Virus record (IMG/VR): IMGVR_UViG_3300035704_000006
Location: 1 to 64,000 of that record
DNA from: a virus
Length of the DNA stretch: 64,000 nt
Direction: 5' to 3' (one strand)
The notes under the pieces were generated by a model. It did not search any database and had not been told where the DNA came from. It saw nothing but the letters and a program-made list of their open reading frames with translations. Positions 1 through 64,000 of this stretch are shown here, piece by piece. The position numbers and the translations under genes were made by a program. Within the stretch, counting starts at the first letter, position 1. Every line of letters begins with the position of its first letter.

Positions 1-95
1 GCCCCGCCCCGTAGGCACTGTGGGAGCTGCCCTGACCTGCGACGATGCCCATTCGGATTCCCCTGAGAATTCCGCCTGAGAATGCGGCCGATGAC

Positions 96-123
96 TTGAC
101 ACATACGCAAGTGCGAGTAATGT
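96..123 (+). promoter_or_regulatory. Candidate sigma70-type promoter for the leftmost rightward genes
   Basis: TTGACA at 96-101 is followed after 16 bases by TAATGT at 118-123, a good match to a vegetative bacterial promoter. It points at the small rightward genes that begin at 428. The 1-427 stretch otherwise holds no gene I can support. The assignment is by sequence match only. Confidence 0.5.
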
Positions 124-427
124 GGGAGTCCGGTAGTAAGGCACGGGTCAAGGGGCGCAAGCTCGCGGACACCGCCAAACCTGCCGCACGCAACTTGAGA
201 ACTACATAGCGAGCACAAGACAGGAACCAATCCATGCGGACGTTCCTGCACAGCGCATGCCGCTAGTTCCCGTAGCACGGCTCACCACCGGGCATGCGCG
301 CTAGGCTGGTCACCTCAGGTACTCAGTTACCACTGCACCCTCCGGCCGTCCCGATGGCGGCCAGGTGACCTGCCGATTGCCTCCAGTGCGATTCCGCAAG
401 TTCCGGAAGTTCCGCCAAAGGACACAC

Positions 428-547
428 ATGAGCATGACAACCGTTCTCCACTCCACCGGCCATCTCCTCAAGTGCGCACTGCACCTCCACTATTACTCCC
501 GCAGCACCCATCTCTACGCCTGGGCTACCAGGTTCTGCACCCGCTAG
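428..547 (+). CDS. Hypothetical small protein (39 aa)
   Basis: An ATG at 428 is preceded by CCGCCAAAGGACACAC, a degenerate copy of the phage's recurrent CCGGCAAAGGAAAG leader, so this start is preferred over an upstream in-frame ATG at 365. The product is a short basic protein rich in His, Leu and Ser with no recognised domain. A period-9 GTTCCGGAA-type repeat lies just upstream at 392-414. The leader-like ribosome site is the main support for its being a gene. Confidence 0.4.
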   Translation: MSMTTVLHSTGHLLKCALHLHYYSRSTHLYAWATRFCTR

Positions 548-599
548 CGCAACTCATCTCAAGTCAGCACAGCAACTAATCCCGGCAGAGGAGAGAAAG

Positions 600-761
600 A
601 TGACAATAATCGAACTAATAGATGCGCTTAAGCAGTATCAACACTCCACGCCTGAAGCCGATGTAATGCTCGTCAATGCCAATGGTCATGTGACCAGAAT
701 CACGGATGTCAGGTGGAATCTAGAGCTAAGAGAACCGATGATCATGCATGACACGAATTAG
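600..761 (+). CDS. Hypothetical small protein (53 aa)
   Basis: An ATG at 600 follows the leader AATCCCGGCAGAGG (578-591) and a purine-rich GAGAGAAAG ribosome site. The reading frame runs uninterrupted to TAG at 759-761. The protein begins MTIIELIDALKQY and contains an amphipathic N-terminal helix followed by a likely small beta region (VMLVNANGHVTRI). No family is recognised. It is the first of a series of plus-strand mini-genes that share this leader, which argues that it is expressed. Confidence 0.6.
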   Translation: MTIIELIDALKQYQHSTPEADVMLVNANGHVTRITDVRWNLELREPMIMHDTN

Positions 762-790
762 GAATATTCGTTAATCCGGTATCTGCATAG

Positions 791-822
791 GCGATCACAT
801 ACCTACTTTGACATGTGATCGC
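791..822 (+). terminator. Stem-loop just before a recurrent leader
   Basis: GCGATCACAT (791-800) pairs perfectly with ATGTGATCGC (813-822) around a 12-base loop. The leader AATCCCGGC starts six bases downstream. There is no T-run, so it may be a processing or stabilising hairpin, or an operator, and not a true terminator. Confidence 0.5.
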
Positions 823-855
823 TATGGAAATCCCGGCAAAAGGAAAAGGTCAGAC

Positions 856-1062
856 ATGCAATTCTCAGATAAAACCGAAGCGGTAAGGATTACGGCAGGA
901 CATTGGCACATAGAGGGTCGCTGCGCATTCAAGATGGGCCGTACTTGGAGTGTCAAGTTTGAGGGTTGCCAGGGAAACGGAACCGATAACCCGTGCGAAT
1001 CTGCGGTTTACCGGTCATCGCTTAGCATGGTTGAGAACTACATTTGGGGCCAGCGCTTCTAA
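856..1062 (+). CDS. Hypothetical small protein (68 aa)
   Basis: The start at 856 is chosen because it lies 13 bases after the AATCCCGGCAAAAGG leader. An in-frame ATG at 808 would place the leader inside the gene. The protein has three Cys (GRCAFKMG, EGCQGNG, NPCESAVY) and aromatic residues, suggesting a compact beta fold. No family is recognised. The gene sits behind the 791-822 stem-loop, so it probably heads its own transcript or processed segment. Confidence 0.55.
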   Translation: MQFSDKTEAVRITAGHWHIEGRCAFKMGRTWSVKFEGCQGNGTDNPCESAVYRSSLSMVENYIWGQRF

Positions 1063-1122
1063 GTCGATTGCAAGCAGGTCATCGGCAGTTCACATTCAAT
1101 CCCGGTAGGAAAAGAGCGCACC

Positions 1123-1365
1123 ATGAAGACAGACGATGCATATGCGGCAGAGCTGCTGAACATGATCAGGGAAGACATCGCGTCCGGCCAGGTCCCGGCG
1201 ACGGTGAGCACGTTCTCCGAGCTTCATGACTACGTAGATGCCAATGACTACATAATCCAGTCAAGCCTCTACTCACATCGCAACTGGTCAGATGACCGGG
1301 AGGAAACAATCAACCGCGTTACTGACCTCGTTGACGCTGCTCTCAAAGCCGGCATAAGGACCTGA
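1123..1365 (+). CDS. Hypothetical protein (80 aa), helical
   Basis: The start follows the leader variant CAATCCCGGTAGGAAAAG (1098-1115). The predicted protein is acidic and helical (AAELLNMIREDIASGQ; TINRVTDLVDAALKAG). Similar short acidic proteins with 'FSELHDYVDANDY'-type segments occur in other actinophages, by recollection. No function is known. The gene is followed three bases later by the next start. Confidence 0.65.
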   Translation: MKTDDAYAAELLNMIREDIASGQVPATVSTFSELHDYVDANDYIIQSSLYSHRNWSDDREETINRVTDLVDAALKAGIRT

Positions 1366-1368
1366 TCA

Positions 1369-1503
1369 ATGCTCTGGATAATCGGAAAGCTCCTGGCCGC
1401 CCTTGACCGGCGTAATGCCCGCGCGGATGCCCGTGACGAGATGCGAGACCGCGCCGACATGGAAGCATGGATGAACAATGCGCTAGACCTGATAGGGAGG
1501 TAA
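1369..1503 (+). CDS. Hypothetical small protein (44 aa)
   Basis: An ATG at 1369 has an AAGGA ribosome site in the 3' end of the preceding gene. The product is a short, highly charged helix (ALDRRNARADARDEMRD) with a hydrophobic N-terminus (MLWIIGKLLAAL), so it could bind the membrane or act as a coiled coil. It ends at the TAA that also carries the GGGAGG ribosome site of the next gene, so the two are translationally coupled. Confidence 0.5.
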   Translation: MLWIIGKLLAALDRRNARADARDEMRDRADMEAWMNNALDLIGR

Positions 1504-1507
1504 CAGC

Positions 1508-1714
1508 ATGAAATTCATTCTCACTGCCAAGCTCGGTAATGATGCGATGCAAGAGCATGATCATTCTGGTGAGGCCACCGGAGAGCCAAGCCGGGATGCT
1601 ATCTCAGACATGCTCCGCACCCTGGCCGGTGAAATAGACAGCAGCGATGCCCAGGCCGGGATAATCCGGGATTACAACGGCAACGACATCGGTACGTGGG
1701 CGATGTCAGGATGA
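1508..1714 (+). CDS. Hypothetical protein (68 aa)
   Basis: The start has a strong GGGAGG ribosome site at 1496-1501. The small acidic protein contains a helical segment (RDAISDMLRTLAGEI) and no recognised domain. Its TGA overlaps the ATG of the next gene (ATGA at 1711-1714), showing translational coupling. Confidence 0.6.
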   Translation: MKFILTAKLGNDAMQEHDHSGEATGEPSRDAISDMLRTLAGEIDSSDAQAGIIRDYNGNDIGTWAMSG

Positions 1715-1902
1715 ACATGGAATCCAAGCCGATGAAGGCGCACGAGCTAGGCAAGTACGTATGCGTTCCGGCATCCACTTGCCTGCACTCGCCGGACATC
1801 ACAATCCGGAGTGACGGCGTGTGGGTCAAGTCCGGAACTCTGTTCAGCAGCGCTCACCGCGATTGCTTCGATAAGCGGAAGGCAGATGACGATGTCAGCT
1901 AA
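1711..1902 (+). CDS. Hypothetical protein (63 aa)
   Basis: ATG at 1711 overlaps the preceding stop (ATGA), with AGG just before it. The product has paired Cys (YVCVPASTCL and a later DCFDKRK) that could bind a metal. No family is recognised. Its stop at 1900-1902 lies inside the start of the next gene. Confidence 0.5.
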   Translation: MNMESKPMKAHELGKYVCVPASTCLHSPDITIRSDGVWVKSGTLFSSAHRDCFDKRKADDDVS

Positions 1903-2146
1903 GCCCATGACCATCACCGGCGTTCATATCGTCACTATCGAGCGGCTGAGGCTGAGCAGTAACGGTAATCCCAGGTTTCTTGTGACCTCCAGCAACGGCA
2001 CGGTAGCGCAGACTCAGAGCGATGCTTCCCTGAATTACGGGATAGAAAACCGCAGCATCAGGGAAGCGCGGGATCTCACCGTCAAATTCAGCAGGGCAGG
2101 AAAGATAACCCGGCTGTGCGTCACCGGCACCAGTACTGAGGCCTGA
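1886..2146 (+). CDS. Hypothetical protein (84-86 aa)
   Basis: Two in-frame starts (1886 and 1892) follow GGAAGG at 1877-1882. The second has the better spacing, and the first is given as the outer limit. The sequence is beta-rich (ITGVHIVTIERLRL, NPRFLVTSSNGTVAQT, ITRLCVTGT), suggesting a small beta-barrel. No family is recognised. It overlaps the preceding gene by a few codons, which is typical of this operon. Confidence 0.55.
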   Translation: MTMSAKPMTITGVHIVTIERLRLSSNGNPRFLVTSSNGTVAQTQSDASLNYGIENRSIREARDLTVKFSRAGKITRLCVTGTSTEA

Positions 2147-2227
2147 ACCCTGATGCTCCTCTGTCCTTCATTCCCCCATCACGGAATGCCGGGCAGTGCA
2201 GTATCAGTCCAATCAAGGGAATATGAA

Positions 2228-2362
2228 ATGCCAGTGCCCAAGAATAACCGCATAGATGCTGACCAGGTCAGTTCATGGGATTGCGCAGTCTGCGGTGGAT
2301 TTCTTACCGATTCCCCGCGTGATGCTAATGATTGCGCTGTTAACGGCAATCACGATAGCTAG
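2228..2362 (+). CDS. Small Cys-containing protein (44 aa)
   Basis: ATG at 2228 follows CAATCAAGGGAATATGAA, a decayed form of the recurrent leader with a good AAGGGA ribosome site. The protein contains WDCAVCGGFLTD and a later DCAVNGNHD, a pattern consistent with a one-metal zinc knuckle. It may bind nucleic acid, but the size gives no firm function. Confidence 0.5.
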   Translation: MPVPKNNRIDADQVSSWDCAVCGGFLTDSPRDANDCAVNGNHDS

Positions 2363-2398
2363 ATCAGTCACACTCAATCCCGGCAAAAGAAGAGACTT

Positions 2399-2545
2399 AT
2401 GAAGAAATCCCGTTGTGTCTATTGCGGCAAAAGCAAATCTGTTACTAAGACGGGGAAAATCCGCAAGCATTACGTAACCGGCGGCCCAACTACTACATCA
2501 GCCGGCAAGCGCATAGTTTGCGGAGGTTCCGGCAGGATTGCATAA
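2399..2545 (+). CDS. Small zinc-ribbon-like protein (48 aa)
   Basis: ATG at 2399 follows a near-perfect leader (CAATCCCGGCAAAAG, 2375-2389). The basic protein has CVYCGKSK near the N-terminus, a central His (RKHYV) and a C-terminal RIVCGG, so it could form a small zinc-binding unit. The leader shares 25 identical bases with that of the next gene. No specific family is recognised. Confidence 0.6.
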   Translation: MKKSRCVYCGKSKSVTKTGKIRKHYVTGGPTTTSAGKRIVCGGSGRIA

Positions 2546-2593
2546 CTCGCAAGTATCAGTCACACTCAATCCCGGCAAAGGAAAGAGAGAATC

Positions 2594-3481
2594 ATGCCCA
2601 TCATCCGAGACGATGACGGTAAGCGATACAAAGTCGAGTACAGCGACAACGGAGGCATTCTCAGCCAATGGGAACACTGGACTCTCACGGAAAAGATTAA
2701 TGCTCTCCGGAGCTTGTTCGGAAAAGACGCTATCCGGTATGCCGACCGTTATAGGTGGGTACATGATTATCACTACCGGCCAGGGAGCCCAGGCGGTAAG
2801 TGGGAAGTAATCGAGACGTGCCCGGAAAGCATCGACTACAGCGAAGTTCATCCCGTACGCGGCGAGAACACCCGCGTATTCGTTGACCTCTCCCGCATCG
2901 GGAAGGGAGAGGACTACTACAGTCAGTCATCTACCCTCGACAGGTCAAACTTCCGGAGGCTGATAGCTGACTTCCCCGGAGAGTTCACTGCGGTCAGCTA
3001 TTCCAACGTGGATGCTCTCGGCGCGTACGTCGGTAACCTGGCAGTCAGCACCATAGATGTACTGAAAGGACTAGTCGACGATTACCCGGCTTATGACGAT
3101 GAAGACATGAGCCAGCTAGAGCACGATGAAATCTGCGAATCGTATGAGTACTCAGTAAGTGACATTACTTCCGGCCTCGACAGTGAGCATCAGGACATGT
3201 GGGAAGCTCTGTCAAGAGTAAAGCTCCCCGCGTATACCGCGAATGAGACAGACATTCCTGAGCGTGATGCTCAGCCTGATCTCTTCTGGGATGCCTATCA
3301 GTCCAACGGAGGCAACGACTATGCCGAGCATCGAGGCGTAGAAGTCGTCTGGGATCACAAAGCCATGGCGGCCGCTCTGACGCGCACCCTAGACGCCTAC
3401 TTCGCCCAGGTCCCTTCTGATCCTGATCAGCTCACCCTGTTCGCTGCGGACGCAAGCGCAAGCACAGGTGACCAGTCATGA
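2594..3481 (+). CDS. Hypothetical acidic protein (295 aa)
   Basis: ATG at 2594 follows the full leader CAATCCCGGCAAAGG (2567-2581). The product is acidic and aromatic-rich with no P-loop, HNH or nuclease signature that I can see. The N-terminal 60 residues (IIRDDDGKRYKVEYSDNGG) resemble a small beta domain, and the middle is rich in Asp, Glu and Tyr. It is coupled by an ATGA overlap to the next gene. The function is unknown. Confidence 0.75.
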   Translation: MPIIRDDDGKRYKVEYSDNGGILSQWEHWTLTEKINALRSLFGKDAIRYADRYRWVHDYHYRPGSPGGKWEVIETCPESIDYSEVHPVRGENTRVFVDLSRIGKGEDYYSQSSTLDRSNFRRLIADFPGEFTAVSYSNVDALGAYVGNLAVSTIDVLKGLVDDYPAYDDEDMSQLEHDEICESYEYSVSDITSGLDSEHQDMWEALSRVKLPAYTANETDIPERDAQPDLFWDAYQSNGGNDYAEHRGVEVVWDHKAMAAALTRTLDAYFAQVPSDPDQLTLFAADASASTGDQS

Positions 3482-3957
3482 GCGAATTCGTCGTGAAGCT
3501 CCGCCACGATAACGGCATAGTAAGCCTCCGCGTGCATTCACCTGATGCGATGTCTGCCATGGAAATGATCGCCAAAGCAGAGAATGCGCCCAGGTCGGCC
3601 GTGATCTCAGTCACCCCGTATCAGGCCTCCGATGACAAAATCACTCCGGCTGATGCCGGATGCTGGCTAGATGGCTCAGTGGGCTGGCATAACACCTACC
3701 GCGTTTGCTGGCGTGCCTTTGCCTACGGGTGGCTGGCAGACAATCCGGACGATAAGGCAGAGCTAGAGAAGACTATCTCCGCCTATCAGGGCGATTTTGA
3801 TCCTGACTCTGATGTGCCCGAGGTAATGCACGATGCCAGTAACGAGGCGACTGAGTACCTTCAGTCACTCGCCCCGGAGGACTACTACTTTGAATGGGAT
3901 GCCGGCGAACTCTGCCTTATCCACGTGAGTGAAAGTGAAAGTGAGCTGCCAGAATGA
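3478..3957 (+). CDS. Hypothetical protein (159 aa)
   Basis: Starts in an ATGA overlap with the preceding gene. The N-terminal 45 residues (VVKLRHDNGIVSLRV, AMSAMEMIAKAENAP, AVISVTPY) look like a small alpha/beta domain. The rest is acidic with many aromatics. No family is recognised. Its stop overlaps the next start (ATGA at 3954), so the three genes from 2594 to 4247 form one translationally coupled set. Confidence 0.7.
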   Translation: MSEFVVKLRHDNGIVSLRVHSPDAMSAMEMIAKAENAPRSAVISVTPYQASDDKITPADAGCWLDGSVGWHNTYRVCWRAFAYGWLADNPDDKAELEKTISAYQGDFDPDSDVPEVMHDASNEATEYLQSLAPEDYYFEWDAGELCLIHVSESESELPE

Positions 3958-4247
3958 CCCAGGACAACAGCATCCCCGTTCACCTTCAGTTCTGCCTGAC
4001 TGAGGAGAACATAGATATCACCGGTTCTCCCTATGCCGAGACAGACGCCACTGAAGTACGGCTCTGGCATGAGGACGCGACGAACATAGCCACTGTCCGC
4101 AAACTAAGCGACGCATCCGGACAGTGGGAGGCAGTCAGCAGCGATGAAGCTCGCTATGACGACCTTTCCGGTAATTCCTACGGATCCTGGCAGGATGCCA
4201 TGAATGCGATCCTTGACCGGACCATCTACGCGATTCCCTCGCACTAA
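3954..4247 (+). CDS. Hypothetical protein (97 aa)
   Basis: The last gene of the coupled trio. Beta-rich segments (VHLQFCLTEENIDI, EVRLWHEDATNIATVRKL) and an acidic composition are seen. No domain is recognised. It is followed by a 12-bp stem-loop and a new leader, so the transcript segment probably ends here. Confidence 0.65.
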   Translation: MTQDNSIPVHLQFCLTEENIDITGSPYAETDATEVRLWHEDATNIATVRKLSDASGQWEAVSSDEARYDDLSGNSYGSWQDAMNAILDRTIYAIPSH

Positions 4248-4266
4248 CAGGCCGCCGCTTGCCAGT

Positions 4267-4295
4267 GCGCCATCCTCTTTACGAGAGGATGGCGC
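4267..4295 (+). terminator. 12-bp perfect stem-loop before the DUF3631 gene
   Basis: GCGCCATCCTCT (4267-4278) pairs perfectly with AGAGGATGGCGC (4284-4295) around TTACG. It lies between the stop at 4247 and the leader at 4325. No T-run follows, so an RNA-processing or stability role is as likely as termination. Confidence 0.6.
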
Positions 4296-4347
4296 GCTAG
4301 CTCGTTACGGATACCCAGAACACTCAATCCCGGCAAAGGAAAGAGCA

Positions 4348-5493
4348 ATGACAGCAGAGCAGTACGATCCTGATCAGTCAGCTAAGGCGCCGGAAGATAC
4401 CGCCGGCGCCCAGGTACTCAATGAAGCCCAATCGCACATCGGGCGCTTCCTGGTATTCCCTCATGACGGATGCCTTCCTGTCGTCACATTGTGGTGCGCG
4501 GCTACCTGGATTCATCAGGTATTCCCGTCATTCGGCCGTCTCGCGCTGCTCTCCGATGAGCCAGGGTCAGGCAAGACAAAGGTTCAGCAGGTAATGATGC
4601 CCCTGTGCTGCCGGCCGGAAGACATCGTGGATCCGACCGGCCCGGTACTCGCGACGATGATCGATCAGATGCACCCGACCACGTTCCTTGACGAGACAGA
4701 CACAATCTGGACCGCCGGCGGTTCTGACAGTTCTAACCGGAAACTGCGGGCCATCCTGAATAAGGGATACAAGCGAGGGGGAACACTGCCGCGGAAAAAC
4801 GGGAAGACCTTCACGCGCGAATCTGTCTACGGGCCGGTGTGCTTCGCCGGCCTGGGCAACCTTCCCCGCACGATCATGACCAGGTCACTGGTTATCAGGA
4901 TGGAACCGCGCAAGCCAGGCCAGCTAACCGAGACCTACTACGATCGAAGCCATTCCCCCATGGGGGAAGCTCTGGGCAAAGCTCTCGGAGAATGGACGGC
5001 GACCATAGCGGAAGATGCTGAGGGGCACTGGCCGGAGATGCCCGACGGCATTACCGACCGCAAGCAGGAAATCAGCGAAGCTCTCCTGACGATTGCCGAC
5101 CTGGCCGGCGGCCACTGGCCAGCCACGGCACGCGCCGCGGTCAGAACCATTCTCCTCGATCAGTCGGAAGCTTCCGGCCCTACTCCCGCACAGCAGCTCC
5201 TCTCCGATGTGCGGGCAGTGTGGCCGCGCAGCATGCCGGCTGTCCACTCCCAGGATCTGGCGTCGCTGCTGACCTCTGACCAGACCATGGCATGGGGTTC
5301 TCTCTGGTCACCGGACAACGCGCAGAGAGAACTCTCGATGCTCTTGCGCTCCCTTTCCCCTGCTGTCTCGCCGGTCAAGGTCACGGTAGCGCGCAAGTCC
5401 CTGCAGGGTTACCGCCGGTCAGACTTCGCCGTTCACTGGCTGGCCGCCGATCGCCTCGAAGAGACAGGCACTAACGGAGATGATGACGAGTGA
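4348..5493 (+). CDS. DUF3631-family P-loop ATPase (381 aa)
   Basis: The start at 4348 is set by the full leader CAATCCCGGCAAAGG (4325-4339). An in-frame ATG at 4204 would lie inside the upstream gene. The protein has a Walker A motif (LLSDEPGSGKTK, about residue 70) and a Walker B-like TTFLDETDT, then an arginine-rich segment typical of AAA+ or helicase-like ATPases. The order and C-terminal helical part fit the DUF3631 family of actinobacterial plasmid and phage proteins, often assumed to be helicase-like or DNA-translocating. The substrate is unknown. It is coupled to the next gene by GTGA. Confidence 0.8.
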   Translation: MTAEQYDPDQSAKAPEDTAGAQVLNEAQSHIGRFLVFPHDGCLPVVTLWCAATWIHQVFPSFGRLALLSDEPGSGKTKVQQVMMPLCCRPEDIVDPTGPVLATMIDQMHPTTFLDETDTIWTAGGSDSSNRKLRAILNKGYKRGGTLPRKNGKTFTRESVYGPVCFAGLGNLPRTIMTRSLVIRMEPRKPGQLTETYYDRSHSPMGEALGKALGEWTATIAEDAEGHWPEMPDGITDRKQEISEALLTIADLAGGHWPATARAAVRTILLDQSEASGPTPAQQLLSDVRAVWPRSMPAVHSQDLASLLTSDQTMAWGSLWSPDNAQRELSMLLRSLSPAVSPVKVTVARKSLQGYRRSDFAVHWLAADRLEETGTNGDDDE

Positions 5494-5639
5494 CAATCAA
5501 GGTATCGGCCGGAGATACGGTAATAGTCCCCGGAGTTATGGGGCCTATTCCGGTCAAGGTCATGACAGTACATCAAGACGGCACTTTCACAAGTGATCTT
5601 AATTCCCGTATCTACCGGATTAGCCAGATTCTCAAATAG
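5490..5639 (+). CDS. Small beta-rich protein (49 aa)
   Basis: GTG at 5490 overlaps the stop of the ATPase gene (GTGA). The frame runs to TAG at 5637-5639. The protein (MTIKVSAGDTVIVPG... KVMTVHQDG) looks like a tiny SH3- or OB-like beta-barrel. A partner role for the ATPase is possible but is inferred only from the overlap. Confidence 0.55.
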   Translation: MTIKVSAGDTVIVPGVMGPIPVKVMTVHQDGTFTSDLNSRIYRISQILK

Positions 5640-5652
5640 TAACTCGCCGTAG

Positions 5653-5693
5653 GCCAGCGCGCGGCGCCCAGGTGAAGGGCGCCGCGCGCTGGC
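5653..5693 (+). terminator. 17-bp perfect stem-loop
   Basis: The two arms at 5653-5669 and 5677-5693 are perfectly complementary over 17 bp (arm GCCAGCGCGCGGCGCCC) with a 7-base loop. It follows the stop at 5639 and precedes the leader at 5712. This is the strongest hairpin of the plus-strand block. Confidence 0.65.
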
Positions 5694-5739
5694 TCATTAC
5701 GAGCAATCACTCAATCCCGGCAAAGGAAAGAGCAATATC

Positions 5740-6273
5740 ATGACAATCACTCAGTGCGGAGTTCCGGCAATTCCGCAAGTTCCGGATGCTAGCGCAGTAC
5801 GCGAGGAGATAGCCGCTTACATGGAATCCTCGCCCGCTCGTGAGGCTGTCACCCGCGAGTACTACCGGGCGAGAAAATCTGGCTGGTCTCCGGTGGCCGC
5901 TATGGAAGCGGCACGCGGTTACATCGCCCTGCGACACGCGGAAATTCAGGGACACGTGACGATCGCCTGGGTTACCGATGAAGCCTTCGACCTGGGCAAC
6001 TTCACGGACATTCCTGAGCTTGAGCGTGAGACGAGAGAAAACCTTGCGGACGGAACATGGTCAGCAGATGTCTGCGAGGTCTTCAGGGGCGAGATGGACG
6101 GCAATACGGCCTATCCCTTCCGCAACGCCGTACCTGATGCTTCGCTCTGCGGCATCGTCACCGGGTGCAGCGCATCAGATGAGACCTACCGCCGGTCAGT
6201 CGCCGCAGACCTGGCCGCCGACCTGGGCATCATTGATCTCTCCGACTACTCGCACCCTCGGCTCAAGCGGTAA
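5740..6273 (+). CDS. Hypothetical protein (177 aa)
   Basis: Starts after a full leader (CAATCCCGGCAAAGG, 5712-5726). The N-terminus contains VPAIPQVPDA, encoded by a copy of the period-9 GTTCCGGAA-type repeat (5761-5786). The rest is helical and acidic (REEIAAYMESSPAREAV, AAMEAARGYIALRHAE). No family is recognised. It is the last rightward gene before the AT-rich gap and is followed by a stem-loop. Confidence 0.65.
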   Translation: MTITQCGVPAIPQVPDASAVREEIAAYMESSPAREAVTREYYRARKSGWSPVAAMEAARGYIALRHAEIQGHVTIAWVTDEAFDLGNFTDIPELERETRENLADGTWSADVCEVFRGEMDGNTAYPFRNAVPDASLCGIVTGCSASDETYRRSVAADLAADLGIIDLSDYSHPRLKR

Positions 6274-6279
6274 CCCGCG

Positions 6280-6316
6280 CTGGCCAGGTATCCCCTCCCC
6301 TGAGGTACCTGGCCAG
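6280..6316 (+). terminator. Stem-loop ending the rightward operon
   Basis: CTGGCCAGGTA (6280-6290) pairs with TACCTGGCCAG (6306-6316) around a 15-base loop, seven bases after the stop at 6273. The position at the end of the last plus-strand gene suggests a terminator, although no T-run follows. Confidence 0.55.
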
Positions 6317-7034
6317 CCCAGCCCGGCCAGCCCGGTCACCTGGAAGGGATAAGAGCCGTCCTGTCCGAACTGCCCGATATAGTCCGATATGTCCGTTTAC
6401 TTCTTAAAAAGCGCCGCGCACCCTGGGATTTTAACCCTCGCGGGAATTAATAGTTTTAGAACTCCAAGATTATATTAATTTAATTAATTAAGCTCAACAA
6501 TAAAATGCGTGACTTAGAGGGTTTTCGCCGCTAGATTTCACTGCATCATAATATCCAGCAGATGCCTGCTGACATAATCGGTTTTCAGCAATATTACATG
6601 CCCGCATGATAGTAACGCTATACGGCCATGCCTGAGCACGCCTTAATTAAAAGATTATGGCGTATTTGTTCTCCCGCTGCCACGTGCATGCTGTTCGCCT
6701 GTAATACTCTGATGCAGGACTATGCATGTGTGATGCTACCATAAGCTAGTAAGCATAAATGCTATCTGCCAGCGCTAGTGCAGGTTTTGCACATGAGTTA
6801 TCTTATTTTTACAGCGCTAGCGCTCCGGAGTCCTTCCAGAGGGATCTCCTGAGAGCACTGGCACTGTTGCCTTTATGTAAAAGCATGCTTACGCTGATCA
6901 GTAAATAGCGCTCCGGAGTCCCTTTCGGAGAAAACCCTCCCCTCGTTTACTTCCGGGCAGGCGAAAGGGGCGGGAGATATCTCCCGCCCCTCCGGCGAGG
7001 CGCCGCGTCTTTCCAGTGCTCCTGGAGCTTACTG
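6317..7034. other. AT-rich gene-free region with repeats (possible replication origin)
   Basis: About 700 bases between converging operons, markedly richer in A and T than the rest, with TTAATTAA-type words at 6477-6490 and 6642-6650. A 16-bp direct repeat TAGCGCTCCGGAGTCC occurs at 6818-6833 and 6906-6921. Small inverted repeats (TAGCGCTA, CTAGTGCAG/TTTTGCAC) are present. A perfect 26-bp palindrome at 6966-6991 lies just past the stop of the leftward 7035 gene and may terminate it. No convincing reading frame is seen. An AT-rich repeat-bearing gap suits a replication origin or control region, but this is inference. Confidence 0.5.
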
Positions 7035-7247
7035 TTACCTCCGGTCAGGAGGCACCCGGATTCCCGGCGATCCCAGGTCAGGTACCTGGCTCTTGTTGGG
7101 CACCGTATACACGCCCAGGGCGGTCAGGATCGCGATCACGATGCTCACCCAGTGCTCCTGGGCCAGGCCCAGTGCGGACGCCACGGTCACGGCCAGGCCG
7201 ATGACGGCGATGACCGACTTGGCGTACTGAGCGGGAGTCTTCTTCAT
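7035..7247 (-). CDS. Holin-like small membrane protein (70 aa)
   Basis: Two hydrophobic segments (about residues 10-29 and 34-50) are separated by a short polar turn, followed by GVYTVPN and a polar tail. This organisation matches two-TM holin-like proteins of actinophages, whose second helix typically ends in a 'GVYAVPN'-like motif. Such proteins make holes in the inner membrane so endolysin can reach the wall. The GH25 endolysin lies about 1.1 kb upstream on the same strand. A GGAGAAGAG ribosome site precedes ATG 7247. The holin role is inferred from topology and context. Confidence 0.65.
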   Translation of the reverse strand: MKKTPAQYAKSVIAVIGLAVTVASALGLAQEHWVSIVIAILTALGVYTVPNKSQVPDLGSPGIRVPPDRR

Positions 7248-7287
7248 CTCTTCTCCTCCTTTCTTTCCTGCTTTCTGCTTCTGCTTC

Positions 7288-7641
7288 TCAGTTACGGCCG
7301 ATGATGCGGAGCACGACGGCGCCGGAGACGGAGCACAGGCCCCTGATCACGTCGCCGCTGCCCATCGGCAGGCCGTCCGGCCCGGCGTCGAACACGGTCA
7401 CGACGCCGTTCGCTGCCACCGGCTCAGCGTTCGCCATCTCGTTTCCGGTGGCGTCGGCCGCTCCGGCGAGCCCGTGCCACAGCGAGACCGTGACCGCCGC
7501 CGTAGTGGTGTTAGTGGCGATGATCCGGGAGATGAAGGCATTGTCCCCTCCCGCGGTCACCAGCACGGCGGCCGACCCGGCCGGCTGCCCCTCGTAGATG
7601 TCCCCGGTCGACCCGAAGTCCCCGTCGAAGAACGCGCTCAT
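7288..7641 (-). CDS. Head-decoration-like beta-sandwich protein (117 aa)
   Basis: The pattern is a beta-rich single domain with 'IIATNTTTAAVTVSLWHG' followed by 'SGDVIRGLCS..GAVVLRIIGRN'. It closely resembles the 53955-54308 protein next to the capsid gene and similar phage decoration or minor virion proteins ('IIVTNTT...TVTL...GDTIRG...ITISG'). It is coupled by ATGA to the upstream gene. Its place beside the lysis genes, far from the head module, is odd; it may decorate another virion part. Confidence 0.6.
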   Translation of the reverse strand: MSAFFDGDFGSTGDIYEGQPAGSAAVLVTAGGDNAFISRIIATNTTTAAVTVSLWHGLAGAADATGNEMANAEPVAANGVVTVFDAGPDGLPMGSGDVIRGLCSVSGAVVLRIIGRN

Positions 7642-7841
7642 GATTTCCTTTCCCGGACATCGGCAGCTGTCTCCAGGATCCAGGCGAGCTTGCGCGCGGT
7701 GTCCGGGTCATAGCAGGCCCGGAGCACGACCGGATTATCAGGATGGGAAACGATAATCCCCTCGTCTCCGATCGTCACGATGATGACGGCATTCCCGTTC
7801 TTGTCTTCCAGCGTGAAAACGCTGCTGATCGTCCCGGCCAT
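7638..7841 (-). CDS. Small protein, paralog of the 8124-8381 product (67 aa)
   Basis: ATG 7841 overlaps the stop of the upstream gene (TAATG), so this start is preferred over an in-frame one at 7868. The sequence SVFTLEDKNGNAVIIVTIGDEGIIV ... DPDTARKLAWILETAADVRE matches the 8124-8381 product in layout, so a small duplicated family is likely. Function unknown. Confidence 0.6.
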   Translation of the reverse strand: MAGTISSVFTLEDKNGNAVIIVTIGDEGIIVSHPDNPVVLRACYDPDTARKLAWILETAADVRERKS

Positions 7842-8155
7842 TACAGCGCCTTTTCTTCCGAAAGCCACAGCTCCTGGCGCAGGAGATAGCCTTCCAGCTT
7901 CCAGATCTGGCTTTCGGCCCGGTCCCGGGCAATTTTCCGCCCGAGGTCAGCGTCGAAGTTAGCCGGGCTGGCCGCTGCCGATTCCCCGGTCACGCTGAAC
8001 CCGTTTCGCAGGGTCAGCAGACAGACGGTCACGGTGGTCCCGGGGAATACGATGTACTGCTCCCCGGTAATCAGGGACCTCACGTGCTCCCCGGTAACCC
8101 GCGGGGCATTCAGCCCCTTCCCGTCAGCTTCCTTCTCTATTTCTTCGTGATTCAT
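7841..8155 (-). CDS. Phage Gp49-like protein (104 aa)
   Basis: The stretch 'TTVTVCLLTLRNGFSVTGESAAASPANFDADLGRKIARDRAESQIWKLEGYLLR' carries the characteristic features of the Phage_gp49_66 family: a TVCLLTL-NGF strand pair, a GES.....NFD turn and an ARDRA..KIW-LEGY helix. The family is common in tailed phages and its function is not established. A strong AGGGAGAACG ribosome site precedes the ATG. The gene overlaps the 3' end of the upstream 8124-8381 gene by 32 bases. Confidence 0.8.
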   Translation of the reverse strand: MNHEEIEKEADGKGLNAPRVTGEHVRSLITGEQYIVFPGTTVTVCLLTLRNGFSVTGESAAASPANFDADLGRKIARDRAESQIWKLEGYLLRQELWLSEEKAL

Positions 8156-8381
8156 CGTTCTCCCTTGCCAGTGCGGCCATCTTCATCAGCATCCTGCCGG
8201 TGTCCTCCGCATTATCCGGGGAGAACGAGACTGCGGGGACGCTGTCATAAGACGGGAAATCAAGGACAATCCCGGCGTTTTCCAGGGAGACAATCACTAT
8301 CGCCTGCCTTCCGGAATCTTCCAGGGTCATCACGCTGGTAATTTCCGTCTTCCCCGCGTATTCAGGATGCGTGCTGGCCAT
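8124..8381 (-). CDS. Small protein, paralog of the 7638-7841 product (85 aa)
   Basis: ATG 8381 overlaps the TAA of the endolysin gene (TAATG). The core 'ITSVMTLEDSGRQAIVIVSLENAGIVL ... DNAEDTGRMLMKMAALARE' parallels the neighbour at 7638-7841, with two beta-strands, an acidic turn and a C-terminal helix. The two genes flank the gp49-like gene and probably arose by duplication. No function is known. Confidence 0.6.
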   Translation of the reverse strand: MASTHPEYAGKTEITSVMTLEDSGRQAIVIVSLENAGIVLDFPSYDSVPAVSFSPDNAEDTGRMLMKMAALARENDESRRNREGS

Positions 8382-9235
8382 TACCCGGCCCTCCCGCCGC
8401 GGTGCGCGGTGTAGTAGACCAGGCCCTCGGGCATGATCTTCGAGGTCCCGCCGGCGACGTACTTCCGGAATGCCGCCAGGGCCTCGCCGTCGAGGTTCTC
8501 CTCCGAGACCATCACGAGGTAATCCGCGGTGGCATGGCGGATGAACGCGGTCTGGTCGAGGCTCCAGGCGCCCTTCGCCACGCGGCGCCATGCGCCCCGG
8601 CCGCCTGCCAGTGCGTTCAGCGCCTCCCTGGAGCCCCGGAACGCCGAGCAGTCAGCCGGGGCCGGGAAACCGGGGATGACGGCGCTGGCGCTGAACTGGA
8701 GCAGGCTGGGACCCTCTCCGCCGTACCGGCCCCACCAGCCGTCCGGCACCCTGGCGTACAGGTCCGCCGGGGAGCCTTCCCCCTCGACATAGGAGGAAGC
8801 GAACAGCCAGTCGAAGAACCGGAGCCCGGCGTTGCCGCTGTACCAGTGCGGCGCGTACCCGCCGACCTGGTGATACGGGTACAGCACCCGCAGTTCGGCT
8901 ACGATCGCGCGGGCGTCGGCGATCGTGGCGCTCGGCCCCAGGGAGTTCCGCTCCACGTCGACGACCAGCGCCCAGCCGTCCAGCGGCCCGGCGTGCTCCC
9001 TGAACCAGCGGGCCTGGTCAGATGCCCGCGAGCCGTCCGCGAACAGGTAGGCGCCGGCCAGGAAATCGCCTTCCGAGGCCAGCTCTCCCAGGATTTCCGA
9101 CTGCCCGGCCCACAGGGGATTCAGGTAACCCGATCCCTGGGTGACCTTGGCAATGCAGCCGGCCAGCGTCCCGGCCGCCTCCTTCAGGTTCACGTCCCCG
9201 TTGTTCGAGCTGGTGTCTCCTACGAAAAGAACCAT
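8381..9235 (-). CDS. Endolysin, GH25 lysozyme (284 aa)
   Basis: The N-terminal TIM-barrel starts with GDTSSNNG (D7), the usual first strand of GH25 muramidases, and has the catalytic D-x-E pair in LVVDVERN (D93, E95). Later strands HQVGGYAPHWY and LLQF are also typical. It would cut the beta-1,4 bond of peptidoglycan from inside at lysis. There is no signal peptide, so it needs the nearby holin-like protein. The last ~70 residues (about 215-284) may be a cell-wall binding part. The recurrent leader (9251-9262 on this strand) lies within the end of the upstream gene and gives the ribosome site. Confidence 0.85.
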   Translation of the reverse strand: MVLFVGDTSSNNGDVNLKEAAGTLAGCIAKVTQGSGYLNPLWAGQSEILGELASEGDFLAGAYLFADGSRASDQARWFREHAGPLDGWALVVDVERNSLGPSATIADARAIVAELRVLYPYHQVGGYAPHWYSGNAGLRFFDWLFASSYVEGEGSPADLYARVPDGWWGRYGGEGPSLLQFSASAVIPGFPAPADCSAFRGSREALNALAGGRGAWRRVAKGAWSLDQTAFIRHATADYLVMVSEENLDGEALAAFRKYVAGGTSKIMPEGLVYYTAHRGGRAG

Positions 9236-9241
9236 TCTTTA

Positions 9242-9670
9242 TCAGGTCTCCTTTGCCGGGATGCCTTTTACTGTCTCCAGCGGGATTTCGGGCAGTGCAG
9301 CCGGCCCGAAGCTCGCCATTGCCGCGCTCATGCCCCCGTAATCGGTGGCGAAATTAGCGTACACGCTGTACACCAGCGTGATCAGGAGGAGAATCTTGGA
9401 CGGGGCGAAAAAATAAAGGACCAGAACGACCGGGATATTGACCAGCCAGTACGCCGATCCCCAGAAATGCACCTTGTACTGGAGCCGGGGATCAGTTTCC
9501 AGGCCCTTGACCAGGTGCCTCAGCCAGGCGTACCGCCCCGCTCCGCCTCCGGCGCCCCCCGTCTTCATCCCCAGGTGCGCCCTCAGCGCCGTGACCTCGT
9601 GCCTGAGCGCCCGCATCTCGTGCTCCAGGGCCGATCCCGGTCCCGCGCCTGCTCCCGCGCCTGCTGCCAT
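9242..9670 (-). CDS. Two-TM membrane protein, possible holin partner (142 aa)
   Basis: An Ala/Gly-rich start leads into a short helix (ALEHEMRALRHEVTALRAHLG) and then two hydrophobic spans (about 72-92 and 94-112: LVNIPVVLVLYFF, KILLLITLVYSVYA). A cytoplasmic coiled coil plus paired TM helices directly upstream of the endolysin fits a holin or lysis-regulator role, but structural membrane proteins look similar. Its last codons (GIPAKET) overlap the leader used by the endolysin gene. Confidence 0.6.
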   Translation of the reverse strand: MAAGAGAGAGPGSALEHEMRALRHEVTALRAHLGMKTGGAGGGAGRYAWLRHLVKGLETDPRLQYKVHFWGSAYWLVNIPVVLVLYFFAPSKILLLITLVYSVYANFATDYGGMSAAMASFGPAALPEIPLETVKGIPAKET

Positions 9671-10006
9671 TCATTCCTTCCTGAGGCCCGGATGCGCCCG
9701 GCCCGCGGCGAGGCCGGGATTAACGCGGGCGCCGATCATGGCCGCCCGCTCCGCGTTGGTGACCTGGGCGCCTTCCCGGCCGCTCTTCGTCCGGTGGTGC
9801 GCCCGGCACTTGGCGCCCAGGTTCTCCGGCTCATCGCCGGCCAGCCTGTCCAGGTGGTCCGCGTCAGTGGCCGGCTCCGGGCACCGCAGGCTCCCTCTCG
9901 CGGTCCTGATCACTTCCGTGCACTGCCATCCGTCCCTGGCCAGGCACGCGAGCCGCCGGGCCGGCCAGTCAGCCGGAAGCGGCCGGACCCTCCAGCTCCC
10001 CGCCAC
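9671..10006 (-). CDS. HNH endonuclease (111 aa)
   Basis: GTG 10006 with GAGGA before it is taken as the start; the longer frame runs through the upstream gene in another frame. The core 'RRLACLARDGWQCTEVIRTARGSLRCPEPATDADHLDRLAGDEPENLGAKCRAHHRTKSGREG' has the two Cys pairs and the D-H...N...H signature of HNH nucleases (ATDADHLD, ENLGAKCRAHHRTK). Phage HNH proteins often assist terminase-dependent packaging, but this copy lies far from the terminase and could be a homing or accessory enzyme. Confidence 0.8.
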   Translation of the reverse strand: MAGSWRVRPLPADWPARRLACLARDGWQCTEVIRTARGSLRCPEPATDADHLDRLAGDEPENLGAKCRAHHRTKSGREGAQVTNAERAAMIGARVNPGLAAGRAHPGLRKE

Positions 10007-10322
10007 CGGCGTCCTCCGCGATGATGCCGCCCGCTCCGGCCTCGCGGCCTGCGAGCAGGTCAAGCCGGGCATGAATCTTCCGGAACGTGACATTGACCTC
10101 GTCGCGCATTGCCGTGATATCCACCCGGATCCGGTCCTGGTCAGCGCGGATCTCATCCCAGATCCGCATCGGCGCCCCGGTGCCGGGTGCCTGCGCCTGC
10201 GCCTGCACGGGAATCCCGGCTTTTTCTGGATGCCCGGATTCCCGCCAGCGGGAGATCTGCTCCTGGCCGGAAATCATGTCGCCCAGGGTCAGGTCCCCGG
10301 CTTCTGCCTGCTGCTCTGTCAC
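9969..10322 (-). CDS. Coiled-coil protein (117 aa)
   Basis: GTG 10322 lies just after the stop of the 10327-10668 gene. The middle (MRIWDEIRADQDRIRVDITAMRDEVNVTFRKIHARLDLLAG) is a clear heptad-patterned coiled coil, with a Gln/Ala-rich stretch before it and an acidic Gly-rich tail. No TM segment is seen. It could be a tail-fibre or lysis accessory protein. No family is recognised. Confidence 0.6.
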   Translation of the reverse strand: MTEQQAEAGDLTLGDMISGQEQISRWRESGHPEKAGIPVQAQAQAPGTGAPMRIWDEIRADQDRIRVDITAMRDEVNVTFRKIHARLDLLAGREAGAGGIIAEDAGGGELEGPAASG

Positions 10323-10326
10323 CGGC

Positions 10327-10668
10327 TTACGGCTCGAAGACGGTGACCTTGACGGAGGTCGCCGAGGCGGTGAACACCATCTCCCGGCCGTACACGTCCG
10401 GGTCGACCTCGCCGAACCAGGCGCCGCCGGGAGACGTGACCGCGGTCGGGATCGTCCAGACAAGGTCCGAGAGGGTGTCATCGTGGAACTCGACCGCCGG
10501 GACGACCGTCACGGTCACGGTCGCCGAGGTCGAGGAGTTGACGAACCGGAATCCGGTCCTGCCGGTGTTGACGGCGACGTTGCCGTTGACCGCGTCGCAC
10601 GTGGCGCCCGCCGGGTCGTTCAGGGCGGCATTGCTGAGCTGGCTGGAGGCTACTGCGGTTGCTGACAT
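10327..10668 (-). CDS. Beta-rich virion-like protein (113 aa)
   Basis: The sequence shows a series of Thr/Val strands ('GFRFVNSSTSATVTVTVVPAVEF', 'EMVFTASATSVKVTVFEP') with aromatic turns, like an all-beta decoration or fibre domain. It is similar in style, though not clearly homologous, to the 7288 and 53955 proteins. It is likely a virion surface component. It starts with ATG 10668 in a normal operon setting. Confidence 0.55.
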   Translation of the reverse strand: MSATAVASSQLSNAALNDPAGATCDAVNGNVAVNTGRTGFRFVNSSTSATVTVTVVPAVEFHDDTLSDLVWTIPTAVTSPGGAWFGEVDPDVYGREMVFTASATSVKVTVFEP

Positions 10669-10744
10669 GGCTCCCTGGGGTCGGGGACAAAGGTCCAGGC
10701 TCGGATATTACCACTCCGGGCAGGGACCGGACAGCATGCGCTCA

Positions 10745-10951
10745 TCACTGTTTCGGGGACACCGATGCCTTCAGGTCGCTGATTGCCCGGGAAACCCTGG
10801 CTCGCAGCGCTTCGGTAGCGGCCGATGCCTCAGGGCAGCATCCCGCGCACAGGCCGCAGTCGTGCCTGCTGCTTTCGGCCCTCTGGGTAACAGAACCGCA
10901 CTGACCGCATTTTCCCGTGATGACGACCGGGGCGCCGGGAACGGGAATCAC
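10745..10951 (-). CDS. Zinc-finger-like protein (68 aa)
   Basis: GTG 10951 overlaps the upstream stop (GTGA). The motif KCGQCGSVT...HDCGLCAGC has three CxxC-like pairs within 30 residues, consistent with one or two zinc sites, followed by a helix (ATEALRARVSRAISDLKASV). It is probably a small nucleic-acid or protein-binding zinc protein. Confidence 0.6.
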   Translation of the reverse strand: MIPVPGAPVVITGKCGQCGSVTQRAESSRHDCGLCAGCCPEASAATEALRARVSRAISDLKASVSPKQ

Positions 10952-11331
10952 GGGACCAGGTACTTCCAGTTGGCCCTCAGGCTCTCGCCGAATTCCGCCT
11001 GCATCCTGAGGGCGTCAGATGCGGTAAAAGCATAGACGCTGACGGGAATGGTGACCTCGCGGCTGAAAAATGCGATGGTGATGTCCCACCAGATGACCGC
11101 CGTGCCTGATATCGCGCCCGCGTCGTCCAGGCTGACCTTCAGCGGGCTCACGTCCGGCTCGCGGACCCTGCGGGGAAGAATCCCCCGCTGGAGGACGGGC
11201 ACCCTCATCTCGGCGCGGCACACGAATATCTCCATGACCGCATGCTCATGCCCGTCCCCGGCCGGGGCGAAAGAAGGAGGATTCCTCGTCATCCTCGCCC
11301 CGGCAACCGATGCCAGCCTTAATTCAGTCAC
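10948..11331 (-). CDS. Hypothetical beta-rich protein (127 aa)
   Basis: GTG 11331 is chosen because it overlaps the stop of the upstream gene and has AGAGGA before it. The protein has beta segments (VTELRLASV, MEIFVCRAEMRVPVL, GTAVIWWDITIAFF, VTIPVSVYAFT) and a C-terminal helix (DALRMQAEFGESLRANW). No family is recognised. It is part of the coupled 9.6-12.3 kb gene string. Confidence 0.55.
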   Translation of the reverse strand: MTELRLASVAGARMTRNPPSFAPAGDGHEHAVMEIFVCRAEMRVPVLQRGILPRRVREPDVSPLKVSLDDAGAISGTAVIWWDITIAFFSREVTIPVSVYAFTASDALRMQAEFGESLRANWKYLVP

Positions 11332-11566
11332 GTAATCCTCTTGCCTCTCCTCCGCCAGTTTCCCCGGCCGTTCCGTCGCGTCCGCTGCCGATGCGCATCG
11401 CGCGGGCGGCGTCGGCGGCCCGGTCGAACAGGCCGGTGGCATCCGCCACTCCCGCTGCTCTCGCCGCTTCGGCGAAGTCGTCGCACTCGATCAGGGCGGC
11501 GATTGCCAGGACCACCCGGTCTGCCCGCGCGTAAGTGACTTTCTTCCTGTGCATTGCCACGCTCAT
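11324..11566 (-). CDS. Hypothetical helical protein (80 aa)
   Basis: ATG 11566 overlaps the stop of the upstream membrane protein gene (ATGA). The sequence is Ala/Arg/Asp-rich and helical (RADRVVLAIAALIECDDFAEAARAAGVADATGLFDRAADAARAM), possibly a helix-turn-helix-like bundle. No DNA-binding family can be assigned. Confidence 0.55.
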   Translation of the reverse strand: MSVAMHRKKVTYARADRVVLAIAALIECDDFAEAARAAGVADATGLFDRAADAARAMRIGSGRDGTAGETGGGEARGLRD

Positions 11567-12297
11567 GCGGCAATTGTACTAGATGCCCATCCCTCGATGC
11601 CCGCGAGCTGAGCGCGCAGCCACGGGGAATCCTGCTCTTCCTCCTGCGCCGGGATATCCCGGAGGGACCGCAAGGCAGCCGCAGCGCGAGCGGTCACATC
11701 CGGAGGGTTCAAGAAAGAGGGAGTACCCCAGGGACGAGCCGGAGAAGAAGCCGGAGCGGGAGGGGAAACCCTGGCGGGGAACTCCGGCTTCTTCCTCTCC
11801 GGAGGAACGGGAGGAGCAGGAACATGGTCGAGCAGCCTCCACGGCGGAACTCCGGCGACCTCCGGAGGCCGGGCCGACCGCCAGGCCGCCACCGAGGCCG
11901 CGTAGAGGGGTCCGTCCTCCGGCTGGACCTCCGGCTTCCACTGGGTGCGGGCAGCAGGCCTCGCGCGCCCGGACAGGACCATGACGGGAGGCGCAGGCGG
12001 TTCGAGCCGGGCGCGCGCTCCCGTCCGGGGAAGTGATGACTCGCGGGACAGCTCGTCATACAGGTCGGCCAGCTTCCTGCGCGGGGCCGGCCGTGCCCCG
12101 GGGACAGCGAGAGCGGGAAAAGCAGGAAGCGTGTCCTGGTGCTGCTGCCAGGCGGCGCGCTCGGCGGCTCCGGGGCGCAGCGGGGCTGACGAGGGAACCG
12201 GGCGGAGGGCCGGGGAGAAACGGGAAAGGCGGAGTGCCATGAAGATGATCACTGCGGAAAGGACGATTGCCAGTGTGATGGTTGCCGGGATGAACAT
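11563..12297 (-). CDS. Membrane-anchored Pro-rich protein (244 aa)
   Basis: ATG 12297 has a strong GGAGG ribosome site, so an in-frame ATG at 12375 is rejected. One hydrophobic helix at the N-terminus (residues ~4-24, ITLAIVLSAVIIFMAL) is followed by a long Pro/Ala/Arg-rich segment with PPAPP-type repeats. The topology is a single-pass protein with a disordered cytoplasmic or periplasmic tail. It heads the lysis-side operon. It could be a spanin-like or lysis-regulating protein, but nothing proves it. Confidence 0.6.
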   Translation of the reverse strand: MFIPATITLAIVLSAVIIFMALRLSRFSPALRPVPSSAPLRPGAAERAAWQQHQDTLPAFPALAVPGARPAPRRKLADLYDELSRESSLPRTGARARLEPPAPPVMVLSGRARPAARTQWKPEVQPEDGPLYAASVAAWRSARPPEVAGVPPWRLLDHVPAPPVPPERKKPEFPARVSPPAPASSPARPWGTPSFLNPPDVTARAAAALRSLRDIPAQEEEQDSPWLRAQLAGIEGWASSTIAA

Positions 12298-12640
12298 GTG
12301 AGACCTCCTTGAGAAATCATCCTGCGCTTGCGCCCCCGCGAAGTCAACCGGAACGGAGGAACGACTGTCCCCCAAGATGATCTTCTTTCATGTATCCGCG
12401 AGTTCAGCCCCGCATGCGCGATGTGCGCGGGCGCGACGCGCGCACGTACATAACGCGTATGAGTAGTAAGTAGTAATAAAGATGAAAGACATGAAAGATA
12501 GTACTGTTTTACCAGGTCACAGTCTTTCGCCTTCGGTCGCGCAACCCGGAGGGAACATGGAAGACACGGAAGGATCTTCCGGGTTCTCTTCCGTGTTCAG
12601 GATGCTGAAGGCGAAAGACCCGGTCAGCGCCGCGCGGGCT
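12298..12640. other. Intergenic region with inverted repeats
   Basis: No supported gene. A GC-rich stem (GTGCGCG/CGCGCAC, about 12425-12450) and a second stem (CACGGAAG at 12565-12572 with CTTCCGTG at 12588-12595) lie past the end of the primase-helicase gene and may stop the leftward replication transcript. On the minus strand TTGACT about 40 bases above ATG 12297 could be part of a promoter for the lysis-side operon, but the -10 box is poor. Confidence 0.4.
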
Positions 12641-15043
12641 TCAGCCGGACTCCCGGGCAAGACGGATTCCGTAGCGGTACCGGACGCTTTTCCTCATCCC
12701 GGAGCTGTACTCAGTGTCGTGCAGGAGGTAGCCGCTGTCCGTCAGGTGCCTTCCGAAAGCCGTCTGCGTCGGCTTGTCCGATGCGCGGAGCCCTTCGGCT
12801 TCGTACCAGGAGGAGTAGCTGTCGAAAAGGACCGCAGGCGTCGTGCGATAAGAGAGGTCAGTCTCGCAGCACTCGGAGATGAACTGGTCAATCGGGTTCA
12901 GTGACTGGCGGAGGGTTTCCGTGGCAATTCTCGCAGCGCCCGGGGGATCGCCTATTGCCTGGTCACGGGCATAGTCCTCGTAGCCCTCGCAGAGCCAGGC
13001 GAGTACCGCTTCCCGGTCCCGGCTGCCGAGGCGCGCGCGGAAGCCGGCGTCCTCCTCGCCCTGCCTGACCTGCTGGCTGAACGGGAAGGCGAAGAGCCTC
13101 CGCTTGGTCGCGGCGTCGGCGTACTGGACGACGGGGTACTCATTGGTCGCGATGACGGGCACGAAAGCGGGGGTCCGCTCGGTGAAGTCGTTGGAGCGCA
13201 TCCCGCGCGCCTCGATCTTTCCTCCTGAGGTAAGCGACTTGATGGTGTCCGCGTGGAGTTTCCATTCGGTAGATCCCTCTTCCGCGACGATCAGCCGCCG
13301 GGGCATGCTCTTCAGGATGTCGGGCCTGGGCGCATCATCCCGGCGCGTCCTGAACATCGAGAGCTGGAAAGTCCCGGCGAATCCCGAGCCCAGGGTGTCC
13401 AGGAGGATGTTCAAGAAGGTGGTTTTCCCTGTGGAAGTCGGCCCCGAGATTACCAGGATGATGCGGTCCTTGTTCCAGCCGAGCAGCATGTAGCCGCAGA
13501 TCCGCTGGAGCCACGCTCTTTCCTCGCGCTCGGGCACGAACCGGTCGAGGAATTCATCCCACGCCTCTGATCGTGCTCCTTCCTTGTATGACACGGGAAC
13601 CATCCGGGTGAACTGGTCTTCCCTGCGGTGCTCCCTGAGGTTTATCCCGTGGTCGGCGAGTTCCAGCGTTCCGTTTGCCACCGGGAGAAGATGCCGGGCA
13701 GCATCGACTGAGTTCTCTCCTGCGGACCTCCCGATGTAGGCCGCTCCCCTGACCATCTCCCTGATGCGCGCCCCGTTGCCGCACGAGACCGCGAACTGCC
13801 TCATCATTCCCGCGAGCTTGGGGTCCCGGCACTCCCTCGCCAGCTCGAATCGCCGCGCGACCACGTCCATGCACATCGCGTGAATCCGCTGGTCGTCCTC
13901 TGCCCACCGCTTCCCGTCCCAGGCCAGCAGCCGGTCTGTGCCCCTTATATGCAGGATGTCCGGACCGTGCAGGTCTCTGAGGATCTCGGCGTTTCCGGTG
14001 TCATTGCGGGCATATTCGTCTCCCGCTCCCTCCCCCTCTCCGGCCTTCTTCCCGCTGACCGCCTCCCAGCCGAGCCCCAGCGCCTCCAGGATCTCCTTAA
14101 CCCACGCGGTGTGCTCCTCGCCGCGGGCCATGCCTCCCGGGCACGAGCACGCCAGCACCAGTCCTCCCCGGGCACCTTCAGCCACGCCGAATGACGGATT
14201 GGCATCCTCGTGCCCGGGGTGCGGGCACGAGTGCTTCTCTCCGGCCTCCCTGCATCCCGCCTTGCCCAGGGCCGCCCGGAACGCCTCCAGGAGATGGCCG
14301 CCGTCCCCTCCCTTCGCCTTCGCCTTCCCGGAGCCGGCCAGCGCTACTCCCGAAGCCGAGCTTGAGCCTTCTTTCGCCGCGCGGGCTTCAGCCAGCGCCG
14401 CCTTCACTTCTGCCTTCAGCTCGCGGACCGGGATCGTCCGGCAGTCTTTAAGACTATTATTCCGATCAAGATAGTCGGAAATGTCGCCGGGCTTCGCGCC
14501 CCCGGAAGCCAGCTCCCCCTCCTTGCCCCACCCCCTGATCCGCACCCTGACGCCGGCCTCTTTCAGCCGCCCGTACCGGTCGAGGGCGTGCTTCATCCCG
14601 GTCAGGTCGTGATCGAAATAGAGGAGCACCCTCCCGGCGAACCCCTCGAACAGCTTCGCCTGGGCGTCGGTCACGGGGGAGTTCTCGCCCTGATGGACGC
14701 ACGTGGCGATCGCCTTCGAGCCCGCAGAATCCAGTACGTCCTGGACGCGCTCGGCGTCCTTCTCGCCCGCGCACCAGAGCACGTCATGGCCTGAGGCCAG
14801 TGCCCCGGTCAGGCCGGGCATGTTCCACAGCAGTTCCCCCAGGACCGCGGGTTTCTTCCCGCACCACAGCGAACCCTTAGCTACCCCGTCGCCGCCGTGC
14901 TCGGCGCATTCTCCCCTCTCGATCTCCCTATGGCTGAGCTTGTGCCGGTAGGACCACCTTCCGTCGTTGCTTTTGCGGTGCTCCGCAATAATTTTCCCGT
15001 CCTCATTCACCCACTGATGGGTCCTCGCGGGAACCGACTTCAC
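12641..15043 (-). CDS. Phage primase-helicase with Toprim-like, zinc and SF3 helicase domains (800 aa)
   Basis: The N-terminal third has a Toprim-like core (HDVLWCAGEKDAERV about residue 87, and RVLLYFDHDLTG about 137). Around residues 255-300 lies a primase-type zinc motif (CPHPGHEDANPSF, then CSCPG). The C-terminal half is a D5/SF3 helicase with Walker A GPTSTGKTT near residue 530 and an IATNEYPVV sensor region. The protein would prime and unwind phage DNA at the fork. The GTG start at 15043 has a weak ribosome site; an in-frame ATG right after the recurrent leader is blocked by one TAG (see findings). It contains one copy of the AEARAA repeat. Confidence 0.85.
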   Translation of the reverse strand: MKSVPARTHQWVNEDGKIIAEHRKSNDGRWSYRHKLSHREIERGECAEHGGDGVAKGSLWCGKKPAVLGELLWNMPGLTGALASGHDVLWCAGEKDAERVQDVLDSAGSKAIATCVHQGENSPVTDAQAKLFEGFAGRVLLYFDHDLTGMKHALDRYGRLKEAGVRVRIRGWGKEGELASGGAKPGDISDYLDRNNSLKDCRTIPVRELKAEVKAALAEARAAKEGSSSASGVALAGSGKAKAKGGDGGHLLEAFRAALGKAGCREAGEKHSCPHPGHEDANPSFGVAEGARGGLVLACSCPGGMARGEEHTAWVKEILEALGLGWEAVSGKKAGEGEGAGDEYARNDTGNAEILRDLHGPDILHIRGTDRLLAWDGKRWAEDDQRIHAMCMDVVARRFELARECRDPKLAGMMRQFAVSCGNGARIREMVRGAAYIGRSAGENSVDAARHLLPVANGTLELADHGINLREHRREDQFTRMVPVSYKEGARSEAWDEFLDRFVPEREERAWLQRICGYMLLGWNKDRIILVISGPTSTGKTTFLNILLDTLGSGFAGTFQLSMFRTRRDDAPRPDILKSMPRRLIVAEEGSTEWKLHADTIKSLTSGGKIEARGMRSNDFTERTPAFVPVIATNEYPVVQYADAATKRRLFAFPFSQQVRQGEEDAGFRARLGSRDREAVLAWLCEGYEDYARDQAIGDPPGAARIATETLRQSLNPIDQFISECCETDLSYRTTPAVLFDSYSSWYEAEGLRASDKPTQTAFGRHLTDSGYLLHDTEYSSGMRKSVRYRYGIRLARESG

Positions 15044-15117
15044 GGAGTGACTTTGCGGAGGGCACAGCTAGCATGTAGTCTCTTCAACGTGTGATCTCAT
15101 TCTTTGCCGGGATGAGA

Positions 15118-15149
15118 CAGGAGGCGGCTCCCTAGGGAGCCGCCTCCTG
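15118..15149 (-). terminator. 32-bp perfect palindrome before the primase leader
   Basis: The whole 15118-15149 segment equals its own reverse complement (arm CAGGAGGCGGCTCCCT). It lies past the stop of the small 15171 gene and four bases ahead of the recurrent leader (15102-15113). On the plus strand a GTTTT follows; on the minus strand there is no T-run. It is likely a transcript-end or processing hairpin. Confidence 0.65.
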
Positions 15150-15170
15150 GTTTTACAGGGTCAGGAGAGC

Positions 15171-15440
15171 CTACTCCCCGGAGGAGGCAAGCCCCTGCTG
15201 GCGAACCCAGATACTGATCATGATCCGCCAGTCAGCCTCGGACATCAGCGCCGCGCAAGCTCGTTCTCCCAGCTCGGCGATAAGCCCGGGGTCCCGGGCC
15301 GGAGCCGCGTCACTCCTGGCTGCTGGCTGATCCGCCGTAGTGCTGTTGATCTGCCAGAGGTGTTCCGGGTCAGCCCGGGTCGTGATCACCGCCAGGTGAG
15401 GCAGCGGATCGGGCCACTCGTGAACCTCGTCGAAGATCAC
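15171..15440 (-). pseudogene. Possible remnant of an ATPase/terminase-like gene (89 aa)
   Basis: The frame opens with a GTG inside NFVIFDEVHEW, and the reading before it is blocked by a TGA eight codons upstream. 'IFDEVHEWPD...LWQINSTTADQP' resembles the Walker B and following strand of terminase or helicase ATPases (xxDExHxW ... IxTT), yet no Walker A domain exists upstream. The C-terminal part (IAELGERACAALMSEADWRIM) is helical. It may be a decayed fragment or a small new gene. The phage has a separate intact terminase. Confidence 0.4.
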
Positions 15441-15469
15441 GAAGTTCGCGGCAGGCCCCGTGCTTCAGA

Positions 15470-15790
15470 TCAGGCACCGGTCTTTGCGCCGCGCCGCGCC
15501 CGGGCGCCTGCCGGCTCCTGCTCTTCCTCTTCATCGCCGCTGGTTTCCTCGTCATCTCCGTCGTCTTCTCCGGCCAGGCCGAAGGCGATGAGGGCCTTGG
15601 CCGCCGCGCGCCCGGTGGGGGTGTCCTTCATCGCGGTCCTGCGGACGTTCGCCTCCAGGCTGGCGGCAATCGCCAGGCAGGCCTCCGGCTCGCGCCGCGG
15701 CGTCAGGTTCTGACCGGACAGGTCGGTGATCTGCACCACCGGGAGTTCATTGCCGGTCTTGGTGACTTCAGCCTTCAGTTCGACTTTCAT
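15470..15790 (-). CDS. Hypothetical protein with acidic tail (106 aa)
   Basis: ATG 15790 follows a leader copy (15804-15815 on this strand) with AAAGAAAGAGAG. The N-terminal part is beta-rich (VELKAEVTKTGNELPVVQITDL), followed by helices and a highly acidic stretch (GEDDGDDEETSGDEEEEQEP). The acidic tail suggests a DNA-mimicking or protein-binding role, but none can be named. Confidence 0.65.
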   Translation of the reverse strand: MKVELKAEVTKTGNELPVVQITDLSGQNLTPRREPEACLAIAASLEANVRRTAMKDTPTGRAAAKALIAFGLAGEDDGDDEETSGDEEEEQEPAGARARRGAKTGA

Positions 15791-15888
15791 CTTGCTCTCT
15801 TTCTTTTGCCGGGATAATCAGCCAGGGGTTTTCCGGGATATCTATTACCGTTCCCTGTATTGCTTCTTCGAGTCTCCGATCTCGCGGG

Positions 15889-16254
15889 TTACCACAGCGG
15901 GATCCTGTTCGCCGGGTCGGGATCATAGTTGCCGCCGACCGGGTGGACTTCCCAGACTTCGGCCGAAGCCCCGTCCTGGTCGCGGTGCTCGATCCGGCCG
16001 GTGCGGATAGCGAGCGCCGCCCGGTGCGACTCTTTGCGGTCGAGCGTCAACGGAGGCTCCTGGGGCCGATGATCCCAGCGTCCCTCCATGTCCCGGGGCA
16101 TGAAGCCGGGCGGCACGCCGGGAGCAGCCCTCCAGACTATGAACAGGGGCCGGTCAGAAAGCTTAACCTCGGGCACCCTGCGGGGATATGAGAAGGGGGC
16201 GGCCGGTTCCTCTGGCCGCGAGGTTTTCCGCTTGGCCCGTCGCGGTTTATCCAC
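15889..16254 (-). CDS. Hypothetical protein (121 aa)
   Basis: Basic N-terminus (DKPRRAKRKTSRPEE) and a mostly beta/loop body with several Pro and Trp residues. Its start overlaps the end of the upstream gene by eight bases, and a leader copy follows about 75 bases beyond its stop. No family is recognised. Confidence 0.5.
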   Translation of the reverse strand: MDKPRRAKRKTSRPEEPAAPFSYPRRVPEVKLSDRPLFIVWRAAPGVPPGFMPRDMEGRWDHRPQEPPLTLDRKESHRAALAIRTGRIEHRDQDGASAEVWEVHPVGGNYDPDPANRIPLW

Positions 16255-16567
16255 CTGCTTTCCTCCTCTCCGCTATGACCAGGCACTGATCGTGCATCGT
16301 GAATAGGGCAGTTATCAGCGGGTTAGCGGTCGCCCCGTACAGGGCACGTTTCCCGGCCGCCTTGAATACCTCAGCCCATTCCTCCGGCGACATCGGGCGG
16401 TCGGCTGCGGGCTCAGGAGGACTGAATGCGGTAACAGTCCTCCCTCTGATCTCCAGGATGTAGTCGGTAATCCCTCGCTGCCTCAGTTTCTCCTGGGCGT
16501 CTTCCACGAAAAAGCCGAAGTCCATGTGCCCGGGAACCGTGTAAGTCGCCAGTACCTTGCGTTCCAC
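16247..16567 (-). CDS. Hypothetical protein (106 aa)
   Basis: GTG 16567 has GGAGAG seven bases before it. The protein has an alpha/beta character (KVLATYTVPGHMDFGFFVEDAQEKLRQRG, YILEIRGRTVTAF) with a helical C-terminal half (PEEWAEVFKAAGKRALYG). No catalytic motif is seen. It lies directly after the Dda-like helicase gene in the same operon. Confidence 0.55.
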   Translation of the reverse strand: MERKVLATYTVPGHMDFGFFVEDAQEKLRQRGITDYILEIRGRTVTAFSPPEPAADRPMSPEEWAEVFKAAGKRALYGATANPLITALFTMHDQCLVIAERRKAGG

Positions 16568-16576
16568 TGGACTCTC

Positions 16577-17815
16577 CTAAGCCGGCCTGATGATAGTGAC
16601 GTTAGCCGATGCCCGGGTGATCGCGGTGTAGAGCCAGCGGTGCGCGTCGGCGCGGAAGACCCGGGACTCGTCCATGACCAGGACGGATTCCCACTGGCTG
16701 CCCTGGGACTTGTGCGCGGTGATGGCATGTCCCCAGGTGGCGAAGACGTTGAGCTGGCGGGTATGGTACTCGGTCTGCTTGATCTTCTTCTCGCCGTCGA
16801 GGCCGCCGCGGAAGGGCGCCGACCAGCAGCGGATCTCGCGCTCGTTGCCCTCGTCATCGGTCACGGCCAGCTCAGTCACCCAGTCAGCATCAGCCTCCTT
16901 GCACTCGGTGACGGTGAACTGCTGGCCGTTGATCACCTGGAGGATCTTGTTGTTCTCCAGGACGATGATCTTATCCTCCGGCTCGGGCTTCCATCCCTTG
17001 CGCCCGAGGCCTTTCCTCATGCCCGCGCAGATGCGGGCGCGCGTGGCGTTCTTGCCGACGATGACCTGGTCGAATTCCGCGTACCGCCACGCGGACAGCA
17101 GCTTGTAGGCGCGGGAGTCCCCGTACTTGCCCGGCTTGATCGGCCTGCCCTGCCGCGCCATCGTAGCCAGGTCAATGATCGGGTCGCCGGCTTCCTGCCG
17201 GTAGATCTCGGTCAGGAAGCAGTCCGGGTCGAGGTCGAACGCCCCGGCTCCGCCGACCGGGGGAAGCTGGCCGGGATCGCCCAGGATCAGGACCCGGCAT
17301 CCGAAGCCCAGCAGGTCCGCGGCCATTTCCTCGTCGACCATGCTGCATTCGTCGACCACCAGCAGCCTGGCGTCGCGGAGGGGGCTTTCCTCGTTCAGCA
17401 GGAATCCCGGCTGGCTGAGGTCTTCGGCCATCTTGTCCCGCTTCGCGATCTTCTTCGCATGGGCCTTGGTGAGCCTGAAGTCGTCGGACAGCTCGGCTTC
17501 GGCGATCTCCCTCTCCATCTCGCGCAGCTCGGCGCGGCCTTTCGCCTGGGGAATGTAGATCAGGCTGTGCAGGGTGCTGGCCGGGCAGCCCTTGCTCATC
17601 AGCACCTGGGCGGCCTTGCCGGTGTAGGCGGCGTAGAGAATGCCGTCCTCGCCGTGCGCCAGTCCGAACTGCGCCGGGAAATTCTTCGCCAGCGTGGTCT
17701 TTCCCGAGCCGGCATAGCCGTGAAGCCGGAACTGCTGCGGCCCGTGGACCGGGTCAGGGCCTCTGCCTGCCCACCAGTCGCTCATGCGGGCTGCCGCTTC
17801 TTCCTGCTGCGTCAT
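16577..17815 (-). CDS. Dda/RecD-like SF1B DNA helicase (412 aa)
   Basis: Walker A GYAGSGKT lies at residues 33-40, followed by the Q-motif-like AYTGKAAQVL and TLHSL. Walker B is VVDECSMVDEEM (about 147), then GDPGQLPPVGG and EIYRQ as in RecD2/Dda helicases. The C-terminus carries TAHKSQGSQW and YTAITRA (motifs V and VI). Such helicases unwind 5'-3' and help start or restart phage replication. The leader (17829-17840 on this strand) sits inside the end of the upstream small gene, and the start overlaps its stop (TGATG). Confidence 0.88.
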   Translation of the reverse strand: MTQQEEAAARMSDWWAGRGPDPVHGPQQFRLHGYAGSGKTTLAKNFPAQFGLAHGEDGILYAAYTGKAAQVLMSKGCPASTLHSLIYIPQAKGRAELREMEREIAEAELSDDFRLTKAHAKKIAKRDKMAEDLSQPGFLLNEESPLRDARLLVVDECSMVDEEMAADLLGFGCRVLILGDPGQLPPVGGAGAFDLDPDCFLTEIYRQEAGDPIIDLATMARQGRPIKPGKYGDSRAYKLLSAWRYAEFDQVIVGKNATRARICAGMRKGLGRKGWKPEPEDKIIVLENNKILQVINGQQFTVTECKEADADWVTELAVTDDEGNEREIRCWSAPFRGGLDGEKKIKQTEYHTRQLNVFATWGHAITAHKSQGSQWESVLVMDESRVFRADAHRWLYTAITRASANVTIIRPA

Positions 17816-17997
17816 CAGTCATCATTTCCTTTGCCGGGATTTACGTAAGAGCGTTTCTGGTTGTAACCGGTCCAGCCGTTCGGCTGAGGGTGAATCGCGC
17901 GGTACCTGCGCATCTCCTTTGCTTTCCAGTCGCGGCATTCCTGGCACCGGCACCTCTTGTACCAGCCGTACCGGGTTCCGTGAGTGAATTCTCTCAT
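17815..17997 (-). CDS. Small CxC-x2-C protein (60 aa)
   Basis: The sequence HGTRYGWYKRCRCQECRDWKAKEMRRYRA is a pattern very common in tiny actinobacterial and phage proteins (HGT..GY..GCRC..CR.A....RR), probably a single zinc-binding knuckle. Its last codons, encoding NPGKGNDD, are the recurrent leader used as ribosome site by the downstream helicase gene, so one DNA stretch serves both. Function unknown. Confidence 0.65.
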   Translation of the reverse strand: MREFTHGTRYGWYKRCRCQECRDWKAKEMRRYRAIHPQPNGWTGYNQKRSYVNPGKGNDD

Positions 17998-17998
17998 C

Positions 17999-18190
17999 TT
18001 ACAAGCAGCCCTTGTAGCACAGCCTTCCGGTTTCCTTGCAGTGTTTTTCCCCGGAGAGGCACCCTTCGCAGGAAACGCAGTAGCATTCTTTTCCCGCTCC
18101 GGGCGCGATCCGGATCGCGCCGTGCTTAATCCTGGACAGGAATCGCACGCGGCTGCCGTGACGTTCGCCAGTCGAGAATGTAGCGGTCAT
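17999..18190 (-). CDS. Cys-rich small protein (63 aa)
   Basis: Starts inside the upstream gene (ATG 18190; an alternative GTG/ATG lies at 18217). The C-terminal half is dense in Cys (ECYCVSCEGCLSG, HCKETGRLCYKGC), suggesting one or two zinc ribbons. The N-terminus (FSTGERHGSRVRFLSRIKHG) is basic. It overlaps the 18126-18431 gene in another frame by about 65 bases, so it could be partly spurious, but the CxxC spacing argues for a real protein. Confidence 0.5.
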   Translation of the reverse strand: MTATFSTGERHGSRVRFLSRIKHGAIRIAPGAGKECYCVSCEGCLSGEKHCKETGRLCYKGCL

Positions 18191-18431
18191 CGTGAGCATC
18201 TGATTCGCCGTAAACATGATCGATGATCACGAATTCCTGGGCTGGCATGCCCGGAGGGTCGATCTGCACCTTGTTGCCGACCTTGAGGTCCGCTCCGGGC
18301 ACCATCGCCCGCAGGTAAAGCCCCTTGACTTCCACTTCGCACCGCGTGACGGTGAAAGGCGTGCGGTTCAGCCCGACAGAAAGGCTCCCGAAAACCCTGG
18401 GCGCCTGCTCCGCTTCTATCTCTTGCCCCAT
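18126..18431 (-). CDS. Hypothetical beta-rich protein (101 aa)
   Basis: The first residues MGQEIE are identical to those of the next upstream gene at 18940 because the two share a 27-bp repeat that includes the ribosome site (GGAGGAAGC) and start. The body has beta segments (VTRCEVEVKGLYLRAMV, VGNKVQIDPPG, EFVIIDHVYG) like a small OB or SH3-like fold. No family is recognised. Confidence 0.55.
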   Translation of the reverse strand: MGQEIEAEQAPRVFGSLSVGLNRTPFTVTRCEVEVKGLYLRAMVPGADLKVGNKVQIDPPGMPAQEFVIIDHVYGESDAHDDRYILDWRTSRQPRAIPVQD

Positions 18432-18440
18432 GCTTCCTCC
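18414..18440. repeat. 27-bp direct repeat, copy 1
   Basis: Identical to 18923-18949. On the minus strand it reads from GGAGGAAGC through the start ATGGGGCAAGAGATAG to GAA. In copy 2 the same bases are the end of the RuvC-like gene; here they are only the leader and start of the 18126-18431 gene. The arrangement looks like duplication on insertion of the 18443-18940 gene. Confidence 0.85.
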
Positions 18441-18442
18441 TC

Positions 18443-18940
18443 CTATACGAGATGAGACCTGAGTCTTATCAACTTGACATCTTTACGACTGCTTTTCCAG
18501 TTGTGGTCTGTCCACCACCCGGCCTTCTTGAAGCAATACCCAGGATTGTCGGATGCAATAAGTGATGGAGCTACCCAGGTAATCCACTCATCTCTCGGCT
18601 TGTCTGGCCATTTTTCAGACCAGAGTGACTGAGTAAACAACATTGCATCCTTGATGAGTACACTGGATATTAAGGGCTCGCTCTCATTCCGGAACATCGT
18701 GCATCGGTAGGAATCCATACCGTCTTTTGCCAGGTGAGCATATGGCCAATGAGAAACCCATAGAGCAAGATTGTCCTGACTCAGGAAGCACAGGAGTCTG
18801 CCAGGGGGGCCAACCATAACGCCTTGCTTGCCGAAGGCGATCCTGCTGTAGTGGTGATTAGCTAGTTCGACCGCCCTAGGATTACTTTTCTTGACCTTGT
18901 ACCAGAAGTCACTCTGGATAAATTCTATCTCTTGCCCCAT
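18443..18940 (-). CDS. Conserved phage hypothetical protein, probable cargo gene (165 aa)
   Basis: The core 'SSVLIKDAMLFTQSLW ... ITWVAPSLIASDNPGYCFKKAGWW' matches, from memory, a widespread actinophage family with a conserved NPGYCFKKAGW box and a 'CTMFRNES' motif. The function is not established; the size and layout suggest a small enzyme fold. The gene is visibly richer in A and T than its neighbours and is bounded by a 27-bp direct repeat (18414-18440, 18923-18949), so it looks recently acquired. Its start lies in the last codons of the RuvC-like gene. Confidence 0.7.
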   Translation of the reverse strand: MGQEIEFIQSDFWYKVKKSNPRAVELANHHYSRIAFGKQGVMVGPPGRLLCFLSQDNLALWVSHWPYAHLAKDGMDSYRCTMFRNESEPLISSVLIKDAMLFTQSLWSEKWPDKPRDEWITWVAPSLIASDNPGYCFKKAGWWTDHNWKSSRKDVKLIRLRSHLV

Positions 18941-18949
18941 GCTTCCTCC
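18923..18949. repeat. 27-bp direct repeat, copy 2
   Basis: Identical to 18414-18440. This copy encodes the last residues of the RuvC-like protein (EEAWGKR) and at the same time the start of the 18443-18940 gene. Since it is needed for the RuvC-like reading frame, this is probably the ancestral copy. Confidence 0.85.
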
Positions 18950-19446
18950 CTGAGTGTCTCGCTCTTCTTTGCGCGGCGGAAGAAATGCACCATGTGACGC
19001 TGCGCGTCACGGGCGTGTTCCTTGCCGCCTTTCCTGATGTAGAGATCCCAGTCCTTGAGCCGCTGGTTGGTGACTGCTTCCTTTGCTCCTGCCGGGGTCT
19101 GGTAGAAGATCGGGATGCTGAAGCTCGCGCGGCGAACCTCTTCCTTGATGAGGGCGTTGATCCGCTCTGGCGACAGGAGATCAGGGCCGCGGATAAACTT
19201 GCGGAGCCCGAATTGCTCGGTGACCAGGGGAATCCGGTCGCAGTGATTAAGCTCCGACATCTGGTAGCAGACATTCACGATGTTCCAGGCGTGGAGGCCT
19301 TCCTCAGCGTCGTCGAACTCGTCGTAGAAAAGGATCTCGATCCCCTGGTAAGGCATGTCCCCGAAGATGGTCTCCTCGGGCACAGCCCCGGCGCACACTC
19401 CCGAGGTTCCTCCAGGATCAGCCCCGACGACAATGAGCTTGCTCAT
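18925..19446 (-). CDS. RuvC/RNase H-fold Holliday junction resolvase (173 aa)
   Basis: ATG 19446 is taken as the start, as it overlaps the preceding stop; an in-frame start at 19485 is less likely. Strand one has the acidic signature IVVGADPGGTSG. A central Glu follows (LVTEQFGLRKF), and a C-terminal HARDAQRHMVHFF supplies the DA..H found in RuvC-like enzymes. It would resolve branched replication or recombination intermediates before packaging. Its last seven codons overlap the 27-bp repeat and the next gene's start. Confidence 0.75.
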   Translation of the reverse strand: MSKLIVVGADPGGTSGVCAGAVPEETIFGDMPYQGIEILFYDEFDDAEEGLHAWNIVNVCYQMSELNHCDRIPLVTEQFGLRKFIRGPDLLSPERINALIKEEVRRASFSIPIFYQTPAGAKEAVTNQRLKDWDLYIRKGGKEHARDAQRHMVHFFRRAKKSETLREEAWGKR

Positions 19447-19937
19447 GCCGGGAAATCCAGTTCTACGACAACCTTTCCCTTGCAAGGCCGGGTGACATGA
19501 GCTGAGCCTCCGGGACCTATTTTGTCCCGGAGAATAATTTCATATCCCTTCAGGTTATTGGTGTCCTTCAGGTACCAGAGCATTGTCTCGGTGATTGCCC
19601 CGGAAGGATCAGGATGGTCTGCCAATTTGTTCTGAGGAGTTGCTGACGACCTGATGAATTCCGTTTCGGCCACAGCCCAGGCGATGGAGTCCTGCTGGTA
19701 CTCGGAAGCCAGCTCGGCGAATCTTCCCCTGAGGTACTTCGCGTCCTTATCGGCATTCAGGCCAAGCTCGAAGCAAAAGCACATGTTCTGGTAAGGCTGC
19801 ATCGGAAGAGATGCCCAGACTCCGTGGATCTGGCTGGCTATCGCCCGGACTTCTTCATGGACTTCCCGGGTGAAGTCTGACCATCTCTGCTGAGTCAGCT
19901 TGTCATCAGAGTTTCCGATGCTCACGTAAATGATCAT
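19443..19937 (-). CDS. Hypothetical protein (164 aa)
   Basis: The start MIIYVSIGNSDDKL... is typical of a small actinophage family seen near replication genes, by recollection. It has a conserved N-terminal strand, a helix (EVHEEVRAIASQIHG) and a C-terminal KGKVVVELDFP strand. An ATGA overlap couples it to the resolvase gene. No catalytic motif is apparent, so its role is unknown. Confidence 0.65.
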   Translation of the reverse strand: MIIYVSIGNSDDKLTQQRWSDFTREVHEEVRAIASQIHGVWASLPMQPYQNMCFCFELGLNADKDAKYLRGRFAELASEYQQDSIAWAVAETEFIRSSATPQNKLADHPDPSGAITETMLWYLKDTNNLKGYEIILRDKIGPGGSAHVTRPCKGKVVVELDFPA

Positions 19938-20188
19938 GCTGCTTCCTTCTCCGCGACGTAGTTAACGAGCCGCATTGCCACTGCGATGTATTCGGGGGAC
20001 GGGTCCTTGCGGATTTCCTGGCCGGGAACGTAGACCGCCCAGAGTTCGTTCTGCATCTTCCTGGGAATCATCCGCCAGTGCCGGGCACACATGAAAAACT
20101 TCGGAGCTACCGGCCTCTTGCACTTCCGGGCATGGCAGTGATGAGGAGGGCTATTCGTCGATGCCCTCGCTGCGCTCGGCGCTGACAT
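19934..20188 (-). CDS. Zinc-binding phage protein (84 aa)
   Basis: The stretch HHCHARKCKRPVAPKFFMCARHWRMIPRKMQNELWAVYVPGQE resembles a common actinophage protein family (CH..GC...VPP...MC..HWRMVP..LQ..VW..Y.PGQ), with Cys and His that likely bind zinc. The function is unknown. The start overlaps the 3' end of the upstream gene. Confidence 0.65.
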   Translation of the reverse strand: MSAPSAARASTNSPPHHCHARKCKRPVAPKFFMCARHWRMIPRKMQNELWAVYVPGQEIRKDPSPEYIAVAMRLVNYVAEKEAA

Positions 20189-20384
20189 ATCTCACCAGCC
20201 CTGAATCGAGGGGGATGAGGGTGAAACTCTCCGGGTCCAGCGGATCGGTAAGAGCGAGGATGGTCTCCCCCTTGATGCTGAGGATGACCTCGGGCCAGGC
20301 CGCAGGTGTCTTCTGCTCTTTCCAGTGAACAGTGACATCACTGATGACGGGCTCTTCCGGGCTCTGGCCGGCCGCCGTGCTCAT
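20151..20384 (-). CDS. Hypothetical protein (77 aa)
   Basis: ATG 20384 overlaps the stop of the upstream membrane protein gene (ATGA), so the longer reading from 20501 is rejected. The product is a compact beta-rich acidic protein (VTVHWKEQKTPAAWPEVILSIKGETILALTDP). No family is recognised. Confidence 0.55.
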   Translation of the reverse strand: MSTAAGQSPEEPVISDVTVHWKEQKTPAAWPEVILSIKGETILALTDPLDPESFTLIPLDSGLVRYVSAERSEGIDE

Positions 20385-20989
20385 GCGAACCGGCCGGGGG
20401 CAACCGGAGCATAAGCAGGGAAGCTGTCTTCTCTCAGGTCGTATTTCGGATCGTCGAGCTTTGAGCAGAGGCTGCTTCCGCATTCCCTGGGGCACACGCA
20501 CTTAGCGCTGGCCTGCACCGAATGCGGACTGCACTTGAGGCAGTCGAACCTGACCCGGCATGGCACGGGAGCCTGCCCTTGGGGATAGAGGACCCGGAAG
20601 CACCGCATCCCGCAATTACGGCAGTGGAACCCGTTCCTGACAGTCCATTCCAGGCCTCTGATCCCGAGTTCGGCGAAGCAGCAATCAGAAATAGCTACTT
20701 CTGCCTGCGGATCGAGGATTGCCGTGGCCGCGTCGAGGGCATCGGTAACGCGAGTGCTCTTCGGGAGGTCATCTCCGAAGACTACCTTCTTAAGTTCTTC
20801 GGCTGTCGGATGAGATATCTTCTGCCCGGCGGGATGATTCCGGACGGCGACTGCGATTCTCGTGCCGATGATCCTCGATCCCACCCTGATGGCGCGGCTG
20901 ATCAGAAGCGCTGATGCCAGCATGACGAGCGAAAGGAGAATCGATACTGCTGCCAGGGAGAATTCTATCTCGTTGAATATGTCCTTCAT
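20381..20989 (-). CDS. Single-TM protein with a Cys-rich C-terminal domain (202 aa)
   Basis: Preceded by a leader copy (20998-21009 on this strand). Residues ~10-32 (SLAAVSILLSLVMLASALLI) form one TM helix. The rest contains 14 Cys, several as CxxC pairs (HCRNCGMRC, DCLKCSPH, KCVCPRECGSSLC), so a cytoplasmic zinc-ribbon array tethered to the membrane is likely. No family is recognised. The combination is unusual for a replication operon and may link phage DNA or a host factor to the membrane. Confidence 0.65.
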   Translation of the reverse strand: MKDIFNEIEFSLAAVSILLSLVMLASALLISRAIRVGSRIIGTRIAVAVRNHPAGQKISHPTAEELKKVVFGDDLPKSTRVTDALDAATAILDPQAEVAISDCCFAELGIRGLEWTVRNGFHCRNCGMRCFRVLYPQGQAPVPCRVRFDCLKCSPHSVQASAKCVCPRECGSSLCSKLDDPKYDLREDSFPAYAPVAPGRFA

Positions 20990-21029
20990 TTCCTGTCCTT
21001 TGCCGGGATAGCATTAAGTGCTCATATTA

Positions 21030-21347
21030 TTAAGTGACGTTCCCTGACCAGATAAGTCTCTTCGTGAATGCTCCTTTCTCCTCTGCCTTTTCGAGCTGGG
21101 CTCTCTGCAAGTCAGTCCAGGTGGCTCCCTGGTAAGCAGCCAGCGCCCTGACGACTTCGAGAATGTCAGCCAGCTCCTCCAGCCTCTCCAGATCATCGGT
21201 CGAAGACAGGTATTCCTCTGTCTCTTCCAGAAGTTTCTTCCTGAGGAAGGTGCGGTATTCGGCGTGCTCAGCCGTATGTATCACCGGTAGCTGTCCTGAC
21301 GCCCGGATGATCTCCGGGATATTGTCTCTTACCAGTTTCTGATTCAT
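21030..21347 (-). CDS. MazG/PRA-PH-like NTP pyrophosphohydrolase (105 aa)
   Basis: The start QKLVRDNIPEIIRASG is the classic opening of phosphoribosyl-ATP pyrophosphohydrolase-like and MazG-like house-cleaning proteins. The helix pair LRKKLLEETEEYLSSTDDLERLEELADILEVVRALA carries the E-x2-E ... E-x2-D metal-binding pattern. It would hydrolyse non-canonical dNTPs or ppGpp-like nucleotides during infection. It is the gene after the polymerase pair in the transcript. Confidence 0.8.
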   Translation of the reverse strand: MNQKLVRDNIPEIIRASGQLPVIHTAEHAEYRTFLRKKLLEETEEYLSSTDDLERLEELADILEVVRALAAYQGATWTDLQRAQLEKAEEKGAFTKRLIWSGNVT

Positions 21348-21354
21348 CCTGCTA

Positions 21355-21534
21355 TCACCACCATTCGTAGTCTCCTCGTCTTGTTCTTTTCCTGCCGCCA
21401 GGGGGCTTGTCTATCTCCCTGGCTGCCCGGCGCGCTATGGCAGCGCCTTTCTTGTCTCCGTTTCTTTCCCTGATCTTTGCCACCTGTCTCCAGGTATCCC
21501 GGATATCCCGGCGGCTTACCCAGTTTCTAGCCAT
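21355..21534 (-). CDS. Small basic protein (59 aa)
   Basis: ATG 21534 lies within the last codons of the polymerase gene (8-base overlap), and the frame runs to TGA at 21355-21357. The product is very basic (WVSRRDIRDTWRQVAKIRERNGDKKGAAIARRAAREIDK, then GGRKRTRRGD), suggesting DNA or RNA binding. No family is recognised. The tight coupling to the polymerase gene hints at a role with it. Confidence 0.5.
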   Translation of the reverse strand: MARNWVSRRDIRDTWRQVAKIRERNGDKKGAAIARRAAREIDKPPGGRKRTRRGDYEWW

Positions 21535-23743
21535 CGGCGATTACCCACATGCGGTCGACGCGGATGGCGGCGCCGAAGCCGCGGACGGCGCGGCCGGTAA
21601 TCAGGATGCCGTCGCTGCCGGGCACTATTTCCGCGACCTGGCGGGCGAACTTGCGGTACTGGAACCGGCCGATGCGCAGGTAGACCTCTCCGGCGCCGTC
21701 GTCGTAGCACTTGAGGGTGACGCTGCGGGTCAGGTGCGGTGACTTGATCCCGGTCATGTCCGGGTTCCCGGCCGCCCTCTCGTCTTCGGCCAGGTCCCTG
21801 TACGCCACGTCACGGATCAGCCCGCACCAGGTGACCTTCTTCCTGTCCTCGATCGCAAGGAGGCTCTGGCTGTCGCAGTCAGGCAGAGGAAGCTTCTGGC
21901 TTACGACGATGGCCTTCCGGACGCTGGCAATAAACCGCCCGGCCTTGTGAATCCCGAAAGGATCGTCGCTGTTCGCGAACTCCTGCATTTTCCGGACGGT
22001 TACCTGGCCGACTCCCTTGACCCTCAGCAGGTCACCCCAGCTTTCGAATGGCTGCCGGTCGTGCTCGTCGCACAGGGCGTGAGACATTACCGAGCCGATG
22101 CCGGGAACCTGGATGAACCCGGGAGTGATCACGTCGCCGCGGAGGTGCCAGGTGATATGGCCGCAGTCATACCTGGGCTTGCCGATCCGGAACCCGTGCG
22201 CCTCGGCGTCCCTGATCAGCAGCGCGACTCGCTCCTTGTCATCAGACGGATGGCATTTCTGCAAGCTGGCGGTAAAGAACTCGATCGGGTAATGCTGCTT
22301 CAGGTACATGCACCAGAGCGCGAGCTTGGCATAACTGACCGAGTGCGCGGTATTGAATGCGTAAGCGCTGGCCTTGGACATCGAGTGCCAGATCTTCAGC
22401 GCTTCTTCGCGCCGGATCTTGTGAATCTTCTCCGCGCCCTTGGCGAACGGCTCGAAGAAAGAATTGAACTGAGATTCTCCCAGTTTCTTGGCGACAATCT
22501 TCCGGATCTTGTTGGCCTGATCGAAGCTGAGCCCGCCGACCTGCATGGCCACCAGGATGATCTGCTCCTGGTAGATGATGACGCCTCGGGTGCCTGCTGT
22601 GATCTCCTGCATGGGCACGGGCATCTTACGGCGGGATTCCCGGTCATTCGCCACGTACCTGGGCGCCTCATTCAGGGCACCCGGACGTGACAAAGCTACA
22701 ATGTCGGCTAGCTCCATGAAAGTACGAGGCTGGACAGCCAGTGAAATTCCCCGGGTTGCCCGGCCGTCGAACTGGAATATCCCGGTCACGTCATCCGAGC
22801 GGAAACCCTCCATTGACTTCTTGTCCGTATCCGGGACCGCATAAAGGTCGGTCAGCTCGATGCCGGCCAGGTGGCAGGCATGAGCAATCATTCCCATGGT
22901 GGTCAGGCCCAGGAAATCAGCCTTCAGCAGGCCCAGGTACTCAGCGTCGTACTTATCCAGGCTCAGCACCCGAAGGTTTCTCTTGCGGTCACCCGTGCCG
23001 GAGGAGACGCTGTAGAGCGCCGCGCACGCCGTCAGGGGCTGAGTGGAGATAATGAGCCCGGCCGCGTGGACAGAAGGCGATTTCATCTGGCCTTCGAGGC
23101 GGAGAGCGTCAGCCAGGTCAGGGAAACGCTCGAAAGCATCCTGCACCTGGGGGAAGAGGCCGATGGTGTCTTCCAGCGTATTCCAGCGGCGGTCGTCCCC
23201 GTCCCCCCGGTCGACTACCAGGTCAGCAACAGCCTGCGTGATCCCGCGGCCGATCGAGTGAGCTGATCCGATGGCCTGGAGAGCTGCCCGGCCGCCGAAC
23301 CGGACATGGTTGGCCACGTTGCCGACGTTTACCTGGCCGTACTTGTTCTCCAGGTACACCCTGACCTCGTCGCGCCGTTCATCGTCGAAGTCCAGGTCGA
23401 TATCGGGAATGTCCGATCGGTTCGGATCGAGAAACCGTTCGAGCATCATGGCCGGGTATTCAATCGGATCGATCTCAGTGATCCAGAGGACATAGCAGAC
23501 CAGGGAAGCGGCAGCAGAGCCGCGGGCCGGTCCAACTGCTATTTTCTGGCGCTTGGCCCAGCGAACTGCATCACTCGTGATCAGGAAGAAATTAGTGAAG
23601 CCCTTCTCCCTGATCATTTTCATCTCACGGGCAATGCGCCTGAAATGCTTCTTGCTGACTGCTCCTCTTTTCTCCATTCCCTGCTGGACCCAGAATTTGA
23701 GGAGCCTGTAAGAATCATCTGCCAGGGAATCTATCAGGTCCAT
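21527..23743 (-). CDS. dnaE: DNA polymerase III alpha, polymerase half (738 aa)
   Basis: This is the catalytic part of a C-family replicative polymerase. It has GPARGSAAASLV (about residue 71) and the paired catalytic aspartates in IPDIDLDFDD (residues 114-120), then fingers and the helix-hairpin-helix-like segment (LLRVKGVGQVTVRKMQEF). The PHP part is encoded by the separate upstream gene (23734-24669). ATG 23743 has GGAGG ahead and overlaps that gene's stop by 10 bases in a different frame. With the PHP protein it would rebuild a full-length alpha subunit of about 1,050 residues. Confidence 0.88.
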   Translation of the reverse strand: MDLIDSLADDSYRLLKFWVQQGMEKRGAVSKKHFRRIAREMKMIREKGFTNFFLITSDAVRWAKRQKIAVGPARGSAAASLVCYVLWITEIDPIEYPAMMLERFLDPNRSDIPDIDLDFDDERRDEVRVYLENKYGQVNVGNVANHVRFGGRAALQAIGSAHSIGRGITQAVADLVVDRGDGDDRRWNTLEDTIGLFPQVQDAFERFPDLADALRLEGQMKSPSVHAAGLIISTQPLTACAALYSVSSGTGDRKRNLRVLSLDKYDAEYLGLLKADFLGLTTMGMIAHACHLAGIELTDLYAVPDTDKKSMEGFRSDDVTGIFQFDGRATRGISLAVQPRTFMELADIVALSRPGALNEAPRYVANDRESRRKMPVPMQEITAGTRGVIIYQEQIILVAMQVGGLSFDQANKIRKIVAKKLGESQFNSFFEPFAKGAEKIHKIRREEALKIWHSMSKASAYAFNTAHSVSYAKLALWCMYLKQHYPIEFFTASLQKCHPSDDKERVALLIRDAEAHGFRIGKPRYDCGHITWHLRGDVITPGFIQVPGIGSVMSHALCDEHDRQPFESWGDLLRVKGVGQVTVRKMQEFANSDDPFGIHKAGRFIASVRKAIVVSQKLPLPDCDSQSLLAIEDRKKVTWCGLIRDVAYRDLAEDERAAGNPDMTGIKSPHLTRSVTLKCYDDGAGEVYLRIGRFQYRKFARQVAEIVPGSDGILITGRAVRGFGAAIRVDRMWVIADG

Positions 23744-24669
23744 GGATTCCAGTCCTCCTCAGTCGCAGGGAATTTCAGGGGAGGAGCTTTCGGCAAGCGC
23801 ACGTTGCAGCGCTCGGCTAGTTCAAGCGTGTTATCGATTGCCTCCTGTGCAGCATCCGGCGACAAGCCTGTCTTGTAGAGAGACATGAACAACTCATCCC
23901 TGGTTTCCGGATACGTCAGGCGCACATCGTATTCCCAGGTCTGCTCCTGGCGGTCAGTAGTTACCCCGCCGCGCCCGGTGGCGTGGAGAAGGACTTGCAT
24001 GGCGTTGTTATCGGGATACGGGTAATGCACGTCCCGGGTCGCTATGAGCGGGATTCCAAGTCGCCGAGCCAGAAATTCGTAGCAGGGATTGATTGCGCGG
24101 GTCTTGTCCAGATCAGGGAAAGCCTGAACCTCCAGAAAGTACCGATCTCCGAATAGATCACGGAACTGTCCGGCAGTTTCCTCGGCAGCACGAAGATCAG
24201 GCGCGTGATCTTCGCGTCCCTTGCCGCCCACGAGATCGCAAGCGAGCTTACTTCCAGTGCAGCCGGAGAGCACAGCAATCCCGTCTGAGTGATCCGCGAG
24301 CGAGCGCCCGGAAATTGTCGCTTCATAGTAGAAATCCTCTCCCCAGGATTGAGTCACCATTTCCATCAGGTTCGAGTAGCCGACCTGATCCATCGCCAGC
24401 AAGCCCAGGTGCCAGCGCGGCTTGATCTTGTCCGCAATGAAATCACCGGGCGCCGTGTATGCTTCGAGCCCGTAAATCGGCTTGATCCCTGCCTTGTCGC
24501 ACGCCTGCTCCAGCCGGGCGTGCGAGGAGACATTCCCGTGCTCGGTCAGGGCCAGCGAATTCATGCCAAGCTCAGCGGCTCTCGCCACGTGGGCGTCAGG
24601 CATGGCATAGCCGTCAAGGTAAGAGAAAGTGGAATGGGTATGCAGGCTTGCCCACCAGCCGTCAGCCAT
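23734..24669 (-). CDS. DNA polymerase III alpha, PHP-domain half (311 aa)
   Basis: The protein is the N-terminal PHP domain of a bacterial DnaE: SLHTHSTFSYLDG (H10, H12), LALTEHGNVSS, IYGLEAY, and later ATRDVHY all match PHP metal-binding strands. It ends (EEDWNPWT) just where the polymerase palm begins in single-chain DnaE. PHP domains can carry 3'-5' proofreading, so this piece may supply it. It is translated just ahead of the polymerase half. Confidence 0.88.
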   Translation of the reverse strand: MADGWWASLHTHSTFSYLDGYAMPDAHVARAAELGMNSLALTEHGNVSSHARLEQACDKAGIKPIYGLEAYTAPGDFIADKIKPRWHLGLLAMDQVGYSNLMEMVTQSWGEDFYYEATISGRSLADHSDGIAVLSGCTGSKLACDLVGGKGREDHAPDLRAAEETAGQFRDLFGDRYFLEVQAFPDLDKTRAINPCYEFLARRLGIPLIATRDVHYPYPDNNAMQVLLHATGRGGVTTDRQEQTWEYDVRLTYPETRDELFMSLYKTGLSPDAAQEAIDNTLELAERCNVRLPKAPPLKFPATEEDWNPWT

Positions 24670-24859
24670 TGCTTCTCCCTGAGCTGTCGGGCATCGTTCC
24701 CCTTGACCCGTCAGGCCGCAGGAAAGCGGTCTTTCCGCATACGACCGCTGAAATGAACTTGCACTTGAGGCAGCGGATCCACGGGCATGTCCGCTTATCC
24801 GGGCAATGCCTGCGGACAGTCCTCGACTGGCAGCCGAAGCAATGGTCGGGGATCTTCAT
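24662..24859 (-). CDS. Zinc-ribbon protein (65 aa)
   Basis: ATG 24859 overlaps the stop of the small gene upstream (TGATG). Cys pairs HCFGCQS, HCPDKRTC and RCLKCKF form a plausible zinc-ribbon with two metal sites. It precedes the PHP gene by a few overlapping bases and may be an accessory of the polymerase. No named family is recognised. Confidence 0.6.
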   Translation of the reverse strand: MKIPDHCFGCQSRTVRRHCPDKRTCPWIRCLKCKFISAVVCGKTAFLRPDGSRGTMPDSSGRSNG

Positions 24860-25035
24860 CAGTGGCGCGCGAATCTGACCGGGCACGGTGACTGAGGAGG
24901 GGTCTTCTCTGCTTCGTAGCTGGCGTCGCACTTGGCTTTGTCACAGGAGATTGTCCCTTGTATTTCCTTGCCCCACTGGTGGCGCCGGGAGCCTTTGCGA
25001 TTGCGTCTTTTGCCGGGACGAGTATTGCGGGGCAC
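24859..25035 (-). CDS. Small basic Cys-containing protein (58 aa)
   Basis: GTG 25035 has AAAGGA ten bases before it, partly inside the end of the glycosylase gene, and the frame runs to TGA at 24859-24861. The first third is strongly basic (RNTRPGKRRNRKGSRR), with a Cys pair (SCDKAKC) and a third Cys downstream. The RPGKRR segment is encoded by a copy of the recurrent leader word. Possibly a nucleic-acid-binding zinc protein. Confidence 0.5.
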   Translation of the reverse strand: MPRNTRPGKRRNRKGSRRHQWGKEIQGTISCDKAKCDASYEAEKTPPQSPCPVRFARH

Positions 25036-25038
25036 GTT

Positions 25039-25638
25039 CTAAAATCCTTTCAGCAATTCAGCGAATGACTTGATGATGCGAGGGAAATCGGCTCGGGCTT
25101 CGGCGTCCCTCAATGCGGCGGAAGGATGCCAGCAGATCATCACGCGGGGAGCGTCAGGGTGTTCCTCGTCGGTGATTACCTCTCCTGCTTTCCGCGCGAT
25201 CGGGACTGCCTGGCCGAATATCGCCTTGGCCGCCGTCTTCCCGTACGCCAGGACGGCGATCGGCTTCCCGGAATCCCTGGTGACAAGGCCAAGCTCGGTC
25301 ATCAGGTAATTCCGGGAGCACATGATCTCATCGTGATCAGGCGTCCGGTTCTTTCTCGGCCGGTATTTCACCGCGTTAGTAATCCAAAGAGTCCAGGGAT
25401 CGATTCCCGCCTCATTCAGGTGACGCCGGAGGAACTGACCGGAAATGCCGACGAAAGGACTGCCCAGGGCGTCCTCCTGTGCTCCGGGCGCCTCTCCGAC
25501 TATGACTCCCCGAGGGGGAACATTGCCTGTGCCGTGAACCAGGGAGGGCTTCCGCATCCCGTATTCCTTGATGAGATCCTGGAGCGCTGGCTCATTGCCG
25601 TAGTTCTCGTAGATCTTCTCAAGCGCTTTCGTGAACAT
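25039..25638 (-). CDS. Uracil-DNA glycosylase superfamily protein (199 aa)
   Basis: The motif VGEAPGAQEDALGSPFVGISGQFLRRHL (about 47-74) is the nucleotide-pocket signature of family 4/5 uracil-DNA glycosylases, and CWHPSA (about 170) fits the C-terminal HPS motif. Family 4 enzymes have four Cys for an iron-sulfur cluster; this one has only two Cys in all, so it may be a cluster-free variant. It would remove uracil from phage DNA. It overlaps the methyltransferase gene by 20 bases. Confidence 0.8.
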   Translation of the reverse strand: MFTKALEKIYENYGNEPALQDLIKEYGMRKPSLVHGTGNVPPRGVIVGEAPGAQEDALGSPFVGISGQFLRRHLNEAGIDPWTLWITNAVKYRPRKNRTPDHDEIMCSRNYLMTELGLVTRDSGKPIAVLAYGKTAAKAIFGQAVPIARKAGEVITDEEHPDAPRVMICWHPSAALRDAEARADFPRIIKSFAELLKGF

Positions 25639-26731
25639 GCCCGAGCCCCTCCTCTTTCTCGTGCAGCCTCCGGTGATAAGCGCGGTACACGATCTCGACG
25701 GCCTTCGAGATCGTTCCGGGAAGCCGGGTCTGCCCGGCCAGGTGCTCGTGATGACGCCTGGTGAAATGCCTGGCGAAAGCCCTGGAGTCCATCTCTTCGG
25801 CAGAGATTACCGTGACTATTTCTTCGTCTTCATTTCCTTTTCCGTCCACGATTCCTCCGGGGAAGCAGATAGCGGTGAGAAGAAGCCGGATCCCGAACGC
25901 CATCTGATCCGGGAAAACGCCGTTGCCGATGAGCTTCAGGTGATCAGTCCGGGTAAGCCCGGGGACATCGGTTACCCATCCGGCGGGCAGCCCCATCATC
26001 CATTCCGGAAAGCGAGCGGCCAGCCTGGGCTTTCCTCCCCTGCCTGGCTCAACAGGAGCCGGGTAATCACCGAATATGGCCGCCCACCGGTCGACAGCAG
26101 CCTGGTATTTTCCCCAGCCTTTCCCCTCGATCGTCATTACTCCCGGAAGAATGCCCGGCATCAGCGGCGTGACGGAGAGATGCTCGACCTGGTCGGCAAG
26201 CGTCGGCCCGTGACCGCCCGCGCGGCGCTTGTCCGGTGGCTGGCTGCCTCCGTTGATGGCGAGCTGAGCAGTCGGGGTAACCAGGAGATCCTGACGCTTC
26301 TCGGTCAGCCTGGCGCCGGGGAGGAGGCCCAGGACGGCTCCGGTGAGCATGGTGTCGCCGCGGGTGCGGTGCTGGTTCGGTGATCCGTGGCGGGCCTCGC
26401 CCGCCACGATGGTAGGCAGGAGATCGGTGATGACCTCGGGCAGGGGCTTATCGGAACCGGTGCGGATCCGGCCGTCCGATCTCGGACGGCCGATGGGCTT
26501 AGTCGGCCCTTTCCAGTCCCGCCGGGTCGGGGTCGGAAGGCCATGCGAGGATGACGACGCGCTCCCTTTTGTGCGGGGCACCCCGGTCGGAAGCTCGTAC
26601 GCAATCCCACTGCGCGTCATACCCGATGCCGGCCAGGTCCCCGAGTACAGCACCGAGTGCCCGCACGGTCCTGTCCGGGTCGTTTCCCATGCAGCCTCGG
26701 CAGTACTCCAGGCCGCTATCCGCTTTAGCAC
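25619..26731 (-). CDS. DNA cytosine-5 methyltransferase, C-terminal half (370 aa)
   Basis: The region SGTWPASGMTRSGIAYELPT and SSSSHGLPTPTRRDWKG match, from memory, a recurring actinophage methyltransferase C-terminal segment. The end carries PEWMMGLPAGWV and the motif X-like KLIGNGVFPDQMA. Together these are the target-recognition and closing parts of a C5-methyltransferase whose catalytic half is the upstream gene. The two share 233 bases in different frames, both conserved-looking. The true start within the overlap is uncertain. Confidence 0.7.
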   Translation of the reverse strand: MLKRIAAWSTAEAAWETTRTGPCGHSVLYSGTWPASGMTRSGIAYELPTGVPRTKGSASSSSHGLPTPTRRDWKGPTKPIGRPRSDGRIRTGSDKPLPEVITDLLPTIVAGEARHGSPNQHRTRGDTMLTGAVLGLLPGARLTEKRQDLLVTPTAQLAINGGSQPPDKRRAGGHGPTLADQVEHLSVTPLMPGILPGVMTIEGKGWGKYQAAVDRWAAIFGDYPAPVEPGRGGKPRLAARFPEWMMGLPAGWVTDVPGLTRTDHLKLIGNGVFPDQMAFGIRLLLTAICFPGGIVDGKGNEDEEIVTVISAEEMDSRAFARHFTRRHHEHLAGQTRLPGTISKAVEIVYRAYHRRLHEKEEGLGHVHESA

Positions 26732-27080
26732 TGGTCAGCCCTCTGACATTCTCGATGACAACTAGGTCGGGACGCAGAACCTTGATGGCCCGGAAGAAGT
26801 ATCTCCAGACACTGGATTTCTTTCCGGACAGCCCGGTCCTGTCCCCGGCGCAGGAAACGTTCTGGCAGGAGAACCCGCCGCACAGGATGTCCGGGCGCTC
26901 GATGTTTTTCCACCGGACCTGAGAGATATCCCCGAGATTAGGGATGCCGGGGAAATGGTGCTCAAGCAGCACGGACGCAGCGGGATCATTGTCCGCGATC
27001 CAGATAAGGTCGCCGCCGAAAACCTCCTGGACAGCCATGTCCAGGGCGCCTGTGCCGGTGCACACGGAGGCAATCGTCAT
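26499..27080 (-). CDS. DNA cytosine-5 methyltransferase, catalytic half (193 aa)
   Basis: The SAM-binding start SVCTGTGALDMAV (residues 5-17), a GGFSCQNVS loop (68-76), ENVRG (110-114) and APHKRERVVIL (168-178) correspond to motifs I, IV, VI and VIII of C5-methyltransferases. The catalytic loop is usually PCQ; here it is SCQ, with the nucleophile Cys kept. Motifs IX and X are in the next gene. The pair likely methylates cytosines in phage DNA against host restriction. Preceded by a leader copy (27093-27104). Confidence 0.82.
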   Translation of the reverse strand: MTIASVCTGTGALDMAVQEVFGGDLIWIADNDPAASVLLEHHFPGIPNLGDISQVRWKNIERPDILCGGFSCQNVSCAGDRTGLSGKKSSVWRYFFRAIKVLRPDLVVIENVRGLTSAKADSGLEYCRGCMGNDPDRTVRALGAVLGDLAGIGYDAQWDCVRASDRGAPHKRERVVILAWPSDPDPAGLERAD

Positions 27081-27116
27081 CAGGTCTCTATCCTTTGCCG
27101 GGATAAGTGAAAAGGC

Positions 27117-27158
27117 GGCTCCCTCCCCGCGAGATGGCGGGTTAGCGGGGAGGGAGCC
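27117..27158 (-). terminator. 14-bp stem-loop before the methyltransferase leader
   Basis: GGCTCCCTCCCCGC (27117-27130) pairs perfectly with GCGGGGAGGGAGCC (27145-27158). On the minus strand it is soon followed by CTTTT, so it can act as an intrinsic terminator of the SSB-side transcript. The methyltransferase leader begins 12 bases further on. Confidence 0.6.
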
Positions 27159-27320
27159 AGGTGCGGCCGGCGCGGTCCGTCAAAGCGTCGCCTCCGGCCG
27201 CCGTGCGGCCAGGGATACGGGCCGGGGAGAGGTTGCAGCGGTGGCATCCGGGCACGGGGATGCCCGGCTTGCTGCTGCTCTCTTTCAGGCGCCCCTGCCC
27301 GTATCCCCGGGGCTCAGGAG
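27159..27320 (-). other. Gene-free segment with nested inverted repeats
   Basis: Between the SSB-like gene and the 27117-27158 hairpin. GGATACGGGC near 27213 pairs with GCCCGTATCC near 27298, enclosing an inner stem CCGGGCA/TGCCCGG around 27259-27278. The minus-strand RNA could form a branched structure. No convincing start codon for a gene is seen. Confidence 0.35.
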
Positions 27321-27857
27321 TCAGAAATCCTTGTCGTCCGAGTCGTCATCGTCGTCAGGCTCGTCAGCCTCATCGGCGGGCAGCCACTTGGAAACCTCGT
27401 TGCGGATTTCGCCTTCGTACTTGCTGCGGCTGGCCAGGACGCGGCACGCGGCATCCTCGCCAGGCTTGAACTTGGCGATCTTGTTGACCGGGTTGCCGTT
27501 GTTCTCCTCCTCATCCCCGATGTCGATCTTCTTCTGGATGTCCTTGAGGGTGATCCCGAAGGCGGCCAGGTAGGGATCCCAGTGGAATCTGGCCTTGGGA
27601 GTGAACGTGACCCGGTCGAATAGCGGCATGCCGTTGAACTTGGCCTTGTCCCCGGCGTTGCCTTCCGCGATGAAGAGGTTCACCAGCATGAGGTTGCCGG
27701 CGGTGGAGCGGGAAGTCCAGACCTTCTTCAGGTGGCCGGCGAGGATGGTGTTCTTGGGAGCGACCGGCCCGTCGTACTTGACGTAATCTTCGCTGACCTC
27801 AGCCTCGTCGAGTTCATCCATGTTGAAAACATCGTCGTCTAGCTGGAGCTTTGCCAT
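27321..27857 (-). CDS. SSB-like single-strand DNA-binding protein (178 aa)
   Basis: A beta-rich OB-like body (VKYDGPVAPKNTILAGHLKKVWTSRSTAGNLMLVNLFIAEG, KFNGMPLFDRVTF) is followed by an acidic tail DEPDDDDDSDDKDF, ending in Phe like the protein-interaction tip of bacterial SSB. The family is unrelated in sequence to cellular SSB, but the layout and its place beside the RecA-like ATPase support the role. It would coat single strands at the fork. The recurrent leader lies at 27879-27890. Confidence 0.7.
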   Translation of the reverse strand: MAKLQLDDDVFNMDELDEAEVSEDYVKYDGPVAPKNTILAGHLKKVWTSRSTAGNLMLVNLFIAEGNAGDKAKFNGMPLFDRVTFTPKARFHWDPYLAAFGITLKDIQKKIDIGDEEENNGNPVNKIAKFKPGEDAACRVLASRSKYEGEIRNEVSKWLPADEADEPDDDDDSDDKDF

Positions 27858-27899
27858 GTGACCTTTCCTGTTCTTTTCCTTTGCCGGGATTATCTGATG

Positions 27900-28736
27900 C
27901 TACTTCTGCGGGGCGCGCTTCTCCTCGATCGCCTTGATGATGCGCTCCATTACCCTGTAATCGCCGTCTTTTACGTTGATGTAGCGGGGGAGAGCCTGGA
28001 ACCTGTCCTTAGCCCAGATCGGAGGGACAATTTCCGTCGTGAGCCTGCGCCTTGTCGGCGTGTCCTTGTTCTCCTGGGGAATGGCGGCCAGGTGCAGGCA
28101 GACATCGAACTGGGCCATCACGTAGGCGGCTACCTCATGGGCTTTTCCCCGGCCGCCGAGCAAAGCAGGCCAGGTCCAGTCTTCTCCTTCCGCGTCCTCG
28201 TGCTCCATGGTCTGCGCGACCATGATGGTATTGTAAGGAGCCTCGATCATGCGATCGATGAACCTCTTGAATTTGTTCTGCCATTCCTGGTGATCCTGGA
28301 TAGCAGGGATATCCAGGCTGCGGGACTCATTCTCGTCATGGGCGAGCCCGAGAATGTCCCTGAGCATCAGGATCTGCATTTTGCTGATCGAGTCGGGAAT
28401 CAGCCAGTCGCCTTTGCCGAGATCCCTGTCTGCTGTTTCCAGGCCTGAAAGGACGTGCGCCCAGGTCGGCGTGCGCATGATGCCGGCGTTGCTGCCGACT
28501 ACCTTGGCTGAGACAGCTCCGGCCTCAGTGGAAAGGAACGTGGCCCTGGGCGCGGACGCGGCGGTAACCGTCTTCCCGGTGCCGCTGTCGCCGATCAGCA
28601 GGATGTTAACTGACTCATCGAAATCAGCCAGATCCTCAATCCTGACGACGGGCAGCACCCTGTCTGTCCCGCGAGCCCGCGGCGCATCATCATCGGCTTT
28701 CCGGGACTTGCGCCCCGCGGCTAGCGTTGCGGCCAT
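27900..28736 (-). CDS. RecA-fold ATPase, Sak4-like recombinase (278 aa)
   Basis: Walker A IGDSGTGKT (49-56) lies in a RecA-type core with strands ATFLSTEAGAV and DWLIPDSISKMQ, followed by AQFDVCLHLAAI. This is the organisation of phage Sak4-like single-strand annealing or recombination ATPases. It would load on SSB-coated DNA to promote recombination-dependent replication. The basic N-terminal 25 residues are probably flexible. An AAAGGA site precedes ATG 28736. Confidence 0.72.
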   Translation of the reverse strand: MAATLAAGRKSRKADDDAPRARGTDRVLPVVRIEDLADFDESVNILLIGDSGTGKTVTAASAPRATFLSTEAGAVSAKVVGSNAGIMRTPTWAHVLSGLETADRDLGKGDWLIPDSISKMQILMLRDILGLAHDENESRSLDIPAIQDHQEWQNKFKRFIDRMIEAPYNTIMVAQTMEHEDAEGEDWTWPALLGGRGKAHEVAAYVMAQFDVCLHLAAIPQENKDTPTRRRLTTEIVPPIWAKDRFQALPRYINVKDGDYRVMERIIKAIEEKRAPQK

Positions 28737-28857
28737 TCATTCCTTTCTGCTGGCTAGCCAGCCACTTGCTGACGCTGATATCCGTCAGAGATGAGACGAG
28801 GGTTTTGGTCAGCGAGCCAGCCAGGAACCACCACAGCGGATCAAGACCTTTCAGCAA
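28690..28857 (-). CDS. Possible small membrane protein (55 aa)
   Basis: TTG 28857 has AGGAGA seven bases before it, overlapping the stop of the nuclease gene. The frame contains a hydrophobic stretch (LDPLWWFLAGSLTKTLVSSL) and a polar tail (SKWLASQQKGMNGRNAS). It overlaps the start of the RecA-like gene by 47 bases in another frame, so the call is tentative. Confidence 0.4.
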   Translation of the reverse strand: MLKGLDPLWWFLAGSLTKTLVSSLTDISVSKWLASQQKGMNGRNASRGAQVPESR

Positions 28858-28867
28858 GATGGTTCTC

Positions 28868-29878
28868 CTAGTCAGCCGAAGCGGTTTTCTTGTCCTGGTA
28901 AGCATACGGGTCACGTCTGACAAACATCGCGTCAGCGAACTCGGTCCAGGCACCATCGGGAGAGGGGTCGTCGTCGTTGAGCTTGCACAGGTCGAAGAAA
29001 TCGCAGTAGGTGCATTCACGCGTGCGGTTTTTCCAGAGGGGAAGTTCGCCGTTGCGCTGCGCGAGCATTATTTCTGCTTCGTTCTGGATATTGGAGAGAA
29101 TCGACCGGCGCTCTCCGCGTGATCTCTCGACAGGTTCGCGCACGAAGAAAGGCGCAGGCTGCCGCTTGCTTACGGTTCCGTTCTGGTTCAGGTACGCGCC
29201 GCCGGGCGATCTCGGCCGGGTGTCCGGCATCCCTTTGCGCAGGAAGTTGTAGAGGATGCCGGAGATCTTGTCTTTCTTCCCCAGGATTCCCATCTGCCTG
29301 AGAAGGTACTCCGCAAAGAGCGAATATGATCCGGCCTGCTCATCGTGAGGAAGATGTGCAGTTACGATCCGGGCAGCGCTCTTGTGCTCCAGGAGAAGAA
29401 GTTCTCCTTCCCAGTAGAGCACTCCGTCGAAGACGAAACTGTAAAGAGCCAGCGGCTCGCTCGCATCGGAATCTGCCTGCGAGACAAGTACTTCGCCGAA
29501 TTGCTCAGTTGCGACGATATCCAGCTTCTCGTCCCGGCCGTAGGTCTTGTAGTAGGAGAGCAGCATGGCTTCTCCCAGTTCCCCGGCGCCGACGAAGATG
29601 TCATCGTCGAAGTCGTCGGTGACTGAGGAGCGGATCCATGAGTCTCTTTCGTCTCCGATCCACCTGGCGAACGCCACGTCGGGCCTCAGCCCGCGTCTCT
29701 TGCCCTCGCCGTACCACTGCGCCAGGACTTCATGCACTCCGGTCCCGAACCACCGTGCCCCTCTGTCGGGCGTCCGCGGCGTCCAGCCTTCCCGGTAGTT
29801 CCACCACCACTGCTGCGGGCACCGCGCCCAGGAGATGCGCTCGCTGGTCGTCAGCCGGGGGATCAGGGGCTCGCTCAA
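28868..29878 (-). CDS. Cas4/RecB-like PD-(D/E)XK nuclease (336 aa)
   Basis: The start is TTG 29878, seven bases after AAGGA; the longer open frame reads antisense-like through the acidic 29958 gene and is rejected. Motifs are VHEVLAQWY, then FVFDGVLYW followed by ELLLLEHKSA (the D...ExK active site), and a C-terminal ECTYCDFFDLC that, with an upstream Cys (ISWARCPQQW), would bind an Fe-S cluster as in Cas4 and AddB. It likely acts as a 5'-end resecting exonuclease working with the RecA-like ATPase and the SSB. Confidence 0.82.
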   Translation of the reverse strand: MSEPLIPRLTTSERISWARCPQQWWWNYREGWTPRTPDRGARWFGTGVHEVLAQWYGEGKRRGLRPDVAFARWIGDERDSWIRSSVTDDFDDDIFVGAGELGEAMLLSYYKTYGRDEKLDIVATEQFGEVLVSQADSDASEPLALYSFVFDGVLYWEGELLLLEHKSAARIVTAHLPHDEQAGSYSLFAEYLLRQMGILGKKDKISGILYNFLRKGMPDTRPRSPGGAYLNQNGTVSKRQPAPFFVREPVERSRGERRSILSNIQNEAEIMLAQRNGELPLWKNRTRECTYCDFFDLCKLNDDDPSPDGAWTEFADAMFVRRDPYAYQDKKTASAD

Positions 29879-29906
29879 ATCAGGGTCCTTCAGGAATGGG
29901 AGGGCT

Positions 29907-29940
29907 AGCCGGGCAGTACTCCGATGGTTACTGCCCGGCT
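29907..29940 (-). terminator. 12-bp stem-loop between the acidic protein and nuclease genes
   Basis: AGCCGGGCAGTA (29907-29918) pairs perfectly with TACTGCCCGGCT (29929-29940) around a 10-base loop. It lies after the stop at 29958 and about 30 bases before TTG 29878. No T-run is present. Confidence 0.55.
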
Positions 29941-29957
29941 GGCGTCGTAGCGGCGGC

Positions 29958-30602
29958 TTAGTAGGGAGCTGGCTTGCCAGTGCGGCGAGGCTTGGCCGCA
30001 GATGCAGCCGGCTTCGCAGCCGGAGCAGGAGAGCCCTTGGCCTTCTTAACCGGAGGAGCCGCCTGCTCCTCTTCCTCATCTTCGTCGTCGTCCTCGTCGG
30101 GCTCATCGAGCACGGCGGCCGACTTGCCGCTGGGAACCTCGGTCTCGTCGTCGTCCTCGTCGTCGTCGGGCTCATCGTCCGGATCGGGATCGGGATCAGC
30201 ATCCCGCTCCGGCGCGGAAGCCGGCTGGCGCCTGGTGCGCGGGGCCGGAGCGGGAGCGGAGGCAGTGGTGCTGTCGGCCTCGTCTTCGCCGGCGTCGGTA
30301 TCGGCGTCAGTCTCTCCGGATCCCTTCTGCTCCCTAGCCTCCGATCGCGCCCACTTGGCCTCTTCCTTGGCCTTGGCATCCCTGATCGCGATGTTGATGG
30401 CCCTGCGCCTGGCGGAGGCCCGCCTGCGCTCGGGAAGTTCGGAGAACGACTTGCGCAGAAGGCAAGCGAGGGAGACAGCAGCAATGTCAACCTTCGCCCC
30501 CGTCTCCTGCTCGATGAAGGCGTGAAGGTCAACAGCGAACTTCGTGGGTGGCTTCTTCACCAGATGCACACGAGGAGCATCCGGGTTAATTACGCGGGCC
30601 AT
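29958..30602 (-). CDS. Two-part basic/acidic protein (214 aa)
   Basis: The first 75 residues form a folded helical part (KFAVDLHAFIEQETGAKVDIAAVSLACLLRKSFSELPERRRASARRRAINIAIRDAK). The rest is low-complexity with acidic runs (DDEPDDDEDDDE, DEDDDEDEEEE) and a Lys/Ala/Pro tail reminiscent of histone-like or nucleoid proteins (KKAKGSPAPAAKPAAS). It may bind DNA or mimic it. The recurrent leader (30610-30621) gives the ribosome site. Confidence 0.6.
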   Translation of the reverse strand: MARVINPDAPRVHLVKKPPTKFAVDLHAFIEQETGAKVDIAAVSLACLLRKSFSELPERRRASARRRAINIAIRDAKAKEEAKWARSEAREQKGSGETDADTDAGEDEADSTTASAPAPAPRTRRQPASAPERDADPDPDPDDEPDDDEDDDETEVPSGKSAAVLDEPDEDDDEDEEEEQAAPPVKKAKGSPAPAAKPAASAAKPRRTGKPAPY

Positions 30603-30649
30603 GGCCCTCCTTTGCCGGGATTATTTCAGGGGTAGCTGATCGTAGCATC

Positions 30650-32614
30650 TTACCCCGTACTGCGCACCTTAGCCGGAATCATTCTCTTGCGGATATCAAT
30701 GCCGCGCGCTCCGTCCAGGCGGTCTTTCACCCGGCCTTCTCTCGCGCCTGTCCGGCGTGCTATCTCTTCCTCGATCGTGCCCAGTGACCGGAGGTAGTAG
30801 ACAGTGAGCCCGGTCGCATTTCCTACCCGGTGCCCGCGGTCTTCCATCTGCTCCTGCTCATCAGGAACATTCGTCTCATCCACCATCACCATGTAGTTTG
30901 CAGCAGAAAGATTTATGCTTTCTCCCCCAGCCAGGGTATTTACCAGGATCAGGTTATGCTTCGGGCTCTCCTGGAAAAAGTCCTGTACTTTTACCCGCCA
31001 GCCGGGAGAAGTTTGCCCGGTGAGCGCCAGCGTGAAGGGGAGGTCTCCTCTAAGTTCCTCAGCAAGGAGGTTTATCAGCTTCGTAAACTGGCTTGCGATA
31101 ATTACCTTGGCGCTTCCGTCAAGTTCATCGAGGAAGTCTTTTATCCAGTTGAGCTTGTTTGAGGGGAGAACAGGGAAAAACTCATCGCCGGAGAGCCTTC
31201 CGAAAGAACTCGCGAACTGGCGCAGGCGCGTGACCTCTGCCAGCACTGATGCGGTGGTGAGCCGGCCGCCCAGGATCTCGGCGTCGCCGTTGGCCTGCAT
31301 GGTGTCGTAGGCGGCCTGCTGCTCTGGCGTCATCTCCAGCCACACGCCAAACGGGCTTGAAGGATCAGAGGGATCGAGGAGGCTGCCGGCGTACTCCTTC
31401 TCCGGCATGTCCGGAGCGACCTCTTTCTTAGTGCGGCGTATCGTCCAGCGCCGCTGCTCCCGGTCGAACGCCTTCGGCCTGATCAGCTCGCCGATCACGC
31501 GCTCTCCGTAGTTGCCGTCCGCCATCTCGAAGTAGGTCTCCAGCCAGCGCCACCGGGAGGAGAAGAAGTCAGGCCGGAGCCAGTTCAATGTCCCCCAGGC
31601 TTGCGTCCGGTCTCCTCGCCACGGCGTGCCGGAGAGGGCGAGCGCCATCGTGTCCGGGCGCCGCGGGAGCTTCATCATCCCGTTGCGCACCTGGGCGGCC
31701 AGCAGGCTCCTGTCTCCGAGCCCGGCCAGCACCCGGTGTGACTCGTCGAGCACGATGGCGTCAAACGGCGGCAGCCCGAACAGCTCGGGCCACGCCGGCT
31801 TGGCTTCGTACTTCGGCCGCTTGCCATCGGGGTGGCTGTCGCAGTGCTTCTTGCACTGCGCGGCGCTCCTGCCGTTCTGGCAGACCTTGGCGATCCTGGC
31901 CATCTCGCTGTTGAGCACGAGGAATTTCATCCATGAGGATGGCTGCCAGCCGCAGGGAAGAGCACTGTCCGCTTTCACGGCAAGCCCGAAGGCCTGGATA
32001 GCCGACGCGCGCCGGTCATGCTCCCCGTCCGCAACGTAAACGGTTGCCATCTCGCCAAGCCACCGGTAGATTTCGCGCTCCCAGACGGTTGTCAGCGCGG
32101 TCTTGCGGGCAAAGACCAGGATCGTCCTGGCGTTCCCCTCGACCAGGGCGGAGAGCGTTTCCAGGGTCTTGCCGACGCCGGGCTGATCAGCGATGAGCAC
32201 CTGGCGGCTGAGGGAGGCGAACAGCGCGGCGGTCGCCTGCATCGGCCGGTTCTCCATCGCTTCCCACAGGACAGGCGCGTACGCATAAGTGCGAGCCAGG
32301 AGAGCCAGGCAGGCTTCCGGCTCGGTCTCCCTGATCTTCGCGAGCGTTCTTTCAAGATCCTGCTCGCGCCGACCCCAGTCAGCCAGTTCCTGGCCGAAGG
32401 TGACATTTTCCCTGCCGAAGACGCGCCTCAGCCCGCGCGCCGTGTCCATGGTGAGCGGGTAAGCCCAGCCCAGGAACTTGTCCCGGCCGGTTCCACGCTT
32501 GAAGCGCGGCGTGGCGCCCGGCACTTTCTTCGCGAGTACAGCGCCCTCTCCCTCGGCATAGGGGATCTGCGCGAGTATCCTGTCCTTGCCGAACCGCTCA
32601 GCGGTAACTTTCAT
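30650..32614 (-). CDS. SNF2-family DNA helicase/translocase (654 aa)
   Basis: Motif I is IADQPGVGKTLETL (141-154), motif II VLDESHRVL (288-296), motif III ALSGTPWRG, and the C-terminal RecA lobe has VIIASQFTKL, LVNTLAGGESINLSAANYMVMVDE and RGHRVGNATGLTVYYL (motifs IV-VI). This is a complete SNF2/SF2 ATPase. A small Cys cluster (VCQNGRSAAQCKKHC) is inserted between motifs I and II. It may remodel replication forks or displace proteins from phage DNA. The ATG overlaps the stop of the tiny gene upstream (ATGA). Confidence 0.88.
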   Translation of the reverse strand: MKVTAERFGKDRILAQIPYAEGEGAVLAKKVPGATPRFKRGTGRDKFLGWAYPLTMDTARGLRRVFGRENVTFGQELADWGRREQDLERTLAKIRETEPEACLALLARTYAYAPVLWEAMENRPMQATAALFASLSRQVLIADQPGVGKTLETLSALVEGNARTILVFARKTALTTVWEREIYRWLGEMATVYVADGEHDRRASAIQAFGLAVKADSALPCGWQPSSWMKFLVLNSEMARIAKVCQNGRSAAQCKKHCDSHPDGKRPKYEAKPAWPELFGLPPFDAIVLDESHRVLAGLGDRSLLAAQVRNGMMKLPRRPDTMALALSGTPWRGDRTQAWGTLNWLRPDFFSSRWRWLETYFEMADGNYGERVIGELIRPKAFDREQRRWTIRRTKKEVAPDMPEKEYAGSLLDPSDPSSPFGVWLEMTPEQQAAYDTMQANGDAEILGGRLTTASVLAEVTRLRQFASSFGRLSGDEFFPVLPSNKLNWIKDFLDELDGSAKVIIASQFTKLINLLAEELRGDLPFTLALTGQTSPGWRVKVQDFFQESPKHNLILVNTLAGGESINLSAANYMVMVDETNVPDEQEQMEDRGHRVGNATGLTVYYLRSLGTIEEEIARRTGAREGRVKDRLDGARGIDIRKRMIPAKVRSTG

Positions 32615-32739
32615 CCTGAGACCTCGCGGATATCGTCTAGCTCATAGGCGATGTCAATAAGCTTATCCAGGTTTTCTTCAGCCTCTTCTTCGTCGGCGGC
32701 TTCGACCTTGAAGGATATGGTTATGTCGAACCAGGGCAT
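32611..32739 (-). CDS. Tiny acidic protein (42 aa)
   Basis: ATG 32739 overlaps the TAA of the gene upstream (TAATG) and its TGA overlaps the SNF2 start (ATGA), a coupled arrangement that strongly suggests it is translated. The sequence (MPWFDITISFKVEAADEEEAEENL...) is a beta-strand followed by an acidic helix. No family is recognised. Confidence 0.6.
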   Translation of the reverse strand: MPWFDITISFKVEAADEEEAEENLDKLIDIAYELDDIREVSG

Positions 32740-33035
32740 TAGTCGCGCGTCCCGGAGATTGCGGCCTTGGCCATGTCGCTCAGGATCAGGTCATAGGCAG
32801 CATTCATGTCTATCTTGTCGATCTGACTGGTTGGCCAAGTAGACCCGATTGTCAGGATGTAAGGACCGAACTTGACCGGGTGAAAATGATATCTCCAAGT
32901 GACCGCTCGTTTCCCGTGGGCGGGATTCTTGTAGGCCATCCCGTTCTTCAGTTCAGCTTCCTTGACGCGGGCGCTTCCGCCGCGCAAGGGTCCGTCGACG
33001 TAGACCGGATGAACCCATGCTATTTTCTTCCCCAT
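32739..33035 (-). CDS. Hypothetical protein (98 aa)
   Basis: ATG 33035 has a good GAAGGAGAAG site. The body is basic with aromatic strands (KRAVTWRYHFHPVKFGPYILTIGS), and a helix follows (NAAYDLILSDMAKAAI). No known motif is seen. It is in a coupled chain with the next two genes. Confidence 0.55.
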   Translation of the reverse strand: MGKKIAWVHPVYVDGPLRGGSARVKEAELKNGMAYKNPAHGKRAVTWRYHFHPVKFGPYILTIGSTWPTSQIDKIDMNAAYDLILSDMAKAAISGTRD

Positions 33036-33127
33036 CTTCTTCTCCTTCGTTAATTGTATCCAGGATAAAAGACGCCATCTCCCACCGGCCGTCCCCGTAG
33101 TCAGAGTGAATGGTACTGAATATATGG

Positions 33128-33238
33128 TCAGCGCGGGGTCTCAAGGATGTCTAGTTTCGCCTGCGCTACGGCAAGCTTTTCCCGGGTAGCGTCTAGCTTC
33201 TTTTGCAAAGAGATTGCCCTGGCTATTCCCATGCCCAT
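33128..33238 (-). CDS. Tiny coiled-coil peptide (36 aa)
   Basis: Two ATGs (33238, 33232) lie in the last codons of the upstream gene. The frame, ending at TGA 33128-33130, is nearly all helix (LQKKLDATREKLAVAQAKLDIL) with heptad spacing. It could be a regulator or subunit. The call rests on the overlap and the coiled-coil pattern only. A further frame starting at TTG 33144 overlaps the next gene and is not supported. Confidence 0.4.
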   Translation of the reverse strand: MGMGIARAISLQKKLDATREKLAVAQAKLDILETPR

Positions 33239-33564
33239 GCTTCCGGGTCTTCCGCCACGCGGGCTTCAGCCAGGTGCTCTGCCGCAATGCTGACGATATT
33301 TTTCGCCTGCATTACCAGGTGATCGGGGAAATAACCGGCGGCATGCAGGCGGCTGATGCGCGCCTGACGGGTGCAGGGAGGGATGTACTCTCCTACATCC
33401 TGCATTCTGGAGAGAGCGTCAAAGGAAAGGCTGCCGTCTTCGAGGCGCCAGATGACGAGCTTGAGCTGCGGCCAGACCGGGTGAATTCCCTGGCCCAGGT
33501 AAAGCCCCTTCTGCCCTCCCTTGCCGATCAGGTCTCCGGGGAGCAGGCATTCTACAGTTGCCAT
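33223..33564 (-). CDS. Hypothetical protein (113 aa)
   Basis: Preceded by two leader copies in tandem (33579-33590 and 33597-33608). The protein starts MATVECLLPGDLIGKGGQKG and ends in a helix containing HLAEARVAEDP, which is encoded by the 18-bp dispersed word. It has a basic middle and no recognised family. As the first gene after the hairpin cluster it probably opens the replication transcript. Confidence 0.6.
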   Translation of the reverse strand: MATVECLLPGDLIGKGGQKGLYLGQGIHPVWPQLKLVIWRLEDGSLSFDALSRMQDVGEYIPPCTRQARISRLHAAGYFPDHLVMQAKNIVSIAAEHLAEARVAEDPEAWAWE

Positions 33565-33618
33565 TGGTGCGTCTCTTCCTTTGCCGGGATGAGCATCCTT
33601 GCCGGGATGTTTAGGGGG

Positions 33619-33658
33619 AGGGGCACCGCCCCGGGCTGGGGGGTAGGGCAGTGCCCCT
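33619..33658 (-). terminator. Stem-loop before the replication block
   Basis: AGGGGCAC (33619-33626) pairs with GTGCCCCT (33651-33658). A further arm pair at about 33611-33620 and 33684-33695 could add a second stem. It lies between the 33755 gene and the tandem leader, so it likely isolates the replication transcript from upstream reading. Confidence 0.5.
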
Positions 33659-33754
33659 CGTACTGGACAGCGGAACCGGTTTGCTCCCCCTCTAACCGGG
33701 TGTTCCTCGCCGCGCTTGCCCGCGGCGCCGGGGGTCGGCCGTCCAGCAGTTCTT

Positions 33755-33937
33755 TCAGCCGCCGTGGTCGAGCGTGGCGGCGATCTCTTTGCGAATTGAT
33801 TTCTTAGCCGCGCTGACCTCCGCTGAGGCTGTCTTCAGGAACAAGAGCGCCGTGGAGGTATTGTCCTCGCTGATGCAGATAATGGCTGCCGACAGGTCTC
33901 CGATGGCGGAGGCAGCATGGCGGATAGAATCAGTCAT
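33755..33937 (-). CDS. Hypothetical small protein (60 aa)
   Basis: A short helical protein (SIRHAASAIGDLSAAIICISEDNTSTALLFLKTASAEVSAAKKSI) with an ATGA overlap to the 33934 gene. The hydrophobic middle is not long enough to be a sure TM helix. Function unknown. Confidence 0.5.
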   Translation of the reverse strand: MTDSIRHAASAIGDLSAAIICISEDNTSTALLFLKTASAEVSAAKKSIRKEIAATLDHGG

Positions 33938-34356
33938 GTCTTCGTTACTGCTTCCAGGGCGCGGCGCTGGAAGTCAGGGCCGGCTATCGAGCCGAGTTCC
34001 GAGAGAGCCTGAATCCAGTTGACAAAGGACACTGCTCTCCATGGAGCGGCGATGAAGACCCCCCGGATGCGCTGGTTCGTGACAAGGATGAAGCCTCTTC
34101 TGGCTGCGCTCAGAGGGCCTTCTCCGGGCCATTCGTCCCTGTGTTCCGCATTGCCGAGATCTACCCAGCAACTGAAGCCTTGTTTCCCGAGCCATTCGGA
34201 GACGGCCATCGGGTCTTCCTCCGTCCAGACGGACACCGGAAGAAGGCTCCTCAGGAGGGCGAGAGCGGCGAGGGCGCCCTCGACTGACTCTCCTTCGTGA
34301 CGCACAGTGTCCAGGTCGATTTGCACCGCCTCGATCCGTGCTGGCGCTTCTGCCAT
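33934..34356 (-). CDS. Hypothetical protein (140 aa)
   Basis: ATG 34356, preceded by a GGGGTGGGG-type site, is used; a longer frame running through the attP region starts at 34626 but its upstream part only translates the antisense of the tRNA remnant. The body (IEAVQIDLDTVRHEGESVEGALAALALLRSLL ... GFSCWVDLGNAEHRDEW ... GFILVTNQRIRGVFIAAPWRAVSF) looks like a compact alpha/beta domain. No family is recognised. Confidence 0.55.
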   Translation of the reverse strand: MAEAPARIEAVQIDLDTVRHEGESVEGALAALALLRSLLPVSVWTEEDPMAVSEWLGKQGFSCWVDLGNAEHRDEWPGEGPLSAARRGFILVTNQRIRGVFIAAPWRAVSFVNWIQALSELGSIAGPDFQRRALEAVTKT

Positions 34357-34448
34357 TTCCCCACCCCTTTGAGCCCTATCGAATGTTCCGCTCCCTGAGC
34401 GCCGTCCGGGACGACTGTACTCAGGAGGCACTCGTGAGTCTAGCCTTT

Positions 34449-34680
34449 GGTAGCAGTCCTGGTAGCAGTACCCGCTCGTGCGGTGGCGTTCCGGAGAGTA
34501 CGCGGGTATGCTCTGACCTGCGTATCCGTACGAACGGGTACCCCGCCGTATGTTGCGCCGGTTCACTCGTAATGAACAGGTCGTCGGTTCGATTCCGACA
34601 GGCGGCTCCACGCTTGACCAGCGCAAACTCCGCTTTGAAGATCACCAGAAAATTTCTTTGGTAGCAGTTTCGGTAGCAGT
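34449..34680. other. attP: Phage attachment site attP (tRNA-Thr core with arm repeats)
   Basis: A tRNA-Thr(CGT) 3' part at 34561-34610 has an intact anticodon arm (GTTCA CTCGTAA TGAAC), T-arm and acceptor 3' strand ending CCA, but no 5' acceptor or D-arm. The word GGTAGCAGT occurs at 34449-34457 and 34461-34469 on one side and at 34660-34668 and 34672-34680 on the other, each pair 12 bp apart; a fifth copy is at 34767-34775. Such direct repeats flanking a core fit the arm-type sites of a tyrosine integrase. Presence on both sides suggests attP rather than attL/attR. Confidence 0.75.
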
Positions 34681-35115
34681 TGCATCCGAAGCTGGTTCCC
34701 GGCGCTTCGTAAGGCGCCGCTCATGACACGGCGTTTCGTGACGGCAGAGCCATCCGCCGTTCGCCTGGTAGCAGTCCCTCGGGTCCTGCATCTCATCGCA
34801 CCACCAGCAGAGGACCGGCTCCAGGGCTCCCTCCTGATGAATCCGGCGGTACTCCCTGGCATGGAACTCTGCGTTGCGGAACCACTCCCGTCTGTAGATC
34901 CCCCTGGCTATCCCGCGTTTGATCCCCTCCTGGATCTCGCTGAGCAGTCCCTGCTCCCACTCGGCCGCCAGGTCGGCTGCCTTGTATCGCTCCTCGGTAG
35001 CCTGAGCAGCGAGCAATGTCGCCTTCTCCGGATCAACCGGCTCGCTGACAGGCGTCCCGGTGGATTTGTAATCCCGGAAGTCCCCGGTGTCGGGGTCAAT
35101 GTCGAAGAGGCTCAT
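34642..35115 (-). CDS. Hypothetical protein with Cys-rich C-terminus (157 aa)
   Basis: ATG 35115 has GGAGG seven bases before it, so the in-frame 35184 start is rejected. It has a helical middle (ADLAAEWEQGLLSEIQEGIKRGIARGIYRRE), then VLCWWCDEMQDPRDCYQANGGWLCRHETPCHERR, a possible zinc finger. Its last ~15 codons and the DCYQ codons are made of the GGTAGCAGT arm repeats read in reverse (ACTGCTACC), so coding and attP functions overlap. Function unknown. Confidence 0.6.
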   Translation of the reverse strand: MSLFDIDPDTGDFRDYKSTGTPVSEPVDPEKATLLAAQATEERYKAADLAAEWEQGLLSEIQEGIKRGIARGIYRREWFRNAEFHAREYRRIHQEGALEPVLCWWCDEMQDPRDCYQANGGWLCRHETPCHERRLTKRREPASDATATETATKEIFW

Positions 35116-35462
35116 GAAGTTTCCTCCCAATCTTCCTTCCACGTGGCGGCAAGAACCGGGACGGATGTCATTGACCGGAGGCACTGATCGAGGTTGCTTA
35201 TCAGGAAGCCAGTTACGCCGGGCGCATGATAATAGCCCCTGATGAAACTTTCCCAGGTAATTGGCTGAGGGACATATCGCGTCATCTTGAGTCCATGGAC
35301 GCGCTTCCAGATGATATTCACCTGGCTCATGTCCGGGCAGACGATGTGGCTGAAGTCCTTAGCTGCCAGGTAGATCAGCCATTCAATATTGTCGTCATCA
35401 CTGTCGTGTCGGATAAGTTGAGTTTTTCTTCTGGTGAGGGCGAGATGATAAATGTCAGTCAT
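35112..35462 (-). CDS. Hypothetical protein (116 aa)
   Basis: ATG 35462 overlaps the stop of the DUF6221-like gene (ATGA). The protein starts MTDIYHLALTRRKTQLIRHDSDDDN and has alternating strands and helices (IEWLIYLAAKDFSHIVCPDMSQVNIIWKRV). No motif is recognised. The reading from 35612 is rejected because it has no ribosome site. Confidence 0.55.
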   Translation of the reverse strand: MTDIYHLALTRRKTQLIRHDSDDDNIEWLIYLAAKDFSHIVCPDMSQVNIIWKRVHGLKMTRYVPQPITWESFIRGYYHAPGVTGFLISNLDQCLRSMTSVPVLAATWKEDWEETS

Positions 35463-35887
35463 GAGATCTTCCACTGCTCCTTGAAATCGGCATGATCGCT
35501 GTAGACGTTCGCGTCGGCCAGGACAGCGCCGTAGCAGGCATCCCGGTAGCCTCGCACTGAGTTGTTCTCGTTCATGGTCGCATGCTGAAGTGCGCTCTCT
35601 GCCATGCGCCACTGATCTAGGCGCCTGCGCTTGGCGTCAATCTCACGGGAACTCCGGGAAGGAGAAAGAGTTCGTGAGTAATAGTATGTGGCTTCGGGGA
35701 GGTCCTGCCATTCCGGGAGAACATCCTCATCATCCCATTCGGCCAGTACGTCTTCTTTTCTCTTGTCGTCTTCGGTGATCCGGGCTCTCATGAAGCTGAC
35801 CAGCGCGGGATCGCATACGGTGGCGATCCACCCTGCTTCGCTGAGCCGGCCGGCTATGAAATCGTCGAGGAACGGGAGCTGAGTCAT
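35459..35887 (-). CDS. DUF6221-family protein (142 aa)
   Basis: VSFMRARITEDDKRKEDVLAEW, a central IDAKRRRLDQWRM and a C-terminal LADANVYSDHADFKEQWKIS match the recognisable DUF6221 layout (FLRARLDEDE..., AKRRIL..., LALPYADHPDYREEW). This actinobacterial/phage family has no known function. It is the first of three coupled genes between the integrase and attP. Confidence 0.75.
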   Translation of the reverse strand: MTQLPFLDDFIAGRLSEAGWIATVCDPALVSFMRARITEDDKRKEDVLAEWDDEDVLPEWQDLPEATYYYSRTLSPSRSSREIDAKRRRLDQWRMAESALQHATMNENNSVRGYRDACYGAVLADANVYSDHADFKEQWKIS

Positions 35888-36044
35888 GCCACGATGTTAC
35901 GCCCCGGACGGTGAGGTATGCTCCTTGCGGGCCGGGGCGGGTAGCCGCCCGGAACAGTTCGTCCGGAGTGGTCGCCGGAACGCTCTCCGGGAAGGCGGAT
36001 GCACTCACCATGCAAACTGTTTCGAATGCAGGACCCGCCTCGGC

Positions 36045-37412
36045 TTAGGCCCCGAGGAGAGCTGCTTCCATCCGGGCGGCTGCGTCGATGCGCAGGGGGC
36101 CGGAGACGTACTGGTAGCCGCGGGTGACGCGGATGTCGGAGTGGCCCAGGATCTCCTGGGTGACGGCGAGGGCGATGTCCTCATTGAGGGCGACCGTGGC
36201 TGACGTGTGGCGGGCAGCGTGAACGCCGGCTTTCTCCAGGCCTGCTTCTGCCAGGATCTCCTGCCATTCCTGCCAGTCGGCCTTGGAGTCGATCGGGCGC
36301 CCGTCCGGCTGGCAGAAGATCAGGCCGTGGTCTTCCCATATCTCTCCGGCAAGCCTCTGCTCCGCGCCCTGGTCTCTGCGGTGCTCGGCGAGGATCCTGG
36401 CCATGGCCGGGCCTACGACGGCGACCTTGCGGCGCTTCTCCTTGATCTCGCGCCAGACCAGGCCGCCTCCGTGCCGGCCGGGGCACTGGGCAGCATGGCC
36501 CTGGCAGCCGGGTTTGCACAGGTTCTTCGCGCCGGCAGGAATACAGGTGTGCGGGCGGCCGGATGCCCGGATCTTGGGGCAGCGTTTCGGGCACGCGTGC
36601 TTATGCTTGCTTCCGGTGCAGGCCGTGATGTCTTCGCAGCCGTGCTGCCAGGGCAGCCGCTGGAGCTGGTGCCAGATCCGGAGCGTGCCCCCTTCGTTCT
36701 CCTCCACCTCCGCGTAAGACCAGCGCAGCCCGAGCGCCTCTCCCTGGCGGAGCCCGCACACCAGGGCGATAGCCCACCTGGCCCAGTTGCGCCTGTGCCT
36801 GATGGCCCCGACAAGGGCTACTGCCTGCTTCTGGGTGATCCCCTCGCGAGCGGGCTCGCCTAGCTCCGGAGGCTCGACCGTGCAGCACGGATTGCGGAGG
36901 GCAAGTCCGCGGCTGACCGCCAGCTCATAGGCGGAGCTGAGTATCGCGTGGACTTTGACCACCGAAGACTTGGCCAGTCCGGCCGCGAGCATCTCGGCAT
37001 AGCCTTCCTCGATCTGCTCATCGCGAAGCCGGTCGATGCGCTGGGCGCCCCACCGGGGGAATATCTGGTGCTCGCACAGGGACATGTAGCTGCGGATCGT
37101 ATGCGGAGCCCGGCCCCGGCTGACCAGGGTCACGTTGATGTGCCTGGTCAGCATCTCGCGCACAGTTGGCTTGCGGCCGGGTTTCGTCGTCAGCCCGGCG
37201 TCCCTGGCTTTCTCCAGGCTGCGGACTCCCGCATTGCGGGAAGACTCGGTCTTGCGCTTGACATGGCGCCTGTCCGGCGAACCATCAGGTTTCGTGCCCA
37301 TCGACACGAAGCCTTCCCAGTAACCCTGGCTGTTCGGTCCTTCCGACAGCCAGGACTCTCCGTTACTTCTTCTCTTGGGCTCGGGCTGCGGCCCGCGTTG
37401 TCTGGAGACCAC
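36045..37412 (-). CDS. int: Tyrosine integrase (455 aa)
   Basis: The catalytic residues fit a tyrosine recombinase: R222 in CGLRQGEALGLRW, H398/R401 in VHAARHTSAT, H424 in LGHSDIRVTRGY and Y433 as nucleophile. The N-terminal 80 residues are an arm-binding domain, and residues ~90-180 the core-binding helices. A Cys-rich insert (259-310, CEDITACTGSKHKHACPKRC...) as in many Streptomyces-type integrases may bind zinc. It would recombine attP at 34.5 kb with a host tRNA-Thr gene. Confidence 0.9.
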   Translation of the reverse strand: MVSRQRGPQPEPKRRSNGESWLSEGPNSQGYWEGFVSMGTKPDGSPDRRHVKRKTESSRNAGVRSLEKARDAGLTTKPGRKPTVREMLTRHINVTLVSRGRAPHTIRSYMSLCEHQIFPRWGAQRIDRLRDEQIEEGYAEMLAAGLAKSSVVKVHAILSSAYELAVSRGLALRNPCCTVEPPELGEPAREGITQKQAVALVGAIRHRRNWARWAIALVCGLRQGEALGLRWSYAEVEENEGGTLRIWHQLQRLPWQHGCEDITACTGSKHKHACPKRCPKIRASGRPHTCIPAGAKNLCKPGCQGHAAQCPGRHGGGLVWREIKEKRRKVAVVGPAMARILAEHRRDQGAEQRLAGEIWEDHGLIFCQPDGRPIDSKADWQEWQEILAEAGLEKAGVHAARHTSATVALNEDIALAVTQEILGHSDIRVTRGYQYVSGPLRIDAAARMEAALLGA

Positions 37413-37447
37413 ATCCTGAGGATACCATCCGTGTTGCGCCCGAGCAG

Positions 37448-37469
37448 AGAGTACTTTCAGGAGTACTCT
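37448..37469 (-). promoter_or_regulatory. Inverted repeat between excisionase and integrase
   Basis: AGAGTACT (37448-37455) and AGTACTCT (37462-37469) form an 8-bp inverted repeat with a six-base spacer in the 69-base gap between the two genes. It could be an operator, an excisionase-binding site or an attenuating hairpin. Confidence 0.4.
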
Positions 37470-37481
37470 TTCAAAAGTTCC

Positions 37482-37706
37482 CTACGATGATCCTCCTAGG
37501 CAGAGAGACTTTATGTAATGGTCTACTTCAGCGGTAGGAACCCTGCGGCGCCTTCCGACTTTGACGGAACCGAGCGTTCCTTCCCGGAGCAGGTCATACA
37601 CTCCGGTCCTGCTGATCCCGATCCGGGCAGCAGCCTTCTCTACAGTGAGAAGGCTGCTGCCCGACTCCGCCGCGACAGCAGAAGATGGAGCCCTGTAGGC
37701 TGCCAT
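37482..37706 (-). CDS. xis: Excisionase-like helix-turn-helix protein (74 aa)
   Basis: LTVEKAAARIGISRTGVYDLLREGTLGSVKVGRRRRVPTAEVDHYIKS is a MerR/AlpA-type winged helix-turn-helix, as in many phage excisionases and excision regulators. It sits directly upstream of int on the same strand. It would bend DNA at attL/attR and may also repress int. Its ATG follows the TAA of the next gene without a gap. Confidence 0.85.
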   Translation of the reverse strand: MAAYRAPSSAVAAESGSSLLTVEKAAARIGISRTGVYDLLREGTLGSVKVGRRRRVPTAEVDHYIKSLCLGGSS

Positions 37707-37985
37707 TTACTGAACCTCCCCATGGGAGAGGGACCTCTGGCAGAGCGGTATCACTGCCTGAGACCTTTCGCCCATGCTTCTCTTGTTGCCATCCGCGCAG
37801 GTCAGTGAGCACGAGAGTCTGTTCCCGGTGGCGGCCGGCCCGGAAGCATCTTCCCCTGCTTCCCGGTGCGGGCAGAGTTCCCCGCATGACTGCGTCCTCA
37901 CTGCACGGCTTTTCCTGCGCCGGTTAGTACTGGTACAAGTTGTTCCGTTCCTTACCGTTTCGAGCAGATTTATGTGACTAGTCAT
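37707..37985 (-). CDS. Cys-containing hypothetical protein upstream of excisionase (92 aa)
   Basis: ATG 37985 follows a leader-like word (38006-38017 on this strand, CTCCCGGCAAAG) with AAAGGAC. The protein has MTSHINLLETVRNGTTC and is Ser/Arg/Cys-rich (QSCGELCPHRE, LSCSLTCADGN). No known repressor fold is seen. Its TAA is immediately followed by the excisionase ATG, so the two are co-expressed. It may be a regulatory protein of the integration region. Confidence 0.5.
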   Translation of the reverse strand: MTSHINLLETVRNGTTCTSTNRRRKSRAVRTQSCGELCPHREAGEDASGPAATGNRLSCSLTCADGNKRSMGERSQAVIPLCQRSLSHGEVQ

Positions 37986-38106
37986 TAGTGTGCCTCTTGG
38001 TAGTCCTTTGCCGGGAGTACGAATCGAGACGATACGCTTGCTGCGCACCTTTGGCAACGCTAGAGTCAGTTCGTCATACTCAATCCCGGCAAAGAAGGGA
38101 ACCATT
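37986..38106. promoter_or_regulatory. Divergent control region with two opposed leaders
   Basis: The 121 bases between the leftward 37707-37985 gene and the rightward 38107 gene hold one leader copy for each direction (38006-38017 minus; 38081-38094 plus). Both transcripts must start here or through the flanking genes. No clear -35/-10 pair stands out. Confidence 0.5.
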
Positions 38107-38529
38107 GTGAGTTTCGCATTCGGAGGCGCAGGCACCCGGAAGATGGTGATTGCGCAGGTCTGCGCCAATGCCAGCGATCATGACGGCCAGATGGGCGCCC
38201 ACTCGCGCGCCCTCGCGATAGGCATCCTCGAAACCCTCGGCGAGGATGATCACACCTACGCTGTCAAGGCCAGCGGGCACACCAGCCACGGGCACATCAC
38301 CCTGAACATCTCCGTCGAGTCCTTCGGCAGGCTGCCTGAGGAAGTTCAGGAAGCAGAAGAAGTCGCGGAGGAGCTGGTCTCCGAGGGCCTGACCGTAACC
38401 GTCCCCCTGGACAGCGAGAACGCGAAGATCGCACTCGGCCCTCACGCCCCCGTCGACACCGGGGACGAAGACGAGTCCGAGAAGGGCTACGGGACTTCTC
38501 CCGGCATGGCAGAGCGCTTCGTCATCTAG
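38107..38529 (+). CDS. Hypothetical acidic protein (140 aa)
   Basis: GTG 38107 follows the full leader (CAATCCCGGCAAAG, 38081-38094), so the longer frame from 37990 is rejected. Beta and helix segments (TRKMVIAQVCANASDHDGQMGAHSRALAIGILETLG, HITLNISVESFG) are followed by an acidic tail (DTGDEDESEKG). It is the only rightward gene between the integration and structural regions. No family is recognised. It could be an immunity or early regulator, but this is speculation. Confidence 0.55.
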   Translation: MSFAFGGAGTRKMVIAQVCANASDHDGQMGAHSRALAIGILETLGEDDHTYAVKASGHTSHGHITLNISVESFGRLPEEVQEAEEVAEELVSEGLTVTVPLDSENAKIALGPHAPVDTGDEDESEKGYGTSPGMAERFVI

Positions 38530-38548
38530 CCAGCAGTTCGCCAGAGGC

Positions 38549-38588
38549 AAAGAGCCCGCGCACAGGGGAAGTTGTGCGCGGGCTCTTT
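38549..38588. terminator. Bidirectional terminator between converging genes
   Basis: AAAGAGCCCGCGCACA (38549-38564) pairs perfectly with TGTGCGCGGGCTCTTT (38573-38588) around an 8-base loop, giving a 16-bp stem with A/T-rich ends (AAAG..CTTT) for both directions. It lies between the stops at 38529 (plus) and 38616 (minus). Confidence 0.8.
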
Positions 38589-38615
38589 CAGTTCCGGTAA
38601 TTCCGGAAGTTCCGG

Positions 38616-38942
38616 CTAGGTGAACGTGATGAACCCGGAGATCAGGTCAGGTGCCTCAGGATCGCTGGTGACCTTGAACCGGTACTTGTAAGTGCCCCGA
38701 GCAGAGGAGAAATCGAATGCGGTCCCAGGGCCGGCCAGGGCCTGCCCTGTCGACGGCTTGGCGGCATCCGGATCCCACTGCACGCCTGCGGTCTTCCAGT
38801 CCGCGGACTGAGGATTCCCGTAGTCGGTCGGCAGGATCGCCGCGGACAAGGGGAGGGATTTAGGGTCGGTCACTGAGGACGGGACGATGATGTCGGCGCT
38901 GATGTAGATCACCGAGCTTGCGGGGACAGAGAGCGGGCTCAT
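38616..38942 (-). CDS. Minor virion protein (108 aa)
   Basis: ATG 38942 overlaps the stop of the tail-fibre-like gene (ATGA). The protein is beta-rich (SVIYISADIIVPSSV, GTYKYRFKVTSDPEAPDLISGFITFT), like a small immunoglobulin-like or fibre domain. As the last gene of the structural operon it is likely a tail-tip or fibre component. Confidence 0.6.
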   Translation of the reverse strand: MSPLSVPASSVIYISADIIVPSSVTDPKSLPLSAAILPTDYGNPQSADWKTAGVQWDPDAAKPSTGQALAGPGTAFDFSSARGTYKYRFKVTSDPEAPDLISGFITFT

Positions 38943-40204
38943 GCGTACGGTGCTCCGATGCTCCAGCCGGCGTAAGGCTGGCCGGCACTCCAGTTGATGT
39001 AAGGACCGGCTGCGCTCCACTCGACATAAGGAGCGCCTGCCGCTATCCCGGTCAAGTCGGCTGCCGGCTGCGAGCCTTCCGAGACCGAAGCCGATCCTTG
39101 TCCGGATGACGTACCGGTCCCCGAGCCCGCGATCGATACTGCTGCCGCGAACGCGCCCTGTCCGGCTGAGGTCGCTCCGCCTGCCGCGCCGATGCTTTCA
39201 GCCGCAGTGAATGAGCCCTGGGCGCCCGACGTACCGGAAGCTGATCCTCCTGCTGATTCAGCAGAGGAGAGTGATCCTCCTCCAGCCGACGTCCCAGAAG
39301 CCGACGCGCCCGCTGATTCGGTCAGGGTCATGGATCCGGTGGCAGCCGAGAAAGTGCTCCCCGTTCCTGCAATCGCGGCAGGGGCAAGCGTCATGGATCC
39401 AGTGCCCGCTGATCCCGAGGAACCGGCAGCCGACATGGCCGCGGGGTCGAGGACAGCCGAGCCGGTGCCAGCCGATGCAGATGCCCCCGTGGCGGACATG
39501 ACCGCGGGAGTCTCGGTTAGCTTCCCGGTGCCGGATGACGTGCCGCTGGCGCCGCCGTCAATCTCTGCGGGAGCAGAAGGAGTGAGGCTGATGATCGCCC
39601 CGCAGACGGCGGCCGATCCGGAGGCAGTGGTCAGGCTGTATTCGTAGGAAGCCCCGGTCGAGGTAATGACCTGGTAGCCGGTGAACGCGAAATTACTGGG
39701 GTGCGTCAGCTCAGTCCAGGGAGCCCCGGCGCCGGTCAGTGCCTCAGCGAAAGCGATGTTGATGCCGACGACCAGTGCGGGAGCTTTCGCCGGAGTGATA
39801 GATCCCGAGTCAGCTTTCCCGCTCGCTGCGTTCTTCGAGTTGCTCACGTCGACAACAGGACTCGGGCCGAGGCCAGTTATGTTGAGGGCGTGCAGCCCGT
39901 CAACAGTGGCCATGCCCCCTCCGGTTTCCGTCACTGAGACGGATTTACCGGCCGACTGGACATTGGGAAGTACCCAGAACGCTGAGACAACGCCGTTAGA
40001 ACTCGGGGACTGGACTATGACGGGTTCACTAGCTCCGGTGACAGGGGAGCCGTTGTACAGCGGCGAGGTAAACGTGATGGTGCCGCCGGAGGTAGTGAAC
40101 CCTGTCAGGCACAGCAGGATAGTGTCGCCCACATTGCAATTACTTGCGAAGCTCCCCGAGAATGTCTGGTCTACATCGAGAGTCTGGGCGACGGCGATAG
40201 TCAT
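38939..40204 (-). CDS. Tail-fibre-like protein with tandem repeats (421 aa)
   Basis: Residues 1-215 look like a beta-rich lectin/attachment domain (GDTILLCLTGFTTSGGTITFTSPLYNG..., APALVVGINIAFAEALTG). Residues ~215-385 consist of eight ~20-residue repeats of the type SxGTSSGxGSxxxxxA, and the C-terminus has four short GxPYxxWS units. Such Gly/Ser/Ala repeats occur in extended tail fibres and receptor-binding proteins. The sequence suggests a variable, repeat-driven adhesin. Confidence 0.65.
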   Translation of the reverse strand: MTIAVAQTLDVDQTFSGSFASNCNVGDTILLCLTGFTTSGGTITFTSPLYNGSPVTGASEPVIVQSPSSNGVVSAFWVLPNVQSAGKSVSVTETGGGMATVDGLHALNITGLGPSPVVDVSNSKNAASGKADSGSITPAKAPALVVGINIAFAEALTGAGAPWTELTHPSNFAFTGYQVITSTGASYEYSLTTASGSAAVCGAIISLTPSAPAEIDGGASGTSSGTGKLTETPAVMSATGASASAGTGSAVLDPAAMSAAGSSGSAGTGSMTLAPAAIAGTGSTFSAATGSMTLTESAGASASGTSAGGGSLSSAESAGGSASGTSGAQGSFTAAESIGAAGGATSAGQGAFAAAVSIAGSGTGTSSGQGSASVSEGSQPAADLTGIAAGAPYVEWSAAGPYINWSAGQPYAGWSIGAPYA

Positions 40205-40210
40205 GGCTTA

Positions 40211-40636
40211 TCAGGTCAGCGTCAGCGCGAAAGCATTGGCGGCCGACTGGAGAGAGTCCCCGGTCAGAGGGGTCCTGGCGGTGGTCATCAGGAGCGCGGC
40301 ATACAGGTTCGCCGTGGTCGAGGAAGAACTGTCGCACAAGACTCCCCACGTTCCGGTCCCCGGTGCGCTGGTGAACGGGCCGAAGGTGATGGTCGAGGAG
40401 TTGCTGACGACGCTCGGGCTCGCGCTGCTGGGAGTCCCGGCCCCGTAAGCCTGCCGGGCATAGCCGGTCGCGGTGGCGTACTCCGTCTCCGAGGTCATGA
40501 TCGTGTCGGTCGCCGTAGGCGCCGCGGTGAGGATAGCCAGGAACGGCGTGTAGGTCGTGGCCGTCGCGCCTACGGCCGCCTTAGCCGCGTTGACTTCGCC
40601 CTGCTTCATGAGCTGGCCGGCAGACAAGGCAGTCAT
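40211..40636 (-). CDS. Minor tail protein (141 aa)
   Basis: The N-terminus (LSAGQLMKQGEVNAAKAAVGATATTYTPFLAILTAAPTATD) and Ser/Thr-rich beta body (TITFGPFTSAPGTGTWGVLCDSSSSTTANLYAALL) match the look of phage minor tail or fibre proteins, which often contain 'LTAAPT' and 'GTWGVC' segments. It is part of the ordered tail-tip cluster. Confidence 0.65.
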   Translation of the reverse strand: MTALSAGQLMKQGEVNAAKAAVGATATTYTPFLAILTAAPTATDTIMTSETEYATATGYARQAYGAGTPSSASPSVVSNSSTITFGPFTSAPGTGTWGVLCDSSSSTTANLYAALLMTTARTPLTGDSLQSAANAFALTLT

Positions 40637-41118
40637 CAGATCCCCCCGTTCGCCACGCGGGCTTCAGCCAGGGCATCCTGGTTCTTGCCGCACGCTTCGC
40701 AGGGATTCCGGTCGGGAGCCCCGTCCGGGCGGATCCTGCCTTCGCGGTGGAACTCGCCGCGCTCGTAGTCGGCTTCCTGGCGCATGCTGCCGGTGGCGAT
40801 GTCCCCGGGGAGAACGTTCTCCGGGTGCCGGGTGAAGTTGGCGGCGAAGAACTCAGGGGCGACTGATGTCGCGCGTGGCGTCCCGTGAGCGTCGATCCAC
40901 TCGATCCGGTGCGTGCCGTCCGGGTTGATCTCGGAGAACTCGACGGGCGTGCCGTGGTGCAGGTCGAGGCGCTTCATCAGCGCGTAGTGCTCGGCGATGA
41001 TCTGGGACTCGTAGTCGGGAAGGCCCGGAGGCGCGGCCATCGTGCGGCCTTCTGCCTTGGCGTGATGCTCTCCTACGGCGAGATGATCGGGGTGTTCGTA
41101 GATGTGAGTTGCTTGCAT
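40636..41118 (-). CDS. Hypothetical protein in the tail cluster (160 aa)
   Basis: ATG 41118 with GGGAGA before it is used. The sequence has HIYEHPDHLAVGEHHAKAEG near the start and a C-terminal NPCEACGKNQDALAEARVANGG, where the AEARVA part is encoded by the dispersed 18-bp word. The CEACG could hold a metal. No family is recognised; it may be a baseplate or assembly factor. The upstream gap carries a period-9 repeat (41137-41152). Confidence 0.55.
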   Translation of the reverse strand: MQATHIYEHPDHLAVGEHHAKAEGRTMAAPPGLPDYESQIIAEHYALMKRLDLHHGTPVEFSEINPDGTHRIEWIDAHGTPRATSVAPEFFAANFTRHPENVLPGDIATGSMRQEADYERGEFHREGRIRPDGAPDRNPCEACGKNQDALAEARVANGGI

Positions 41119-41159
41119 TTCTCCCTTGGGTTCTGTGTTCCGGAAGTTCCGGCTCCTGG

Positions 41160-41426
41160 TCAGTAACAATTGTATTTCTGGCCGACGACGAAGAAAGTCC
41201 CGAACAGTTTCCGGCCTGTCTCGGTTGGCGGAGGATATTTTTTAGCGTCCTGCGACAACTGGGTCAGTGCGGGGCACCAGATCTTCCGGGTCTGGATGTT
41301 ATACCAGAAGTCTGAGGCAGCGAGAACAAGGGTCGTTACCACTATGATCCGGAAGATGACAGCGGTAAACAGTCCAGTTTTCTCGCTGAGTATCCTTATA
41401 GGAGCACTTCCTTCAGTATCAGCCAT
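41160..41426 (-). CDS. Small membrane protein (88 aa)
   Basis: One hydrophobic helix (about residues 21-39, TAVIFRIIVVTTLVLAASDF) followed by a polar tail with Cys (IWCPAL). It lies beside a second membrane protein (41419-41808). It might be a holin-type or injection-related protein, but the context alone cannot decide. Confidence 0.5.
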   Translation of the reverse strand: MADTEGSAPIRILSEKTGLFTAVIFRIIVVTTLVLAASDFWYNIQTRKIWCPALTQLSQDAKKYPPPTETGRKLFGTFFVVGQKYNCY

Positions 41427-41808
41427 TTTCCCTCTCTCCTCTCTGAGCCTCGAATAGTTCCATTCGGGCTCTCATCTTGTCCTGGTTATCAGTCATCCCT
41501 GCCATTGACTTGACAAGCTGGTCGACTTTATCTTTGACAGATCCTCCCCCGTTAGGGGAAAGCTCGGCGACAACATGAGCCTGGCTTTTTTCTAGGAGAT
41601 CGAGCCGTCTTAGCACTCCTGGCCTGGCAGGATGATCAGGGCTCTCCTCCTCACCGTTCCAGGCACGGAGAAAATCAATGAAGCTGATGACAAGATGCCA
41701 GGACTTGCGGAGGAACAGCGCGGCAGTGGCTCCGATCATCGTAATGAGAGCGCATCCGGCGACGATTATCCCGGTGGCCACGTTGACATCGTCAGGTGCG
41801 GCCATCAC
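41419..41808 (-). CDS. DUF2746-like membrane coiled-coil protein (129 aa)
   Basis: An N-terminal TM helix (about 10-33, ATGIIVAGCALITMIGATAALFL) is followed by a coiled coil (LLEKSQAHVVAELS...DKVDQLVKSMAGMTDNQDKMRARMELFE). This is the layout of DUF2746-type phage membrane proteins found next to tail genes and thought to aid infection or DNA entry. The ATGA overlap couples it to the tail hub gene upstream. Confidence 0.65.
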   Translation of the reverse strand: MMAAPDDVNVATGIIVAGCALITMIGATAALFLRKSWHLVISFIDFLRAWNGEEESPDHPARPGVLRRLDLLEKSQAHVVAELSPNGGGSVKDKVDQLVKSMAGMTDNQDKMRARMELFEAQRGERENG

Positions 41809-42905
41809 TGCACCGCCGTGGAGACCACCGGGAAGATCGCGGCAAGAAGGGAAGTGAAGTCATCAAAGGCACTCTGGAAAGCGGTGACCTTTCCTGAAAG
41901 AGTACTGTCGTCGTATTCATATTCCCCGATGATGAACGGCTTGAGGATAGGATTGGATTCTCCACCGTAACCATAGTCGGTCATCAGCAGCCTGGCTACT
42001 CCGCCTGCTCGTTCGCATCCCGGGTCGACTGGTACCCCGTGCGCATTGAGAAGCTGGCCGGGGACTATATTAAAAGCGTTCCCGAAGTTCACCCGGTTGA
42101 ATCGTGCCAGCGCGTTCTTCGCGTTCTGCTGGGCAGCACCGGAAGTGGTAACTCCGTTTCCGGTGATGTCAATGTAGCTTTCTGTCCAGCCATGTTCGTC
42201 GCCGTCCTCAGTATTTTCCTCGCTGATGAGGCCGTGCGTGGCGGGAGCGGCAGCAGAGGTGTTATCGGAGTTGTCCTCGTACCGGACGAAAAGCCGGTTG
42301 ATATCCTCGGCAAGCGTGCGGGAGACGGGGGTATTGCTGACGAGGTACCTGTTCACGACGGAGGGAAGAGAAGGAATGCTTATCGTGCCGTCTCTCCGGT
42401 CGATGTCCCATCCCAGGGCACCCTGCACGGTGATCGCATTGAGGAAATCGCTGATCTGGATTGATCCTGCATCGGTCTGGTCTCCGAACCACAACCCGGA
42501 AGTTCCGCTCAGCCCCGGATTCCGCCAGAGGAGACCTCGTGATATCGCCTGGTTGAGGTGATCATCGATATCGTCCCAGGTATTCCACACATCACAGAAC
42601 TGCGCCCCGAAAGAGCTGTTCCCGTGGGCGGTCATCGTCCAGCCGGGGACATCAGCAGACGGCTCGTCGATCTGGCCGGTCCAGACAGGTCCCCCGCCGC
42701 GGAATATCTTGACCAGGCGGCTGGGGTTCATGGCCGTCACTCGTTCGAGCGCGGGGGTCTGGAAGAGCCAGGATGCTGTCTTGCATCCGCCTGGCCAGGT
42801 GAAGCTGTACTTCAGGCCGCTCACGTGGCCGTAGTGCCCGAGGTACCGGGGATCAGTCCAGCCCTGGCCGTAAGTCACTACCTGGCTGAGGTCTCGTCTC
42901 TGCAT
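41805..42905 (-). CDS. Tail hub / baseplate-like protein (366 aa)
   Basis: The start (RRDLSQVVTYGQGWTDPRYLGHYGHVSGLKYSFTWPGG) and the linear series of beta strands with 'VWTGQIDEP' resemble siphophage tail hub proteins that bind the tail end and the receptor-binding tip. Length and position (after the distal tail proteins) fit. No enzymatic motif is seen. Annotated as a structural tail-tip protein. Confidence 0.6.
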   Translation of the reverse strand: MQRRDLSQVVTYGQGWTDPRYLGHYGHVSGLKYSFTWPGGCKTASWLFQTPALERVTAMNPSRLVKIFRGGGPVWTGQIDEPSADVPGWTMTAHGNSSFGAQFCDVWNTWDDIDDHLNQAISRGLLWRNPGLSGTSGLWFGDQTDAGSIQISDFLNAITVQGALGWDIDRRDGTISIPSLPSVVNRYLVSNTPVSRTLAEDINRLFVRYEDNSDNTSAAAPATHGLISEENTEDGDEHGWTESYIDITGNGVTTSGAAQQNAKNALARFNRVNFGNAFNIVPGQLLNAHGVPVDPGCERAGGVARLLMTDYGYGGESNPILKPFIIGEYEYDDSTLSGKVTAFQSAFDDFTSLLAAIFPVVSTAVQ

Positions 42906-42909
42906 CTGG

Positions 42910-43509
42910 CTATGCCTCCTGCGCCACGCGGGCCGAGATGACGTTCAGCGTGAATCCCGAGCCGGTGAACGCGAACGCCAGTGCCATGTCTCCTCCCGAG
43001 GGGCCTGATGCGCCGCCTCCGAGTCCGCTGGTCGTATGAGTGACCGAAGAATAGACAGCGGTTGCCGCGGTGCTTCCCGCCGTGCGCCACCAGAGCTTCA
43101 TGTCGACGACGGTTTCGCTGACGCCGTCCCAGTCGATAATCACGTCAATTGACCAGGCTGCGTTACTGGCTCCTGACCAGAGCCCGGCGGCCGGAATGTC
43201 AATTTCCCCTATCTGGGTCCCTCCCGTGCCCTGCCAGAAGGTAAAGAAGCTTACTCCGGTCGGAGCACTGCCTCCCGAGCTGAAATTTCCCCTGGCATCG
43301 GCTTTCCACCGGGAGCCTGCCTGGATTAGCTGGGAGGGAACAGTGTCTTTGCTGAGGAGCTTGGTTCCGGTGGTGCTGAATGAGGGCTTGCTGACATCAG
43401 CCAGGTTGCATAGCCGGCCCCATTCGGCGGCGAAGTTAATCTCATAGCGTGCGAAAAGCCGGTTGAGCTTTCTCCAGGCTGCGGTCAGCGTTCCGGCCGG
43501 GCTGCTCAT
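42910..43509 (-). CDS. Minor tail / carbohydrate-binding-like protein (199 aa)
   Basis: ATG 43509 overlaps the stop of the long upstream gene (ATGA). The body alternates strands as in a lectin or jelly-roll domain (TGVSFFTFWQGTGGTQIGEIDIPAAGLWSGASNAAWSIDVIIDW ... VVDMKLWWRTAGS ... MALAFAFTGSGFTLNVISARV). It may contact host surface sugars. No family is named with confidence. Confidence 0.55.
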   Translation of the reverse strand: MSSPAGTLTAAWRKLNRLFARYEINFAAEWGRLCNLADVSKPSFSTTGTKLLSKDTVPSQLIQAGSRWKADARGNFSSGGSAPTGVSFFTFWQGTGGTQIGEIDIPAAGLWSGASNAAWSIDVIIDWDGVSETVVDMKLWWRTAGSTAATAVYSSVTHTTSGLGGGASGPSGGDMALAFAFTGSGFTLNVISARVAQEA

Positions 43510-46500
43510 ATAATTGAATCCAGGTAGAACTGCGGGTAATAAGCGGCGCTGATCCCGGGTGGCCCTTCCACGCAATAGCAGAAGAGCAGGTTATCCCCGG
43601 GGTCGACGGTGAGAGGGCCTCCGCTGATCGTCAGGGGGCCTTCGGGAGGTCCCGGCAGTGCCAGGACTGAGAATGCTGATCCGCGGTCGCTTGCGCTGCC
43701 GAGCACGCGGCCTAGGTCTGCGTGCAGATCGGGCTCGTCAATCCAGATATTCTCGAAGTCCCCGTCGTTCGTATTGACGATGACTGTCTGCCCGAGAGTA
43801 TCGAGGGCTATGACATCGAAATACCGGTCTGTGGTTACCGTGTCCGTCACGGTAGCCTTGAACTGAGCCTGGGTATTGTCCGGTGCGATGTCGGCGACGG
43901 GAAGGGTAATTGCTCCTACCTCGACGATTCCGTTAACGATATCGGTGCTCGGGGTGAAAGTCCGGGACACTGTCTGGGTTACCGGATTAGAGCTTCCGCT
44001 GAAAGGATACTGGTAGAAAGTCACAGTCACCTTGCGGGAATCAGTCGGGGAACTGAAGGAGTCAGCTATCAGCAGGATCGTGTAAGTACTGGTGAAAAGA
44101 GCGTTGACCCCGGAGATAAGCGACGAGAACGTATAGAAATGAGTTCCGTCCGGAGTGTCGCTGCCTCCTCCTACGGAGACATAAGGCACCAGTGAGGGAG
44201 ATGCATTCTGTCCCGGCCGGTGAGCGATCAGGGTTGAGAAAGATGCCAGGGCAGGCTGCTGGAACTGAAAGGAAACAGGAGCGTGAACGGATCCGAGGAT
44301 TCCGTCCAGGTTATAGACCGCGCCGCGTGTCCCCGCCACCAGTTGAGTCGATTCTGGTTTCGCGACGATTTCCGTCATCAGGTAGTTCTGGTAGCTGAGC
44401 TTTCCCAGTGTGGTCGCGATTACGATCTCGTACTTCTTGACGGCGCTGTAAATAAAACCGCTCTTGACCTGCTTGACGGGAATGGATACGTAGTTCCATT
44501 TCGGCGTTGCTATGTAAAGGCAGCCGTCAACCTTCTGGCTCTGGCCGAACTGGAGCGTATTGCCGTGCGAGTCGGTGATCTGGACGATGAAGGTGACTAC
44601 CTGATTAGCCGGCGAGTTGAGCGGGACCACGAAGGCGCACCAGAAGGCGATCGAGCTGAGGGGCTCGATGTCAGCCACGCTCCCGAGGGTCTTCGTGTAT
44701 TCGGCGAATCCCAGGTTTCCCTGGGTCCACTGCGCCGCGTTCGTGCTCCCCGGCGCAGTGGAAAATGTGGTCTTGACCCACTGAGGACCGCTTACCGAAG
44801 AGAAACTGTCGACGACGACCGGACTCGGGGGCGCGGAGGCTCCGCTGATCGGAGCGGCGAATCCGAGAAGCTTCTGGACCGATGACCTGCCGTAAGGGAG
44901 CGCCTGGAATGTGATCTTGAGGAATGCGGTTACCTGGTTGCTGGCGGCCAGGTCATAGGTGGGCTCACTCGGCTCTGCGCGGAAGCAGTCCCAGACAAGC
45001 GGGGTGATCACGTCGGAGCGAGTCCACAGGAGCGTCCAGGATGGCTGGTCGATCAGGGCCATGAGGTATTCCTCGGCAACCGCCACTTCCTGGCGGGTTG
45101 ACCCGAAGATGGTCAGGGGCATCACGAAGGTGCGGTTGCTGGCCCGGGTACCGTACGGCATCTCCCCGTCCGTGACCAGGGACTCCGACTGGTCTACCAC
45201 CGGCTGCGGAGATCCGAAGCTGAAGTCAGGATCGGTGAAGATCCCCGCTCCCGGCGCACCGGGAATGCAGCCGTAGGTCGGGAGGTTACCCAGCAGCTCG
45301 ATTGCCCCGGCCAGGATCAGGCTGTCTGTTCCTGTTCCGGCTGGAGAGGGAGGGGCGATAGGGCCGGAAGGAGTTACGACGGGCAGCGTGACGACGATCA
45401 GCGCCCATTTCGTCGAGGCGCTGATCGTGCCAGATGCGATGACAGGGTTCGGGGTGATGACCGTCTGGGCGGCCATGCCGGAGATAGCGTTAGTGCTTTG
45501 CTGAACCCCTCCGGCGATCGAGACCCAGGGATTAGCCCAGGCGATGTCCGCGCCGCTGGCTCCGTTGGTGACGAACGCCACGCAGGCTTCAGCCGGGGTC
45601 TCCAGCACTCCGGTGAGCGCGACGGGAGAGTTCGAGCCAGCGCTGAACGCGGATGCTACCTGGTCAGGGAACGCGCCTACGAGGATTCCGGGGATTCCCG
45701 CAGCAATGATGTTCTTGGCGTTCGTCCCGGTAGTCGAGAAATTTACCGTGATGGTATCTGTCCCGGCGACCAGGGCAATTGTCGGCTCATCCGGGCCGCT
45801 CCCCGAAGTGGCCACGAAAACAGACATCGCGAATTCAGTCGTGATGGATTCCGCCAGGATGTAGGAGTTCCCCTGGCTGTCTTCAACAGAAGTGACAGTC
45901 TCGGAGGTAACCACCACTGATGCGCCCACGACAATGGCATCACCCTGGCTGGTGCTGTTCGCGACGGGCACTACGACGGTCTTCGAGCCGGCTGCGGACG
46001 CGTCGGTGGCGATCAGGTAGGTAGCAGTGGCCGGGGATCCTCCGGACTGCTGGTTGATCAGCGACAACTCAGCGACTACGTCATCGCTGTCCGCGCCGGG
46101 GAAAGGGACCCCGTTGGTTGCGTTGAAGTAAGGAAAGAAACAGTAGAGGTTATTAGCGAGAGCATAGGCCCAGGCATCGGAGAACCACTGCGCCGGAGTG
46201 CCGGTCCAGGTTATTCCTCCGGTCAGGTCCGTCGTATAATTACATTCCGTGACGCCGATGACCGGAGATGTAGTAACCGAGCGAACCTGCGTAACGGCGG
46301 GAGTGATGCTGTCGACCGCATCGGTAGCGGTCGTGTTCGGATACCAGTCCAAGAAATACCCGTCGAGATTTACCCCTCCGTTAGCGACCGAGCATACCCA
46401 CTGAGACAGGGGGTAATGCGAAGACGCGGTGTAGGCGGTGAATGTCTCGAAGATCTGCACGTACATCGCGCCCGCTGCCGCATTGGCATGAAAGATGGGA

Positions 46501-46844
46501 TATACATGCGCGTGCATTGCGATAAGCGTATTGGCGCTGACTCCGGCGGAATGCTCTCCCTCGTGCCAGAGCGTGACGGCAGCGCCCGCGGGAACCAGCG
46601 CGAAGTAAGCGGCAAGCGCCGCGTCGAGCGCTCCGGAAAGTACGGCCGAGATATCCGGCTTGAGTGAGACAACCGGGAAAGTTACTCCCGAGGGAATCGT
46701 GTTCCCTCCGCCTGGCCAGGCGGAGGGGATTCCCTGGGAGGGGGTCAGGTATGCACGCCAGCCTGCGACTGAGGCGACGCCCAGGGCCTCGCAGAATTCT
46801 TCGTAAGTGGCCTCGGCATCAATGCCGAATATCGGAGCGGTCAT
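43506..46844 (-). CDS. Large tail-tip protein with an N-terminal hydrolase-like domain (1112 aa)
   Basis: Residues 1-270 read like a TIM-barrel glycosidase (WHEGEHSAGVSANTLIAMHAHVYPIF, GYFLDWYPN, PVIGVTECNYTT, NNLYCFFPYFN), with catalytic-type E and D in WHEGEH and FLDWYP. The middle is beta-rich Ser/Thr. The C-terminal half resembles a distal tail (Dit-like) domain (MPYGTRASNRTFVMPLTIFGSTRQEVAVAEEYLMALID ... WTLLWTRSD). It may therefore cut cell-wall or surface glycans while anchoring the tail tip. It carries one near copy of the AEARVA word (AEACVA). Confidence 0.6.
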   Translation of the reverse strand: MTAPIFGIDAEATYEEFCEALGVASVAGWRAYLTPSQGIPSAWPGGGNTIPSGVTFPVVSLKPDISAVLSGALDAALAAYFALVPAGAAVTLWHEGEHSAGVSANTLIAMHAHVYPIFHANAAAGAMYVQIFETFTAYTASSHYPLSQWVCSVANGGVNLDGYFLDWYPNTTATDAVDSITPAVTQVRSVTTSPVIGVTECNYTTDLTGGITWTGTPAQWFSDAWAYALANNLYCFFPYFNATNGVPFPGADSDDVVAELSLINQQSGGSPATATYLIATDASAAGSKTVVVPVANSTSQGDAIVVGASVVVTSETVTSVEDSQGNSYILAESITTEFAMSVFVATSGSGPDEPTIALVAGTDTITVNFSTTGTNAKNIIAAGIPGILVGAFPDQVASAFSAGSNSPVALTGVLETPAEACVAFVTNGASGADIAWANPWVSIAGGVQQSTNAISGMAAQTVITPNPVIASGTISASTKWALIVVTLPVVTPSGPIAPPSPAGTGTDSLILAGAIELLGNLPTYGCIPGAPGAGIFTDPDFSFGSPQPVVDQSESLVTDGEMPYGTRASNRTFVMPLTIFGSTRQEVAVAEEYLMALIDQPSWTLLWTRSDVITPLVWDCFRAEPSEPTYDLAASNQVTAFLKITFQALPYGRSSVQKLLGFAAPISGASAPPSPVVVDSFSSVSGPQWVKTTFSTAPGSTNAAQWTQGNLGFAEYTKTLGSVADIEPLSSIAFWCAFVVPLNSPANQVVTFIVQITDSHGNTLQFGQSQKVDGCLYIATPKWNYVSIPVKQVKSGFIYSAVKKYEIVIATTLGKLSYQNYLMTEIVAKPESTQLVAGTRGAVYNLDGILGSVHAPVSFQFQQPALASFSTLIAHRPGQNASPSLVPYVSVGGGSDTPDGTHFYTFSSLISGVNALFTSTYTILLIADSFSSPTDSRKVTVTFYQYPFSGSSNPVTQTVSRTFTPSTDIVNGIVEVGAITLPVADIAPDNTQAQFKATVTDTVTTDRYFDVIALDTLGQTVIVNTNDGDFENIWIDEPDLHADLGRVLGSASDRGSAFSVLALPGPPEGPLTISGGPLTVDPGDNLLFCYCVEGPPGISAAYYPQFYLDSII

Positions 46845-49800
46845 GTATTCCTTGTGGCTGTCGCGAAACGTCCGGCTGATGCCGCATTCCGGGCGGCTCC
46901 GTCCAGTCCGGCCATGACCGCATTCCCGGTAGCGCGGCCGGTAGCCCTGGGATTACTCCGGAGCAGGCTGATGATCTCGCCGCCCTGTTTCCTGGTCACG
47001 TGCTGATTCTCGGAGTCGCGGATTGAGTGCAGGAAAGCCTCGATCTGGTTCACGTCAGCGCGGCTGAGGGTGCCGGACCCGGCGACTCCCTCCAGGGTGG
47101 AGATTCCCAGCGCGACAGACTTGTCGAGCGCCGAGAGGCCGCCTCCGCCGATATTGAGCCTGCCGTGCAGGGCCTTGATCATCTCCCGGGCTATCTCATC
47201 GCCGAGTTCCCTCATGCGCTTCTTTATCTCTTCTTTGTCATGATCGAGGGAAGAAAGCCAGCCCTTGGTGATGCTCTGCCCGTAGGTAATGTCGGCGGTG
47301 CGCTGCCCGATCGCAGTTTCCTCGCGGCCTATCTTCCTCTCGTCCCGGTTAAGCTCGCCGATCAGCTTTCCCCCGCCGGAAAGGATAGCCTCGGCGTAAG
47401 CGGTCCCGTCTTCAGGCCCGAGAGCGATCGCCTGCTCGATCAGGACCTTGGAAACTCCCTGGTGATGCAATCGCCCGATAACCTCGAAGAACTTGTGAAG
47501 CTGCATCACCTTTTCTTCGAGAGCGGTCTTTATCCCGGCTCCGGTCGGCTCCTGGACTCCCTGCTTATTTGTCCTGAAGGAAAGGGAAGAAAGCCCGGAA
47601 AAGTTCTGGAGCGACTGGATTTCCTGGCTGGAGGCCTGGCGCATGTTCGCGATCGTGGTATTGATCTTGTCCTGGACCTTGGCCATCTCGGTGAGAACAT
47701 TCGTCTGATTGCCGATGATCTTGCCGAGTTCCTTCTCGTGCGGACCCGTGTAGTACTTTTCCAGGTCTTCGAGCGCAAGTTTTCCCGAGGCACGGATCTG
47801 GGCAGGCGTGCGGCTTGCGGATGCCTCGAATTCCCGGGCAACTGTATCGGCGGCCGAAGATCCTCCGCTTCGCACGTCAGTCGCGGAACTGCCGAGCAGT
47901 CCCACGAATACCTGGAAGGTATCTCCTCCTGCCATCTGGGAGATATTTGCCCCGTACCCGGCGATGCCGCCCTGGGCGAAATGCCGGGGCCTGGAACTTC
48001 CGCCGGAACGGCCCGAAGAGTAATAGGAATTGGCCGCGTGAATGTAGTCCTCGCCGACCGCCCTGGTCCATTCCGGGACCATGATCGCTTCGCCTTTAGA
48101 GGCCAGGACATGCTCAGTGTCCCGGCCTGGCGCGTATCCGGGGATGACCATTCCCTTGGCCGACTGGGTGAAGAGATGGGATACCGTGCCGGAGATCGGC
48201 GCCTGGCCTCCGGTCTGGGTGGTATTAACATTCACGTCAATACTGACGGTCTTATTATGCAGCGCATCAATCGCTGTATTCAGCTCGGCGATGATCTTCC
48301 GGGCCTCTCCGCCGTGAACCCCGAGCGCATCGAGCGTGTTCCGCAGGGCTACCAGGGGCGCCGCAGCCTGCGAGGAGGAACCGGTGATCTGCTTGATGGC
48401 CTCGGCGTTGGCAATGGCATCGGAGACCGTCTGGGACATCTGGGTGCCCGCGGTGCGCTGCGCTGCGGTGAGCGTGCCGACCGAGTCAGCGGAGAGGCCG
48501 AGATCGGTTTTCAGGGTGACCATGTCATTGTCAAGCTGATTGGTCGTATTAATCATGTTCAGGGTCGGGTTGAACAAGTCGCCTTCTGCCGCGCCCAGGG
48601 CCTGAACGCGCGTGGCCAGCGATCCGGCGAGCCCGTTCGCTATTTCCATCTGCTGACTGAATGCCTGAGTCGAGGACGCTGCCCCTAGTTCCTTATTGGC
48701 GTATGCCTCTATTTTTGCCATCGCCTTATTGCCGGCTTCGCCCTGAGCCTGGAGAGCATTAGCGCTCACTCCGGATGCCTTGGCTAGCTGAAGGGACTGG
48801 ATAGAATCCAGTCCGTACATGTGCCCGAGGATTTGCAGCCTGGACGTAAGATTGGCGTATTTCAGCGTGGCCTGCTCTATCAGCGCATTGTCTTCCTTGA
48901 CAGCAGGACCGATAAACGATCCTTCTCCCTGCGGAAGGTTCGCTATCGCCTCATCTTCTTTCCTCAGGGTCTGAAGCTGCTGAATATGCTCGGCGTACCC
49001 GGCGATATTGAACCTGACTGCCTTGTCCTGCTTGACCAGGGCGTCATTTTCCTGCTCGGTAACTTCTTTCAGGTTTCCTGATGCGTCAGTGAGCTTGACG
49101 GCCTCGTAAGCCAGGAATCCCAGTCCGGCGGCAAGCGCTCCTATGATGACGAGGGGATCAGAAAGAATTCCGCTGATCATGGACCCGACAAAGCCCTTGT
49201 TCAGGGAGAATCCCTTGGACTCAGTCTCGGCGGCTCCCATCGCGACGGCAAGTTTCTCTGCGCTCGCTGCCTCCGCATCCATGGCGCCGGAAAAGGCAAG
49301 CGCTCCGGCTGTTGCCTGATCCTGGCTGAATCCCATCTCCAGGAGTTTCGCGTTGGCGGCAGCCGTGCGCTCCTCAGTTGTTCCCTCGGTGATCCCCAGG
49401 GCTTCCTGAGCGCGGGCGAGAGCGGCTGAGTCCGCGGTCGCCTTGACGATCGCGCTGTCCAGCAGGCTTGCCCCGGTGAGCGGGCCGGCCTGCCCGAAGA
49501 CAGCAGCCCGTTCCTGGGCAGCGGCCTGGGTGTTGATGGCATTGGAGAGGGCGATGGCTCCGGCCGCTGCCTCGGCATCAGACAGGCCCAGCGATACGAG
49601 GCGGTCCCTGAGAGCCCCGGCCGCCGCGTCGGCGTTGTCCAGGGACATCCCCAGGAAGTTCTCCGCCTGCTGAAGCTGGTTGGCGTCGTAGGCCGCCTGG
49701 ACCATGGCCTCGTCGAGCTTGAGCACGCCCGTGTACTTGCTCTGGTCGGCAACGAAGCTCTCGGCTTCGCCGCCGGTAATCAGGGACAGCGCCCCGTTGC

Positions 49801-50497
49801 CGCCCCTGCCGACAACCAGCGCGGCACCCTGCTCCAGTTCCAGGAGGGCATCGCGGACCTGATCCCATTCGGCAGGGAGCCGCTGAAGCGTGTCCTCGTA
49901 CCCGGCCCAGGAAGCAGCAGCCTCGTCAGCCGCGTCTGCCTGCGCCATCAGGGCCGCGATCTGGGCGTCAAGGCCCGGGTTGGCCGCGAGGATATCGGCC
50001 TGGAGCTGGCGTTCCCGGTCAGTCAGGGGAATGAGCGCATCCCCGGCTGCCGTGGCGGCTGCGGCAAGGCTGCTGATCGCCGCGCTGGCATCAGCCGCTG
50101 AACTGCCCGCCTCTTCCGTGGCGGCAGCGGCCTCGCGGGATGATGCGGTCAGGGTGTCCGCGGATGAGGCAGCGGCGTCAAGCGCGGCAGTCAGGTCTTC
50201 GGCTTCGGTGATCGCCGGCTCGGCGTCCAGGACGGGTTCCAGGGTCAGATCCCGGGCGTTCAGCTCACTGAGCCTTTCGTCCAGTCCCTCGATCTCCGCT
50301 TCGGCCGGCCCGGTGTCAGCCTCGGGGATCAGCTCGATGTCGTCTGTGGCGGCCAGGAACGCGGTCCTGAACGCCTCCCCGTACTTCTCCCCCAGGGCTT
50401 CGGCGCCGGGAAGGATTTCCTCCTCTGCCTTGGCATTCCAGCCTTCGGCATTAGGGACGACGGAAACGCCGACGCTGCCTACGACGCTGCCGCTCAT
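46841..50497 (-). CDS. Tape measure protein (1218 aa)
   Basis: Very long, Ala-rich and helical, with a hydrophobic span (about 455-480, DPLVIIGALAAGLGFLAYEAVKL), Gly/Gln segments, a helical C-terminus, and a position directly after the frameshifted chaperone, as in siphophages. It sets tail length (its 1,218 residues predict a tail near 180 nm by the usual 1.5 angstrom-per-residue rule) and is ejected during DNA entry. The ATGA overlap with the chaperone gene couples the two. Confidence 0.9.
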   Translation of the reverse strand: MSGSVVGSVGVSVVPNAEGWNAKAEEEILPGAEALGEKYGEAFRTAFLAATDDIELIPEADTGPAEAEIEGLDERLSELNARDLTLEPVLDAEPAITEAEDLTAALDAAASSADTLTASSREAAAATEEAGSSAADASAAISSLAAAATAAGDALIPLTDRERQLQADILAANPGLDAQIAALMAQADAADEAAASWAGYEDTLQRLPAEWDQVRDALLELEQGAALVVGRGGNGALSLITGGEAESFVADQSKYTGVLKLDEAMVQAAYDANQLQQAENFLGMSLDNADAAAGALRDRLVSLGLSDAEAAAGAIALSNAINTQAAAQERAAVFGQAGPLTGASLLDSAIVKATADSAALARAQEALGITEGTTEERTAAANAKLLEMGFSQDQATAGALAFSGAMDAEAASAEKLAVAMGAAETESKGFSLNKGFVGSMISGILSDPLVIIGALAAGLGFLAYEAVKLTDASGNLKEVTEQENDALVKQDKAVRFNIAGYAEHIQQLQTLRKEDEAIANLPQGEGSFIGPAVKEDNALIEQATLKYANLTSRLQILGHMYGLDSIQSLQLAKASGVSANALQAQGEAGNKAMAKIEAYANKELGAASSTQAFSQQMEIANGLAGSLATRVQALGAAEGDLFNPTLNMINTTNQLDNDMVTLKTDLGLSADSVGTLTAAQRTAGTQMSQTVSDAIANAEAIKQITGSSSQAAAPLVALRNTLDALGVHGGEARKIIAELNTAIDALHNKTVSIDVNVNTTQTGGQAPISGTVSHLFTQSAKGMVIPGYAPGRDTEHVLASKGEAIMVPEWTRAVGEDYIHAANSYYSSGRSGGSSRPRHFAQGGIAGYGANISQMAGGDTFQVFVGLLGSSATDVRSGGSSAADTVAREFEASASRTPAQIRASGKLALEDLEKYYTGPHEKELGKIIGNQTNVLTEMAKVQDKINTTIANMRQASSQEIQSLQNFSGLSSLSFRTNKQGVQEPTGAGIKTALEEKVMQLHKFFEVIGRLHHQGVSKVLIEQAIALGPEDGTAYAEAILSGGGKLIGELNRDERKIGREETAIGQRTADITYGQSITKGWLSSLDHDKEEIKKRMRELGDEIAREMIKALHGRLNIGGGGLSALDKSVALGISTLEGVAGSGTLSRADVNQIEAFLHSIRDSENQHVTRKQGGEIISLLRSNPRATGRATGNAVMAGLDGAARNAASAGRFATATRNT

Positions 50498-51069
50498 TCG
50501 TTCTCCCTCGGCCTTCTCCGCTGTCCTTGTCCTGCGGTTCCATCAGGGCGTCCCGGAGCCCTGCCGTAGGCCGGAGAGCGCGGGTCGATCGCCATCCGGT
50601 GCTCCGGCCGGAGTTCCTTCTTCCTGCGCGCCTTCACCGGCTTCTTCCCGTGGCCCGGGCGCCGGACCGGATCGGGGAGGGGCGGCTTGCCCTTGGTGCT
50701 GTTCGCGCGGATGGTGATGTACTGGAGCTTGCGCATCTCGTCGATGAGCGTGGCCAGCAGCATGTCCGTGTGCGACCAGTGGCCGTCCGCCGGGTCGTAC
50801 GGCTCGGAGTCGTCATCGTCTCCTTCCCCCTCCTCTCCGGCTGCCAGAGCCGGCGCCGTAGCTTCCGCCAGCAGGCGCAGTTCGGTCATGGTCTTCGACT
50901 CCGGGGGGAGGCCGTCGATGAGCACGCTCAGCTTGCGCAGCGTGAGCCGTGACGGGCCTCCCCCGGGCCGGTACATGTCGAGGAGGTCCAGGTGGCAGTA
51001 CCGGTGGAGGTCGAATTCCAGTGCCCGGCGGCGCTCCCTGGCTAGGTGGAGGACCGCCGCGCTTTTCCC
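50494..51069 (-). CDS. Tail assembly chaperone, frameshift-extended part
   Basis: Reached by a -1 shift at the GGGAAAA heptamer (51063-51069). In the new frame the protein continues LHLARERRRALEFDLHRYCHLDLLDMYRPGGG, the usual second half of actinophage tail assembly chaperones (DLHRYYHLDLLD). Further on it has an acidic run (EGEGDDDDSEPYD) and a basic C-terminus (KKPVKARRKKELRPEH). The long fusion form escorts the tape measure protein. An internal ATG at 50976 exists but is unlikely to be used. Confidence 0.82.
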   Translation of the reverse strand, partial: GKSAAVLHLARERRRALEFDLHRYCHLDLLDMYRPGGGPSRLTLRKLSVLIDGLPPESKTMTELRLLAEATAPALAAGEEGEGDDDDSEPYDPADGHWSHTDMLLATLIDEMRKLQYITIRANSTKGKPPLPDPVRRPGHGKKPVKARRKKELRPEHRMAIDPRSPAYGRAPGRPDGTAGQGQRRRPRENE

Positions 51070-51371
51070 GCCGAGATCCCGTTGGCCTTGGTGATGGCCT
51101 CGCTGAGCGCATCGAGCTGGTAATTGTGCAGCTTCGCTTCGATGAATGCCCGCGCGTCGTCCTCGTTAAGGACTTCGGCCGCCCAGGCATCCCACATGCT
51201 TGCCGCGAGGAACCTGCTCCCGTTGTGAGTCCATTCTTTTCCGTGCGGAATGGAGATCACCGTTCCGGGCGCGATCTTGACGGGGAGCGGCTCGCCTACC
51301 GCTTCGCGCAGGGTTTCGTCCATCGCCACCAGGTCAAGCGCAACTGATAGCGGGGTCTCGTTTTCGTCCAC
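51042..51371 (-). CDS. Tail assembly chaperone, upstream frame (109 aa)
   Basis: GTG 51371 follows a leader copy (51383-51394). The protein (MDENETPLSVALDLVAMDETLREAVGEPL ... FIEAKLHNYQLDALSEAITKANGISAGKARRSST) matches the short chaperone product of siphophages in size and position between the major tail and tape measure genes. Most ribosomes end here; a fraction shift to -1 to give the long form. Confidence 0.82.
   Translation of the reverse strand: MDENETPLSVALDLVAMDETLREAVGEPLPVKIAPGTVISIPHGKEWTHNGSRFLAASMWDAWAAEVLNEDDARAFIEAKLHNYQLDALSEAITKANGISAGKARRSST
51063..51069 (-). promoter_or_regulatory. -1 programmed frameshift site GGGAAAA
   Basis: The zero frame reads GCG GGA AAA GCG, so G GGA AAA is a canonical XXXYYYZ heptamer. 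It lies nine codons before the zero-frame stop, and the -1 frame stays open for 190 codons with the expected chaperone sequence. Confidence 0.85.
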
Positions 51372-51397
51372 TGGATATTTTCCTTTGCCGGGAATCG

Positions 51398-51425
51398 GGG
51401 GAGTTACCCGCACGGGTAACTCCCC
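51398..51425 (-). terminator. 12-bp stem-loop after the major tail gene
   Basis: GGGGAGTTACCC (51398-51409) pairs with GGGTAACTCCCC (51414-51425) around GCAC. It lies between the major tail protein stop (51443) and the chaperone leader. It could lower downstream transcription after the abundantly expressed major tail gene, as in other siphophages. Confidence 0.6.
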
Positions 51426-51442
51426 TTTGAGAGAAACCGGAT

Positions 51443-52081
51443 TTATTCCGGGGGAGTGGTGTCGAAGAAAGCGGTGATGTCGGCGTCGCCGTAGTCGAGG
51501 TGACGCATGACAGCGCCGTACTGGTCACCGATCAGGGCGCGGTACAGAGTGAAAGTGAGCTGGAGCATGGTGATGTCATTCTGCTCCTGCTGGTCATTAC
51601 CACGCCCGGTGCAGTTCACCAGGGGACAGAAGCTCCGCATCCGGGCTTCGGTGCTCGGGTCGAAGCTGTCGAACACCGCGGCATAGCGGATCTGCTTCGG
51701 CGTGCTGTCCATGATGTAGCTGGCCGTGCTCGCGCCGGCGGCCGGCTGGAGGGAAAGCAGCGGAACGTCGTCGTAGACCGCCCTCACCAGGGGATTCATG
51801 CCTTCCAGGGCGGTGACTTCCATGGTCTTGGGAGCGCCCGTGGTGATCGTCCGGATCGGGTCGAGGGAGCCGGCGGCCATGATGTCCTTCAGCGCCTTCT
51901 TCAGGGCGAAGATGCTGCCGTTGGTGTCCAGCCATCCCATGCACAGCCATGTGGCGGGATTAAGGGGCTTCGGGCTGCCGATGGTGCCCGGAGGACCCGG
52001 ATCAGGGGTTCCCTCTGGTGCGAGGAAAGCAAGCACGTCCCCGGCCGCGTAAGTCGAATTGGCGTTCCTCGTATCGGTCAT
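51443..52081 (-). CDS. Major tail protein (212 aa)
   Basis: The start MTDTRNANSTYAAGDVLAFLAPEGTP and the central WLCMGWLDTNGSIFALKKALKDIMAAG with TMEVTALEGMNPLVRAVYDDVP are typical of siphophage tail tube subunits. The gene lies between the connector genes and the chaperone in conserved order and is followed by a hairpin. It polymerises into the tail tube. Confidence 0.82.
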   Translation of the reverse strand: MTDTRNANSTYAAGDVLAFLAPEGTPDPGPPGTIGSPKPLNPATWLCMGWLDTNGSIFALKKALKDIMAAGSLDPIRTITTGAPKTMEVTALEGMNPLVRAVYDDVPLLSLQPAAGASTASYIMDSTPKQIRYAAVFDSFDPSTEARMRSFCPLVNCTGRGNDQQEQNDITMLQLTFTLYRALIGDQYGAVMRHLDYGDADITAFFDTTPPE

Positions 52082-52098
52082 TCAGTCCTTCCTGCGCC

Positions 52099-52518
52099 TC
52101 ACCGGGCGCGCACAACATATGTAGCACTATACCGCGTCAGGTCCTGATTCTCGTCAGGTATCCAGTGCGGTCCTGTATCCTCCCTGACGCCCTGCACTCC
52201 TCCTTCCGGGTGCCGGGTCCCGAAAAGGCCGTACAGCATCAGGTTTTCCGTTATCCTGGCGACGGAAATGGTCAGGTCTTTATTCATCGAGAAGATATCA
52301 ATGTCAATGACCGCGTCCTGGACGAACTTCGAGACCGGACCCGATGACTTGGTGACCCGGCCGTACGCCGCATTGGCGGCCATATTCTCGAAGTAAGGCA
52401 CGTCATCGCTGAACTGAATGACCTCGTCCATGGCCGTGAAATCAGGACGGGTATTCAGCCAGTTGATGACCAGCAGCTCGACATCAGCCGCGAGCGGCGG
52501 CCTAATCTCCGGCGGCAT
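52099..52518 (-). CDS. Tail terminator / connector protein (139 aa)
   Basis: Beta-rich with a helical end, starting PPEIRPPLAADVELLVINWLNTRPDF, a pattern seen in phage tail-completion or head-tail connector proteins at this position in the operon. No sequence motif is diagnostic. Position and size support the call. Confidence 0.65.
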   Translation of the reverse strand: MPPEIRPPLAADVELLVINWLNTRPDFTAMDEVIQFSDDVPYFENMAANAAYGRVTKSSGPVSKFVQDAVIDIDIFSMNKDLTISVARITENLMLYGLFGTRHPEGGVQGVREDTGPHWIPDENQDLTRYSATYVVRAR

Positions 52519-52858
52519 CGAGAGCGTTCCTCAGCGTGCGGTGCGCGACCTGGCCGCGCGGCCTCTTCGCGGTCGGCGCGAACCCGAACTCGACGACGGC
52601 GGCTTCCGGCGAGTCATTCCAGACGTAGGCTGCGGCCCGGTCTCCTTTGGCGCCTCCGTGATCCTTGGCCTCCAGGCGGAAGGAATCCTTGTACCGGCCC
52701 CGGTGGGGGTCTCCGCTCGGCCCGTCATAGACCGGGGCGGTCGCTTCGACTTCGTCCATGACTGCCTGGCCGCGGGCTCTCATCTCGCCCACCATCCAGG
52801 CAGCGTTGAGCATCTCGCCGACGCCGGAGTAGGAAGGGGTGTACTCGGCTGCTGCCAT
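52502..52858 (-). CDS. Head-tail connector, HK97 gp10-like (118 aa)
   Basis: ATG 52858 overlaps the stop of the gene upstream (TGATG), so the longer reading is rejected. AAWMVGEMRARGQAVMDEVEATAPVYDG ... YVWNDSPEAAVVEFG ... GQVAHRTLRNALD matches HK97 gp10-like connector proteins in layout (helix, beta strands with 'AAxVEFG', C-terminal helix). Confidence 0.72.
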   Translation of the reverse strand: MAAAEYTPSYSGVGEMLNAAWMVGEMRARGQAVMDEVEATAPVYDGPSGDPHRGRYKDSFRLEAKDHGGAKGDRAAAYVWNDSPEAAVVEFGFAPTAKRPRGQVAHRTLRNALDAAGD

Positions 52859-53256
52859 CACAGCCCTCCGATCGCGGAGTTGACGGCGGTATGCGCCGAA
52901 GCTCCGGTCACGCGCCTCAGCCGCACCTGAACGGGCGCCTGGAATCCGGTGAAAGGCGATTTCCAGGAGTTCGGCTGGCCGACGACTTGCCATCTCTGGC
53001 CGTCCGGCATGATGACCCGGTCCTGGGGAGTCACCGGAGTTCCCGCCGGAATGTAGATATCAGCCAGTGCGGTAACCTGATATGCCCCCTGAGTTGCCTC
53101 CGCTTCAGAACCCGGAACGAAAGCGCACGGGCCGACCGTGGAATTCCTGTAGGCCAGGACGACATTTCCCCGGTCTTTTTCTCCTGAGTCGAAAGCGGTT
53201 TCCCAGGTGACCATGATTCCGGCGCCCCCGACGACCGGGGGAACCGGCGTGGTCAT
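52858..53256 (-). CDS. Head-tail connector-like protein (132 aa)
   Basis: The protein (VTWETAFDSGEKDRGNVVLAYRNS, DIYIPAGTPVTPQDRVIMPDGQRWQVVGQPNSWKSPFTGF) resembles the short beta-barrel head-closure or stopper proteins (SPP1 gp16-like) that follow the adaptor gene. 'DRVIMPDGQRWQVVG' is characteristic of this class. Confidence 0.7.
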   Translation of the reverse strand: MTTPVPPVVGGAGIMVTWETAFDSGEKDRGNVVLAYRNSTVGPCAFVPGSEAEATQGAYQVTALADIYIPAGTPVTPQDRVIMPDGQRWQVVGQPNSWKSPFTGFQAPVQVRLRRVTGASAHTAVNSAIGGL

Positions 53257-53903
53257 CGCAGCCTCATTTCCGCGGTCTCGACCGTGTTCCGGAAATCCTT
53301 CAGGCTGTCCAGGTCACTCTGCTTCAAGGCGACGGTAAGTCCTCCGCCGGTTCTTTCCAGCCGGTAGGAGTACGGGCCGATAGTCTCGCCGATCAGCCCG
53401 GCCGCGACGGTCGGGGTAGTGAGGACTGCCTGGACTGCTCCCGCGCCGACAGCGACTACTTCATCGGGAACCTGAGGATAACCCCAGGAGTAATTCACCA
53501 TGAAAGTGCCGGGATACATGTCAGTCTCGAACCAGACTTCAGGGAGGTTGATTATTCCCCTGCCCTGGGCATACTTGATCCGGTTTATCCCGTCAAACGT
53601 GAACCAGGTGATCGGGACATCCGGAAGCCCCATTCCTCCGCCGATGGCGATCACTGAGTTAACGGCAGTCCTGGGATCCCCTGACCAGACGACCGGCTTC
53701 TCAAGCTCGATCTCTGAATCGACGCCGTAAAGAACCTGCGTCTCGTTGACGTGCATCTGGAAATCACGACGGCAGTAGCGGACTATCTGGCTGGTGACAT
53801 CATTGATCAGGGCTCCGCATTTCAGCGTCTCGGCGTCACTGAGCGCGCGGCCGAGCCGGACCGCCACGTCATCCGGGCTGAGAAGAGGCGTGTAGGCAGG
53901 CAT
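53253..53903 (-). CDS. Head-tail adaptor (216 aa)
   Basis: 'PLLSPDDVAVRLGRALSDAETLKCGALINDVTSQIVRYCRRDF' begins like phage gp6/gp15-like adaptors that attach to the portal ring. The remainder mixes strands and a helical C-terminus (LKQSDLDSLKDFRNTVETAEMRL). Its place next to the capsid and connector genes supports the call. Confidence 0.75.
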   Translation of the reverse strand: MPAYTPLLSPDDVAVRLGRALSDAETLKCGALINDVTSQIVRYCRRDFQMHVNETQVLYGVDSEIELEKPVVWSGDPRTAVNSVIAIGGGMGLPDVPITWFTFDGINRIKYAQGRGIINLPEVWFETDMYPGTFMVNYSWGYPQVPDEVVAVGAGAVQAVLTTPTVAAGLIGETIGPYSYRLERTGGGLTVALKQSDLDSLKDFRNTVETAEMRLR

Positions 53904-53954
53904 TGACTGGTGCCTCCTTTCTCAGCCCGGATGATGCGGTACGTGCGAGCGCGC

Positions 53955-54308
53955 TCAGTGACGCCGGATACGGCCGGTGATCCGGACGTTGAGCGCGCTC
54001 GCGGTCCCCTGCAAGCCGCGGATCACGTCGCCCTCCTTCGCCGCGATCCCGGCAGGCGGGTTCGGGAGGACGTTGGTGACCGCGTTGGCCGCGCAGGAGG
54101 ACGCCGAGGCGAGCTGGTTACTGGTCGTGGCCGCAGCGCCGCCGACGCCGTGGTTGACGGTCAGCGTGGCCGCGACGCTAATCGTGTTGGTGGCGATGAT
54201 CTCGTCGATCAGCCAGTCTTCGCCGGTCGGGACGGTGGCCAGCAGGCCGGTCGAGGCGCCTGGGGTGCCCTCGTACAGGGTCTCGCTGATATATCCTTCG
54301 AGGCTCAT
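53955..54308 (-). CDS. Head decoration-like protein (117 aa)
   Basis: The layout LYEGTPGASTGLLATVPTGEDWLIDEIIATNTISVAATLTVNHG ... KEGDVIRGLQGTASALNVRITG is that of phage capsid decoration or stabilisation proteins. It sits beside the major capsid gene. A clear relative is encoded at 7288-7641 near the endolysin. Confidence 0.7.
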   Translation of the reverse strand: MSLEGYISETLYEGTPGASTGLLATVPTGEDWLIDEIIATNTISVAATLTVNHGVGGAAATTSNQLASASSCAANAVTNVLPNPPAGIAAKEGDVIRGLQGTASALNVRITGRIRRH

Positions 54309-54354
54309 GCCTCTCCTTCAGTTGCGGTTGCACGGACCCGGGAGAACCCGGGGG

Positions 54355-55377
54355 TTAGCTGGCGATTACGCCGAATGGCCAGCGCATGACGGTCGAGGCC
54401 GCGCCGTCGATCGTCTCGCTCGGCTGCATGATGGTGACCGGGTTGGCGACCGCGAAGGCGAGCCGCATCACCAGTCGCATCGCGACGGCGTCCTGCTGCA
54501 TCAGGTTGGTGATGACGACGCCCGAGGCGTTCGAGATCACGCCCTCGGTGAACAGCTTGAAGGACATGTCCTGGCGGATGCCGATGATGGCCTTGCTGAA
54601 GTCGCCGCCGACTACCTGTGCCTCGTTGTTCCAGCTTCCGTTGTCAACCATCGACAGGTTCCGGCCGTAGAGCCGGCCCGAGGGGGTGCCGCTCTCCAGG
54701 TCAGGCTGGTAGATCGGGATGCCCTGGGCGGACCGCAGGCCGATCAGGCGCCAGTCAATGCCAGGCCGCGCGGCGAAGCCGTTGACCGTATAGCCGGTCT
54801 GCGCCATCATGTCGCCGAATGACGAAACGGTCTGCGCGAAGTCCGCTGACGGGTCGGTTGTCCCGTTAGTCCCGTTCCAGGCCATGCCGTCGTCGACGAC
54901 GTTGCCCGCGGTATTGGCGCCGGTCCACAGGGGAGTGCCCCAGGTGTTCGGGGCGTTCGTGCCCCAGAAGACAGCGCCGTCGATCAGCGCGCCCACGGCT
55001 TCCGCCATGCGGGGCATGACCTCATCCCAGATGGGCACGTCGGCATCAGCGAGATAGGCCTCGGGCACCGGCACGATGGTGGCGATCTCCTCGACCACCA
55101 GCGTGACGCCCCGCCACTGCTGGTCGGCCGTCTGCTTCAGGCCGGTGTCGACGCCAGTGGCGACGAAGTAGGCATTCGGGAGGATGTCGAGGACCGGCAT
55201 GCGCTGGGTCTTGCTCGACATCCGGACCTGGTGCATCAGGGACAGGGCCGCCGAGTGCTTCGGGGCTTCCTGGATGATCATGTTTGCCAGGGGCTCGGGA
55301 ACGAGCGCGTCCTGGTAATCCGTGGTCGCGACAGTGGTATTGCGGGAAACGATATTGCTGTAGCCAGACTGGGCCAT
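54355..55377 (-). CDS. Major capsid protein, HK97 fold (340 aa)
   Basis: The sequence (DALVPEPLANMIIQEAPKHSAALSLMHQVRMSSKTQRMPVLDILPNAYFV, QWRGVTLVVEEIATIVPVPEAYLADADVPIWDEVMPRMAEAVGALIDGAVFWG) shows the E-loop, A-domain and long spine helix of HK97-type capsids. A separate scaffold gene precedes it. It forms the icosahedral shell. Confidence 0.88.
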   Translation of the reverse strand: MAQSGYSNIVSRNTTVATTDYQDALVPEPLANMIIQEAPKHSAALSLMHQVRMSSKTQRMPVLDILPNAYFVATGVDTGLKQTADQQWRGVTLVVEEIATIVPVPEAYLADADVPIWDEVMPRMAEAVGALIDGAVFWGTNAPNTWGTPLWTGANTAGNVVDDGMAWNGTNGTTDPSADFAQTVSSFGDMMAQTGYTVNGFAARPGIDWRLIGLRSAQGIPIYQPDLESGTPSGRLYGRNLSMVDNGSWNNEAQVVGGDFSKAIIGIRQDMSFKLFTEGVISNASGVVITNLMQQDAVAMRLVMRLAFAVANPVTIMQPSETIDGAASTVMRWPFGVIAS

Positions 55378-55454
55378 GACCGCCTTAGATAAGGCAGCCC
55401 GCGACGAATCAAAACAGGAAAGGTAAAGCGAAAACCGATCGGACCGCGAGGCTG

Positions 55455-56099
55455 CTAAGACTGATTGATCATTTCGCGGAACATGGCGTTCTTGTCCTTC
55501 GGCTGCGCTGAAGTCGCGGGGAGGGCGCCAGGGCGCAGGGACTCAACCGGCCTTGTTCCGGAGAGGATCCGCCCGGCGGTGCCTGCCGCTCCGGGGGCAT
55601 TTCCCTGACTGAGCTGCTGCTGAAGGCCTGAGCCGTCAGCGCCAGCATCATTCGCGCCTGTCGCGCCGTTCATTCTCTTCGCGAGGAGTTCGGCTCTCGC
55701 CGTCATGTCCTCGGCGGTCCCGCTGCCGATGAGCATCGCATCATCGGCGTCAAGCTTGAAATCAATGATGAGCTGATTCCGGAGCACGGCGCCTTCGAGA
55801 TCCGCCACGCGGGCTTCAGCCGCAGTCGCTCTGCTCTCCAGCTTCTCCTGATCGCTCATCTGGGCCTGCCTGAGGCCCGTCAGCTCGTCGTTCGCTGTCT
55901 TCCACTTGCCTTCGTGCTTCTGCGCGTGCGCCTTCCAGCGCGCCGCATCGGCCTGGGCCTTGGCCAGAGCCTCATCGGGACTCAGGTTCTGCTGCTGCTG
56001 TCCTGCCTGGGCAGCGTCCGCCAGTGCGGCCTGAGCGTCATCGTCCCCGCCGTCTGCGCCTGTCGCGCCGGCCTGGGCACCCGGAACGGGCTCCGCCAT
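55455..56099 (-). CDS. Scaffolding protein (214 aa)
   Basis: Gln/Ala/Asp-rich and helical, with a coiled-coil middle (ALAKAQADAARWKAHAQKHEGKWKTANDELTGLRQAQ) and the LESRATAAEARVADLEGAVLRNQLIIDF stretch common to phage scaffolds. The AEARVA part is encoded by the 18-bp dispersed word. The location directly before the capsid gene fits. It assists prohead assembly and is then lost. Confidence 0.82.
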   Translation of the reverse strand: MAEPVPGAQAGATGADGGDDDAQAALADAAQAGQQQQNLSPDEALAKAQADAARWKAHAQKHEGKWKTANDELTGLRQAQMSDQEKLESRATAAEARVADLEGAVLRNQLIIDFKLDADDAMLIGSGTAEDMTARAELLAKRMNGATGANDAGADGSGLQQQLSQGNAPGAAGTAGRILSGTRPVESLRPGALPATSAQPKDKNAMFREMINQS

Positions 56100-56175
56100 C
56101 GTCTCCTATCCATACCCGGCCTGTCGCCTTGGGTATTGCACGCGAGTATAGACCCTTCCGGGGACTTCGCGCCAC

Positions 56176-56415
56176 TCAGCCTCCGGGAAAGCCATCCGGC
56201 AGCAGCGAGGTAAGCCCGAGCGCTTTCGCGCGGCCCCTGATATAGGCTGCTACTCCTGCTTTCTTGCCGGCTGCAACCCGGTTGTAATCCTTCAGGGCGT
56301 CTTCCAGTTCCCCGCGGTTCCTGATCGGGTACCGAGGCTTAGCTGATCCAGGCAGCGGCTTCATCGCCTGCCCTTTCGCCAGGGCTGTTTTCCTCTCCGC
56401 TGTGCTGACGGCCAT
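56176..56415 (-). CDS. Hypothetical protein (79 aa)
   Basis: Basic and helical (TALAKGQAMKPLPGSAKPRYPIRNRGELEDALKDYNRVAAGKKAGVAAYIRGRAKAL), resembling small proteins found between MuF-like and scaffold genes in actinophages. The 'P I R N R G E L E D A L K' opening is shared with many such head-module proteins. The function is unknown. Confidence 0.6.
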   Translation of the reverse strand: MAVSTAERKTALAKGQAMKPLPGSAKPRYPIRNRGELEDALKDYNRVAAGKKAGVAAYIRGRAKALGLTSLLPDGFPGG

Positions 56416-56597
56416 TACTTTCCTCCTCTAAGAGGTTCCTGCACGAGAGCATCGTGAAAAACTGGCGCCGGATTATTTCCCCGGCTGATCATCCGGTCGT
56501 AAACAGGTTCCGGATCAGTTGCTTCTTCGCATGGCATGACTTCGCTGAGGCATCCTCCTCCAGGCCAGTATTCGCACATCTCCTGAAGGCAATTCAC
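56415..56597 (-). CDS. Small Cys-containing protein (60 aa)
   Basis: Starts with NCLQEMCEYWPGGGCLSEVMPCEE, four Cys within the first 25 residues, then a polar tail. It overlaps the start of the MuF-like gene's end by a few bases. No family is recognised, and the metal-binding look is inference. Confidence 0.45.
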   Translation of the reverse strand: MNCLQEMCEYWPGGGCLSEVMPCEEATDPEPVYDRMISRGNNPAPVFHDALVQEPLRGGK

Positions 56598-57433
56598 GCT
56601 GCCATCTCCTTTTCCGTTCCCGTCCCGGTTCCTGAATTATCTCTCGATCGCCAGTACCGGCGCCAGGCGTTAATAGCGTCCTTGCCCTTGTAGCCGCGTG
56701 TTACTTCTTTCCACTGGCGGTAAAGCTCGTTGTCGAAAAGGCGCGCGACCTGGTTCTTGCTGAATGCCGGGGCCACGGTGCACATGCAGTGGTTGTGGGC
56801 GTCGAAGTCCGCGCTCTGCTCCGTCTTGTACACGGCTCCCCGGCTGGCCAGCATGGCGCAGAAGGCGCACGGGCGCGGCCCGAGGACGCGCATCCAGGCA
56901 ACCGCCTGAGGATCCTCGCTGACAGCCTCCAGGATCGCTCCGCGCCCGCCTCCCAGGGCGATCCGGGCAGCGGCGCCGGAGAGTGATACCGCGGCGCTGC
57001 TCATGGCCGCCTGGACTTGCTGGCCGCCGGAGATCCCCTGGAGCATTGTCCAGGGACCAGTCATGTCGAGCACGTCACCGATGAACGGAACTTCCGGAAC
57101 TTCCGGAACTGAAGGAGCAAACGGAGCGGCAGCTTCCCCGATTTCCCCCGCCGCGATAGCGATAGCGCGAGCGCGCTCGTAGTAGTCAGTCCCGCCGAGC
57201 GCCGATGAAAGCCACTGCTCCTGGACCATCCCCGAGATGACGCTCCGGACAGCAGGCCAGCTCGCCCTGATCGCATAGGGGTTCATCTGCTGCCAGAGCG
57301 AGATGACATCGCGGATCAGCAGTGCCCCCAGCAATGCCTGTCCCTGCCGCCACGCCTGCGCCATGATCATCGGCGCGTCTTCGGGAACAGGAAGTCCCTC
57401 GGCAATCGCCGGAGGAGCCTGATAGGTCGTCAT
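56594..57433 (-). CDS. MuF/VG15-like minor capsid protein (279 aa)
   Basis: The C-terminal half contains 'RVLGPRPCAFCAMLASRGAVYKTEQSADFDAHNHCMCTVAPAF', the conserved Cys/His motif of phage VG15/MuF-like minor head proteins. The N-terminal half is helical. These proteins enter the head near the portal and may be ejected with DNA. The gene includes VPEVPEVPF, encoded by a period-9 repeat copy (57087-57110). Confidence 0.8.
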   Translation of the reverse strand: MTTYQAPPAIAEGLPVPEDAPMIMAQAWRQGQALLGALLIRDVISLWQQMNPYAIRASWPAVRSVISGMVQEQWLSSALGGTDYYERARAIAIAAGEIGEAAAPFAPSVPEVPEVPFIGDVLDMTGPWTMLQGISGGQQVQAAMSSAAVSLSGAAARIALGGGRGAILEAVSEDPQAVAWMRVLGPRPCAFCAMLASRGAVYKTEQSADFDAHNHCMCTVAPAFSKNQVARLFDNELYRQWKEVTRGYKGKDAINAWRRYWRSRDNSGTGTGTEKEMAA

Positions 57434-57693
57434 CAGTCCTTCCGGGGAATGAAGATCCCGTTTTCCGTCATCTTCCAGTTAGTCCAGAATTCTCCGGTCC
57501 TGCGGGCGCCTGCGGCATGGTCCTTCAGGCTCTGCTCCATCCGGGGTCTCTCCGAGTCCAGGAGGATCACGAAGGTCGGCTTCAGGGTGACATTGTGACG
57601 GCGGCAAGTCTGGCAGTAAGCCGTCATCTGGTTATCTCGGAAATCCTCCAGGGTTGCCGAATGTCCCCTGTGCTTCCCGCTGATTACCTGCAT
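57433..57693 (-). CDS. Hypothetical protein (86 aa)
   Basis: The protein (MQVISGKHRGHSATLEDFRDNQMTAYCQTCRRHNVTLKPTFVILLD) has a CQTC pair that may bind zinc and a small beta/alpha core. No family is recognised. It is coupled to the MuF-like gene and lies below the glycosyltransferase. Confidence 0.5.
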   Translation of the reverse strand: MQVISGKHRGHSATLEDFRDNQMTAYCQTCRRHNVTLKPTFVILLDSERPRMEQSLKDHAAGARRTGEFWTNWKMTENGIFIPRKD

Positions 57694-57696
57694 CAG

Positions 57697-58335
57697 TTAG
57701 TACCCGCGTTCGCTGCTCGGCCATACGTCGACGGTGTCGGTCTCGACCTGGACATGCTTGATCCCGGCGGCGATCCAGCCCTTGACCAGTTCATAATCCT
57801 CGTACGGGCCGGGCTCGCCCCAGGTATGGATGGCCAGGATCTCTCTCCGGTGCAGGATAGTCGGTGTCCCGCAGGTTCCGTATACTTTCCCCGGCCCCTG
57901 AATTCCCGACCGGCTCACGTTGCCGTTCGAGTGGTGGAAGACCATGCAGGAGTAAGCGAACCCGCACTCCGGATGATCGTCGAGCGCCTGCGCCAGCAGC
58001 CGGACGTGCTCCGGCCGGTACTTATCATCGTCGTCCAGGTAGCCGATGTAGTCTCCGGTTGCCCTTTCCAGCGCTTTAAGCCGGACGCGCGCCCCGTATC
58101 CGTCTCCGGATTTCCCCTGCCACATGAAATTAATCGGGAAAGGCTGGTACACCCCCATGTCCTCATTCAGCCGGATCGAGGCCCAGACCTCAGGGTTCGC
58201 CCCGTCGCTCTGGATGATGTGCTCCATCTCTCCCTGGTAATCCTGGGCCTGCACCGAGGGAATGCACCGGGACATCATCTCGGAACTCCGCCGGGGGAGA
58301 GTGGGAGTAATAATTGAGACCTTCTTGAGAAGCAA
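57697..58335 (-). CDS. GT2-type glycosyltransferase (212 aa)
   Basis: TTG 58335 with AAAGGA is used as start. VSIITPTLPRRS opens a Rossmann-like GT-A fold; GDYIGYLDDDDKYRPEHVRLLAQAL holds the DxD metal motif, and HTWGEPGPYEDYELVKGW carries the usual ED acceptor region. It would transfer a sugar, perhaps to virion proteins, since the gene lies inside the head operon. A sugar-modified capsid would be a way to alter surface recognition. The substrate is unknown. Confidence 0.75.
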   Translation of the reverse strand: MLLKKVSIITPTLPRRSSEMMSRCIPSVQAQDYQGEMEHIIQSDGANPEVWASIRLNEDMGVYQPFPINFMWQGKSGDGYGARVRLKALERATGDYIGYLDDDDKYRPEHVRLLAQALDDHPECGFAYSCMVFHHSNGNVSRSGIQGPGKVYGTCGTPTILHRREILAIHTWGEPGPYEDYELVKGWIAAGIKHVQVETDTVDVWPSSERGY

Positions 58336-58336
58336 T

Positions 58337-58648
58337 TCAGGATCCTTTCCGGTAGTTAATTGCAAAGCCAGGGATCCCGAGGCCGAAATCCGGATCTGAT
58401 GATGCCGGGCGCAGCGGCGCATGGAGTTCGGTCTCGTCGACGGAGACTGCGGGGTGAGATGGCATCAGGCCTGCCGGGACTCCTGTCCACCGGAATTTTT
58501 CTCCGCAATTTACGCAGTGAACCCGGATATCAGCCGAGTAAGCAATAACAGGGGCGCCCGGATCGTCGCTTCCCGTGATCCGGTTAACCTCAACGCTGGC
58601 CTCGAAGCTTTCATGCAGGCATGCCCGGTCAGGATCGGAGCGGGCCAT
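58337..58648 (-). CDS. Conserved phage protein with a CxxC knuckle (103 aa)
   Basis: The core 'IRVHCVNCGEKFRWTGVPAGLMPSHPAVSVDETELHAPLRP' matches a small protein seen next to phage portal and terminase genes in many actinophages ('HCVDCG.PFRF.G...GL....P..SVDG.EL.APL.P'). Its function is unknown. The start overlaps the stop of the portal gene. Confidence 0.7.
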   Translation of the reverse strand: MARSDPDRACLHESFEASVEVNRITGSDDPGAPVIAYSADIRVHCVNCGEKFRWTGVPAGLMPSHPAVSVDETELHAPLRPASSDPDFGLGIPGFAINYRKGS

Positions 58649-60342
58649 CAGAATCCCTCGGGGTGACGGACGGCAGTGGCGTAGGGCTCATCGTCGGAGA
58701 CCTGGCCGCCGGGGACCTGGGACATGGGCTGGCCGGGGCCGGAGAGCTGAGCGGCCAGCATGCGGTCGAGCTGCTCCAGCACGTCCGGGGTGACGGCGCG
58801 CTTCCAGCGGTCGACCTGCTCCTGGGTGACGCCGGGGATCATGGTCCAGAGCTGGGTAGCCGGCACGCCAAGGCCCTGCGTGAGCTTAGTCAGGCCGTCG
58901 ACCGTGGCAGCGAAGGCGCGGGCGCCGGTGTCCCTCCACAGGATCTCCGCCGAGGGATCAGCCCAGGTGGCCTGATCTCCGCTGGCCTTCCCCTGGAGGC
59001 GGAAATGCTGCTTGGCCGCCTCAACCTGAGTGCTCTGGATTTCCTCGATCTTCCGGTCAAGGCCGTCCCTCGCCGCGGTAAGAGCGTCCGCCGAGAGATT
59101 CGCGACCTGCCCGAGAAGATGATAAGGCGGCACCTGGGCAATAGTCGCCACGTGCCGGATAGAATCCGTGCGCCCGTTGAGAAAGTCTTTCAGGTCGGTC
59201 TGGCCGAATTCGCCGAATTTCGTCGTAGGGTCTTCAGCTATCCAGAGCCGGTCGACTCCCGATCGGAAAGGCTGGCGCGGCCGGTTGTTCTCGTCGACCG
59301 GGACCATTCCCGCGATCCACCGCTGCCGGAATGCTCCGTACTGCTGGGCCATCAGGAGATTGAATGTGGTCGTGTTGATCTGGTCTTGCAGTGCGATCAA
59401 TGGCCAGACTTCTCCCTCGACATCTTCCTCTCCGTCGAGGTCTATCTGATAAGGCCACCGGACGACCGGGCAGATTCCCGATCCGTGATAAGCGACAACC
59501 GGCGTCGAGGACGGGAGGAAAGGATCGTCTTCTTCCGGCCAGTAGATGTCCGGGCTGTTCGGCTTTCCCAGGAGAGTGTAAACGTACTGATCGTCATAAA
59601 GCCTGACGACGCGGCGCGTCCCCTCGGAGGAGGCAAGCTCGAATTCCTCGACTGCGAAATCCGGCCATTCGCTGTCGACCGGGTCTTCGTACAGTGCGGT
59701 AATGCGCCGGGGACTGATGAACCGGGCCTTGGGAAATCCGCCTCCCCGGCCGCCGGTATCGGGGAGAACCATCGAGTAGGCGCAGCCGTACTTGATGATC
59801 GCGCGCCACAGTCCGTGCTGCCTGCTGCCGAGCCGGTTGGCCTGCCAGCACTGCCACGGCCCGTTCTGAGTCGTCCGGTTCGCGCTCTTCTCGATCGAGA
59901 CGCGGATCTGATCAGCGGCATCGGAGATGATGCCCTCTCGCTCTGATTCGGATGCGGACAGGATCTGGGCGTGCGTGGCGGAGAGGACGGCGGTCAGGTC
60001 GTCGGCGACTTCGCCGGAAGGCGTAGGGCGGTAGCCGTCGATGTGCAGGTTCTCGGCGATGACCGAGATCACGAGCGGCATGTAGTTGACCACCGACCGC
60101 TTCACAAGCCACTTATATTCGACCTTGGCGCCCCTGGGCACGTAGACCGAGTCGTGCCGGCCGCGGACGTAATGCTCGATCCGCTGGAGACGGCGCTGCT
60201 CTGCCCGGCGGATCGTCAGGACGCGCTGCGCGGTATCCATGACCTTCGAGCGGCTGTCGCTCGAATCATCAGGCGTCGTGGCGGTAACCGAGGGATCTGG
60301 CCTCGTGACGCCCCTGCGGGGAGCGAGCACCGCTTGTGCCAT
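58648..60342 (-). CDS. Portal protein (564 aa)
   Basis: ATG 60342 has AAGGAG six bases before it, so the in-frame 60402 start is rejected. The sequence (KWLVKRSVVNYMPLVISVIAENLHIDGY, NGPWQCWQANRLGSRQHGLWRAIIKYGCAYSMVLP, NTTTFNLLMAQQYGAFRQRWIAG, VATIAQVPPYHLLGQVANLSADALTAARDGLDRKIEEIQ) has the usual SPP1/HK97-type portal order of stem, wing and C-terminal helices. It forms the ring for packaging and tail attachment. Confidence 0.87.
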   Translation of the reverse strand: MAQAVLAPRRGVTRPDPSVTATTPDDSSDSRSKVMDTAQRVLTIRRAEQRRLQRIEHYVRGRHDSVYVPRGAKVEYKWLVKRSVVNYMPLVISVIAENLHIDGYRPTPSGEVADDLTAVLSATHAQILSASESEREGIISDAADQIRVSIEKSANRTTQNGPWQCWQANRLGSRQHGLWRAIIKYGCAYSMVLPDTGGRGGGFPKARFISPRRITALYEDPVDSEWPDFAVEEFELASSEGTRRVVRLYDDQYVYTLLGKPNSPDIYWPEEDDPFLPSSTPVVAYHGSGICPVVRWPYQIDLDGEEDVEGEVWPLIALQDQINTTTFNLLMAQQYGAFRQRWIAGMVPVDENNRPRQPFRSGVDRLWIAEDPTTKFGEFGQTDLKDFLNGRTDSIRHVATIAQVPPYHLLGQVANLSADALTAARDGLDRKIEEIQSTQVEAAKQHFRLQGKASGDQATWADPSAEILWRDTGARAFAATVDGLTKLTQGLGVPATQLWTMIPGVTQEQVDRWKRAVTPDVLEQLDRMLAAQLSGPGQPMSQVPGGQVSDDEPYATAVRHPEGF

Positions 60343-60364
60343 GGACTCCTTCCCGGGCGGCCGG

Positions 60365-62095
60365 TCAGGCGAACCCGTGGACTGCCCCCGAGCGGGGCTC
60401 ATCCTTATTCTGGCTGATGAGACTTGCCTGGTACAACCTGCGCACCATCCGCGCGCCGATCATGGTCACGCAGCCGTCGATCTTCTTCGGAGATTTCGGG
60501 TGCTCCTTGCTGACCGAGATTCCCCACTTGTTAGGATAGCGCCTCGCATTCGTGACATGGCGTGATATCCGGCTGTCCCCGTCCTGGGTGAAAAGCTCCT
60601 CTTCAATTTCGGCATTGCACAGCTCAGCGGCCATCGTGAAATCATACACATGCGTGCGCATGTCCCAGGCTACCGGCTCAGGATTTTTGCCATGCGGTAC
60701 AGACCACAGTTTAAGATCCTCACCGTAGCGCACAGGCCATTCCACCTTCGTGAATGATTCCCATTCTCTAACGTCCGCGAAGAAAGCCAGGACATTCCAG
60801 CGTTCGAACATGTTCTCTACGGCCATGTCGACTTCGCCGACCGGAACGGGGATAGCTGCCTGGTGCTTGCGGAGGAGAGTCGGCTCCCAGACTCCGATGG
60901 TGAATACGTGCCCTGTTTCCAGGTGGCATCCGGTCAGGACAGTGGAGTCATTGGTGCGGGAACCATCGAAGAAAGCAACGATGTCGTCGCCGTGCTGAAC
61001 GATATCCGGGCTCTGGTCAGATATCTTTGCCCACTTAGCGGGATCCAGCCATGCTGTCTCCGGCGGAGTGGGGAGATTCAAATAGAATCTCTTGCCTACT
61101 GATATCGGGGTCTTGATATCAAGGATAGCGCCCTTGATGACGCGCTGGTCTACCCAGTCGCAGTCTCCGTAGACCTGCTCGATAGCGCGCTCAAGAGAAT
61201 CATCGTCCTCCATGTCCAGGTCATGCGGCGCTATCCGGGCGTCATAGAGAATTGTCTTCTCAGTGCGCGTCCTGCCTTCTTCCTGGAGAACCCACGCATC
61301 AAAAGTCTGCTCGGCATAACTCTCGATCCCGGGTTCCCAGGCATTGCAGGTCTGGACTCCGCGTGATCCTGATTTCGAGAGGTTGCGGTCGATCACCAGG
61401 GCGAGCTTGTTGCCTCCGTTCTGGGGCAGCCAGTGCTCTGTCTCGTCGAGGACGGCGAAGGTCACGAGCGCGCCTTCGGCCGCAGTGGCGGAACTGGTGA
61501 TCACTTCGAGCTGGCCCATGTCGCGGGTGTAGATGACTGTCTTGCCCGCATCCAGGCCATACTTCTGGACGACCATCGAGCCCTTGGCCGTCATCGCGCG
61601 GACCATGCGCATGGTGTTCGCGGTCTGGGACTCCGAAGTCGCCGCGATCTGCACGAGCGGCATCGCCACGCGCTTAGCGGTGCATCCGCTGAGCAGCCGG
61701 AGGAAAGCCGGGTCTCTCGGATTGATGTTTTCCAGGACCCACTGGACAGGCCGGATTTCCTCGACCGTATTCAAGCGCACCGGCCCTAGAAGCTCGGTCA
61801 GGGAATGCACGGCAGCGAAAGGAGACTTGCCGGCGCCTTTCGCGAGGCGGCGCACCGCTTCCCAGAATTCCCAGCGCCCTTCCTCGGTCAGCGCGTAATA
61901 CCAGAGCAGGAAAGTGCGCTGGCTGCCGGTCGGCCGCCACATCTGCCCTGCATCCGGACCGTCCGGCTGCTGGAGATTCGCCTGCGCCCAGGCCATGGAA
62001 TGCCAGCCGACCGAGCGCACTGACCCGTCAAGAGGAAAAGGAGGCAGGGTAACAAGACGCTCGGCCGGGGCAGCTAGGAGCGGATTAGCATCCAA
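60365..62095 (-). CDS. terL: Large terminase subunit (576 aa)
   Basis: Walker A RRLAKGAGKSP lies at residues 82-92 and Walker B VTFAVLDETEHW near 210; the C-terminal nuclease half has IVAFFDGSRTNDSTVLTG and the later acidic VAFFADVREWE motif. It packages DNA into the prohead with ATP and cuts concatemers. TTG 62095 has AGGA upstream and overlaps the small gene before it. The length fits a complete enzyme. Confidence 0.88.
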   Translation of the reverse strand: MDANPLLAAPAERLVTLPPFPLDGSVRSVGWHSMAWAQANLQQPDGPDAGQMWRPTGSQRTFLLWYYALTEEGRWEFWEAVRRLAKGAGKSPFAAVHSLTELLGPVRLNTVEEIRPVQWVLENINPRDPAFLRLLSGCTAKRVAMPLVQIAATSESQTANTMRMVRAMTAKGSMVVQKYGLDAGKTVIYTRDMGQLEVITSSATAAEGALVTFAVLDETEHWLPQNGGNKLALVIDRNLSKSGSRGVQTCNAWEPGIESYAEQTFDAWVLQEEGRTRTEKTILYDARIAPHDLDMEDDDSLERAIEQVYGDCDWVDQRVIKGAILDIKTPISVGKRFYLNLPTPPETAWLDPAKWAKISDQSPDIVQHGDDIVAFFDGSRTNDSTVLTGCHLETGHVFTIGVWEPTLLRKHQAAIPVPVGEVDMAVENMFERWNVLAFFADVREWESFTKVEWPVRYGEDLKLWSVPHGKNPEPVAWDMRTHVYDFTMAAELCNAEIEEELFTQDGDSRISRHVTNARRYPNKWGISVSKEHPKSPKKIDGCVTMIGARMVRRLYQASLISQNKDEPRSGAVHGFA

Positions 62096-62334
62096 GCAAT
62101 CCTAAGGCGCCGCCGGAAAGAAATTCCGCCAGCATAAATCCGGTTAACCGCAGAAATCAATCGGAATGAATCCAGATTATATTCTGGATGCAGTCTGGCC
62201 AGTTGCTCCAGTACATCTATAACCTCCTGAGTATTTTTGCTCAGGCCTTCATTCCTGGCTTTGCACTCATCAGCAGCTCCTTGAGACCACCACAGGTATT
62301 CCTGCGTCGTCGATTCTGGGACTCTCGGAGGCAT
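62074..62334 (-). CDS. Hypothetical protein between small and large terminase genes (86 aa)
   Basis: ATG 62334 overlaps the stop of the small-terminase gene (TAATG). The protein (MPPRVPESTTQEYLWWSQGAADECKARNEGLSKNTQEVIDVLEQLARLHPEYNL) is helical with a basic C-terminus (SFRRRLRIAWMLIRS). The segment is AT-richer than the neighbours. It may be a terminase accessory factor. Confidence 0.5.
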   Translation of the reverse strand: MPPRVPESTTQEYLWWSQGAADECKARNEGLSKNTQEVIDVLEQLARLHPEYNLDSFRLISAVNRIYAGGISFRRRLRIAWMLIRS

Positions 62335-62771
62335 TACTTGACTACAGACAGGAAGTCTTTGATATCCGTCACTGCCGCGTAGTCCTCGGGGGAACGGTCG
62401 TCGATGTCGCCGCGCTCCAGCTCGATCTTGATGCGTCGCCGGTCGCCTTCGGTCGCACCGAGGAGGGAAAGCCCGTGCAGGACATTGGCCAGCATCATTG
62501 CCGAGGGCTTGCGCATGGTGGCCATGATGTGCCGGCAGACAAGAGCGAGGGTTGTCCAGTCGGATGCCGTGTAGTAGACCGCCTGCCCGGACAGCCGGAA
62601 AGACTCGTACAAGTCGAGTGCGAATCCGTCCATCCATTCAGGAGCTTCCGGCCCCAGGGACTCAGGGAGATAGAGGCTTCCTGTCGATACCTCTGATTCC
62701 GCAGCGCTGTTGTGCCCGAGCCTCTGATCCGATCTCTTGGGGATCTGCCCGCGTGTTCCGACCTGTACCAA
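62334..62771 (-). CDS. terS: Small terminase subunit (145 aa)
   Basis: TTG 62771 with GGAAAGG before it starts GTRGQIPKRSDQRLGHNSAAESEV, the typical 'GxRGPxPKRSxxRxGH' opening of phage small terminases. The middle is helical (WMDGFALDLYESFRLSGQAVYYTASDWTTLALVCRHI). It recognises DNA for packaging. It lies at the head of the structural operon next to a gene-free region that may hold cos or pac. Confidence 0.75.
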   Translation of the reverse strand: MVQVGTRGQIPKRSDQRLGHNSAAESEVSTGSLYLPESLGPEAPEWMDGFALDLYESFRLSGQAVYYTASDWTTLALVCRHIMATMRKPSAMMLANVLHGLSLLGATEGDRRRIKIELERGDIDDRSPEDYAAVTDIKDFLSVVK

Positions 62772-63201
62772 TCCTGCCTTTCCGCGCAAGCCTGTCGCCG
62801 CGCTGAAGACAGGATAACGGAAACGCGAAGCCCGGCCCAACCTGCTGTCCGGAAAGCAGATGAGCCGGGCTCGCTTCACCGGCCCATGCCTGCCGGCTGC
62901 CTACTTGTCTTCCTTCAGTGGAGCCTGGCTCAGCCCGGCACTAGCTCATCGCATGCATGCCAGGCCGAACCAGGAACCTGCCTATTCAGGGTTTCGAACC
63001 CCCAATGCGCCGTCGCGCCGCCCTCTCTGCTCCCTCCGATCGGGTTGCAGCCGGTAAGGCAGGGTGGGGCATACCCCGAGGCGTTTCAACCTCTCCCGGG
63101 AGCCCGGGTACGATCGGGGCCAGCCATGACACCAGGTGCCGGCCGCTAAGCCGCATTGAGCACCTGGAGGCTCCATTCACGCGACAGGCTACCCTCCTCC
63201 C
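62772..63201. other. Gene-free divergent region beside the terminase genes
   Basis: 430 bases separate the leftward small terminase from the rightward 63202 gene. It holds GC-rich inverted words and no convincing gene. A weakly tRNA-like T-arm sequence near 62985-63005 was examined and rejected. It is the natural place for a cos or pac site and for the structural operon promoter, though no -35/-10 pair is clear. Confidence 0.4.
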
Positions 63202-63798
63202 ATGACACAACGCAACCGATGGGTACGGAGCTGGCTCCCCGAGGATCATCCGCTGCTGGCGACTGACCGGCCTCGGGTGACCGATCACATCGAGCGGTTC
63301 CCGATCGAGAGCTACGACTACCGGCCCCTGATCGAGGACCACGTGAAGCGGTTCCCCGGCCAGGGCCTGATCCACGTCGACTGGGATACAGCCTTCGGCA
63401 TCGAGACCCGGGATGCCTTCGAGCGCGCCGCGCGGGCATCAGCCGATGGTGTCCTGGTCGCCCCCGTCCGCATCTATCCCGACTCAACTGCCCTGCCGGA
63501 GACCGTCTGGAATCACCGGCTTCCCTCTGGCCCCGTGGATGAAGACAAGCCGATCCTGACCGGGGACATGCTCTGGCGCTGGGTGACCTCCGAAGATGAG
63601 AAGTGCGCCCTGTTCGGCTTCGGCATGGTGTACATCGACTGGGGAACCTGTCATCAGTTCCTGCGGAATACTCAGGCGGACGGGCCGCAGAACGATTTCT
63701 ACTTCTCGAAGTGGTATTACGAGAACTATGGCCTCACGCGGATCACATGGGATATCATCCCCGTACATCTCCATTGGCAGAGTGCATTCGAGGAGTGA
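63202..63798 (+). CDS. Hypothetical protein (198 aa)
   Basis: ATG 63202 has no obvious ribosome site. The protein (GQGLIHVDWDTAFGIETRDAFERAARASADGVLVAPVRIYP ... GDMLWRWVTSEDEKCALFGFGMVYIDWGTCHQFL) has alternating strands and helices, a form shared with some phage proteins of glycosyltransferase-like fold, but no DxD motif is certain. It contains a variant of the 18-bp word on the opposite strand. Function unknown. Confidence 0.6.
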   Translation: MTQRNRWVRSWLPEDHPLLATDRPRVTDHIERFPIESYDYRPLIEDHVKRFPGQGLIHVDWDTAFGIETRDAFERAARASADGVLVAPVRIYPDSTALPETVWNHRLPSGPVDEDKPILTGDMLWRWVTSEDEKCALFGFGMVYIDWGTCHQFLRNTQADGPQNDFYFSKWYYENYGLTRITWDIIPVHLHWQSAFEE

Positions 63799-63803
63799 CA
63801 CTC

Positions 63804-63989
63804 TTGAAGATCCGTTTCGGCCCGTGCCCGGTGTGCGAGGAAGAGGTTGAGGAAACTGAGTGGTACCCCCGCACTGGTCTCGTGCTCCTGCCGTGCGGGC
63901 ACAACTCCCGCAAGAATGATCTCAGCGGCCTTCGCCGGTACGTAGACTACGAGCCTGGCGAAGAGATTCCGGTGGCTCCCCCGAAGTAA
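63804..63989 (+). CDS. Zinc-binding small protein (61 aa)
   Basis: TTG 63804 has GAGGAG eight bases before it; an overlapping GTG at 63795 is the alternative. FGPCPVCEEEVEETEWYPRTGLVLLPCGHNS has the CxxC ... CGH layout of a zinc knuckle. It is translationally coupled to the gene upstream (GTGA). Probably a regulator or adaptor, unassigned. Confidence 0.6.
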   Translation: MKIRFGPCPVCEEEVEETEWYPRTGLVLLPCGHNSRKNDLSGLRRYVDYEPGEEIPVAPPK

Positions 63990-64000
63990 GCTCCACCAGC

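What the first reader, a model, noticed from the sequence alone, without database searches (positions are those of the whole stretch)
21527..24669. Replicative DNA polymerase III alpha split between PHP and polymerase domains
The PHP half (23734-24669) and the catalytic half (21527-23743) meet in a 10-base out-of-frame overlap, with a separate GGAGG site for the second. The break falls at the domain boundary, and both parts look intact. Translation of a two-chain polymerase, or a frameshift to a fusion, are both possible.
Basis: seen in the sequence. Interest (0 to 1): 0.62.

Follow-up and report, generated by a model that had tools for sequence, protein, structure and literature searches.

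The report
Phage DNA polymerase made as two chains
This phage appears to make its bacterial-type replication polymerase as two proteins, an exonuclease-like domain and the catalytic body, from overlapping genes; other phages of actinobacteria do the same and this has been noted in print, but the repeated splitting and a tail found only on split forms seem not to have been described.

Summary
On the minus strand a 311-aa PHP chain (24669-23734) and a 738-aa polymerase chain (23743-21527) overlap by ATGGACCTGA. The break is at the PHP/Pol3 boundary. All nine PHP metal ligands (HHDHEHCDH) and the three catalytic Asp are present. AGGAGG lies 10 nt before the second ATG, and no -1 slippery heptamer was found near the overlap. 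It is not an assembly error: the same split is annotated in isolated phages (TinyMiny, Crestdrop, Wollypog, Aikoy, Nilo, Terapin), mostly with other genes between the halves. Jacobs-Sera et al. 2020 already note two Pol III-alpha genes in cluster EF. Of 44 distinct split loci, 12 open the polymerase frame at the tail Trp codon, as here. Split and fused forms interleave on the tree (about 10 changes; a single split clade is rejected), and the nearest relative found is fused. All 44 split PHP chains end in a tail with an invariant Trp (32 read D-x-x-P-W), a pattern found in none of 106 distinct fused linkers. Best reading: a two-chain polymerase made by coupled translation, with a probably active PHP exonuclease. 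It is a new member of a known kind; the tail's function is open.

The parts
23734..24669 (-). PHP chain, 311 aa, with intact nine-residue metal site HHDHEHCDH
   Evidence: PF02811 5e-34; ligands; AlphaFold2 pLDDT 91.8, pTM 0.89; Foldseek Taq Pol III alpha TM 0.80
21527..23743 (-). Polymerase chain, 738 aa: palm and finger domains plus a C-terminal part aligned to the C-terminus of fused relatives; catalytic D114, D116, D276
   Evidence: PF07733 4e-59, PF17657 9e-31; triad; Taq 2hpi 384-956; phrog_11165 4.8e-218
23734..23743 (-). 10-base overlap ATGGACCTGA: start of the polymerase gene and stop of the PHP gene
23754..23759 (-). AGGAGG ribosome-binding site for the polymerase chain, 10 nt before its ATG, inside the PHP gene
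23740..23760 (-). C-terminal tail of the PHP chain, EEDWNPW (residues 304-310), of the kind found only in split relatives
   Evidence: W310 invariant in 44 split chains; motif in 0 of 106 distinct fused linkers

Best explanation
Both ORFs are genes and are translated as separate chains from one message. Ribosomes finish the PHP chain at TGA and start the polymerase chain at the ATG that begins 7 nt before that stop, helped by the AGGAGG inside the PHP gene. The two chains then assemble without a covalent link into the usual Pol III alpha shape, and the PHP chain most likely supplies 3'-5' proofreading. Shown: two intact ORFs, start signals, intact active sites, recurrence of the split, no DnaQ-type exonuclease in the 67-kb record. 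Inferred: two chains in the cell, their association, the PHP exonuclease activity, and a role of the PHP tail in the complex.
For: Complete domains on both sides of the break and intact active-site residues. AGGAGG and overlapping start/stop. Same break in isolated phages with 10 to 730 bp between the halves and in 43 other distinct loci; in 11 of these the polymerase frame also opens at the tail Trp codon. PHP chain predicted to fold alone; the isolated E. coli PHP domain has been solved as a chimera (4gx8, 4gx9). A tethered model of split relative L131 has the overall Pol III alpha fold (TM 0.80 by target to E. coli 2hnh). No PF00929 exonuclease in the record.
Against: No protein data. SD spacing of 10 nt is on the long side. 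The tethered model leans on an alignment containing fused relatives and is another phage's protein. The record may be incomplete, so absence of DnaQ is weak.
Confidence: 0.88

Rival explanations
1. A -1 ribosomal frameshift near the overlap makes some or all of the product as a fused single chain.
For: The two frames overlap and are related by -1; the nearest relative found, L103, is fused.
Against: No X XXY YYZ heptamer in the last 12 PHP codons. The polymerase frame is open for only five codons before its ATG. Several split relatives have genes between the halves.
Confidence: 0.04
2. Sequencing or assembly error has broken a single fused gene.
For: The contig is an environmental virus record; the closest relative is fused.
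Against: The PHP chain ends in the tail typical of split relatives and absent from fused linkers, and a ribosome-binding site sits at the expected place; a random indel would not make these. Cultured phages show the same break.
Confidence: 0.03
3. The conserved Trp tail of split PHP chains is only a by-product of the next gene's start codon, which overlaps it in the -1 frame (NTG-G), and has no role in the protein.
For: The base before the tail TGG is A or G in 38 of 44 loci against 46% (88 of 192) of other Trp codons in these genes; an ORF of 55 aa or more opens there in 32 of 44.
Against: 12 of 44 keep the tail with no such ORF or with a non-start codon. The Pro, the Asp and the nearly constant spacing after the Y-P element are not needed for a start codon. 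In the Krampus group the motif is internal, is coded CCC-TGG, and about 40 residues follow it.
Confidence: 0.35

Closest known systems
Two-gene DnaE of Microbacterium cluster EF phages (Krampus, AnnaSerena; here TinyMiny gp61/gp63, Crestdrop gp56/gp57)
   Same: Same break between PHP and polymerase, same gene order, intact active sites; noted in PMC7302621 and PMC13080520
   Different: Here the genes overlap by 10 bp and the PHP chain ends right after the PW; in EF phages PHP has a ~40-aa extension, and a gene (TinyMiny) or 10 bp (Crestdrop) lies between. Identity about 51% PHP, 36-40% Pol
Two-gene DnaE of Wollypog, Onyinyevirus (Aikoy), Papyrusvirus (Nilo) and Terapin
   Same: Same break and same D-x-x-P-W tail
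   Different: One or two genes between the halves, an HNH endonuclease gene among them in Wollypog
Fused phage DnaE (PHTowN, Sadboi, Butterscotch, IMG/VR L103)
   Same: Same domains in the same order, same active sites; L103 is the nearest relative found
   Different: One chain; linker without the PW tail
Split gene 43 (B-family polymerase) of Aeromonas phages 25 and 44RR
   Same: Replicative phage polymerase made from two genes; the phage 25 chains co-purify and are active (PMC2988022)
   Different: Unrelated polymerase family; the break has a seg endonuclease gene or an untranslated sequence in it
Cyanobacterial DnaE split by an intein
   Same: DnaE in two genes (PMC3919608)
   Different: Those halves are joined by trans-splicing; here there is no room for intein sequence

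Membership tests
C-family DNA polymerase (DnaE-type Pol III alpha) | PHP, palm and finger domains in this order | tested here: met
   in two chains
C-family DNA polymerase (DnaE-type Pol III alpha) | Three catalytic aspartates | tested here: met
   D114, D116, D276
C-family DNA polymerase (DnaE-type Pol III alpha) | Polymerase activity | not testable with these tools
   no assay
Active PHP exonuclease of DnaE | Nine-residue metal site HHDHEH[C/H]DH | tested here: met
   motif as defined in PMC12926913
Active PHP exonuclease of DnaE | 3'-5' exonuclease activity | not testable with these tools
   no assay
Two-gene phage DnaE (cluster EF kind) | Break between PHP and palm with both chains complete | tested here: met
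Two-gene phage DnaE (cluster EF kind) | C-terminal D-x-x-P-W tail on the PHP chain | tested here: met
   EEDWNPW-T; W310 invariant in 44; absent from fused linkers
Intein-split DnaE | N- and C-intein sequence at the break | tested here: not met
   chains end and begin within 10 nt and align to the domain ends
Programmed -1 frameshift gene | Slippery heptamer in the window open in both frames | tested here: not met

The most novel reading that the evidence does not exclude
Phage DnaE has changed between one and two chains many times at one joint, and the two-chain form depends on a short acidic D-L/W-x-P-W tail on the PHP chain that docks on the complex in place of the covalent linker, so that proofreading domain and polymerase work as separate subunits.
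Probability: 0.3. Interest if true: 0.55.

Novelty: new member of a known kind. Interest (0 to 1): 0.33.

Why it matters
It is a clear natural example of a replicative polymerase whose proofreading-type domain is a separate protein, with fused relatives available for comparison. If the tail is a docking element it shows a simple way for a polymerase to change between one and two chains, and it gives a direct handle for testing whether PHP proofreading works in trans.

Tried and rejected
Programmed frameshift: no slippery site, and several relatives have genes between the halves. Assembly error: same break and tail in cultured phages. Split intein: no room. All split forms as one clade: rejected on a 39-row tree (p-AU 5.7e-41). 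Direction of change: 10 changes with a fused root; 11 if only fissions, 22 if only fusions from a split root. The shared tail argues that split forms are homologous (old fission plus re-fusions, or spread of the junction by recombination), so direction is left open. Tail as pure start-codon shadow: explains only part (12 of 44 exceptions). The single-sequence scan of viral contigs found nothing; the profile scans did. A paper search for mycobacteriophage plus PHP domain found nothing.

Full report
What is there. On the minus strand two ORFs follow each other: 24669-23734 (311 aa) and 23743-21527 (738 aa). They overlap by ten bases, ATGGACCTGA, the second being in the -1 frame. The first is a PHP domain (PF02811, 5e-34). 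The second holds the Pol III alpha palm and finger domains (PF07733, PF17657) and a further C-terminal part. By sequence they match Taq Pol III alpha (2hpi) at residues 7-289 and 384-956. The window lies in a 67,455-bp virus record, a tailed phage with terminase, portal, capsid and integrase genes.

Both halves look functional. All nine PHP metal ligands are present, HHDHEHCDH, the pattern used in PMC12926913 to call a PHP site active. Polymerase aspartates 114, 116 and 276 are kept in every relative aligned. AlphaFold2 folds the PHP chain alone with mean pLDDT 91.8 and pTM 0.89; the best structural match is Taq Pol III alpha (TM 0.80). The E. coli PHP domain has been solved apart from the rest of alpha, as an epsilon chimera (4gx8, 4gx9). 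No DnaQ-type exonuclease (PF00929) and no beta clamp (PF00712) were found in the record, so PHP is the only proofreader candidate identified; the record may be incomplete.

How the second chain starts. The polymerase frame has a stop 15 nt upstream of its ATG, and homology begins at residues 9-14, so the ATG at 23743 is the start. AGGAGG lies 10 nt before it, inside the PHP gene, and the PHP stop codon begins 7 nt after the A of that ATG. This is an ordinary arrangement for coupled translation (established knowledge). No slippery heptamer is present in the last 12 PHP codons.

Relatives. In annotated phages the same two pieces are separate genes in TinyMiny (gp61, gp63), Crestdrop (gp56, gp57, 10-bp gap), Wollypog (gp56, gp59, a small gene and an HNH gene between), Aikoy (gp83, gp85), Nilo (gp74, gp76) and Terapin (gp65, gp67). 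They are one gene in PHTowN, Sadboi, Predator, Butterscotch, Foxboro, Darwin, Madruga and others. Profile scans of IMG/VR, followed by sorting of ORFs, gave 44 distinct split PHP chains, window included, and 106 distinct fused linkers. The profiles were built from split members, so these numbers do not estimate prevalence. In 12 of the 44, window included, the polymerase frame opens at the start codon across the tail Trp codon, as here. [quoted passage not shown] PHROGs has a 782-position family for the catalytic part alone (phrog_11165) beside the whole protein (phrog_405).

History. On a tree of 122 PHP+Pol sequences split and fused forms interleave: 10 changes, at least 8 forced by well-supported branches. 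One clade of split forms is rejected on a 39-row subset (p-AU 5.7e-41). The window's sister on the tree, L103, is fused; it is 65% identical in PHP and 48% in Pol. Parsimony needs 11 fissions if only fissions are allowed, or 22 fusions from a split root. Recombination could also move the junction, so direction is unresolved.

A tail found only in split forms. All 44 split PHP chains carry, at nearly constant spacing after the last conserved element, a short stretch with an invariant Trp: 32 read D-x-x-P-W, the rest D/E-L-x-W or similar (the count for L006 is taken, where its tail reads DWEPW with an ATG, because the pattern caught an earlier Trp). None of 106 distinct fused linkers has the pattern. 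The base before the tail TGG is A or G in 38 of 44 (23 ATG, 15 GTG) against 46% of other Trp codons in these genes, and in 32 of 44 an ORF of 55 aa or more opens there, so an overlapping start codon explains part of the conservation. It does not explain the 12 loci that keep the tail without such an ORF, nor the Pro, the Asp and the spacing. In the isolated PHP model the tail has moderate confidence (block means 80, 79, 69). In a read-through model of split relative L131, where translated intergenic sequence tethers the two chains, the tail blocks are 91 and 77 (the second includes residues past the stop), the tether is disordered, and the whole matches E. coli Pol III alpha (TM 0.80 by target, 2hnh). 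This is compatible with docking of the tail but does not show it: the proteins and alignments differ between the two models.

Verdict. The finding is real and the domain-boundary reading is right. Two chains by coupled translation is by far the likeliest outcome. It belongs to a kind already noted in the literature, so it is less surprising than first scored. The repeated splitting and the split-specific tail are the parts that deserve a closer look.

Noticed in passing
window 25619-27080 (-): A C5 cytosine methyltransferase lies in two overlapping ORFs, 26499-27080 (motifs up to VIII) and 25619-26731 (C-terminal part), while relative Shauna1 gp67 has it in one frame; yet the +1 frame over the motif VIII region is protein-like in both phages (SGHSVLYSGTWPASGMTRSGIAYELPT / SGHSVPYSETLPTSGMTRNGRLLPLP), which hints at dual coding or a frameshift.
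   Followed up: partly
L006 4495-5430 (Mycobacterium phage Nilo gp74): Annotated as DNA polymerase III sliding clamp but is the PHP chain of a two-gene DnaE.
   Followed up: yes
L005 2627-3628 (Mycobacterium phage Aikoy gp83): The annotated PHP chain lacks the first metal-binding His and its N-terminus does not align, although the rest is well conserved; a wrong start or a frame error near the upstream HNH gene is possible.
   Followed up: no
L156 6181-9372, L018 4552-8592, L123: Polymerase ORFs of relatives much longer than usual, in L156 with about 270 extra residues inside the finger/C-terminal region; possible inteins or other inserts.
   Followed up: no
window 43506-46844 and 46841-50497 (-): Two very long ORFs (1112 and 1218 aa) between the integrase and the head genes with no PHROGs match.
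   Followed up: no
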